Part shown: piece after piece, positions 1 to 36,508 of the stretch
How the letters are laid out: every line of letters begins with the position of its first letter
Numbering within the stretch: position 1 is the first letter of the stretch
Assembly (NCBI GenBank): GCA_009786975.1
Contig: WRGX01000217.1
Location: 1-36,508, forward strand
Direction: 5' to 3'
Length of the DNA: 36,508 bases
Source: Defluviitaleaceae bacterium
GTDB taxonomy: Bacteria; Bacillota; Clostridia; Lachnospirales; WQUN01
Translations under genes and position numbers: made by a program
Notes under the pieces: generated by a model
Databases searched by the model: none
Told to the model about the DNA's origin: nothing
Seen by the model: the letters and a program-made list of their open reading frames with translations, nothing else

Positions 1-114
1 GTTCCCTCGAAGCCGGGAGCAGTTTCTAGGCGTATAAAAAAAAGCAGTCGGCGAGTGACACTCGCCGACTGCTTTTTTTATGTGACGGGAAATCGCTTCC
101 GGCTTCGAGGGAAC
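1..114. repeat. Large palindrome built from two inverted TTCCCTCGAAGCCGG elements around a hairpin
   Basis: Positions 1-16 read GTTCCCTCGAAGCCGG and positions 99-114 are its exact reverse complement. The sequence between continues to match with a few differences up to the centre at base 58, so the stretch forms two arms of about 56 bases. The inner part is the 37-79 terminator-like hairpin. The left arm begins at the window edge and may continue outside. Seen directly in the sequence; the function (cruciform, terminator or mobile palindromic repeat) is inference. Confidence 0.85.
37..79. terminator. Bidirectional intrinsic terminator, copy 1 of a dispersed hairpin family
   Basis: A 21-bp uninterrupted stem is centred on base 58, with an A-run on the left and seven T on the right, so either strand gives a hairpin followed by a U-tract. 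The core is AGTCGGCGAGTG, one base, then its complement. It lies 84 bp downstream of the stop of the minus-strand FMN-binding-like gene and would terminate it. The same core occurs at 11958-11996 and 35095-35131. Confidence 0.8.
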
Positions 115-163
115 GCGTCGCCGCCAACATGTGTCCCCGGTTCCCACCGCGCGCTTGGCGCGC
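82..163 (-). repeat. CGAAGCCGG-family repeat, copy 1b
   Basis: Read on the minus strand, this starts with GCGCGC-CAA-GCGCGC (163-149), continues with ACCGGGGACACATGT, then CGTTCCCTCGAAGCCGG and AAGCGATTTCCCG. The same order of blocks is seen at 2885-2970 and inside purH (10826-10904). It begins at the TAG stop codon of the FMN-binding-like gene. An inverted partial copy (1a) occupies 1-32. Confidence 0.75.
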
Positions 164-603
164 TAACTATCGCAGCAGCATGGGGCGGATGCCATTTCAA
201 GCGCGGAAATTACGGCATGTTGCAGTATGCCGGTTGTTACGGGGTAGTCGGTTTGCGGCGAGATGAAGGCGGACTGATAGCGCAAAACTTCGACCGCCAA
301 GTCCTCCATGCGCGGCTCGAAAAGCGGATAGAACACGCGATGTGTTTCCGACATATCGGACAAAAACACGGAAAGAATCTCGTTTTCGCTAACCGTCACG
401 CGAACATGCAGCGGCTCTCCGTACAGCAAAATCGTTGAGGAATACGTGCCTGGAATAAACCGCGATTCCGGCCCGACGTCCCTGTCCCCTCCCGAAAGCA
501 AAAGCACAAGCGCGACAATAAGCAAAACTATTGCCCCAAGCGCAATCGCCCCGATACGTATCAAATCCTTCTTATGTAATACGAAAATTTTTGCACCGCT
601 CAT
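163..603 (-). CDS. Membrane-anchored protein with degenerate FMN-binding-like domain
   Basis: The product has 146 residues. A lysine-containing N-terminus is followed by one hydrophobic segment (about residues 14-37), then an outside domain (about 50-137). The pattern of GTY, a beta hairpin, VRVTVSENEILSV and a closing helix (TTGILQHAVISAL) follows the FMN_bind fold of NqrC/RnfG-like proteins. The SGAT threonine motif used for covalent flavin attachment in that family is not kept; VTTG stands in its place, so flavin binding is doubtful. The ATG at 603 has an AAAGGA ribosome binding site. The C-terminus ends in three cysteines just before a palindromic repeat, which may have changed its tail. 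A small secreted redox or sensor accessory protein is a guess; the family call itself is moderate. Confidence 0.55.
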   Translation of the reverse strand: MSGAKIFVLHKKDLIRIGAIALGAIVLLIVALVLLLSGGDRDVGPESRFIPGTYSSTILLYGEPLHVRVTVSENEILSVFLSDMSETHRVFYPLFEPRMEDLAVEVLRYQSAFISPQTDYPVTTGILQHAVISALEMASAPCCCDS

Positions 604-723
604 TTTGCATCCTTTCGAATTTTTCGTTTATAAAATGTATGAGCGATGCAGGGCTTTTATTCAGGTTTTATTTAGACACTGCCGATACAAAAAAGTATGA
701 ATCTCCTCACACCAAAAAATAAC

Positions 724-752
724 TTGACCCGCGCGACATCAAGCACTAAACT
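724..752 (+). promoter_or_regulatory. Putative sigma-A promoter of the GH31 gene
   Basis: TTGACC (724-729) and TAAACT (747-752) are separated by 17 bp, giving a leader of about 37 nt before the GH31 start codon at 796. The -10 box matches four of six consensus positions, so this is plausible but unproven. Confidence 0.45.
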
Positions 753-795
753 AACCGAGTATGAGAAAATTTATCCTTCGGAAGGAGCGAACAAA

Positions 796-2838
796 ATGAA
801 ATTTACAAAGGGATACTGGTTGATGCGCGACGGGATTACATCGTTCTCCTGTCAGGACGTGCGCGACAAGGACGTTTCCGACAAATCCGTTACCTTGCAT
901 GTTACGCCGTGGAAGGTGTATCACCGCGGGCAAACCTTGGCGGGACCGCTGTTTACGCTGACATTTGAGGCACCCGTTGAGGGCGTGCTTCATGTAAAAC
1001 TGAATCACTACGACGGCGCGATTGAACAAGGGCCCGAGTTTCCGTTTAATAATGAAGAAAAAAAGGTCAGCTTTGAGGAAAATGACGCCGAATACGTAAT
1101 CGGCACGGGCAAATTAAAGGCGCATGTTAAAAAAGAGACCTTTGAAATTGAATATCGCTGGGACGGCAAATTCTTAACCGGCTCGGGCAACAGACAGCTT
1201 GCGTACATGACAACAAACGACGGACCGTATTGGCGCGAACGCCTGTTTGCGTCCGTCGATGAGTATTTTTACGGATTTGGCGAATACTTTACGCCTTTTG
1301 TGAAAAACGGGCAGGTCGTTGATATTTGGAACGAAGACGGCGGAACGTGTTCGGATTTGGCGTACAAAGCGGTTCCTTTTTATCTTTCAAATCGCGGATA
1401 CGGAGTGTTCGTAAATCACCCCGAAAAAGTCAGCTTTGAAGTCTGCTCGGAAGTTGTTAATCGCGTGCAATTTTCCGTGCCGGGCGAGTCGCTGAATTAT
1501 ATGATTGTCGGCGGCGAAAACCCGCTTGACGCCCTTTCCCGCTACACCTCGATTACGGGCCGCCCCGCGCTTCCGCCGAAATGGAGCTACGGACTGTGGC
1601 TTTCCACGTCGTTCACAACGGACTACAGCGAAGAAACCGTAAATTCCTTCATCGACGGCATGGCAGAGCGCGAAATTCCGCTCGGCGTCTTCCATTTCGA
1701 CTGTTTCTGGATGAAAGAATACGAATGGTGCAACTTTGAGTGGGACAAAGACATGTTCCCCGACCCCGAAGGAATGCTGAAACGCCTGAAGTCAAAAGGC
1801 TTGAAAATTTGCGTGTGGATAAACCCGTACGTTGGGCAAAAATCCCCACTTTTCAAGGAAGGCAAGGAGAAGGGGTATTTTATTAAAAACGACAAGGGCG
1901 GCGTGTGGCAATGGGAATTATGGCAACCCGGCCTTGCAATCGTTGACTTCACAAACCCCGCCGCGTGCAAATGGTACCAAAACCACCTGCGCCGCCTAAT
2001 GGACATGGGCGTGGACTGCTTCAAAACCGACTTCGGCGAAAGAATCCCGACCGACGGCGTGTATTTCGACGGCTCCTGCCCGTACAAAATGCACAACTAC
2101 TATTCCTACATTTACAATAAAGTAGTGTGGGACGTTGTCGAAGAAGTCAAAGGCAAAGACGAAGCCGTTTTATTCGCGAGAAGCGCGACCGCGGGATGCC
2201 AGCAATTCCCCGTACACTGGGGCGGCGACTGCGATTCCAACTATGGCGCGATGGCGGAAAGCCTGCGCGGCGGGTTGAGCCTTTCCCTTTGCGGATTCGG
2301 TTTTTGGAGCCACGATATTGGCGGTTTTGAAAACACCGCAACGCCTGATGTTTACAAGCGTTGGGTGGCGTTCGGTCTGATGTCCTCGCACTCGCGTTTG
2401 CACGGCAGTTCATCCTATCGCGTGCCGTGGCTTTTCGACGACGAAGCCTCCAAGGTGCTGAAACATTTCGTGCAATTGAAGGAGTCGCTACTCCCCTATA
2501 TCTACAGAAACGCCGAAACCGCACACAAAAAAGGCATCCCGATGATGCGCGCAATGTTCCTGGAATTTCCCGACGACCCCGTCTGCACCTTCCTGGACAC
2601 CCAGTACATGCTGGGCGACAGCCTACTGGTCGCGCCGATTTTCAACGAAGAAGGCACGCGTCGTTTATACCTCCCCAAAACAGAGGGCCAATGGACGAAC
2701 TGGTTCACCGGCGCGAAGTCCGACGGCGGCGTATTCATCGACGAAAAACACGACTACTTCAGCCTAGGCCTGTGGGTTCGCCCCGGCGCGACAATCGAAA
2801 TGACACAAGACGGCAAAGCCATCTCCAAGAAATTCTAA
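796..2838 (+). CDS. yicI: GH31 alpha-xylosidase (YicI/XylS type), C-terminally shortened
   Basis: A 680-residue glycoside hydrolase family 31 enzyme that would release alpha-1,6-xylose from xyloglucan oligosaccharides (isoprimeverose-type ends) in the cytoplasm; no signal peptide is seen. The N-terminal beta-sandwich has the YicI-type start (KGYWLMRDG). The barrel contains HFDCFWMKEYEWCNFEWD, typical of alpha-xylosidases, the nucleophile motif KTDFGERIP (Asp412) and the acid/base motif HWGGDC (Asp478), offset by four from YicI D416 and D482. The ATG at 796 is chosen because GGAAGGAG lies 8 bp before it; an in-frame ATG at 697 lacks this. YicI has about 770 residues, so roughly 90 residues of the C-terminal beta domain are missing. 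The stop codon lies on the first base of an inverted repeat, which suggests the repeat truncated the gene. Substrate is inferred from family similarity. Confidence 0.93.
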   Translation: MKFTKGYWLMRDGITSFSCQDVRDKDVSDKSVTLHVTPWKVYHRGQTLAGPLFTLTFEAPVEGVLHVKLNHYDGAIEQGPEFPFNNEEKKVSFEENDAEYVIGTGKLKAHVKKETFEIEYRWDGKFLTGSGNRQLAYMTTNDGPYWRERLFASVDEYFYGFGEYFTPFVKNGQVVDIWNEDGGTCSDLAYKAVPFYLSNRGYGVFVNHPEKVSFEVCSEVVNRVQFSVPGESLNYMIVGGENPLDALSRYTSITGRPALPPKWSYGLWLSTSFTTDYSEETVNSFIDGMAEREIPLGVFHFDCFWMKEYEWCNFEWDKDMFPDPEGMLKRLKSKGLKICVWINPYVGQKSPLFKEGKEKGYFIKNDKGGVWQWELWQPGLAIVDFTNPAACKWYQNHLRRLMDMGVDCFKTDFGERIPTDGVYFDGSCPYKMHNYYSYIYNKVVWDVVEEVKGKDEAVLFARSATAGCQQFPVHWGGDCDSNYGAMAESLRGGLSLSLCGFGFWSHDIGGFENTATPDVYKRWVAFGLMSSHSRLHGSSSYRVPWLFDDEASKVLKHFVQLKESLLPYIYRNAETAHKKGIPMMRAMFLEFPDDPVCTFLDTQYMLGDSLLVAPIFNEEGTRRLYLPKTEGQWTNWFTGAKSDGGVFIDEKHDYFSLGLWVRPGATIEMTQDGKAISKKF

Positions 2839-3087
2839 AACCTTGGGGGCTCTGCCCCCAAACCCCCGCAAACTTTTTGAAAAAGCGCGCCAAGCGCGCA
2901 TTGGACACCGGGGACATGTGTCGAAGTCAACACATTCCCTCGAAGCCGGGAACCGTTTCCCAGCCCACGAAAAAAAGTTTGACAAAAACTTCAAAATTTG
3001 AAACTGCTAAACAAAATCCAAATTTCAAAGTTTTGATGAAACTTTTTCAAAAGTTTCCGGGGTTTGGGGCAGCGCCCCAAGGTCTTA
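2836..3087. mobile_element. MITE-like element with about 48-bp terminal inverted repeats
   Basis: The left arm (2836-2885: TAAAACCTTGGGGG, CTCTGCCCCC, AAACCCCCGCAAAC, TTTTTGAAAAAG) is matched by the reverse complement of 3041-3087 with only a few substitutions and single-base gaps. Nested inside are a GCGCGC-CAA-GCGCGC hairpin (2885-2899), a CGAAGCCGG-family repeat and another inverted pair (2972-3000 with 3019-3047). There is no transposase and no obvious target duplication. G-rich/C-rich elements of this kind are common in clostridial genomes (general knowledge). It fills the whole gap between the GH31 and GH29 genes and also carries the upstream region of the fucosidase. Confidence 0.7.
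2885..2970 (+). repeat. CGAAGCCGG-family repeat, copy 2, inside the MITE-like element
   Basis: It starts with GCGCGC-CAA-GCGCGC, then ACACCGGGGACATGTG, a spacer, CATTCCCTCGAAGCCGG and GAACCGTTTCCC. TTCCC and GGGAA around TCGAAGCC can also pair as a small hairpin. The block order matches copy 1b (82-163, minus) and the purH copy (10826-10904, minus). Confidence 0.75.
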
Positions 3088-3104
3088 AAAAAAGAGGCGA
3101 AAGC

Positions 3105-4559
3105 ATGAACATGCAAAACATTGAAAAAGTTATAGCGCAGGGGCCTTTTTCGGATAATTGGGACTCTCTGGCGAATTTCACGCCGCCGAAGTGGATGCAA
3201 ACTGCTAAATTCGGCATCTTCATCCACTGGGGGCCATTCTCCGTGCCCGCGTTCAACGACTGGTACGCGCGAAACATGTATATCCAAGGAATGCCCGAAT
3301 ACGAGCATCATTTAAAAACCTACGGCCCGCACAAAGATTTTGGCTACAAGGATTTTATACCGATGTTTAAGTCGGAAAATTTCGACCCCGACGAATGGGC
3401 GCGAATTATTAAAGCAACAGGTGCGGGCTACGTAGTCCCCGTTGCAGAGCATCACGACGGCTTCCAAATGTACGAAAGCGAGCTGTCCCGCTGGAACGCC
3501 AAAGAAATGGGCCCCAAGCGCGACATGCTCGGCGACCTCCTCGACGCGTGCGACAAGCAAGGCATAGTGCGCGGCGCGTCGTCGCATCGTTTGGAGCATT
3601 GGTTTTTTATGAGCCACGGCAAGAACTTCGAAAGCGACGTAACCGACGCGCTGACTCCCGACGACCTGTACTGGCCGGCAATGCCCGAGCCCGACCACCA
3701 CGATTTATTCACGGACAAAGGGCCGAGTGAGGATTTTTTGCAGGACTGGCTCTTGCGCTGTTGCGAAATCGTGGACAAATATCGCCCGCAAATTTTTTAT
3801 TTTGACTGGTGGATACAAACCGCCGTGGTCAAGCCGTATTTGAAAAAATTCACGGCGTATTATTACAATCGCGCAAAAGAATGGGGCTTCGAACCCGCGA
3901 TAACCTACAAGCACGACGCCTTTATGTTCGGCGCGGCGGTAGTTGACATCGAGCGCGGAAAATTCTCAAACATCCAGCCCTTCTTCTGGCAAACCGACAC
4001 GTCGATTTCGATGTTCGCATGGTGCCATTCACACAACGCGGTGTACAAAAAAACCAAAACGCTACTGTGCGACTTAGCCGACATCGTAAGCAAAAACGGC
4101 TCGCTTCTTCTAAACATCGGGCCGAAAGCCGACGGAACAATATGCGACGGCGACAAAAAAGTTTTGGCAGAAATCGGCGAATGGATGGCTGTAAACGGCG
4201 AATCCATTCACGGCACAAGCGTGTGGCGAAAATCCGCCGAAGGCCCAACCCTGACAAAGGAAGGCCAATTCACCGACAGCAACGAGCAAAATTTCACCTG
4301 CCAAGACATCCGCTTCACAAAAAAAGGCAGCCACATCTACGCAATCGTACTAAAAAGCCCCGACGACGGCCGCGTCCGCGTATGTTCCCTCGGCAAAAGT
4401 GCCGACCACAATCTGCCCCTGTTCCACGGAATAATAAAAGACGTAGAGCTTCTCGGCGGAAAAGTCCAAAGCTGGACGCGTGACAGCGACGGACTGAACG
4501 TACACTTCGAACCAATAAAAACCGATTTGCCCGTGGTAATAAAAGTTTTGGTTGATTAG
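3105..4559 (+). CDS. GH29 alpha-L-fucosidase
   Basis: A 484-residue family GH29 enzyme that hydrolyses terminal alpha-L-fucose. Visible family signatures are KFGIFIHWGPFSVPAF (about 35-50), AEHHDGF (114-120), the SSHRLEHWFF segment and YFDWW, where Asp234 is the expected nucleophile. LLLNIGPKADG near residue 350 is the characteristic end of the barrel, and a small C-terminal beta domain follows. There is no signal peptide, so it acts on imported oligosaccharides. The ATG at 3105 follows AGAGGCGA; the same frame stays open far upstream through the repeat and into the GH31 gene, but that part has no family similarity. With the alpha-xylosidase upstream, a role in removing fucose from fucosylated xyloglucan is likely; host-glycan fucose is an alternative. 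The stop lies 13 bp before dapF, so the genes are probably co-transcribed. Confidence 0.92.
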   Translation: MNMQNIEKVIAQGPFSDNWDSLANFTPPKWMQTAKFGIFIHWGPFSVPAFNDWYARNMYIQGMPEYEHHLKTYGPHKDFGYKDFIPMFKSENFDPDEWARIIKATGAGYVVPVAEHHDGFQMYESELSRWNAKEMGPKRDMLGDLLDACDKQGIVRGASSHRLEHWFFMSHGKNFESDVTDALTPDDLYWPAMPEPDHHDLFTDKGPSEDFLQDWLLRCCEIVDKYRPQIFYFDWWIQTAVVKPYLKKFTAYYYNRAKEWGFEPAITYKHDAFMFGAAVVDIERGKFSNIQPFFWQTDTSISMFAWCHSHNAVYKKTKTLLCDLADIVSKNGSLLLNIGPKADGTICDGDKKVLAEIGEWMAVNGESIHGTSVWRKSAEGPTLTKEGQFTDSNEQNFTCQDIRFTKKGSHIYAIVLKSPDDGRVRVCSLGKSADHNLPLFHGIIKDVELLGGKVQSWTRDSDGLNVHFEPIKTDLPVVIKVLVD

Positions 4560-4572
4560 GAGTTGAAACGCT

Positions 4573-5418
4573 ATGTTTCGTTTCATAAAGATGCACGGTT
4601 GCGGCAACGACTATATTTTTTTTGATTGCTTCGACCAAGAAATTTCCGACCCCGAAGCCGCATCCCGAAAGCTGTCCGACCGAAACAAAGGTATCGGCGG
4701 CGACGGGATTATTTTGATTTGCCCCCCAAGTGATTCAAATAAGGCTGACGCAAAAATGCTTATGTATAATGCGGACGGCACCTCGGCGGCAATGTGCGGA
4801 AACGCGATTCGTTGCGTAGGGAAGTATTTATATGAAAGCGGACGCGCGGCGAAAAACACACTGGAAATCGAGACTCTCGTGGGCATAAAAATTTTAGAAT
4901 TAATCATCCTCGACGGCGTTGTAAATTCCGTTCGCGTAAACATGGGGCGGGCGGATTTAAGGCCCGACGCAATCCCCGTTGACCTCGTCGGCGACAGCAT
5001 AATCGGCCGCGAAGTCAAAATCAGCGGATATAAATACGAAATCACCTGCGTAAGCATGGGAAACCCAAACGCAGTAATCTTCAACGACGATATCGACCAC
5101 TTCGAAATGGAAAAAATCGGCCCCATAATCGAATGCGCGAAAATTTTCCCGGAACGCACAAACTTCGAAGTCGCGCAAATCATAAGCCGCAACAATATTC
5201 GTATGCGCGTTTGGAATCGCGGCGCGGGCGAAACAATGGCGTGCGGAACGGGCGCGTGTTCGGCGGCGGTTGCGGCTGTTTTAATGGGCTATTGCGACAA
5301 GGATACCGACATTACCGTGCAGCTTCGCGGGGGAGTGTTAACCGTGAAATACACCGACGACGCAGTTTACATGACGGGCGGCTGTGAAAAAGTCTTCGAG
5401 GGGGAAATCGCGACATGA
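4573..5418 (+). CDS. dapF: Diaminopimelate epimerase
   Basis: A 281-residue cofactor-independent epimerase converting LL- to meso-diaminopimelate, the last step before the peptidoglycan cross-link residue and lysine. Both catalytic cysteines are present in their motifs: [15 protein letters not shown] (Cys75) and [14 protein letters not shown] (Cys224). The length is normal for the family (about 275-285). The ATG follows AGGAG by 10 bp. It sits between a fucosidase and a GMP synthetase subunit, with a 4-bp ATGA overlap with the latter, implying translational coupling although the pathways are unrelated. Confidence 0.96.
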
Positions 5419-6350
5419 AGGATTTTATCGAATCGCAGATTAAACAAATTCGCGAAATCGTTGGCTCCGACAAGGTTCTTTTGGCACTTTCCGGCGGGGT
5501 CGATTCGTCTGTTTGTGCCGCACTTTTGGCAAAGGCGATACCGGGGCAGATTTTCGCGATTTTCGTTGACCATGGCTTTATGCGGCTGGACGAGGCCGAC
5601 GAGGTAGAAGAAATTTTTTCGAAATATGACATAAATTTGATTCGCGTAAACGCCGCGACGCGATTTTTGAACAAATTAACGGGCATCGTTGAACCCGAAA
5701 AAAAGCGCAAATTAATCGGCGAGGAGTTTATCCGCGTATTTGAAGAAGAGGCGACGAAGCTCGGCAAAATTCCGTTTCTCGCGCAGGGTACGATTTTTGT
5801 TGACCTTGCTGAATCCGGCGGAAAACACGGCGCGCTTGTAAAAAGCCATCACAATGTCGGCGGTCTGCCCGAAAGCCTTGGTTTCGAGCGGCTGATCGAG
5901 CCGCTTTCGACGCTGTACAAGCCCGATGTGCGCGAAGTGGGGCGGCTTTTGGGGCTTCCCGACGCGCTTGTTGACCGCCAGCCCTTCCCCGGACCGGGGC
6001 TTGCCGTTCGCGTAATCGGCGAAATTACGGAGGAAAAACTGGACACCTTGCGCCAAGCCGACGCGATTTTCCGCGAGGAAATCGAAAAAATGCCGGAAAC
6101 GCCCGACCAATATTTTGCCGTTTTAACCGACACGTTTTCTGTCGGCGTGAAAAACGGAATCCGCACGTATGACCGGGTTGTCGCGCTTCGCGCCCTAAAA
6201 ACAACGGATTTTATGCATTGTGAATTGGTGCGCGTGCCATACGAAACGCTTGAACTTGTCGTCTCGCGTATAACGGCGGAAGTTCCGTCGGTCAGCCGCG
6301 TTGTCTACGATATTACGCCGAAACCCACGGCAACCATGGAGTGGCTGTGA
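5415..6350 (+). CDS. guaA: GMP synthetase, stand-alone ATP-pyrophosphatase subunit
   Basis: A 311-residue protein holding only the synthetase half of GuaA. It adenylates XMP and uses ammonia to form GMP. The PP-loop SGGVDSS is at residues 26-32, followed by FVDHGFMR, the QGT segment, the [10 protein letters not shown] motif and the C-terminal dimerisation domain with [13 protein letters not shown]. It ends in TATMEWL, like the IEW end of GuaA. Bacterial GuaA usually has about 510-525 residues with a fused glutamine amidotransferase. None is encoded here, so this protein either pairs with a separate amidotransferase elsewhere (archaeal-type arrangement) or uses free ammonia. It overlaps dapF by 4 bp and its end overlaps the start of the hybrid kinase. 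Confidence 0.92.
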
Positions 6351-9300
6351 GTACGCCGATTGTCGTGAAAAAAAATGCCCCTCGCTTTATCTTGCGCGCG
6401 CAGGTGTTATATTTTGTTGTCACCGCTGTGCTGATTATCGCTATTTTGGCCGTGGGCGCGAGAATTTCCGGTGATATTGCCGAGGAAGCGGCGTACAGAA
6501 TGGCGCGGCAAAACGCCATTGAAGTGGCGTCGAATTTTCAGGTCTACATGAACCCGCATATGCGCATGATGCAGCAAATGTCGCACTCGACGGCGATTGC
6601 GCGCTGGCTTTCGGATGACCCTTACGACCCAAGCTACCCGTGGGCGAAGTCTGCCGCCTTTAACGAAATTATGGGACATGCGCAAACATGGCCCGAGGCG
6701 CGATATATGTTTACGTTTGCCGACACTCTTCGAAGTTATAATTTCTTCACGCATCTTGAATCCGTCGACGATTTTACACACTGGGGATATCTTGAGGGTA
6801 CCGGGGGAACAGGTAATTGGTTTTACAATACACTGGCCGCCGAGCCCTCTTTTATAACAAATATTCAGCGAGACCAGCCCGATGCGTACGGGAATTTTGA
6901 CTTGTTGATTTGGTCGAACCACAGGATTTATTACGAGGGGCGGCTTGTCGGTGTTTTTACGCTGGGTTCGTCCTTTGACGATATCTTTAATGCGGCGTTC
7001 GGCGGGATTGTCGACGACAATAAGCGAGCCTACATATTAGACAGAAACGGCCTTGTCCGATTGGACAGCTCGGGACAATTGGAGCTTTTCGTTGACGGCG
7101 TTCCGATTTTCCCCGCCGTGCCGGAAGCGGACCAAAATCCCGAACTTGCCGCAACCATAGCCGCGCATTTGCACGAACTTAACGGCGGGCTTTTTCCGCT
7201 TGGTACATTTACGCAGGAGGCTGTGCGTCTTGAACGCGGCGGGTTTGCCTATGCCGCCATTTCGCCGATAGTCGGCACGGATTGGTCGGTCATGGTACTT
7301 TCTGCCCGCGTACCCGGCATGAACCCGCAGTATTATTTTCTTATTGCCGCTTCGATTGTATTTTTACTTGCGTCCGCAATTGGTGCGAATTGGCTTATTC
7401 GCCGCTTTGTTTTGATTCCTTTGCAGGAAATGGAACGCCAAAAAGCCATCGAAAGGCAAGAGCGCGAAGCGCGCGATATGATGACACAGCTTCTCGACGA
7501 AGCCCCGATTTTTATCGAATATTTGGACGAAAATTTTAACCCAACCCATTGCAATAAGAGCACTGCCGAACTTTTCGGGCTGGACGACCCGAGCGAATTT
7601 ATCACGAAGTACGATGAGCTTTCGCCCGAATTTCAGCCGGGTGGCAGGCCGTCAAAGGAAATGGCGGCGGAATTGTTGCGCAAGGCGATGGATGAAGGGT
7701 ATTTGCGATTCGAATGGATGCATCAAACTTTGAGCGGCGAGCCGCTTCCTGTTGACACAACCGTTATTCGTATCGAACACAACGGCAAGCCCATGCTTAT
7801 CGGCTATAATCACGACCTTCGCGCCATCAAAGAGGCAACCTACGATGCCGAGGAGCTTAACAGGCTTTTCTTCGAAGCGTCGCCGATTATTATGAATATT
7901 TGGGACGACGAGCACAACTTACTTTCGACGACTCCGCAATCTGCAAAAATGTTTGGTTGTTCAAGCGAAGAAGAATATATTGCGAATTTTTTTGAAACGT
8001 CTCCGAAGTTTCAGCCTGACGGCTCGCCCTCGGACGAAGCCGCCATGACCCTTCTCAAACAGGCCTTCGACGAAGGATATGTTCAGCTCGAATGGATGCA
8101 CCGAACCCTTGACGATGGGCAGCCGATGCCTGTGGAAGTTACGATGGTTCGCTTTTCGCGCAAGGGCAAATTTTACGTCGCGGCATACACCGTCGATTTG
8201 CGCCCCGTTAAAGCCGCAATGGACGAACGCGTCCGTTTGATGTTTGACGCGACCCCGCTTATTATCGAATTTTGGTCGAGGGATTTTATGCCGCTTGATT
8301 GCAACAAAACCGCGCTTGAATATTTGGGGCTTTCCTCAACGGATGCGTACATGTCCGTTATGGGCGACCATTACAAGCAAACGCATCCCGGAATGCCCGT
8401 TTTTTACGAGTATTTAAGTGAGGTCGTTAAGAGCGGCACGTGTCGTTTTGAATTTATCGATTACAAGCTGTCGGGTGAAGAAAGAGTCATGGATATTTAT
8501 GCCGTTAGCATGAAAATCAACGGCGAAGACGTTATCGTTACGTACTCGAGAGACATTACGCGCGAACGTGAAATTGAGCTTGAAATCAAACAAGCCGAAG
8601 CCGAGCGCAAACGCATCGATATCGCCGAGGAATCAAACCGCGCTAAAACCGCTTTCCTTGCGAGAATGTCGCACGAAATCCGCACGCCGATATCTGCTGT
8701 TTTGGGCATTTCGGAGATTGAGCTGCAATCGCCGCACTTATTGCCGCGCGTTGAAGAATCATTTGCGAAAATCAACGACTCTGCGCAAATGCTTACGAAT
8801 ATGGTTAACGATATCCTTGACCTTTCAAAAATCGAGGCGGGCAAGCTGGAAATAATTGTGGAGGAATACGAAACGGAGTATTTAATAAGCGACGCCTCGC
8901 ACATGCACCTTACTCATTTGGGCGAAAAGGATATCGAATTTAAAATGTTTGTTGACGAGAATTTGCCCACGCATTTAATCGGCGACCAGATGCGAATCGG
9001 ACAAATTTTGAACAATTTACTGTCAAACGCAATCAAATATACCGAGAGAGGCAGCGTCGAATTAGCGTTCCAATACGGTCAGGACGAAACGTTAATCCTA
9101 TCCGTTTCCGACACGGGATTCGGAATGACACAAGAACAGCTCGACGAACTGCACCACGATTACTCTCGTTTTCACGAACACGAAAATCGTTTTATAAGCG
9201 GAACCGGGCTTGGCATGTCCATCGTGAACAGCTTGGTGCAGATGATGTATGCGGAAATTGACATTGAAAGCGAACCCGGAGTTGGCACAAAGGTCGTTGT

Positions 9301-10372
9301 TATCATCCCGCAGGAATCGGCGGGTCCCGATGTTTTGGGTGAATGCCTCGCGGAAAGTTTGCAAAAATTTGAACGCACCGTGCGCGATGAGAAAAAATTC
9401 AAGTTCACGCCCGAGCTTATGCCCTACGGAAAGGTTTTGGTTGTTGACGACCTTGAGCAGAATTTATATGTAACTAAAGGGCTTTTGGCGTTTTATGAGC
9501 TGGAGGTCGAGACATGTATTTCGGGCGTCGAGGCCGTTAAAAAAATCGAGGAAGGCAACACGTACGACTTGATTTTGATGGACTATATGATGCCCGTAAT
9601 GAACGGAACCGACGCCATGCGAAAAATTCGCGATACGGGTTACGAAAAGTCCATCGTTGTGCTTACGGCGAACGCGATGATTGGAGTGGCGGAAAAATTC
9701 ATGGAGGACGGCTTTGACGGCTTCATTTCAAAGCCGATAAACACGACGCATTTGAATACGATTTTGATAAAGCATATTCGCGACAAGCAGTCGCCCGGGG
9801 TGCTTCTTACGACCGCCGCCGCTGTTGCGTCGGCAAAGACCGCGAGTATCGACAATTTTCAAAACAACGAGTCCATTTTGAAAAAGCTGCGCGAGCTTTT
9901 TGTCAAACGGCACAAAGACGCGCCCGCAGAAATTCGCGCCGCAATCGACACAGGCGACCTGTTTTCCGCCAACCTTCAAATCCATTCCCTTAAAAGCGCG
10001 GCGGGGCTTATTCACGAAAAATCGCTTTTGCAGGCGGCGCAGGATTGTGAAGATATTTTAAGCGCGGGCGCAATGCCTTCGGAGGGCGCGCTTGCGACGC
10101 TTTTTGGAGAATTTGAGAGCGTTTACGCCGAGCTTGCCGACGCGGCGGCTTCGGTTGGCGCGTCGGACGAAGAAAAAAAGGACGTGCAGGACGTCCTTGA
10201 TTTACTTGATGAATTAGAACCGCTTTTGGTGGAGCAGAACGTGGAGTCCGGCACGATTGTTGCCGGGCTGAAAGGTTTCCCGCAAGCCGCTATTTTAGTC
10301 GCGCAGGTTGAAAATTATGAGTATTCCGCCGCAATTAAGAGCATGGAGACGTTGCGGTTTATTTTGGGGTAG
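6347..10372 (+). CDS. Hybrid sensor histidine kinase: dCache-3xPAS-HisKA-HATPase-REC-HPt
   Basis: A 1341-residue membrane phosphorelay protein. Transmembrane helices at about 20-39 and 328-350 enclose an extracellular double-Cache-like sensor. Three PAS-like domains follow (about 378-500, 503-620, 627-745), then HisKA with MSHEIRTP (phospho-accepting His776), the ATPase with [16 protein letters not shown] and GTGLGMSIV, a receiver domain ([20 protein letters not shown] with Asp1079, ISKP) and an HPt domain (IHSLKSAAG, His1213). About 90 further residues form an uncharacterised helical tail. PAS1 and PAS2 share the FQP.G.PS.E and DEGY...EWMH.TL pattern and look like a tandem duplication. The GTG at 6347 follows GGAG by 5 bp and overlaps the guaA stop; GTG 6341 is an alternative. 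No dedicated DNA-binding partner is adjacent. The ligand is unknown. Confidence 0.93.
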
Positions 10373-10381
10373 TTGCCGGTA

Positions 10382-11938
10382 TCAATGCTTAAAATGCCGC
10401 ATCCCCGTGAAAATCATGGCGATGCCGTGCGCGTCGCAGGCGGCGATGGAGTCGGCGTCCTTCAGGCTTCCGCCGGGTTGGATAATTACCTCGATGCCGG
10501 CTGATGCGGCGAGTTCGACGGTGTCGGGCATGGGGAAAAATGCGTCGGAGGCGAGAACCGCGCCTCGTGCGCGTTCGCCTGCGTCGCCTATTGCGATTTT
10601 TGCCGCGCCGACGCGATTTGTTTGGCCGGGGCCGATGCCGACGGTCATATCGTCGCGGGCGAGGAGTATTCCGTTGGATTTTATGTGCTTTACGCATGTC
10701 CACGCGAAACGGGCGGTTTTAAGCTCGGCTTCGGTGGGCTTTCTTTTTGTGGGAAAAGTTAAATTTGCGTCGTCGAAGCCGGCGGTATCGGCTTCTTGGA
10801 TTAGCAATCCGCCGGAAACGGCAGAAAATCGCTTCTGTAACCGGCTTCGAGAGAACGTGTCGCCCCCTGACTTTTGCTCCCGGTGTTGGTGCGCCAGGAG
10901 GCGCAGATTTTTTTTCTTCATTAAAAGAGCCAGCGCGTCGTCGGAATATGACGGCGCGATAATCACCTCGAGGAAGGTTTCGCACATTTTCGCGGCGGTG
11001 GCGGCGCAAACCTCACGGTTAAGCGCGATAATCCCGCCGAAAATCGAAACCGGGTCAGCCTCGAACGCGCGCGCATATGCATCGGCAATCGTCTCGCCGA
11101 TGCCCACGCCGCATGGGTTTTGATGCTTAACCGCAACGGCGGCGGGCATCGAAAACTCGCGAACGCACGCCAAAGCGGCGTCGGCGTCGGCGAGGTTGCA
11201 ATAGGAAAGCTCCTTGCCATGCAGTTTTTCTGCCGCGACAATCGACCCCGCAAAGCCAAGCGGCTCGGCATACAATGCCGCGCCTTGGTGCGGATTCTCG
11301 CCGTAACGAAGCGGCTGTTGCAATTCGTACGTAAGCGTCAATTTTTCCGGATACACTTCACTTTCATTTAGTGCGGTAAAATGCGCGGCAATAAGTGCGT
11401 CATAAGCGGCGGTGTGTCGAAATGCTTTTGCCGCCAATGCCTTTTTCGTCTCGCGGGAGATTTCGCCCGCCGCAAGCTCTGCCAAAACTTTTTCGTAATC
11501 CGACGGGTCAACGACAACCGCGACCGACGCCATATTTTTCGCGGCGGAACGAATCATCGACGGCCCGCCGATGTCGATATTTTCAATGGCTTCTTCCTCG
11601 GAAACATCCGGCTTCGAAACCGTTGATTTAAACGGATACAAATTCACCGCAACGATGTCAATCGTGTTAATCCCGTGCGCGGCAAGGGTTTCCATGTGCG
11701 CGGGATTATCGCGCACGGCCAAAAGCCCGCCGTGAATCGCGGGATGCAGGGTTTTTAGCCGCCCGTCCATAATTTCGGCAAAGCCCGTTACGTCGGAAAT
11801 ATTTATTGCGCCGACGCTTTTTAAATGCGCGAGCGTGCCTCCGGTTGAAACGATTTCGTACCCGTGCGCCGCCAAGCCTTTGGCGAACTCAAGCACGCCT
11901 GTTTTGTCGGAAACGCTGATTAATGCGCGTTTTTTCAT
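10382..11938 (-). CDS. purH: Bifunctional AICAR transformylase/IMP cyclohydrolase with repeat-derived loop
   Basis: A 518-residue enzyme for the last two steps of IMP synthesis. The cyclohydrolase domain starts with KRALISVSDKTG and STGGT and contains MDGRLKTLHP and IDIGGPSMIRSAAKN. The transformylase domain contains RYGENPHQ, the catalytic VKHQNPCG, SNGI and GIGPGQTNRV. The ATG at 11938 has AAGGAGG. Residues about 350-371 (HQHREQ to LQKRF), between the conserved NLRLL and AVSGGLL, are encoded by DNA (10826-10891) that matches the noncoding CGAAGCCGG repeat; the reading frame is kept and all catalytic motifs are present, so the enzyme should be functional. It is convergent with the hybrid kinase (9 bp between stops). 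The rest of the purine pathway is not in the window. Confidence 0.96.
   Translation of the reverse strand: MKKRALISVSDKTGVLEFAKGLAAHGYEIVSTGGTLAHLKSVGAINISDVTGFAEIMDGRLKTLHPAIHGGLLAVRDNPAHMETLAAHGINTIDIVAVNLYPFKSTVSKPDVSEEEAIENIDIGGPSMIRSAAKNMASVAVVVDPSDYEKVLAELAAGEISRETKKALAAKAFRHTAAYDALIAAHFTALNESEVYPEKLTLTYELQQPLRYGENPHQGAALYAEPLGFAGSIVAAEKLHGKELSYCNLADADAALACVREFSMPAAVAVKHQNPCGVGIGETIADAYARAFEADPVSIFGGIIALNREVCAATAAKMCETFLEVIIAPSYSDDALALLMKKKNLRLLAHQHREQKSGGDTFSRSRLQKRFSAVSGGLLIQEADTAGFDDANLTFPTKRKPTEAELKTARFAWTCVKHIKSNGILLARDDMTVGIGPGQTNRVGAAKIAIGDAGERARGAVLASDAFFPMPDTVELAASAGIEVIIQPGGSLKDADSIAACDAHGIAMIFTGMRHFKH
10826..10904 (-). repeat. CGAAGCCGG-family repeat, copy 3, in frame inside purH
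   Basis: On the purH coding strand the blocks are GCGCC-TCCT-GGCGC, ACACCGGGAGC, CGACACGTTCTCTCGAAGCCGG (20 of 22 bases shared with copy 1b) and GAAGCGATTTTC. They are in the same order and spacing as in copies 1b and 2, apart from one 6-base gap. The first hairpin arm overlaps codons for the conserved NLRLLA. The bases from 10891 down to 10826 encode residues 350-371. The identity is seen in the sequence; insertion history is inference. Confidence 0.75.
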
Positions 11939-11957
11939 GTAAAATCCTCCTTGTGTG

Positions 11958-11996
11958 AAAAGAGAGTCGGCGAGTGTCACTCGCCGACTCTCTTTT
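11958..11996. repeat. Dispersed hairpin copy 2, in the purH leader
   Basis: A perfect 19-bp stem is centred on base 11977 with the same AGTCGGCGAGTG core as 37-79. It lies between the putative purH promoter (12009-12037) and the purH ribosome binding site. It would therefore be the first structure in the purH mRNA and is followed on that strand by TTTT. It could act as an attenuator or mRNA-stabilising stem-loop rather than an end-of-gene terminator. Confidence 0.8.
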
Positions 11997-12008
11997 ATCC
12001 GTGGATTA

Positions 12009-12037
12009 ATTTTAATGCAGACAGGGGGGGATTGCAA
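12009..12037 (-). promoter_or_regulatory. Putative sigma-A promoter of purH
   Basis: On the minus strand, TTGCAA (12037-12032), a 17-bp spacer with seven C, and TAAAAT (12014-12009). The predicted start of transcription is near 12002, giving a 64-nt leader that contains the 11958-11996 hairpin. Confidence 0.5.
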
Positions 12038-12044
12038 TGATTTG

Positions 12045-12053
12045 TGATATAAT
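12045..12053 (+). promoter_or_regulatory. Putative extended -10 promoter of the GH67 operon
   Basis: TGATATAAT is a perfect extended -10 element. No good -35 box lies at the right distance (TTGCAA at 12032-12037 is only 10 bp upstream and serves the opposite strand), which suggests an activator-dependent or extended -10 promoter. It overlaps the purH promoter region, so the two divergent genes may influence each other. Confidence 0.45.
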
Positions 12054-12131
12054 CGCCACGATAAAAAGGCGTGCATTATTTCGTTGCCAAGCGGTTTAAA
12101 CCCGCAATATCACACAAAGGCGGTGGTTTTC

Positions 12132-14087
12132 ATGGGTAATTTCTCATATCGCGCATGGTTTCAGCCCGTGGGCGGTTTTTTTGCGGCGCGCGCTCTCGAA
12201 GCAGGGGGCAGCTTCTTTTTTGCGGAGGAGGAATGTGCGCGCGGTTTGCGGCTGTATGAACGGGAAGATTTGCAGGTTTCGTTTGCAATAAACGAGGCGT
12301 TGCCGTCGGAAGGGTTTGAAATTAAGGGCGCGGCGGGCGGTGTGAAAATCGAGGGCGGCTGTGAAAGCGGCTTGCTTTACGGCACGTACGCGCTGCTTTC
12401 GCGGATTGGGCGAGGGGAGGGGACTGTGGGCTGGTCATTTAGTCAAAAGCCTGCGGTTTCCATGCGCGTGCTGAATCATTGGGATAACGGCGACGGCTCG
12501 GTCGAGCGCGGTTATTCAGGCAATTCGCTTTTTTGGCGCGACGGAAAAATCGGGTACGATTTGCCGCGCCTTAGGGATTATGCGCGGCTTTTGGCAAGCG
12601 TCGGCATAAATCAAATTTCTGTGAATAATGTAAATGTGCGGCTTCTGACGGCGAAATTGCTTACCGATGAAGGCTTGGTCGATTTGGCTAAGGTTGCGGA
12701 GGTTTTTCGACCGTTTGGGATTCGTTTGATTATTGCGGTGCATTTTGATTCGCCGGTCTGGCTCGGCGGGCTTGAAACGTCGGACCCTGCGTGCGAAAAA
12801 GTTGCGACTTTTTGGCGTGAGACGGTGGCTCGTGTTTATAAAAAAATCCCCGATTTGGCGGGGTTTTTGGTAAAGGCAGACTCGGAATTTCAAAGCGGAC
12901 CCAACGCTTTCGGGCATACGCAGGACATCGGCGCGAACGTTATCGCGCGCGCGCTTGCGCCCCACGGCGGCACGCTGTATTGGCGTTGCTTCATTTATAA
13001 CTGTATGCAGGATTGGCGCGACACAAAAACCGACCGCCCCATGGCCGCGTATGACACGTTTTTTCCGTTGGACGGAAAGTTTGACGACAATGTAATTTTG
13101 CAGGTCAAGCACGGTCCGTCGGATTTTCAGGTGCGCGAACCGAATTCGCCGCTGCTTGGCGCGATGAAGCACACGCGCGAGGCGTTGGAATTTCAAATTT
13201 CGCAGGAGTACACGGGGCAACAAAAAGATTTGTATGCGTGGGCGGTGCAATGGGAGGAAATCTTGGATGCGCCGTTTGATGAAAACCGCGCGACGCGCGA
13301 GTTAATTGGGCGTGAAGTCAAGGCTGTTATTGCCGTTGCGAATACCGGCGACGATGAGAATTGGTGCGGGCATTTGCTTGCGCAAGCGAATTTATTCGCC
13401 TTTGGGCGGATGGCGTGGAATCCCGCGATTACGGCGCGCGAGGTCACGGAGGAGTGGGCGACCCTGACGTTTGGACGCTTTACCGCCGAGGCAGAATCCG
13501 GTTTTGAAAAAACGCTTGAAAATCCGGCAACGGTTTCGTCGGTTACAAAAATGATTTTGGATTCCCGTCATGTTTATGAAAAATACAACGCGCCGCTTGG
13601 AATTTGCTGGATGGTTTACGTGCATCATCACTACGGGCCCAGCCCCGACGGCTACGAGTACACGCCGTGGGGGACGTATCACCGTGCCGACCACGTCGCA
13701 ATCGGCGTTGACCGCACACGGAACGGCACGGGCTACACCGCGCAATATCAGCCATTCGTGCGCGATTTGTATGAAAATATCGACACATGTCCGCAGGAAT
13801 TGCTTTTATATTTCCACCGCCTTGCGTACGATTTCCGCCTGAAAGACGGGCGCACGCTGATTCAATACATTTACGACACACATTTCGAAGGCGTCGAAGG
13901 CGTTGAAAAATTTATCGCAACATGGGAGTCGCTAAAGCCCGATTTGCCCGCCGATGCATACGAATCCGTGCGGGAGCGTCTCGCGCAACAGCTTAAAAAC
14001 GCGCTGGAATGGCGAGACGTAATCAACTCGTATTTTTACCGCAAAAGCGGCATTGCTGACGAAAAAGGAAGGATGATTTACACATGA
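12132..14087 (+). CDS. aguA: GH67 alpha-glucuronidase
   Basis: A 651-residue family GH67 enzyme that removes 4-O-methyl-glucuronic acid from the non-reducing end of aldouronic acids derived from glucuronoxylan. Signatures are RVLNHWDN, the INQISVNNVN strand, KADSEFQSGP (Glu252, expected acid), FDDNVILQVKHGPSDFQVREP (Asp318/319) and ISQEYTGQ (Glu359), the acidic trio typical of the family. The C-terminal part has the WMVYVHHHYGP and YHRADHVAIGVDR segments. There is no signal peptide, so substrates must be imported. The ATG at 12132 follows AAAGGCGGTGG; a start 48 bp upstream adds residues unlike the family. It is slightly shorter than many members (about 680-730). The stop overlaps the next start (ATGA), so translation is coupled to the acetylesterase. 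Confidence 0.95.
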   Translation: MGNFSYRAWFQPVGGFFAARALEAGGSFFFAEEECARGLRLYEREDLQVSFAINEALPSEGFEIKGAAGGVKIEGGCESGLLYGTYALLSRIGRGEGTVGWSFSQKPAVSMRVLNHWDNGDGSVERGYSGNSLFWRDGKIGYDLPRLRDYARLLASVGINQISVNNVNVRLLTAKLLTDEGLVDLAKVAEVFRPFGIRLIIAVHFDSPVWLGGLETSDPACEKVATFWRETVARVYKKIPDLAGFLVKADSEFQSGPNAFGHTQDIGANVIARALAPHGGTLYWRCFIYNCMQDWRDTKTDRPMAAYDTFFPLDGKFDDNVILQVKHGPSDFQVREPNSPLLGAMKHTREALEFQISQEYTGQQKDLYAWAVQWEEILDAPFDENRATRELIGREVKAVIAVANTGDDENWCGHLLAQANLFAFGRMAWNPAITAREVTEEWATLTFGRFTAEAESGFEKTLENPATVSSVTKMILDSRHVYEKYNAPLGICWMVYVHHHYGPSPDGYEYTPWGTYHRADHVAIGVDRTRNGTGYTAQYQPFVRDLYENIDTCPQELLLYFHRLAYDFRLKDGRTLIQYIYDTHFEGVEGVEKFIATWESLKPDLPADAYESVRERLAQQLKNALEWRDVINSYFYRKSGIADEKGRMIYT

Positions 14088-15940
14088 TTACTTTACCTGC
14101 ATTTTTTGACGACGGAATGATTTTGGCGAAAAATTCGCATGTTTGGGGGTGGGCGTCGCCCGGGGCGAAAATTTCCGCCGAGTTTTTAGGTGAAAAATTT
14201 GAAACCCGAAGCGACGCCGACGGAAAATTTAGCTTCCTTTTTAATAGCGCGAATTTCGGCGGACCGTTCGAGCTTAAAATCGAAAATAAAATAATTAGCG
14301 ACGTGTATATCGGGCGCGTATGGTTTTGTGGGGGGCAGTCCAACATGGAAAGCCCGGTGTCGCGCTCGCGCATTGAATTGGGCGAATTTATCGGCGATGA
14401 CGAGCGAATTCGCGCATTCTTGGTCGAAAAAGAAATGAATTTTATCGAGCCGCAAAAAGACGTAAAAGGCAAATGGAACGTGGTGTCGGGTGAATTTTTG
14501 AACCATATGTATGCCGTGCCGTATTTTTTTGCGCGGAAATTGCTTGCCGAGCTCCCCGATGACGGCGTAAAAATCGGACTTGTCTGCGCGCCGGCGGGCG
14601 GCACGGCAATCGAAAGCTGGCTTCCCGAGGAAATTGTGCGCGAAAAATATCCGCATTACATCCCGGACCTTGAAGTCGTGCAGCAACCCGGCTTCGTCGA
14701 ACGCCAAACCGAGGACGCCGAAAGCGCGAAAAACGCGTGGATTTTGCAGCTTAATGAAAAAGATGCCGGTCTCAAAGAAAAATGGTTTGAGAAAAATTTT
14801 GACGATTCCGACTGGGAAACCCGTCCGCTTTTGGACAATTCAAATTTCCCCGCGCACGGCTCCGTATGGTTTCGCAAAAAAATTATGTTGCCCGTTTCGG
14901 CTGGTGACACGAACATCAACGATTCTGACATCTTAAATTTCGGACGCGTCGAGGACTCCGTAACCGTGTATATAAACGGCGTGGAGGTAGCTCATATCCC
15001 GTATCAATATCCGCCATGCACCGGAATGCTGCCGAAAAATTTACTCGTATCGGGTGAAAATACGATTGCCGTACGTGTGGTTGGCGAATGCTTGAGTCCG
15101 CTTATTGTACCCGGCAAGGATTATTTTTTACAAATATCGGGCGAGCGCATCCCCCTCGCGGATAACGACTGGAAGTACCGCGAAGGCGCGGAAATGGCGG
15201 CTTGTCCGCCGGGCGTGTGGTTTTATTCCCGCCCCTGCGGCGTGTATAATTACCTGCTTGCGCCGCTTTTGGGGCTTTCCGTCGAGGGCGCGATTTGGTA
15301 CCAAGGCGAATCCAACACGTACGCGCCCGAAAGATACGAGGTGATGTTCGACGAATTTGTAAAATTTTTCAGAAAAAATTTCGGCGCGGGCGGTCGCGGA
15401 GACAAAAATTTACCATTCATTTTCACCCAACTCGCAAATTTCATCGACCCGCAAGGCGACGGCGAAAACTGGGCAGAACTGCGTGAACAGCAACGCCGAT
15501 GCCTGAAAATCCCCCAAACCGCAATGGCGGTTGCAATCGACTGCGGCGAGTACAATGACCTCCACCCCTACGACAAAAAAACCGTCGGCGAACGTCTTGC
15601 CTTGCACGCGCTTCGTATGGTATACAATAAGAAGGTAATTTCCGATGGTCCGAACGTTTCAAAAATTTCCTATGAAAACGGGCGCGAAAACGGCAAAATA
15701 AAAATATTTTTCGAAAACGCCCGGGGCCTATGGACAAAAAACGGACGACCCCAACTGGAGATTTTTGATAAAAACGGCGGGGTCCGTATGGTTTTCGCGG
15801 AAATAAAAGGCAACGCGCTTGTTGCCTCTTGTGAAAACAAGCCCGTAAAAGTTCGTTACGGATTTTCGGATTGCCCCGCTACAACCCTTTATAATGCGGC
15901 GTTTTTGCCCGCCTCTCCATTCGTAATTGAGGAAATTTGA
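14084..15940 (+). CDS. SGNH/SASA-family acetylesterase with inserted beta-sandwich (CE20-like)
   Basis: A 618-residue esterase of the sialate-O-acetylesterase-like (SASA) family. The nucleophile lies in WFCGGQSNMES (Ser86), the WYQGESNTYAPERY block lies near residue 405, and the Asp-His pair is in DLHPYDKKTVGERLA (Asp492, His494). The SGNH fold is interrupted at about 220-370 by a jelly-roll region (WFEKNFDDSDWETRPL to VWFRKKI and VEDSVTVYINGVEV). This resembles the sugar-binding insert of glycosidases and matches the architecture of family CE20 xyloglucan/xylooligosaccharide acetylesterases. Next to GH67, removal of acetyl groups from xylo-oligosaccharides is likely; sialate deacetylation is less likely because no sialic acid genes are present. 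No signal peptide is visible. It overlaps the GH67 stop by 4 bp. Confidence 0.9.
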   Translation: MITLPAFFDDGMILAKNSHVWGWASPGAKISAEFLGEKFETRSDADGKFSFLFNSANFGGPFELKIENKIISDVYIGRVWFCGGQSNMESPVSRSRIELGEFIGDDERIRAFLVEKEMNFIEPQKDVKGKWNVVSGEFLNHMYAVPYFFARKLLAELPDDGVKIGLVCAPAGGTAIESWLPEEIVREKYPHYIPDLEVVQQPGFVERQTEDAESAKNAWILQLNEKDAGLKEKWFEKNFDDSDWETRPLLDNSNFPAHGSVWFRKKIMLPVSAGDTNINDSDILNFGRVEDSVTVYINGVEVAHIPYQYPPCTGMLPKNLLVSGENTIAVRVVGECLSPLIVPGKDYFLQISGERIPLADNDWKYREGAEMAACPPGVWFYSRPCGVYNYLLAPLLGLSVEGAIWYQGESNTYAPERYEVMFDEFVKFFRKNFGAGGRGDKNLPFIFTQLANFIDPQGDGENWAELREQQRRCLKIPQTAMAVAIDCGEYNDLHPYDKKTVGERLALHALRMVYNKKVISDGPNVSKISYENGRENGKIKIFFENARGLWTKNGRPQLEIFDKNGGVRMVFAEIKGNALVASCENKPVKVRYGFSDCPATTLYNAAFLPASPFVIEEI

Positions 15941-15958
15941 GGGAAATTGCTAAAAACG

Positions 15959-15987
15959 TTGCAAAAATTAAAACTTTGATTTATAAT
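15959..15987 (+). promoter_or_regulatory. Putative sigma-A promoter P1 of the flagellar operon
   Basis: TTGCAA (15959-15964), a 17-bp AT-rich spacer and TATAAT (15982-15987). It is the better of two candidate promoters before flgB and starts just after the acetylesterase stop. No sigma-28 (TAAA-N15-GCCGATAA) element is seen, so this early operon seems to be read by the housekeeping sigma factor. Confidence 0.55.
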
Positions 15988-16038
15988 CGTTCCACGCTCA
16001 ATTTTTCACAAAATGTTTTGGAGCGAAAAAATTTAACA

Positions 16039-16066
16039 TTGACATCGACCTGTATATTTTGATAAC
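16039..16066 (+). promoter_or_regulatory. Putative sigma-A promoter P2 of the flagellar operon
   Basis: A perfect TTGACA (16039-16044) is followed after 16 bp by GATAAC (16061-16066), or after 18 bp by TAACAT. The flgB start is about 30 bp downstream, so the leader would be short. Confidence 0.45.
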
Positions 16067-16100
16067 ATGCGGGGGATAAACAGCGGGGGTGTATTTTCCT

Positions 16101-16478
16101 ATGCTAAGCCAATCAATTCATCAACAGAATTCGGTACTGGGCGCGGCTCTCCAAGGGCAGAACGCGCGTGTCGATGCGATTATGAACAATATAGCTAACG
16201 CCGAGACGCCGCGATTCACGGCACGCAGGGTGGAATTTGAGTCCGCTTTAAGCGATGCTGTTGACAACTGGCGTTCTACCGGCGTTTTAAATTTATCCCG
16301 CGCCCGACCGGTAACGCAATTTCAAGAGCCCGGCGCGCGCTTCCGTATTGACGGAAATAACGTGGACATCGAGCGCGAAATGGTCGCGCTTTACACGCAA
16401 CTTGTGCGCTCCGACGTTATGATAAATAACGTTTTGGCAAATTCGCGCATGTTAAATACCGTTCTACAGGGGAGGTAA
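16101..16478 (+). CDS. flgB: Flagellar basal-body rod protein FlgB
   Basis: A 125-residue proximal rod protein, first gene of the flagellar run. The N-terminal helix leads to IMNNIANAETPRF, the family motif NNIAN..TP, and the C-terminal half has NNVDIEREMVALYTQLVRSDVMIN, which packs in the rod. The length is normal. The ATG at 16101 gives 28 residues before the motif, as in other FlgB proteins. A GTG at 16089 is an alternative that adds four residues; the GGGGG before it could serve either start. flgC follows after 4 bp. Confidence 0.95.
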   Translation: MLSQSIHQQNSVLGAALQGQNARVDAIMNNIANAETPRFTARRVEFESALSDAVDNWRSTGVLNLSRARPVTQFQEPGARFRIDGNNVDIEREMVALYTQLVRSDVMINNVLANSRMLNTVLQGR

Positions 16479-16482
16479 TTAG

Positions 16483-16947
16483 ATGGCTTTCTTTAACACA
16501 ATGAACATTGCGGCGTCCGGACTTACCGCACAACGCCTGCGCATGGACACAATCGCCGAAAACATCGCCAACGTGAACACAACCCGCACGGCGAACGGCG
16601 GTCCCTACATGCGCAAAACCGTACTTTTCGAAGAAATACGGGACGACAACCTCTTCACTCAATCCTTTAACAATATATTCGGCGGACGGGCGAGTGTTCC
16701 TGCGCCGCAGGGGATGGGTGTCCGCGTGACCGGAATCGTCGAGGACGCAACCCCCGGGCTTCTTACCTACGACCCGACGCATCCCGACGCCGACGAATAC
16801 GGCTACGTAAGGATGCCGAACGTAAACATTGTAACTGAAATGGTAAACATGATTGCCGCCTCGCGTTCATACGAAGCAAATATTACGGCAATGACCGCCG
16901 CGCGTACGCTTACAAATCGCACGCTTGAAATCGGTCAAGGGAGGTAA
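16483..16947 (+). CDS. flgC: Flagellar basal-body rod protein FlgC
   Basis: A 154-residue proximal rod protein. N-terminal FNTMNIAASGLTAQRLRMDTIAENIANVNT is the rod/hook family signature and C-terminal VNIVTEMVNMIAASRSYEANITAM is typical for FlgC. GGGGAGGTAA precedes the ATG. It sits between flgB and fliE, as in most Firmicutes flagellar operons. Confidence 0.97.
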   Translation: MAFFNTMNIAASGLTAQRLRMDTIAENIANVNTTRTANGGPYMRKTVLFEEIRDDNLFTQSFNNIFGGRASVPAPQGMGVRVTGIVEDATPGLLTYDPTHPDADEYGYVRMPNVNIVTEMVNMIAASRSYEANITAMTAARTLTNRTLEIGQGR

Positions 16948-16953
16948 TGAATA

Positions 16954-17286
16954 ATGTCACCGATAACCGCATTGGTTAACACAAACCCGGCAATGGCTCC
17001 CATTCAAGCCTTCCCGGAAAACTTACAGATTATAACAATGCCGCAAGAAGAATCGCCGACACCGTTTGCTTCCTTCTTCAATGCCGCTCTTGGCGTGATA
17101 AACGATACAAACTTGATAGTCGGGGAATTCGAGCAAGCGCAGCTTGACTTTGCAACCGGACGTCTCGATGACATATTGGCGGTTCAAATGGCGCAAGACC
17201 GCGCAAACAATGCAATAAATTTTACATCGCAAATTACAAGCAGAATCATTGAATCCTACCGCGAAATCATGCGTATGCAAATTTAA
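16954..17286 (+). CDS. fliE: Flagellar hook-basal body protein FliE
   Basis: A 110-residue adaptor joining the MS ring to the proximal rod. The conserved C-terminal half (ATGRLDDILAVQMAQDRANNAINFTSQITSRIIESYREIMRMQI) is clear, while the first 45 residues are variable, as usual. GGGAGGTAATG lies upstream, 6 bp after flgC. Confidence 0.95.
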   Translation: MSPITALVNTNPAMAPIQAFPENLQIITMPQEESPTPFASFFNAALGVINDTNLIVGEFEQAQLDFATGRLDDILAVQMAQDRANNAINFTSQITSRIIESYREIMRMQI

Positions 17287-17297
17287 CGAGGTGACTT

Positions 17298-18959
17298 ATG
17301 CCGGATCAACTTAGAAAATATACCGACCCGTTAAAGGCTCGTTGGGATTTATTAACAACGCCGCAGAGATACAAGCTCTTTGGTGTAATCGGCGTTGTCT
17401 TAATCGCACTACTCTTAACAGCATTTTTCGCGTTAAGAACCCCATGGACGGTTCTCGTAACGAGGCAAGATTTATCCACGATTTCGCCAATGGTTGCGGC
17501 CTTAGATGATGCGGGTATCCGAAGCAATGTCATCGATAACGGGCGCGGTCTTGAGGTAGACCGCCGCCGTTTCGAAGAAGCACTTGTCGTGATTGAATTG
17601 GAAGGGGTTGCCCCGCACGATGAGCATTTCACATGGGGGGAAACGCTTGATACGGGCCTCGGCACCACCGACGACGAACGCCGTGTGCGCTACGTCCGAG
17701 GATTGGAAGGCTCAATCGAACGTCAACTCGCTGCGATGAACGGCATAACCAGCCCGCGCGTCGGACTGTCAATCCCGAACCCGCGCCCCTTCGAGCGCGA
17801 TGCGGAAGGTCCTTCCGCCTCCGTAACAATTCACACCACGCAAGATTTTACCCGCCAACAAGGGCGCGATATTGCTCTCCTCGTCGCGCGCCGCGTAAGC
17901 GGGCTAACCATCGAAAGCATTGTGATAATGAACCAAAACGCACGCACAATATGGAACGGCTTGGACGACGCAAATGAAGACCCGCTGAGCAACGCTTTAG
18001 AACTGCAAGCGCGGACACATGACATGGCCGTATTAGGCGCGAAGAACATTTTGGCCCCTGCGTTTGATGATGTAAGTGTAGCGTTTTCCCCGAGATTTAG
18101 CTCTGTTATCGCCACAACAACCGAAGAAAGACGCGTCGATATCCCCGAGGGCAGGGACGACTCCGGAATCCCCAGACATGTAACCGAGTCCCGCTCTGGA
18201 CTGGAAGGCAATCCGGGAGGCCTTGAGCCCGGTCTTGCAAACAACATGGCAATGACCCCTGCCTACAATATGCCCGGCGGTGGAATAGTGTCGGCGTACC
18301 AACGTGAAAGAGAAGCGGTTTACGACGTAAACGAAACCGTAACTACAACGCAAACAGGTCCCGCCGGTCTTGACCCCTATGCCTCAACCGCCGCCATTAC
18401 AGTAACGCGCAATATTCCCGTCGACCAAGCAATATGGATGGCTCAAACCCCCGAGGGCGAAGAGCCCAGAACCGAGCAAGATTGGGAAATGTTTAAAGTC
18501 GAGCCGACAACCATTCATGCGCAAACGATAAACGGCGATTACTTCACGGAATTCCACGAACTTGCTGCACGCGCAATCGGAATTCCTGTGGAAAACGTCA
18601 CATTCATTGTGATGGAGCAAATTGTCCCCCAAGACACAATCGCAAGAGCATGGGATTGGGCAACGATTCTCATGATTGCCTTGCTTCTGTTACTGCTCGC
18701 GATGCTTATATTCGGTCTGCTCCGCCGTCAGCGTTTGGCAGGAGAAGACGAAGAAACCCTCGAGCCGCAACTTGCCGTGGAAGACCTGCTTGTTTCGACG
18801 CAACTCGAAGAAGCAAGGGAAGAAGCCGCGCAAGAGCTTGAAGAAATCGACTACTTCAAAGAAAACGAAATCAAGAAGCATATCGAAAAATTTGTTAATG
18901 AGAAACCCGAAGCGGTTGCGGCACTTTTACGCAACTGGATAAATGTCGAGGAGTGGTAA
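17298..18959 (+). CDS. fliF: Flagellar MS-ring protein FliF
   Basis: A 553-residue protein that forms the inner-membrane ring on which the rod and C-ring assemble. Transmembrane helices lie at about 28-46 and 453-477, enclosing ring-building domains; RRFEEALVVIELEG and RQLAAMNGITSPRVGLSIP are typical FliF segments. A proline/glycine-rich, low-similarity region is seen around 280-350. The cytoplasmic tail ends in the FliG-binding helices (KKHIEKFVNEKPEAVAALLRNWI). It starts 11 bp after fliE with a GAGGTG site and ends 3 bp before fliG. Confidence 0.97.
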   Translation: MPDQLRKYTDPLKARWDLLTTPQRYKLFGVIGVVLIALLLTAFFALRTPWTVLVTRQDLSTISPMVAALDDAGIRSNVIDNGRGLEVDRRRFEEALVVIELEGVAPHDEHFTWGETLDTGLGTTDDERRVRYVRGLEGSIERQLAAMNGITSPRVGLSIPNPRPFERDAEGPSASVTIHTTQDFTRQQGRDIALLVARRVSGLTIESIVIMNQNARTIWNGLDDANEDPLSNALELQARTHDMAVLGAKNILAPAFDDVSVAFSPRFSSVIATTTEERRVDIPEGRDDSGIPRHVTESRSGLEGNPGGLEPGLANNMAMTPAYNMPGGGIVSAYQREREAVYDVNETVTTTQTGPAGLDPYASTAAITVTRNIPVDQAIWMAQTPEGEEPRTEQDWEMFKVEPTTIHAQTINGDYFTEFHELAARAIGIPVENVTFIVMEQIVPQDTIARAWDWATILMIALLLLLLAMLIFGLLRRQRLAGEDEETLEPQLAVEDLLVSTQLEEAREEAAQELEEIDYFKENEIKKHIEKFVNEKPEAVAALLRNWINVEEW

Positions 18960-18962
18960 ACA

Positions 18963-19988
18963 ATGCCTGTTACCGCACAATCAACGATTGCCGACCTTAC
19001 CGGACGTGAAAAAGCCGCAATTTTGCTGATTACGCTCGGTCCGGAGAAATCCGCGCAGATTTTTAAGCATCTGAAAGAGTCGGAAATTGAATCGCTAACG
19101 TTAGAAATCGCCAACACGCAAACCGTCCTGCCTGAAGTTAAGGACGAGGTGTTGGAGGAATTCTATCAGATATGTATTGCTCAGCAATATATCACCGAGG
19201 GCGGCATTGCTTACGCGAAAAGTATTTTGGAAAAAGCCTTGGGCGAAAACAAGGCTTTCGAAATACTGTCGAAACTCACGGTATCCTTGCAGGTGCGTCC
19301 TTTCGATTTCATTCGAAAAACCGACGCCACTCAAATCACAAACTTCCTGCAAAACGAGCATCCGCAAACCATCGCGCTTATTTTGTCCTACCTCAGGCCA
19401 AAGCAGGCGGCGGAAGTTATCGGTAGTCTGGTCCCCGACAAGCAAGCCGAAGTTGCCCGCCGCATAGCCGTTATGGAAGGCACCTCGCCTGAAGTTATTA
19501 AAGAAGTGGAAAAAGTCTTCGAGAAGAAGCTATCCGCGCTTATGACAGAGGATTACACGCAGGCAGGTGGCGTAGACGCAATCGTAGAAATCCTGAACGC
19601 GGTAGACCGCTCAACAGAAAAACACATCATCGAAACCCTCGAAGTCGAGGACATCGAACTTGCTGAAGAAATTCGCCGCAAAATGTTCGTTTTCGAAGAT
19701 ATACTCATGCTTTCGAACCGCGACGTACAGCAAGTCCTGAAAGAAGTAGACCAAAAAGAACTCGGAATTGCGCTCAAGGGCTGTTCGGAAGAACTCAAGG
19801 GTCATATTTTTGCAAACCTTTCGAAACGCCTTGCCGCGATGATACAAGAGGACATGGACTACATGGGTCCGATTCGCCGTTCCGACATGGAAGAATCGCA
19901 ACAAAAAATTGTAAACATTGTGCGCAGATTACAAGAATCCGGCGAAATTATAGTAGCCCGTGGTGGTCAAGATGATGTTGTCCTCTAG
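18963..19988 (+). CDS. fliG: Flagellar motor switch protein FliG
   Basis: A 341-residue rotor protein that transmits torque from the MotAB stator. The N-terminal FliF-binding domain includes LTGREKAAILLITLG. The middle domain holds the EHPQT motif (132-136) for FliM contact. The C-terminal torque helix contains MFVFEDILMLSNRDVQQVLKEV with alternating charges. Full length. The end overlaps fliH by 17 bp. Confidence 0.98.
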   Translation: MPVTAQSTIADLTGREKAAILLITLGPEKSAQIFKHLKESEIESLTLEIANTQTVLPEVKDEVLEEFYQICIAQQYITEGGIAYAKSILEKALGENKAFEILSKLTVSLQVRPFDFIRKTDATQITNFLQNEHPQTIALILSYLRPKQAAEVIGSLVPDKQAEVARRIAVMEGTSPEVIKEVEKVFEKKLSALMTEDYTQAGGVDAIVEILNAVDRSTEKHIIETLEVEDIELAEEIRRKMFVFEDILMLSNRDVQQVLKEVDQKELGIALKGCSEELKGHIFANLSKRLAAMIQEDMDYMGPIRRSDMEESQQKIVNIVRRLQESGEIIVARGGQDDVVL

Positions 19989-20742
19989 GCGAGTTTTAAA
20001 GCACAATTCGGTCATTCTCGACACAGAAAACAAGGTAGTTATCGAAATCGGCGACCTTTTTTCGGCGGTCGCCGTTGAAGGCGACGAAGAATTTGAATCT
20101 CCGCCGAAGAAAGAAGAAGATGCGCAAAGTGCGGCCGAAAAAATTATCCGCCAAGCCGAGCGTCAAGCGGAGGAAATCCTGTCAAGTGCGCGTGAAACCG
20201 CAAGCAACGAACAGGGCGCAATCGTGCAAAGTGCAAAAGCTGAGGCGGCAAAAATTATTGAAGAAGCACGCGAAACCGGGTACAACGAAGGCATAGAAAA
20301 ATCAACCGCCGAAGCAACAGCGATACGCGCCGACGCGAAAAAAATCTTAGACGACGCAACCGCCGAGCGCGAGAGTATGCAAAAAAGCCTTGAGCCGGAA
20401 ATCGTGAACATGATAATTGGTATCACGGAAAAACTCTTGGGCAACACGTATGAGTTAAATCCCGAAACCGTAATTAACATCATCAAACAGGGCTTTGAAG
20501 CATCAGCGATATCGGGCGAAGTCACTGTTTACGTAAGTGCCGACGATTTCGACCTCGTTGAAGCAAAGAAAGATGACCTCATGGCACTCACCGATGGTTC
20601 GGTCAGGTTAACGATAACGAAGGATTTAAGCCTTTCGCCAATGGACTGTGTAATCGAAACACCTTTCGGAAACGTTGATTGTAGCCTAGGTCAACAGTTT
20701 GAGTCGTTGCGAGCAAATCTTACTTATATTATGAACACATAG
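19972..20742 (+). CDS. fliH: Flagellar export stator protein FliH
   Basis: A 256-residue regulator of the export ATPase. After a short N-terminal part with SRRVLKHNSVI, the middle (about 40-140) is a long alanine/glutamate-rich coiled coil (AEKIIRQAERQAEEILSSARE). The C-terminal domain resembles the peripheral stalk delta subunit of ATP synthases (VNMIIGITEKLLGNTYELNPETVINIIKQGF). The start is uncertain: ATG 19972, ATG 19975 or GTG 19960, all inside fliG and with only a weak ribosome binding site, so translation is likely coupled. Confidence 0.92.
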   Translation: MMLSSRRVLKHNSVILDTENKVVIEIGDLFSAVAVEGDEEFESPPKKEEDAQSAAEKIIRQAERQAEEILSSARETASNEQGAIVQSAKAEAAKIIEEARETGYNEGIEKSTAEATAIRADAKKILDDATAERESMQKSLEPEIVNMIIGITEKLLGNTYELNPETVINIIKQGFEASAISGEVTVYVSADDFDLVEAKKDDLMALTDGSVRLTITKDLSLSPMDCVIETPFGNVDCSLGQQFESLRANLTYIMNT

Positions 20743-20750
20743 GGGTAGAC

Positions 20751-22052
20751 GTGAGTATTTTAGCTAAATACAAAACGGTGCTTGACAAAAGCTACATTCG
20801 CAAGTTGGGAAAGGTTTCACAGGTTGTGGGGCTGACAATCGAGTCAATCGGTCCCGATGTGAACATTGGTCAAACATGCTTAATTAAAGCGGGTAAGTAC
20901 GGTGACGCCGTTCTTTCGGAAGTTGTCGGCTTTAAAAATAATAATATTCTGCTAATGCCCCTAGGAAACATGCAGGGTGTCGGGCCTGGGAATTTGGTCG
21001 AAGCGCAAGAACGACCGATAACGGTTGACGTTTCCGATTCGCTTTTGGGACGCGTGCTGGATGGTTTGGGTTGCCCAATGGACGGAAAACCGCCAATCGA
21101 AGACGGCATCGTCCACAACGTAACAAACCCCGCACCAAACCCCCTCACCCGAGACAGGATCGACACACCGCTGATGCTCGGCGTTAAAGCAATCGACGGA
21201 CTTTTGACAATCGGCAAAGGGCAGCGTGTCGGGATTTTCTCTGGCAGCGGCGTGGGAAAAAGTACACTGATGGGCATGATTGCCCGTAACACAAAGGCCG
21301 ACATCAACGTAATCGCGCTTGTCGGCGAACGTGGGCGCGAGGTTCGCGAGTTTATTGAAAAAGATTTGGGCGAGGAAGGGCTTAGGCGTTCGGTTCTCGT
21401 TGTCGCGACATCGGACACTCCCGCGCTTGTGCGCCTGAAAGCTGCCGAAGTTGCTACAAGCATCGCAGAATATTTTCGTGAGCAGGGCAAAGACGTAATG
21501 CTTCTTATGGATTCCCTAACGCGTTACGCAATGGCGCAACGCGAAGTTGGGCTGGCAATTGGCGAACCTCCCGTATCAAGAGGATATACGCCATCGGTTT
21601 TCGCCACCATCCCGCGTCTTCTCGAACGCGCCGGAAATTCCGACAAGGGTTCAATAACTGGGCTTTACACGGTTCTTGTTGACGGCGATGATTTAACCGA
21701 GCCTGTCACCGATACGGCCCGCAGTGTTTTGGACGGTCACATCGTTCTCTCGCGAAAAATCGCAAATCGCAATCACTACCCTTCAATCGATGTTTTGGCA
21801 AGCGTCTCGCGTTGTATGAGCGACATCGTTGAAAAGGAGCACAAGGATGCGGCAAATAATTTCAAAAAGTCAATGGCGGTTTATGCAAACTCCGAGGACT
21901 TAATAAATATCGGCGCATATGTAAGGGGTTCGAGCGAAGAAATTGACGAAGCAATCTCCAAGCACGGCGCGGTAAATGAATTTTTAACTCAAGAAACCGA
22001 TGAAAAATTTGACATAGAAGATTCAATTCGAATGGTTAAGGAGATAGCGTAA
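20751..22052 (+). CDS. fliI: Flagellar protein export ATPase FliI
   Basis: A 433-residue F1-beta-like ATPase that energises or gates export of rod, hook and filament subunits. Walker A is SGSGVGKST (Lys170). VALVGERGREVREFIE, the Walker B region MLLMDSLTRYAMAQREVGLAIGEPP and GSITGLYTVLVDGDD follow. Start codon GTG, 8 bp after fliH. It overlaps fliJ by one base (TAATG). Confidence 0.98.
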   Translation: MSILAKYKTVLDKSYIRKLGKVSQVVGLTIESIGPDVNIGQTCLIKAGKYGDAVLSEVVGFKNNNILLMPLGNMQGVGPGNLVEAQERPITVDVSDSLLGRVLDGLGCPMDGKPPIEDGIVHNVTNPAPNPLTRDRIDTPLMLGVKAIDGLLTIGKGQRVGIFSGSGVGKSTLMGMIARNTKADINVIALVGERGREVREFIEKDLGEEGLRRSVLVVATSDTPALVRLKAAEVATSIAEYFREQGKDVMLLMDSLTRYAMAQREVGLAIGEPPVSRGYTPSVFATIPRLLERAGNSDKGSITGLYTVLVDGDDLTEPVTDTARSVLDGHIVLSRKIANRNHYPSIDVLASVSRCMSDIVEKEHKDAANNFKKSMAVYANSEDLINIGAYVRGSSEEIDEAISKHGAVNEFLTQETDEKFDIEDSIRMVKEIA

Positions 22053-22489
22053 TGCCGAAATTTCAGTTTCGGTTACAAAAATACCTTAGCGTCAAGGAGC
22101 AAATCGAAAACCAAAAAGAGCTTGAGTATGCAAACGCGCTCCGCGTTCTTGAAGAAGAAAAGCAGAAACTGGCGGAGTTTATCCGAAGAAAAGACGAAAC
22201 AGTCGAAAAATTACGCAGCTCGGTTGCAAAATCAATTGAACCGTTTGAAATCCGACGATACAACAATAATATTGAACGCCTGAAACACCAAATAAATGTG
22301 CAAAAAGAACGGGTCGCCGCCGCCGAAGAATACGTTGAACAAAAGCGGCAAGAACTTGTTCAGGCAATGAAAGACCGCAAGGCACTGGAAATTGTGAAAG
22401 ACAACGCGCGAGAGGAATTCTTAATTGAAATTGACCGCGCGGAACGGAAACAGGTTGATGAACTTATCAGCTTTAAACACTCAAAATAA
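22052..22489 (+). CDS. fliJ: Flagellar export chaperone FliJ
   Basis: A 145-residue, almost entirely helical protein of heptad-like charged repeats, starting with FQFRLQKYLSVKEQIENQKELE as FliJ proteins do. It forms an antiparallel coiled coil that inserts into the FliI ring, like the gamma subunit of F1. Length and position after fliI support the call although sequence conservation is always low. Confidence 0.92.
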   Translation: MPKFQFRLQKYLSVKEQIENQKELEYANALRVLEEEKQKLAEFIRRKDETVEKLRSSVAKSIEPFEIRRYNNNIERLKHQINVQKERVAAAEEYVEQKRQELVQAMKDRKALEIVKDNAREEFLIEIDRAERKQVDELISFKHSK

Positions 22490-22506
22490 CAACAAGAGGT
22501 GAACAT

Positions 22507-23460
22507 ATGCCCCCCGAGTCCATGGAAAGTTACGGTGCAAAAAACAAAGGCAAGAAGGGCAAAGGATGTTTAATCGTTCTTGTTATTTTTTTACTGATTT
22601 TTGTCGCAATCATTATTGCATTCGCCCTTGATGTCGGCGGAATTCGTACGGATATTATCGGCGGCTGGTTGCGAAACGCGCCGCTTGTCGGCTCGTTTTT
22701 CGACAGGGACGAAGAAGTTGACGCTACTTACGAAATGACAGAGGAAGAGCTTCGCCTTGCGGTTGTCGTTTATCGCAATCAAATCGCTGCTCTTGAATCC
22801 GAACGCGCCGCACAAAATGCGCAAATCACAGCCGCAAACGCCCGTATCGCGCATCTTTCGCGCTTCGAGGCGCGCTGGCAGGAATATCGCGAGACAAGCG
22901 CACTGTTTTCACAAATGCTTGCGCACAATGAGCCGGTTGAGTTTGTAACATTTTTTGAAGCTATCGTTGACCATGATTTAGTGCCGCAGGATATTTTGGC
23001 GGCGGCTTTTGCCCAGGCTCAGGCGATTAACGTTTACGACGAAGAGTTGCAGGTGCTTGTGCGCACGTACAACGCAATGGAAGATTCGCGAGCGGCGGAA
23101 GACCTCGAGCGGCTTCTCATGGCAAACACAACCCTTGCCGTCCGGCTTGTGCGGGCGATGAGTAATACGCGACGCGCGGAGATTTTCGACGAAATGGAAT
23201 ATACTACTTCGTCCACATTCGCGATACTTCTCGCAACCGAACCGCCCACATTTTCACCGCTCTCCCCTCCTCCATACCTGCCCGAAATTATTGAGCCTGT
23301 CGCGTCTCCGGTTATGCCGGGCGCAGTTGTGCCGGATGACGAGCTTGTGGATGAGTCGGAGGAGATTGATGAGATTTCGGACGAATTGGAAGAAATGGAC
23401 GCGTTCACAGATGAGCTTTTGGGTGAACTTGAGGAATCGGATGCGCCATCGGAAGAATAA
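22507..23460 (+). CDS. MotE/YlxF-like membrane protein with acidic tail
   Basis: A 317-residue protein in the place of YlxF/MotE between fliJ and fliK. A lysine-rich N-terminus precedes one membrane helix (about 21-41), then a coiled-coil stretch (about 80-118, with alternating A, Q and N) and a helical domain resembling the MgtE-N-like fold of MotE, which acts as a stator chaperone in epsilonproteobacteria. The last 45 residues are almost only D, E, S and hydrophobics. The family link rests mainly on context and architecture. AAGAGGTG lies before the ATG. Precise function is not shown. Confidence 0.7.
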   Translation: MPPESMESYGAKNKGKKGKGCLIVLVIFLLIFVAIIIAFALDVGGIRTDIIGGWLRNAPLVGSFFDRDEEVDATYEMTEEELRLAVVVYRNQIAALESERAAQNAQITAANARIAHLSRFEARWQEYRETSALFSQMLAHNEPVEFVTFFEAIVDHDLVPQDILAAAFAQAQAINVYDEELQVLVRTYNAMEDSRAAEDLERLLMANTTLAVRLVRAMSNTRRAEIFDEMEYTTSSTFAILLATEPPTFSPLSPPPYLPEIIEPVASPVMPGAVVPDDELVDESEEIDEISDELEEMDAFTDELLGELEESDAPSEE

Positions 23461-23524
23461 ATCGCCACAACGCCTGAAGAATAGCGGGCGGAAACGCCTT
23501 TTCCCAAAAGGACAAATGTAAAAG

Positions 23525-23555
23525 TTGGTATAAACGCTTAGGCGGTTTATATAAT
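23525..23555 (+). promoter_or_regulatory. Weak candidate promoter before fliK
   Basis: A perfect TATAAT (23550-23555) has TTGGTA 19 bp upstream, a longer spacer than usual. It lies in the 117-bp gap between the MotE-like gene and fliK, one of the few larger gaps in the run. A short GGCG-GAAA-CGCC-TTTT hairpin (23487-23502) precedes it. Low certainty. Confidence 0.3.
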
Positions 23556-23577
23556 TTCAACGGAAAGGAGGAAACCA

Positions 23578-24897
23578 ATGCGTATAATTGACATGGTAAA
23601 CGCCAAATTTCCGAATGCGACGAACTATGAAAAGCCCGCAGTAAACAATGGGTTTGACATGTTCCTTGCGGATGCGGGAAGACGGCAAGCAGAACGCACT
23701 GCCGAACGCGCGACAGAAAGCGCAACCGACAACCGCAGTGATGACCGCCCGAGGAACCATGAGCGGACAGAAGGAGAAACAAGGCGAGAGTCAACACGCC
23801 CGATTCGCCAAGCCTCGCATACAGAGGAAGCGGCATCGGCAGTCGAATGCACCGCAGTTGTCGTTACGGAGCAATGTGCCCCAGTCGAAGACGCCTATGT
23901 CGCCGAAGTTTACGAAGTAGCCGTTATTGAAAAGATAGCGGAAATTTTGCAGGTTCCGGTCGAAATTGTTAAAGAATGGCTCGAGGAATTAAACGTCACG
24001 GTGGAGGATTTGTCAGACCCGAAAGTCGTCGCGAAAGTGCTTCAACTCGCGCTTGATGCGGAAAGCCCTGCTGAAATTCTGACACATCCGGAGTTCCCGG
24101 AAAACTACAAAGCCGTGAACGAAGCGGTCGCGGAAATGCAAGTCAAAACCGCCGCCTCGACAGTGAAACCGGCTGCGATAACCGGAGAAAACACTGTAAT
24201 GCTGAATGCGGAAGGACTTGAAAATGTCGAAGCTGTGTTCGAGGACGGAGAACCCATCGCAGTTGAAAGCAAGGACGAAAATTCACCGGGGAATAACGAG
24301 CAACGGGCCACAACTCAAGAGTCAACACAAATCGAACAGCAATCCGGTGCACCAACCGCCGAGATTCCCACAGCGAACAATCTCGCACCCGAAGCCCTCG
24401 TACACGATTCACCGGCAATGACGCCGACTGTCACGGTTGAAACGTTGCACCTAACATCAGGGACTTCCGCCACACCAACACCGCAACAGCCCGTCACAGC
24501 ATCGAACGTCATCGAACAAATTATGAACCAAGTCAAACTTACATCCGCGGGGGGGCAATTTACAGAGATTCGAGTGACCTTGCGGCCCGACAGTTTGGGA
24601 GACATCATCCTGCGAGTGGTTACGCAAAACGGCATCGTAATGGCTCAATTTGAGGCAGAAAGCCAGCGCGTGAAGGAGCTTCTTGAAGCAAACTTTAATC
24701 AACTGCGCGACGCGCTTGCCGAACAAGGCATCGCATTCTCGGAGCTTTCGGTATCTGTGCGTCAGGACGAAAATGAACGCATGAGCCAATTTGAAAAGGC
24801 GCGTCAAGCCGCACGCCATCGCGCGGAAAGCGTCGAAGACGTGTCGGAGCAAGAAGAAGTTTCATATCATAACGGCGTAGTTGATGTAATCGCCTAA
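23578..24897 (+). CDS. fliK: Flagellar hook-length control protein FliK
   Basis: A 439-residue secreted ruler. The first 300 residues are low-complexity, rich in A, E, T and R and poorly conserved, as expected for the ruler part. The C-terminal Flg_hook domain (about 310-400) is clear: EIRVTLRPDSLGDIILRVVTQNGIVMAQFEAE and LRDALAEQGIAFSELSVSV. This part switches the export gate from hook to filament substrates. AAAGGAGG lies 7 bp before the ATG. Confidence 0.93.
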   Translation: MRIIDMVNAKFPNATNYEKPAVNNGFDMFLADAGRRQAERTAERATESATDNRSDDRPRNHERTEGETRRESTRPIRQASHTEEAASAVECTAVVVTEQCAPVEDAYVAEVYEVAVIEKIAEILQVPVEIVKEWLEELNVTVEDLSDPKVVAKVLQLALDAESPAEILTHPEFPENYKAVNEAVAEMQVKTAASTVKPAAITGENTVMLNAEGLENVEAVFEDGEPIAVESKDENSPGNNEQRATTQESTQIEQQSGAPTAEIPTANNLAPEALVHDSPAMTPTVTVETLHLTSGTSATPTPQQPVTASNVIEQIMNQVKLTSAGGQFTEIRVTLRPDSLGDIILRVVTQNGIVMAQFEAESQRVKELLEANFNQLRDALAEQGIAFSELSVSVRQDENERMSQFEKARQAARHRAESVEDVSEQEEVSYHNGVVDVIA

Positions 24898-24922
24898 AAA
24901 TCTTATCGGAAAGGAGTTCGAT

Positions 24923-25972
24923 ATGTCAGACAATTTTTGGGGCAACGTCGGACACGTTCCCACTCAATCAATGAACTGGGTAGCACCGCGTGAACCCAGC
25001 CAAGACCTCGACCGTCAAGCGTTTCTAAACCTGCTCATTACGCAGCTTCGATATCAAGACCCGTTAAACCCAATGGATGACCGGGACTTTATCGCGCAAA
25101 TGGCGCAATTCTCCGCGCTTGAGCAAATGATGAACCTTAACGCGACGTTCGAGCGGACGCAAGCGTTCGGAATGATTGGTAAACTCGTTGACGCAGATTT
25201 CCCATGCCCGGTTACCGGAGACAGGATTGAAATCGAAGGTGGACTCGTTACATCTGTTAAGCGCAGCGGACAAAGTGTTTTTCTTGTTGTCGCAGGCGAA
25301 GGCGGTCGTCCCGTTGACGTTCCGTTTGATGCAGTAACCGAAGTTTCCGAAGATTTCTTGCTTCCGCAACTGGTTCACGAAATTTTCACAAATCTCAACG
25401 CGCAACGCGGAACCGATTTAATCGGCACCTATGTAATGGGCTTTGCAAGATTCGGCAACGACCGCGAATTTATCGAAGGTCGCGTGGATTCCGTTTCTAT
25501 GCAGGATGGCATGGTTGTTCTCGTTGTAGGCAATCGTCAGATTTTCTTCCCGCATGATGTATTTTCCGCTCATAGACCTCGCCCCGGCGAGAATGGAGTG
25601 GAGAACGGAATGCGCTTAATCGGCTCGGAGCATTTCCGCGACGCAAGCGGCAACAGTCTTCAAGTTGCAGGCGTGGATGTCGAAACCAACAGCGACGGCT
25701 CGCATCACGTGTTCCTGCGCTGGGAAGACGGCACTCCTCGTACCCGCGTTAATCTGATTAACCATGTAATCGACGCACTTACCTACGTCGGACACAGTGT
25801 CACGTTCGGTAGCGCGAACAACGCCGAAGTTCGAGCCATTACAATTCGCGGAGGTATTCCCTTCCTTGTTGCATACAATCACGGCGTAGCTGAACCTGTG
25901 GAAGTCGATTTTCTCGCGTATCTTGCACATCGCCACAATGTAGAAAACCCGGGTGGTGAAGACGATGATTAA
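24923..25972 (+). CDS. flgD: Flagellar hook cap protein FlgD, extended with repeated modules
   Basis: A 349-residue hook-assembly scaffold. The N-terminal export and capping segment is canonical (QAFLNLLITQLRYQDPLNPMDDRDFIAQMAQFSALEQMMNL). In related Firmicutes this is followed by one beta module of the form IGK.V...G..V.G.V.SV...G...L.V....V....V..V. Here that pattern seems to occur four times: about 83-141, 166-216, 231-282 and 288-335. The protein is therefore much longer than the usual 140-230 residues. The repeat copies are diverged; the reading is by eye. It ends in an acidic tail and overlaps the next gene by 8 bp. Confidence 0.92.
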   Translation: MSDNFWGNVGHVPTQSMNWVAPREPSQDLDRQAFLNLLITQLRYQDPLNPMDDRDFIAQMAQFSALEQMMNLNATFERTQAFGMIGKLVDADFPCPVTGDRIEIEGGLVTSVKRSGQSVFLVVAGEGGRPVDVPFDAVTEVSEDFLLPQLVHEIFTNLNAQRGTDLIGTYVMGFARFGNDREFIEGRVDSVSMQDGMVVLVVGNRQIFFPHDVFSAHRPRPGENGVENGMRLIGSEHFRDASGNSLQVAGVDVETNSDGSHHVFLRWEDGTPRTRVNLINHVIDALTYVGHSVTFGSANNAEVRAITIRGGIPFLVAYNHGVAEPVEVDFLAYLAHRHNVENPGGEDDD

Positions 25973-26339
25973 CAACATGCACCTTGCAAAAATTGGCAAT
26001 GTGCAAGAAATCCCGCGCGTAGCGCAGGAGTCCACCACCCCGCAGCCGATAACAAGTTTCCGCGAGATTTTGGGCGGCCAAATGGAAGCAAGCCCGATTC
26101 ACCTCTCAAAACACGCGGCACTCCGCCTTGAAGACAGAAACATTAATTTGACGGGCGAACAAATCGAACGCGTGGCAGACGGAATCGGCAAAGCAAATGA
26201 AAAAGGCATACGTGATTCTTTGGTGTTGGTTGACGACTTGGCACTTATCGTGAATATTAAAAGCCGCACCGTAATTACTGCAATCAGTCAAGTGCAAGAA
26301 AATATTTTTTCAAACATTGACGGAGCCGTAATCGTTTAA
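25965..26339 (+). CDS. Small flagellar operon protein (TIGR02530 type)
   Basis: A 124-residue protein of the conserved family found between flgD and flgE in Firmicutes and spirochaetes. Visible signatures are FREIL near residue 33, LSKHAALRLEDRNINLTGEQIERV and a C-terminal DDLALIVNIKSRTVITAI. The exact role is not established; it may assist hook export or assembly. ATG 25965 is used; GTG 25953 in frame is possible. Both lie inside the end of flgD. Confidence 0.88.
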   Translation: MINNMHLAKIGNVQEIPRVAQESTTPQPITSFREILGGQMEASPIHLSKHAALRLEDRNINLTGEQIERVADGIGKANEKGIRDSLVLVDDLALIVNIKSRTVITAISQVQENIFSNIDGAVIV

Positions 26340-26438
26340 AAAAAGCCGGACCCTTACGGGGGGCTTGCGCTTCCGAACGACAGACGAAGCGAAAGTTTTA
26401 AACGAAACATCTCCCTACCTTGAAGGAGGTAATTAATT

Positions 26439-28079
26439 ATGATGCGTTCCATGTTTTCCGGTGTATCTTCCTTGCGAGTGCACCAAACAAGAATGGACGT
26501 AATTGCGAATAATATCGCAAACGTAAACACCACCGGATTTAAAGGTCAACGCGCACTTTTTTCCGACGCGCTTTATCAGAATCTCCAAGGCGCAACAATG
26601 CCCGACGCACGTTTCGGGCGTACCGGTATGAACCCGATGCAGGTTGGCTTAGGTCTTAACCTTGCGTCGATTGACAACTTGATGCATCAAGGGATTGTCA
26701 TGCGTACCGACCAACCCCTCGACGTTGCAATCGAAGGGCGCGGATTCCTTATCGTACAAGACCGCGGCACCCAAGAAAATCTTTTCACACGCGCAGGCAA
26801 CATTCGCCGCGACTCGGAGTGGAATTTGCACGTCAATGGTAACGCGCTCATGGGCTGGAGTACCGTACCCTGCGACCGCACCTTTGGCGGATGGGCTGTA
26901 AACCACGGAAACTTAGTTCCGCTTTCGTTCCAAGGCGAAAAACAATTTATGCCCGCCGAAGCGACCTCCATGATTGATATTTTGGGCACATTGAGCATTT
27001 CGAACCTGGCTATCGACCGCTCATACGACCCGCCGATGGAATACCGTATACTTCCGATACGTTTCTTCGACAGCTTGGGTAGCCTTTACGAAGTGAACGT
27101 TCGCTTCATTTATCACAGGGCATTCACCGACGGGCAATCCGACGCGGCGCGCTCACCCCACGGTTACTGGACCATGGAATTTATGACAACCGAGTTTACC
27201 TACGACACAAGAACGGGAACGCGCGCTGGAATTGATACACCGGAAGAGTTCCAAAACACGGTTTACGGTGTTCAGGCCTTCCGTAACGCGGATAGCAGAA
27301 ACCCGGAAAACGAAGCGGTTATCGGAATCGACATGTTCAACGCGTTAGCCGGCGGCGTAAACCTCGATGCATTGGCAGTTCCGGGCGGTTTCAACACCCG
27401 CGCAACCCTTGCCTTTGACTCGAATGGTAACTTACTCGGAATCGGTCGTGTAGATGAAGACGGACAGCCGTTGCGTTTCCTTCCGGACATGGTTGGAGAT
27501 GACTTTACCGAGGGTGACTGGGTGCGTGGAGACCAATTCGATTTCCAAATTGTCCCGATAAGAAACGTATCTCCCTCGGCAACGCTCGGTGATACAAGCC
27601 GCGAGAGGTCCGTTTACGGTCCCGCCGACGAGACGCTGATTCGCATCGGAACAATATCCTTCAACTTCGAAACTCTGCGCCAAATGGGTAACATTACCGC
27701 CATTAACAGCGAACGCAGAAATGGCGGAGGTCCCGGTGAATTGGAAGACATTTCCGTTGGCCGCGACGGCGTAATCACAGGACGTTATACAAACGGTCGT
27801 CAAAGAATCTTGGGGCAAATCCCCCTTGCATTCTTCGCGAACCCCGAGGGTCTTGACCGCGTCGGCAACAATTTGTGGCGCGAGTCGGCAAACTCCGGAA
27901 ACTTTGACGGTACGGGGCAAATCGGTCGTATGGTTGGCGGTGCGCTTGAAGGCTCGAACGTTGACCTTGCCAACGAATTTACCGAAATGATTACAACGCA
28001 ACGTGGTTTCCAAGCCGCCTCGCGTACAATTACCGTCTCTGACGAAATGCTTCAAGAGCTTGTAAATCTCAGGCGTTAA
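26439..28079 (+). CDS. flgE: Flagellar hook protein FlgE
   Basis: A 546-residue hook subunit. The N-terminal segment has MRSMFSGVSSLRVHQTRMDVIANNIANVNTTGFKGQRALFSD and the C-terminal segment NVDLANEFTEMITTQRGFQAASRTITVSDEMLQELVNLRR; both ends form the coiled-coil core. The variable surface domain in the middle makes it larger than enteric FlgE (about 400), as is common in clostridia. It follows a 99-bp spacer and has a strong AAGGAGGTAATTAATT site. It is followed by a large hairpin, so it may end a transcript. Confidence 0.97.
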   Translation: MMRSMFSGVSSLRVHQTRMDVIANNIANVNTTGFKGQRALFSDALYQNLQGATMPDARFGRTGMNPMQVGLGLNLASIDNLMHQGIVMRTDQPLDVAIEGRGFLIVQDRGTQENLFTRAGNIRRDSEWNLHVNGNALMGWSTVPCDRTFGGWAVNHGNLVPLSFQGEKQFMPAEATSMIDILGTLSISNLAIDRSYDPPMEYRILPIRFFDSLGSLYEVNVRFIYHRAFTDGQSDAARSPHGYWTMEFMTTEFTYDTRTGTRAGIDTPEEFQNTVYGVQAFRNADSRNPENEAVIGIDMFNALAGGVNLDALAVPGGFNTRATLAFDSNGNLLGIGRVDEDGQPLRFLPDMVGDDFTEGDWVRGDQFDFQIVPIRNVSPSATLGDTSRERSVYGPADETLIRIGTISFNFETLRQMGNITAINSERRNGGGPGELEDISVGRDGVITGRYTNGRQRILGQIPLAFFANPEGLDRVGNNLWRESANSGNFDGTGQIGRMVGGALEGSNVDLANEFTEMITTQRGFQAASRTITVSDEMLQELVNLRR

Positions 28080-28095
28080 GCCTAAATAATTTTTT

Positions 28096-28197
28096 GAAAG
28101 CGGCTTAATTGCAAAATTGATGATGTTAGCGTCACTAACATCGTCAATTGAAGCACACAAATGAAACATACAAAAAACCAGCATTTAAGCCGCTTTC
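28096..28197 (+). terminator. Two-level stem-loop between flgE and flbD
   Basis: An outer stem GAAAGCGGCTTAA (28096-28108) pairs perfectly with 28185-28197 and is followed within 4 bases by TTTTTT. Inside lies a second hairpin: 28115-28129 pairs with 28135-28149 over 15 positions, one of them a G-T wobble, with loop CGTCA. The structure can serve as a terminator or attenuator between the flgB-flgE and flbD-fliP blocks. Confidence 0.65.
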
Positions 28198-28220
28198 GAA
28201 CTTTTTTAAAAAAAAAGATG

Positions 28221-28249
28221 TTGTGTCAGACATTTTCTTGTGATATGCT
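28221..28249 (+). promoter_or_regulatory. Putative internal sigma-A promoter before flbD
   Basis: TTGTGT (28221-28226), a 17-bp spacer and TATGCT (28244-28249), with TGA just before the -10 box giving an extended -10. It follows the large hairpin and precedes flbD by 33 bp, so the second half of the locus may have its own transcription. Confidence 0.5.
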
Positions 28250-28282
28250 ACGGTGAGATACAAACCGAAGGAGGTGTCGAAC

Positions 28283-28477
28283 ATGATAACCGTAACAAAA
28301 ATCAATGACCGCGACATTGTGGTAAATTGCGATTTAATCGAGATGATTGAATCCACGCCCGACACCACGCTTACAACAACGACGGGGCGAAAAATAATAG
28401 TTCTCGATACAGTAGACGAAATTTTGGAAAAAGTAGTTGCATATAAAGGAAGAATAAGCAGGGTGAAAACGGAGTAA
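28283..28477 (+). CDS. flbD: Flagellar FlbD family protein
   Basis: A 64-residue protein of the small FlbD family found before motA in Firmicutes and spirochaetes. The pattern MITVTKINDRDIVVNCDLIEMIESTPDTTLTTTTGRKIIVLDTVDEI is characteristic. It is unrelated to the Caulobacter regulator of the same name; its function is unclear. AAGGAGGTG sits 8 bp before the ATG. It is the first gene after the internal promoter. Confidence 0.93.
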   Translation: MITVTKINDRDIVVNCDLIEMIESTPDTTLTTTTGRKIIVLDTVDEILEKVVAYKGRISRVKTE

Positions 28478-28497
28478 CCCGGGAGGGGTTGTAAAAA

Positions 28498-29322
28498 TTG
28501 GAAATTGGTACACTGGTAGGGCTGATTGCTGGTTTAATCTTCATCGTGACGTCGATATTTATCACGTCTGAGGGAGACATTACAAGGATCGGGGAATTTT
28601 TGCACGGACCTTCGGGAATGATTGTTCTCGGCGGTACGATTGCGTCGGGTTTAATTGGCGTGAAGATAAAGAACTTTCTCGGGTCGTTCAGGGCAACGGG
28701 CGTTACGTTCAAGCCTCCTGTTTTAGACCCCGCCGCAGCAATCGACACAATCGTTCAGCTCGCGAACACCGCACGCAAAGAGGGCGTTCTTGCCCTTGAG
28801 GAATCCGCTACAAATATGGGTGACCAGTTCCTTAAAAAAGGAATCATGCTCATCGTGGATGGAACCGACCCCGAGCTTGTAAAGGGCATCATGGAAACGG
28901 AGCTTGGCTACACGGACGAACGTCACAGCGGAGTCGCAGGTTTCTTCGAAAATTTGGGGACATATGCGCCTTCATGGGGAATGATAGGTACGCTGATTGG
29001 TCTTATACTTATGCTCCAGGCTCTCGACGACCCTGACAATCTTGGTCCGGCGATGGCTATTGCCCTTATTACGACCTTATACGGTTGTATTTTGGCAAAC
29101 TTCTTCTTCAACCCCATCGCCAATAAGCTCAAGGATATAAGTAAAGAAGAGATTCTTTTCAGGACGGTTATGGTTGAGGGTATGCTTTCGATTCAAGCGG
29201 GCGAAAACCCTCGTATTATAGAAGAAAAACTCAAGTCGTTCCTTGCTCCGGCGTTGCGCGGTGCCGTTGGTGCCACAAGAAATGCGCCCGGCGCGGGAAT
29301 TCCCGGAGGAGTTGAGGGGTAA
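28498..29322 (+). CDS. motA: Flagellar stator protein MotA
   Basis: A 274-residue proton- or sodium-channel subunit with four membrane helices: about 1-22, 35-55, and a pair in APSWGMIGTLIGLILMLQ and AIALITTLYGCILANFFFNPIANKLK. The cytoplasmic loop between holds the FliG-contact region. The C-terminal tail is glycine/alanine-rich. The start codon is TTG after GGGAGGGG. It overlaps motB by one base (TAATG), which suits the fixed MotA5:MotB2 assembly. Confidence 0.96.
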   Translation: MEIGTLVGLIAGLIFIVTSIFITSEGDITRIGEFLHGPSGMIVLGGTIASGLIGVKIKNFLGSFRATGVTFKPPVLDPAAAIDTIVQLANTARKEGVLALEESATNMGDQFLKKGIMLIVDGTDPELVKGIMETELGYTDERHSGVAGFFENLGTYAPSWGMIGTLIGLILMLQALDDPDNLGPAMAIALITTLYGCILANFFFNPIANKLKDISKEEILFRTVMVEGMLSIQAGENPRIIEEKLKSFLAPALRGAVGATRNAPGAGIPGGVEG

Positions 29323-30194
29323 TGAACAGGAAAAAAAAGAAATCGACATCCGGTGCTAAAATGGTTTTGCCCGGCTGGATGGCAAGTTACGGGGATATGT
29401 TTACTATCCTTATGGTGTTCTTTGTTCTGCTCTTTACGATGTCCCAAATTGACCAAGAGTTGTTTGACCGTGTTATGGCAGGCATACAAACTCGCCCTCA
29501 AGTCGATATTACACTGGCTCCTGATGGCGGAGGTGACCTCCTCACGGATCTAGGTGCAAACATCATGCCTAATGTTGACCCGCCGCCCCCTGCAGGCGCA
29601 CCCGGTGAAGTTGGTGGGGTAGGGGATGTTCCCCCGACCCAGCGCACAGGACACAGCCCCATGGGTGACACCGTCAGCGATATGATGAACTCGTTTATGA
29701 TGTACTTGGCGGCCGAAGTACCCGGCGGCGGAGAAGGAACTCATGAGCTTCCCGATGTTGATATAACCGAAGGTGAACATTATTTCCGCATCACGCTTGA
29801 AGCCGATCATATGTTGTTCTCGTCGGGACAGTCCTCGCTTTTGCCCGACGCGCGAGACTTGTTGCTCTACCTTGCGCCGGTACTCCACGAATTTGCTGAA
29901 GCAGGTCACGGCATAATAGTGGAAGGTCACACCGACAACGCGCCGATGCCCGTTATAGGAAACAGGCAACTTTCCGCCAACCGCGCGGCCTCCGTCACAG
30001 ACTTTTTGATATCAAACTCGGATTTATCTCCTCGCTCGATTTTCCCAATCGGAATGAGCGAATATTTCCCGCTAAACGATAACCAAACCCCCGCCGAAAT
30101 GGCAGCAAACCGCCGCGTTGAGATAAAAGTTTTCACGGCAGAAGCAACAGGCGGAGCGGTTGCAAGTTGGTTTGCAATCCCCGGAACGTTCTAA
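29322..30194 (+). CDS. motB: Flagellar stator protein MotB
   Basis: A 290-residue stator subunit. After a lysine-rich start comes WMASYGDMFTILMVFFVLLFTMSQI, where Asp25 is the ion-carrying residue. A proline/glycine-rich linker (about 60-125) follows. The C-terminal OmpA-like peptidoglycan-binding domain has IIVEGHTDNAPM and LSANRAASVTDFLI with RRVEIKV at the end. Full length. Ion type (H+ or Na+) cannot be told from the sequence by eye. Confidence 0.96.
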   Translation: MNRKKKKSTSGAKMVLPGWMASYGDMFTILMVFFVLLFTMSQIDQELFDRVMAGIQTRPQVDITLAPDGGGDLLTDLGANIMPNVDPPPPAGAPGEVGGVGDVPPTQRTGHSPMGDTVSDMMNSFMMYLAAEVPGGGEGTHELPDVDITEGEHYFRITLEADHMLFSSGQSSLLPDARDLLLYLAPVLHEFAEAGHGIIVEGHTDNAPMPVIGNRQLSANRAASVTDFLISNSDLSPRSIFPIGMSEYFPLNDNQTPAEMAANRRVEIKVFTAEATGGAVASWFAIPGTF

Positions 30195-30232
30195 AAATAT
30201 TTCTATAAAACGCAATTATGGGAGGTTCACTT

Positions 30233-30742
30233 ATGGACAAGAGCAAGATGATGATGGCAGTAATAATCCTACTCTTGGTGTTGTTACTCGGAACGGTGGT
30301 TGCTGTTTCATTTCTTTTGATGAATCGTATTAACACGCAGCCAAGTGGCAATTTAGCTGAAGCGCAAATCGGTCCGATTACGGAAAGAGTCCTTACCCCT
30401 GCCGACATGCGCTTAGTTCCCCTCGGGCAACAAACCGCGAACTTGCAACTCGGTCCCGGCGGCAGAAATGACAATATCGTTGTTTCCGTGGAAGTTGGCT
30501 TGGATGCCACCGTCCCCCCCGCCGACCTTGAGGATTTTTACGCAGCGTTCAACAGAAGCATCCCCGCAGCACGTTCGGTTGTGTTCGACATTCTTGTTGA
30601 GCGTACGTTCGACGAGGTGAGAACTCTCGAAGGCAGAGCCGAAACCTCCGAAATCATAAAATACGCGTTGCAAGAGGCTTTCGGATCGAATTTGATTGTT
30701 GACATATTCTTTGACGAGTGGAATGTTGTGAAAGGGTGGTGA
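30233..30742 (+). CDS. fliL: Flagellar basal-body-associated protein FliL
   Basis: A 169-residue single-pass membrane protein (helix at about 6-29) with a periplasmic SPFH-like domain that forms a ring around the stator and stabilises it. The weak general similarity (NIVVSVEVGLD, ALQEAFGSNLIVDIFFDEWNVV) and the place between motB and fliM support the call. GGGAGG precedes ATG 30233. Confidence 0.9.
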   Translation: MDKSKMMMAVIILLLVLLLGTVVAVSFLLMNRINTQPSGNLAEAQIGPITERVLTPADMRLVPLGQQTANLQLGPGGRNDNIVVSVEVGLDATVPPADLEDFYAAFNRSIPAARSVVFDILVERTFDEVRTLEGRAETSEIIKYALQEAFGSNLIVDIFFDEWNVVKGW

Positions 30743-30748
30743 CTTCAA

Positions 30749-31747
30749 TTGGGTGACGTATTATCACAATCAGAGATAGATGCTCTGTTAAACCAAATGA
30801 TGTCTGGTGATGCGGACGTTGCGAATGACCCCCCGCCAATGGTAAAATCAAAAGAAGCGCGTCCGTATGATTTCTCGAATCCGACGAAATTTAACAGGGA
30901 GCAGCTTCGTACGCTTGAAAGCATTTTTGATAATTTTGCGCGGAGCACGTCCTCTTTCTTGACGGGGTATTTGCGTACGGCGGCACATTTGGAGGTTTCA
31001 AGCTCCGAAGAAATCATGTACCGCGACTTCAACGTCGCGCTTGCAAACCCGGTCATATTATCCATGGTAGAACTTGCACCGCTAAAAGGAACGGTAATCG
31101 CAGATATGTCCAGCAATATCGGATATGCGATTATTGACCGTATTTTGGGCGGACCCGGTCTTGGGATAAGCAAGATGCGCGATTTCTCCGAAATAGAAAA
31201 AATCCTGCTTGAACGAGTTATGTTGCAGATTTTGAGTTTTCTGCCCGAGCCGTGGGAAGGTGTTTTATCGCTTCGCCCTCGTTTGGAAAAAATTGAAACA
31301 AACGCGCAATTCGCACAAATTATCGCGCCCACAGACAAGGTTGCGCTCGTCGTACTTACGATTAAAATCGGTTCGTCGGAGGGAAACATTTCGTTCTGCT
31401 TGCCGCATCGTGTGCTTGAGCCGATTGTGGACAGATTGTATACGCGCTTTTGGTACGGTCAGCAAGAAGAGGAAAACAAGGATATGTACCGCGAGCGGCT
31501 TGAGGTTGAGCTTGAACGCGCAAGAATTCCTGTTTCCGTACAAGTTGGCAAATCGAAAATTATGGTGAGCGATTTTGTTAATATGCAAGTTGGGGATATT
31601 ATTCCGCTGGATTCATACGTGACGTCCGATGTAAATGTTTTGGTCGGCTCGATGCATAAATTCCACGCAAAACCGGGAACAAGCCGAGGCAAATTTGCGG
31701 TTCAAATCACAGATTTGATTGAGAGGGAGGAACTTAAAAATGGGTGA
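30749..31747 (+). CDS. fliM: Flagellar motor switch protein FliM
   Basis: A 332-residue C-ring protein. The N-terminal peptide LSQSEIDALL (5-14) is the CheY-P docking site. The middle CheC-like domain includes DFNVALANPVILSMVELAPLKG and GGPG, and the C-terminal SpoA domain ends in KFHAKPGTSRGKFAVQI. Start codon TTG after AAAGGGTGGTG. The stop overlaps fliY by 8 bp. Confidence 0.97.
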   Translation: MGDVLSQSEIDALLNQMMSGDADVANDPPPMVKSKEARPYDFSNPTKFNREQLRTLESIFDNFARSTSSFLTGYLRTAAHLEVSSSEEIMYRDFNVALANPVILSMVELAPLKGTVIADMSSNIGYAIIDRILGGPGLGISKMRDFSEIEKILLERVMLQILSFLPEPWEGVLSLRPRLEKIETNAQFAQIIAPTDKVALVVLTIKIGSSEGNISFCLPHRVLEPIVDRLYTRFWYGQQEEENKDMYRERLEVELERARIPVSVQVGKSKIMVSDFVNMQVGDIIPLDSYVTSDVNVLVGSMHKFHAKPGTSRGKFAVQITDLIEREELKNG

Positions 31748-32885
31748 GATGCTTTCTCAGGCCGAACTTGATGCCTTGCTCGGTAATGTAATGGAAGATG
31801 TAGGCGATGAGCCTACCTCCGATGTCATTGATGCAGAAGTGCTTTCGCCGGAAGACCAAGACGTGCTTGGCGAAGTCGGAAATATAAACATGGGTACGGC
31901 CGCAACGACGCTTTTCACTCTGTTGTCGCACAAAGTGCTTATTACGACGCCTCGTGTAAATGTAAGAACTTGGGCGGAACTTTCGGCAAGCTACGACCGA
32001 CCGGCAGTTGGGATTCGCGTCGGCTATAAAGTGGGACTTCGCGGCTCAAACATATTGATTTTAAAAGACCGTGATGTTAAAATAATCGCTGATTTAATGA
32101 TGGGCGGTACGGGAGATGTCGCACCCGATGCCGAAGTCGAGCTTAACGATTTGGACATGAGTGCTATTGGCGAAGCTATGAACCAAATGGTCGGTTCCGC
32201 ATCAACGTCGCTTTCATCAATGATAAAGCAAAAAGTTGACATCGACACACCACATCCGTTTATACTGGATTTCAGTACGGGCGGCATGGCCTTGGAGGCT
32301 TCGGGTTTTGCTCCCGAGGAGCTTATCGTAAGCGTTGCCTTCCGCATGGAAATCGGAGATTTGATTGACAGTGAGATTATGCAAATCTACCCGATGGATT
32401 TTGCCAAAGAGTTAGTTCGCATATTGAAAGTCAATATGATGGGAGAAGAGGACGATATTATGGCTACTGCTCAACCAACACCTGCACCTGCGGTTTCAAC
32501 GCCGCCGCCGGCTGCCGCTGCTACCGCGCCTGTACCGCAACCTGCGCCTGCATATACTGCAGCCCCCGCTCCGTTGCCGCAAAATGTTCAGGCCGCGCAG
32601 TTTGTACCTTTCGACCCGCAAGATGTTTATCGCCAAAAGGAAAACATGGATATAATCATGGATGTGCCTTTGGAGATAAGCGTGGAGCTTGGGCGTACGC
32701 ACAAGCGGATTTCCGAAATTTTGGAATTTTCGCCAGGGACTGTGCTTGAACTGGATAAACTTGCGGGAGAACCGATTGACATAATCGTAAACGGTAAGTT
32801 TGTTGCCAAAGGTGACGTCGTTGTTATTGACGAAAATTTTGGCATACGTATCACAGAAATTATTAGCGCGGATAAGAGAGTTTAA
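31740..32885 (+). CDS. fliY: Flagellar switch protein FliY (CheC phosphatase plus FliN)
   Basis: A 381-residue C-ring protein. It repeats the FliM-like CheY-binding start (LSQAELDALL, 5-14). A CheC-type phosphatase domain follows with both catalytic E..N pairs: EVGNIN (Glu45, Asn48) and GEAMNQ (Glu145, Asn148), so it should dephosphorylate CheY-P at the motor. A proline/alanine-rich linker (about 246-290) connects to the FliN/SpoA domain (VPLEISVELGRTHKRISEIL). This architecture is typical of Firmicutes and absent in enteric bacteria. It is followed by a repeat and then cheY. Confidence 0.96.
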   Translation: MGEMLSQAELDALLGNVMEDVGDEPTSDVIDAEVLSPEDQDVLGEVGNINMGTAATTLFTLLSHKVLITTPRVNVRTWAELSASYDRPAVGIRVGYKVGLRGSNILILKDRDVKIIADLMMGGTGDVAPDAEVELNDLDMSAIGEAMNQMVGSASTSLSSMIKQKVDIDTPHPFILDFSTGGMALEASGFAPEELIVSVAFRMEIGDLIDSEIMQIYPMDFAKELVRILKVNMMGEEDDIMATAQPTPAPAVSTPPPAAAATAPVPQPAPAYTAAPAPLPQNVQAAQFVPFDPQDVYRQKENMDIIMDVPLEISVELGRTHKRISEILEFSPGTVLELDKLAGEPIDIIVNGKFVAKGDVVVIDENFGIRITEIISADKRV

Positions 32886-32908
32886 CGCCGGAGATATCGG
32901 CAATACAT

Positions 32909-32944
32909 GCTCTCGAAGCCGGATTCGATTCGGCTTCCCGTAAC
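32909..32944 (+). repeat. CGAAGCCGG-family core between fliY and cheY, copy 4
   Basis: GCTCTCGAAGCCGG is followed by ATTCGATTCGGCTTCCCG, the core of the repeat seen at 1, 82-163, 2885-2970 and in purH. GAAGCCG (32915-32921) pairs with CGGCTTC (32931-32937), so this copy folds as a perfect 7-bp hairpin inside the polycistronic message. No T-run follows. Confidence 0.6.
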
Positions 32945-32971
32945 ATAAATAAGCTAAGGAGTGGGAAAAAA

Positions 32972-33337
32972 ATGGCCGACAAAACAATTCTTTTAGTAGA
33001 TGATGCCGCGTTCATGCGTATGATGCTGAAGGATATCCTTACCAAAAACGGATACACCGTTGTTGGTGAGGCGGAGAATGGTGTCAAGGCAATCGAAAAG
33101 TTTAAGGAACTCAAGCCGGATTTGTGCATTTTGGACATCACTATGCCCGAAATGGACGGAATTCAAGCTGCGAAGGGCATTAAAGCCGCGGACAGCGGGG
33201 CTTTGATAATTATGTGTTCCGCCATGGGGCAACAGGCGATGGTTATCGAGTCGATTCAGGCCGGCGCGCGAGACTTTATTGTCAAGCCTTTCCAAGCGGA
33301 CAGGGTTATTGAAGCCGTGAAGAAAGTTATCGGTTAA
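32972..33337 (+). CDS. cheY: Chemotaxis response regulator CheY
   Basis: A 121-residue single receiver domain. The acid pocket is Asp10/Asp11, the phosphorylation site Asp55 in LDITMPEMDG, Ser83 in MCSAMGQQ and Lys105 in DFIVKPF. CheY-P binds FliM and FliY to change rotation. The AAGGAG is 12 bp before the ATG. Placement after fliY, its phosphatase, is the standard Firmicutes order. Confidence 0.97.
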   Translation: MADKTILLVDDAAFMRMMLKDILTKNGYTVVGEAENGVKAIEKFKELKPDLCILDITMPEMDGIQAAKGIKAADSGALIIMCSAMGQQAMVIESIQAGARDFIVKPFQADRVIEAVKKVIG

Positions 33338-33353
33338 AAGCTGTGCGGAGTTC

Positions 33354-33851
33354 ATGGAAAATTTAATTTTTCTTCTTAGCGAAAGCTGGTCTTCCTTGGC
33401 GGCAGACCAGTTTTTTAGTATGCTTGCAGCAGATATCGAAACCACTTCTCCGCCTTCTGTGATGTTTGAAGGAGGCGCGACAAATACCTTCAATATGTTT
33501 TGGAACGCACTTAGGTTTTTTGGGGCGACGATTTTGGTGGCGGTTTTGGCGTGGTTTGTTACGAAAAAAATGGTCGGGGCAAACCGTGTCGGCAGGAAAT
33601 CAGGCAATTTGTCAGTTGTTGAGTCGGTAAATTTAGGGGGAATGACAACTGTTCAGCTTGTTAAAGCAGGGGAAAAATATTTGGTTATCGGAGTGACGAG
33701 GGAACGCGTGACTTTGCTTGGGGAAATTGACAAGGAACAGATTGCCGAACCGGATGTCACAAATTTTTCGCATTTGAATACCCCCTTTGGTAAAGTTCTT
33801 TCACGGTTTATCAAGCCGCAGGACACATCGGGAGATGATAATAATGAATAA
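33354..33851 (+). CDS. fliO: Flagellar export assembly protein FliO
   Basis: A 165-residue protein with a membrane helix at about 48-68 (MFWNALRFFGATILVAVLAWFV) and a small cytoplasmic domain (GNLSVVESVNLGGMTTVQLVKAGEKYLVIGVT), the FliO/FliZ pattern. It helps FliP ring assembly. The N-terminal 45 residues are not family-typical. It overlaps fliP by 8 bp. Confidence 0.9.
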   Translation: MENLIFLLSESWSSLAADQFFSMLAADIETTSPPSVMFEGGATNTFNMFWNALRFFGATILVAVLAWFVTKKMVGANRVGRKSGNLSVVESVNLGGMTTVQLVKAGEKYLVIGVTRERVTLLGEIDKEQIAEPDVTNFSHLNTPFGKVLSRFIKPQDTSGDDNNE

Positions 33852-34641
33852 ACGGATATTGGTTTTAGTTTTTGCGACCTTGCTTTTAGGTCTTTTTTTC
33901 GTACCGGAGACGGCTTACGCGCAGGGGCTTTTGAGCGACGATGCAACGTTTTTCCCGGGCGTTTCGTTTGAGGTTGGCGCGACCGACGACCCTGAAGCTG
34001 TTGTTGCGACGCTTCAGGTACTTTTTTTAGTAAGCATTATCGCGCTTGCGCCGTCGCTTTTGGTTTTGCTGACGTCGTTTTTGCGCATTATTATTGTGTT
34101 GTCGTTTACGCGGCAGGCGATGGCGACGCAACAGATGCCGCCGAATCAGGTGCTTGTCGGAATAGCTTTGTTTTTAACACTGTTTGTTATGGCTCCGCAA
34201 TTTACCGCGATTAATGAAAACGCGATTCAGCCGCTTGGGACAGGCGATATTAATATTGAACAGGCAATTGACGAGGCGTATGCGCCTCTTAGGGACTTTA
34301 TGTACCATCAGCTCAATAATAACGCGTTCGGCTCTGATGCCGTCGCGCTTTTTATGGATTTGGGCGGCGTTGAAGTTGATTTTGAAAGCGGAGAGCATAT
34401 CCCTGCGAATGTGCTTATTCCCGCGTTTATTGTGAACGAACTGATGATGGGATTTTTTATGGGCTTTATGATTTATCTGCCGTTTATTGTAATCGACATG
34501 GTTGTTGCGAGCGTTTTGATGTCGATGGGTATGATGATGCTTCCGCCGGCTATGATTTCTATGCCGTTTAAAATTATGGTGTTTTTGCTTGCGGGTGGGT
34601 GGGAATTGATTATTGTTTCGACGTTGCAGACTTTTTGGTAG
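33844..34641 (+). CDS. fliP: Flagellar export gate protein FliP
   Basis: A 265-residue core subunit of the export gate pore. It has a cleavable signal peptide (1-26, ending AYA), then LLVLLTSFLRIIIVLSFTRQAMATQQMPPNQVLVGIALFLTLFVMAP and FIVNELMMGFFMGFMIYLPFIVIDMVVASVLMSMGMMMLPP, both diagnostic. GGGAG precedes ATG 33844. It is the last flagellar gene here; fliQ, which nearly always follows, is missing from this place. Confidence 0.97.
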   Translation: MNKRILVLVFATLLLGLFFVPETAYAQGLLSDDATFFPGVSFEVGATDDPEAVVATLQVLFLVSIIALAPSLLVLLTSFLRIIIVLSFTRQAMATQQMPPNQVLVGIALFLTLFVMAPQFTAINENAIQPLGTGDINIEQAIDEAYAPLRDFMYHQLNNNAFGSDAVALFMDLGGVEVDFESGEHIPANVLIPAFIVNELMMGFFMGFMIYLPFIVIDMVVASVLMSMGMMMLPPAMISMPFKIMVFLLAGGWELIIVSTLQTFW

Positions 34642-34657
34642 CTTCATTTTTATAGAT

Positions 34658-35068
34658 TCATTCTGATAGCTTGAGTTTTTCCGCCGTTTTTGCGAGTTCG
34701 TTGAGCGGTGGGTCGGTTGGCGGGTTGTTGAATTTCAACCCGTCGTTTTTATTGCGCGGAACGATGTGCATGTGGTAGTGAAAAATTTCTTGGCCGGCGG
34801 CGCGACCGTTGTTTTGCACTATGTTTACGCCGTCGGGGGTGAGTTCGGTGCGGATTTTTTCGGCGATGCGTTTTGCGAGGGGTAGAATTCCCGCGGCTTC
34901 GGCGTCATTTAGCTCGAAAATATCCGCCGCGTGACGCTTGGGGATTATCAGCGTGTGTCCCGTTGCCGAGGGAAAGCGGTCCAAAATCGCCAGCAAATTT
35001 TCGTCTTCGTAAATTTTAAAGCACGGAATTTCCCCGGCAATTATTTTACAAAAAATACAGTTAGACAT
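34658..35068 (-). CDS. HIT family nucleotide-binding hydrolase
   Basis: A 136-residue Hint-type HIT protein. The histidine triad is HYHMHIVPR (His97, His99, His101), and the N-terminus has CIFCKIIAGEIP with the paired cysteines often seen in bacterial members. Likely reaction: hydrolysis of AMP-lysine or similar nucleoside phosphoramidates or Ap4A; the in vivo substrate is unknown. ATG with AAGGAG upstream. Convergent with fliP, only 16 bp between stops. Confidence 0.95.
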   Translation of the reverse strand: MSNCIFCKIIAGEIPCFKIYEDENLLAILDRFPSATGHTLIIPKRHAADIFELNDAEAAGILPLAKRIAEKIRTELTPDGVNIVQNNGRAAGQEIFHYHMHIVPRNKNDGLKFNNPPTDPPLNELAKTAEKLKLSE

Positions 35069-35094
35069 GTTTTTTCTCCTTTGTCTGAATGTTT

Positions 35095-35131
35095 AAAATG
35101 AGTCGGCGAGTGTCACTCGCCGACTCATTTT
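35095..35131. repeat. Dispersed hairpin copy 3, between the sugar kinase and HIT genes
   Basis: A perfect 18-bp stem centred on 35113, with the same core as 37-79 and 11958-11996 but different outer base pairs that still match each other. On the plus strand it is followed by a T-run, on the minus strand by ATTTTAAAC, so it is a stronger terminator for plus-strand transcripts. It lies 27 bp upstream of the HIT start codon. Confidence 0.8.
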
Positions 35132-35144
35132 TTTCCCGCTCAAG

Positions 35145-35211
35145 AAATTGGAATTCGCCCTTCCGACACACGTCCGATTTTCACTTGTTTCGTGAAGGCG
35201 AATTTCAATTT
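35145..35211. repeat. Second inverted repeat downstream of the sugar kinase
   Basis: AAATTGGAATTCGCCCTTC (35145-35163) is matched by the reverse complement of 35194-35211 (AAATTGAAATTCGCCTTC) with one substitution and one gap. A 30-bp spacer lies between. It follows the kinase stop by 12 bp on the minus strand and would form a 3-prime stem-loop. Confidence 0.6.
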
Positions 35212-35223
35212 TTGTAGGAGAAC

Positions 35224-36354
35224 TTAACCCGAGACCTTTCCCTTGCCCCAATCCTCGGCGAATTTTATCACTTCGTCGAAGGTTGGGCTTTTTGCGTTGC
35301 GGACGTAGAAGCCCGAGGTTGAAACGCCCAAAGTGAGCGACGAGATTGGGTCGAGGCCGAGGGATTGCGCGAGGCAGAAGCCGGCGTTTAGGTTGTCGCC
35401 TGCGCCGGTTGTTAGTTTTGGTTTGGCGCAGAAGGGGCCGTCGACGTTGAAATATTCGCCGCCGATTGCGCAACATGCGCTGCGCACGGGATGCACCATC
35501 AGGCAGTAAATGCCCAGCTCGCCGTACACCGCCATGACGGTTTCTTTTAATTTATCAGCCGCGCCGTCTCCGACCGCAACGCCCAAAACTTCTGCGATTT
35601 CATAGACCTCTTTTTCGTTCAGGCCCAAAATTGTGCGGAATTTTTTCTCGAATTTGCCGATTAAATCCATGGCGCGTTTGATGTCCGATTTCGTGCGTTT
35701 TTCGGGGTCGGCGAGGTCGAAAAAGGCTAGGGGGCGTTCGGTTTTTACGGGAAGGAGCGGGAAAACTTCGTCGATTAAGCCCTGCCAAATTTCGCTCATT
35801 TGCGGCATCATTGTCCAGTTTTCCATGCCGAAAAGGTCGCAATTGCCAACCATATCAGCAATCCCCTTCACACCGCCAAGCCCCTCTTTGAAAACATGCC
35901 ACGTCAGCGCGCCGAGGCCGGAATGTTTGCCCAGCATTACCTTGCCGTCCTCGAATTCCGCGGCGTCGGTGTGTCCGGGTTGGCATAGGGAATAAACCGC
36001 TTCGGCTTTGTCTGCCATTGGGCGGAAAACGGGATGAATGTCGGGCTGGCCGAGCGCGCCTGCGTAAGTAAGGCGCACGCCGTATTCAAGCAAAGCGTTT
36101 GAAAGAATCGGCCCGTTGCCGCCCAGTTTTGTTTGAACCGTCACCATTTCGATGTTCGTGCTGAGCCCCGCCGCCTTGGAGATGCGTTCGCCGAATTCCG
36201 CGATGGTTTTAATTCGCGTGAAATTGGCGAAATCCTGCCGTTTGTCAACGGGATGGATGATTTCATCGACAAACCCGTCAAGCCCGATTAGCATTTTGAG
36301 GTCAAAGCCCCGTTTTTCTTTCAATTTTTTTGCGAGTTCCGTTGCGTTTTGCAT
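35224..36354 (-). CDS. PfkB/ribokinase-family carbohydrate kinase
   Basis: A 376-residue sugar kinase. It begins with MLIGLDGFVDEIIHPV, has a GGNGPILSNAL substrate/lid region and the active-site motif TTGAGDNLNAGF (GAGD at 317-320, Asp320 as base). It is longer than typical ribokinases (about 310) and does not match fructokinase, ribokinase or KdgK closely by eye, so the substrate is unknown; a sugar or sugar acid released by the hemicellulases of this window is possible. ATG with AAAGGAGG. Probably first gene of a kinase-HIT unit. Confidence 0.88.
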   Translation of the reverse strand: MQNATELAKKLKEKRGFDLKMLIGLDGFVDEIIHPVDKRQDFANFTRIKTIAEFGERISKAAGLSTNIEMVTVQTKLGGNGPILSNALLEYGVRLTYAGALGQPDIHPVFRPMADKAEAVYSLCQPGHTDAAEFEDGKVMLGKHSGLGALTWHVFKEGLGGVKGIADMVGNCDLFGMENWTMMPQMSEIWQGLIDEVFPLLPVKTERPLAFFDLADPEKRTKSDIKRAMDLIGKFEKKFRTILGLNEKEVYEIAEVLGVAVGDGAADKLKETVMAVYGELGIYCLMVHPVRSACCAIGGEYFNVDGPFCAKPKLTTGAGDNLNAGFCLAQSLGLDPISSLTLGVSTSGFYVRNAKSPTFDEVIKFAEDWGKGKVSG

Positions 36355-36486
36355 GTTAAATTCCTCCTTTTATTTTTGTCCGGCTTTGTATCCGGATTTG
36401 AGAGCGCGTCGAGTTAGGAAACGTAAGAAAATAAACTTTACACATTCCTAGTCTTTTTGCCGAAAGTCTGCGTCGCGAAAATTCTT

Positions 36487-36503
36487 GCGACCCGCTAGGT
36501 CGC
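36487..36503. repeat. Small perfect hairpin at the window end
   Basis: GCGACC (36487-36492), loop CGCTA, GGTCGC (36498-36503). It lies 130 bp upstream of the sugar kinase in a GC-rich end that may belong to a further repeat outside the window. Confidence 0.35.
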
Positions 36504-36508
36504 GGCGA

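Follow-up and report, generated by a model that had tools for sequence, protein, structure and literature searches.

MITEs are small, high-copy, non-coding elements built as inverted repeats. In the available parts of their descriptions, REP and REPIN elements are palindromes of 20-40 bp, present in high copy and mostly intergenic (PMC3733652, PMC3116915), and SPRITE is a short interspersed palindrome of a Firmicute with AAAA/TTTT ends and a long terminator-like stem, held mostly by one species and its near kin; the table in the accessible text on SPRITE gives 15 copies upstream of coding sequences and 15 in convergent positions, and the element is enriched between convergent genes (PMC3049150). 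By form, these pneumococcal SPRITE elements and the REP elements are the closest known kinds to the palindrome reported here from a Defluviitaleaceae bacterium, one copy of which lies in a terminator-like structure between two groups of flagellar genes. We term its family A, and a second palindrome of the same genome family B; the literature on palindromes, terminators and REP/MITE repeats that we searched, which lay largely outside subscription journals, yielded papers on REP, REPIN, MITE and pneumococcal repeats but no description of either family.

The window, i.e., the whole 36,508-nt stretch of DNA analysed, carries hook genes before the gap at 28080-28282 and stator/switch genes after it, an arrangement read earlier from the sequence and borne out by Pfam. 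Upstream of the gap are genes for FliK, FlgD, a short putative flagellar protein and a FlgE-type hook protein, the last of which directly precedes the boundary (26439-28079, plus strand; Pfam Flg_bbr_C and Flg_bb_rod) and has matches in 36 of the 41 genomes searched, counting its own, some of the matches being only other hook or rod proteins. Downstream, flbD (28283-28477, plus strand) is the first gene of a flbD-motA-motB-fliL-fliM-fliN/cheC-like unit encoding FlbD, MotA, MotB, FliL, FliM and a FliN/CheC protein (Pfam FlbD, MotA_ExbB, MotB_plug, FliL, FliM and FliMN_C/CheC).

Direct reading and folding of the gap recover all three features named in the preliminary description, a two-level stem-loop, a T-run and an extended -10 promoter. 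The outer stem has a perfect part of 13 bp (28096-28108, GAAAGCGGCTTAA, with 28185-28197, TTAAGCCGCTTTC), and its arms extend on the plus strand to 28093-28112 and 28181-28200, 20 positions that are 90% complementary and that enclose a 68-nt stretch with a second hairpin inside. The family-A palindrome spans 28110-28155, with outer limits set by eye, and has a 39-nt core at 28113-28151; its hairpin at 28115-28149 pairs 28115-28129 with 28135-28149 through 15 pairs, including one T28121.G28143 wobble, around a 5-nt loop. The stem at 28093-28200 and the T-run at 28202-28207 (plus strand), both downstream of the flgE stop codon (28079), have the form of an intrinsic terminator. A sigma-A-type promoter follows at 28221-28249 on the plus strand, consisting of TTGTGT (28221-28226), a 17-nt spacer and TATGCT (28244-28249) with an extended -10 TG at 28241-28242; our consensus scanner, set to a threshold of 9 of 12 positions, did not list this promoter, which scores 8 of 12 by hand count. 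A Shine-Dalgarno sequence at about 28268-28275 and the flbD ATG at 28283 complete the gap.

This structure is far beyond chance. The segment 28060-28300 folds at -73.6 kcal/mol against -43.2 +/- 4.0 kcal/mol for shuffled sequences (z -7.57), and 0 of 200 shuffles were as low. A search of the 36.5-kb window for perfect inverted repeats, 13 bp or longer and within 100 nt, gave 24 seed hits that fall at five places; 50 dinucleotide shuffles together yielded six seed hits. Rfam returned no family at gathering score anywhere in the window, and a known RNA family was rejected on that result.

We consider it highly probable that the gap is a stop-and-restart boundary, with the palindrome a passenger in the terminator loop and no switch. 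The outer stem and the CTTTTTT run would form an intrinsic terminator at which the RNA of the hook genes ends, and a separate sigma-A-type extended -10 promoter just downstream would start the flbD-motAB-fliL-fliM unit; that both work in the cell, and that the palindrome arrived by insertion, we infer. The inner hairpin would then be a copy of a genome-wide short palindrome that landed in the terminator loop. During transcription it would fold by itself and draw the outer arms nearer while the outer stem stays intact, a putative scaffold effect. A terminator with so large a loop may be weak, and the inner hairpin perhaps gives it slight help. The simplest reading is thus a passenger that may help to bring the outer arms together, and since the inner hairpin leaves the outer stem intact, the palindrome would be tolerated.

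As a boundary between transcription units, the gap recurs among near relatives, whose loci were taken as regions around motA from public genomes; most of the nearest named genomes are Defluviitaleaceae bacterium MAGs, and their isolate prefixes match termite-gut samples in the available part of the source (PMC7024585). The TTG...TG.TA...T promoter geometry is present in 15 of 17 relatives with a readable flgE end (20 loci were examined, the flgE end was readable in 16 and 14 of these were positive, and L071 from genome G004 was added); no promoter match was seen in the flgE-flbD gaps of L112 and L115, the latter of which does have the hairpin. A hairpin finder run on 11 of the 16 readable relatives found in all 11 a GC-rich stem, roughly 12 bp long and close to the stop codon; in L116 the stem lacks a good T-run after it. 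The alignment of relatives also shows paired changes at the foot of the stem, e.g., GTGCGGG/CCCGCAC in L110. In the more distant L076 and L078 of the same family, flbD starts about 10 nt past flgE and neither terminator nor promoter is found. The boundary drawn in the preliminary description thus belongs to the genus and its nearest neighbours, where stems and promoter recur, and does not extend to these two. Other material occupies the same gap elsewhere: after flgE, L070 (G016) has an ORF resembling a RelE toxin and L071 (G004) a fragment resembling an acetyltransferase, both judged by eye only, and the flgE-flbD gap of G001 (L066/L102) holds an unrelated dispersed palindrome with a GTAG foot (GTAGGGGACGG..) and 135 matches in G001, a genome in which no Y1 transposase was found despite that foot.

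The inner hairpin belongs to a dispersed family. A search of the gap against its own genome gave at least 36 matches, merged by hand to 27 places (40 of the 61 candidates were scored), and all 35 non-self matches fall within 28103-28152 of the window. The pattern TGATGTTAGTGNCACTAACATCA occurs with up to two mismatches at 28 places in the genome, against none for its backwards control, and at none in 60 relatives, nine of them of the same genus; no exact match of family A came from public genomes or viral contigs, a search that perhaps omitted records of the own genome. The working set of 37 entries was assembled from sequences similar to the window copy and from hits to the consensus pattern, and is incomplete, further A-like places existing at 4-5 mismatches; 33 of the 37 align gap-free to the consensus AAAATTGATGATGTTAGTGACACTAACATCATCAATTTT, an alignment that leaves out L021, L027, L033 (a half copy) and L051, which reads identically to L050 at another contig end. 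Four places were listed with one family-A arm: C210:7916 and C214:13390 prove on reading to be imperfect whole copies, and C141:947 and C187:1297 have no second arm listed. Across copies, 87.5% of cells keep the 18-pair helix (82.7% in shuffles), and cells changed on both sides number 23 against 9.2; pairs with both-side changes number six, not above the shuffles (5.0). Because related copies share changes, the both-side changes are not independent events.

The distribution of family A among relatives points to insertion. It was not seen in the flgE-flbD gap of any relative read. The rpsH-rplF gap holds a copy in the window genome, and G009, whose L6 is 93% identical, has there a short gap without one; in all, no copy was seen in that gap in the 11 relatives read, G009 included, of the 23 with a match. 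In L165, L167, L169 and L170, different species of the genus, this gap carries longer, differing and apparently unrelated sequence. Upstream of dnaG, a copy was not seen in seven readable relatives (the reading at L191 missed the dnaG start). The copy upstream of dnaG at L187 lies just 5' of a recurrent AGGATTTT..GTCGAATT motif, which we take to resemble a sigma-H promoter. No excess of target-site duplication was found around family A, flank matches being about the shuffled level at half-lengths of 14-23, so that insertion is deduced from the distribution and not from a footprint.

Where the copies sit was scored against gene calls from our own codon-usage script, whose start codons may be off. 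For gap types, 29 of the 37 entries were used, four inside gene calls and four without a neighbour having been dropped. Divergent gaps hold 14 of these 29, whereas in the background 28 of 151 gaps 60 nt or longer are divergent (binomial p 0.00026, Fisher p 0.0011); convergent gaps hold two. The centre lies 36-47 nt upstream of a start codon in 13 of the 37 entries; among the 29 the count is 11, against 3.5 +/- 1.7 for random placement within gaps (0 of 5000), a null that ignores promoter and Shine-Dalgarno limits on tolerated insertions, so that tolerance rather than function may explain the placement. A promoter-like match (score at least 7) stands just upstream in 11 of the 14 copies within 60 nt of a start, against three of 14 when flipped (Mann-Whitney p 0.003), and the -10 ends 9-12 nt before the family-A foot in seven of the 12 copies with any match (p 0.002), both offset tests having been designed after the sequences had been seen. 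This placement suggests a leader hairpin that would start near +1. The window copy stands outside the start-proximal group: it follows a stop codon by 53 nt and precedes a start by 151 nt. As for the neighbouring genes, a Pfam family was assigned to 18 of 20 near family-A copies, and no theme links them, so a pathway regulon was rejected.

These placements could also be those of a protein-binding site, the inner palindrome being the homodimer operator of a genome-specific global regulator with the flgE-flbD copy as one site. The strong symmetry of the palindrome agrees with this, as do the 14 of 29 copies in divergent gaps against 28 of 151, the 13 of 37 entries centred 36-47 nt upstream of a start codon and, post hoc, the -10 that ends 9-12 nt before the foot in seven of 12. 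However, no theme unites the genes adjoining the copies, other copies are found close to the ends of genes or within larger repeats, arm changes occur jointly on both sides, and nine genomes of the same genus are without copies. We therefore hold an operator to be unlikely.

Family A is accompanied by family B, a second palindrome that shares with it the apex AGTG[A/T]CACT. A pattern covering A together with GAGTCGGCGAGTG[A/T]CACTCGCCGACTC (family B) occurs with up to two mismatches at 351 places in the 2.2-Mb genome, at five in G009 and at none in 39 other relatives. In a 390-kb sample that combined the window with parts of the longest contigs, a search for near-perfect palindromes, which misses imperfect copies and some known A copies among them, found 47 B copies and three A copies; 44 of the 47 B copies lie outside gene calls. 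A recount free of the symmetry condition gave for B 44 places with no mismatch, two with one, one with two and none with 3-8, and for A eight places spread over 0-5 mismatches, the reversed controls giving none below 8; by these spectra B is nearly invariant and A is not. The B consensus AAAAAAnGAGTCGGCGAGTGACACTCGCCGACTCnTTTTTT has an A-run and a T-run on its two sides and looks like a bidirectional terminator. It has no bias to divergent gaps (eight of 42, p 0.84), and in raw counts convergent gaps hold seven of 42 copies against 17 of 151 background gaps. Its T-tail asymmetry near starts and near stops showed no clear difference by eye, and the promoter signal before six B copies near starts was not above the flipped control. 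Within the window, B palindromes lie upstream of the Shine-Dalgarno sequence of minus-strand genes at 11958-11996 and 35095-35131, centred 38 and 44 nt before the start, with a promoter-like match upstream of the former copy only.

Copies of both families are also found in or next to a larger palindrome that is GC-rich (window 1-115, L029, L031). At window 1-115 this is a large nested palindrome with outer arms GTTCCCTCGAAGCCGGGAGC.. and a B hairpin inside, similar outer sequence being present at several loci, and at L029 (1934-2242) A and B stand side by side in one composite repeat. The only viral-collection contig with an exact B core is L205 (3111-3137, IMG/VR); the GC-rich outer element is present on this contig as well, which may therefore be a fragment of the genome of a related bacterium. 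Families A and B might be one mobile system, with recognition of their shared apex, of AGTGACACT type, by machinery other than RAYT, and could serve as portable RNA parts, B as a ready-made bidirectional terminator and A as a 5'-terminal leader hairpin at start sites. The A foot, about 10 nt after the -10, would in that case mark insertion at transcription start sites. We offer this reading tentatively and regard it as rather improbable.

Set against the described kinds, families A (AAAATTGATGATGTTAGTGACACTAACATCATCAATTTT) and B (AAAAAAnGAGTCGGCGAGTGACACTCGCCGACTCnTTTTTT) resemble SPRITE, compared by form with the available part of its description, in their AAAA/TTTT ends and long stem, whereas the window copy of A ends in TTGA rather than TTTT, A favours divergent gaps and sites shortly upstream of starts instead of convergent gaps, and the two families together have 351 pattern places. 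They are likewise high-copy, short and mostly intergenic palindromes as REP and REPIN elements are in the accessible accounts, but no conserved unpaired GTAG/CGTC foot is present in the 33 A or 47 B copies. The RAYT transposase (Y1_Tnp, PF01797) gave no match in the window's genome, which is 92.3% complete, and a RAYT-driven REP was rejected for that reason; among the nine genomes of the same genus one has a Y1 transposase match. With MITEs the families share small size, high copy number, inverted repeats and non-coding content; they differ in being almost all arm with no body, A has no excess of target-site duplication, and no parent transposon was identified in a search that covered Y1 transposases. 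The gap itself resembles an ordinary intrinsic terminator in having a stem and T-run after the stop codon, where near relatives have one, and departs from it in the second hairpin held by the 68-nt stretch between the arms. Since the GTAG/CGTC foot and RAYT are not found and A lacks the convergent bias of SPRITE, we class the locus as a variant of short interspersed palindromes lodged in an ordinary terminator. What is new relative to known repeats is the position of family A just upstream of start codons, in many copies just after a promoter-like -10.

The dispersed nature of the inner hairpin also bears on regulation at the gap. The preliminary description had proposed that alternative pairing of inner and outer stems adjusts read-through, and a riboregulator or attenuator would act in this way, its stems exchanging partners, or a ligand or protein on the inner hairpin tuning read-through into motAB-fliM. 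Such control would matter at just this position, and the structure far exceeds chance; however, the outer and inner arms are nested without overlap. In the ensemble, the outer arms share 18.4 expected pairs and the inner hairpin contains 14.7, no pairing of an outer with an inner arm reaches 0.01 expected pairs, and the cross terms that do occur are to the loop (0.29, 0.05 and 0.02). The best cross-duplexes reach -5.3 and -4.1 kcal/mol, against -27.8 for the outer and -19.9 for the inner stem, and when the inner hairpin is deleted in silico the outer stem does not change. Further points against such regulation are that the inner hairpin is a dispersed repeat not seen in the same gap of the relatives read, that nothing in the window matches Rfam at gathering score, and that a promoter-like sequence of the downstream unit's own comes after the structure. 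The proposed exchange of partners thus finds no support, and regulation in any of these forms appears very unlikely; because the inner hairpin is one copy of a scattered palindrome, a hitch-hiking repeat is more likely than a regulatory switch.

The closest relative with a readable gap is L099 (the same gap as in G003). Its alignment to the window resumes in the loop past the palindrome and continues through the 3' outer arm (ATTTAAGCCG[C/T]TTTCGAAC), the T-run, with TTTTT at the equivalent place, and the promoter, which differs at two of 29 positions. The 5' outer arm has no counterpart there, other hairpins standing in its place, and therefore no exact pre-insertion state is preserved for the flgE-flbD site; these extra hairpins are not dispersed in G003, where they match only themselves. 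G009, perhaps nearer by L6 identity, gave no match for the gap. As L099/G003 has the 3' arm without the 5' arm, the latter may have arisen locally as an inverted copy of the former, but formation of the whole two-level structure in place by local inverted duplication, without insertion of a dispersed repeat, is very unlikely, explaining the outer stem only, when the inner hairpin has relatives of 83-95% identity elsewhere in the genome.

The passenger reading has a practical side, in that a two-level RNA structure of which half is a dispersed repeat is easily taken for a riboregulator, and a check of the rest of the genome settles the matter. Of wider interest is a palindrome system at 351 places in 2.2 Mb, with one family almost letter-perfect and of two-way-terminator shape and with no Y1 transposase found, while in the same gaps some other members of the genus have inserts that seem unrelated. 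Should the copies function as terminators or leader hairpins, selfish repeats would thereby gain a direct route to setting transcript ends; and if families A and B are indeed one mobile system, hundreds of transcript ends, the flagellar boundary included, would have been rewritten by a single palindrome system.
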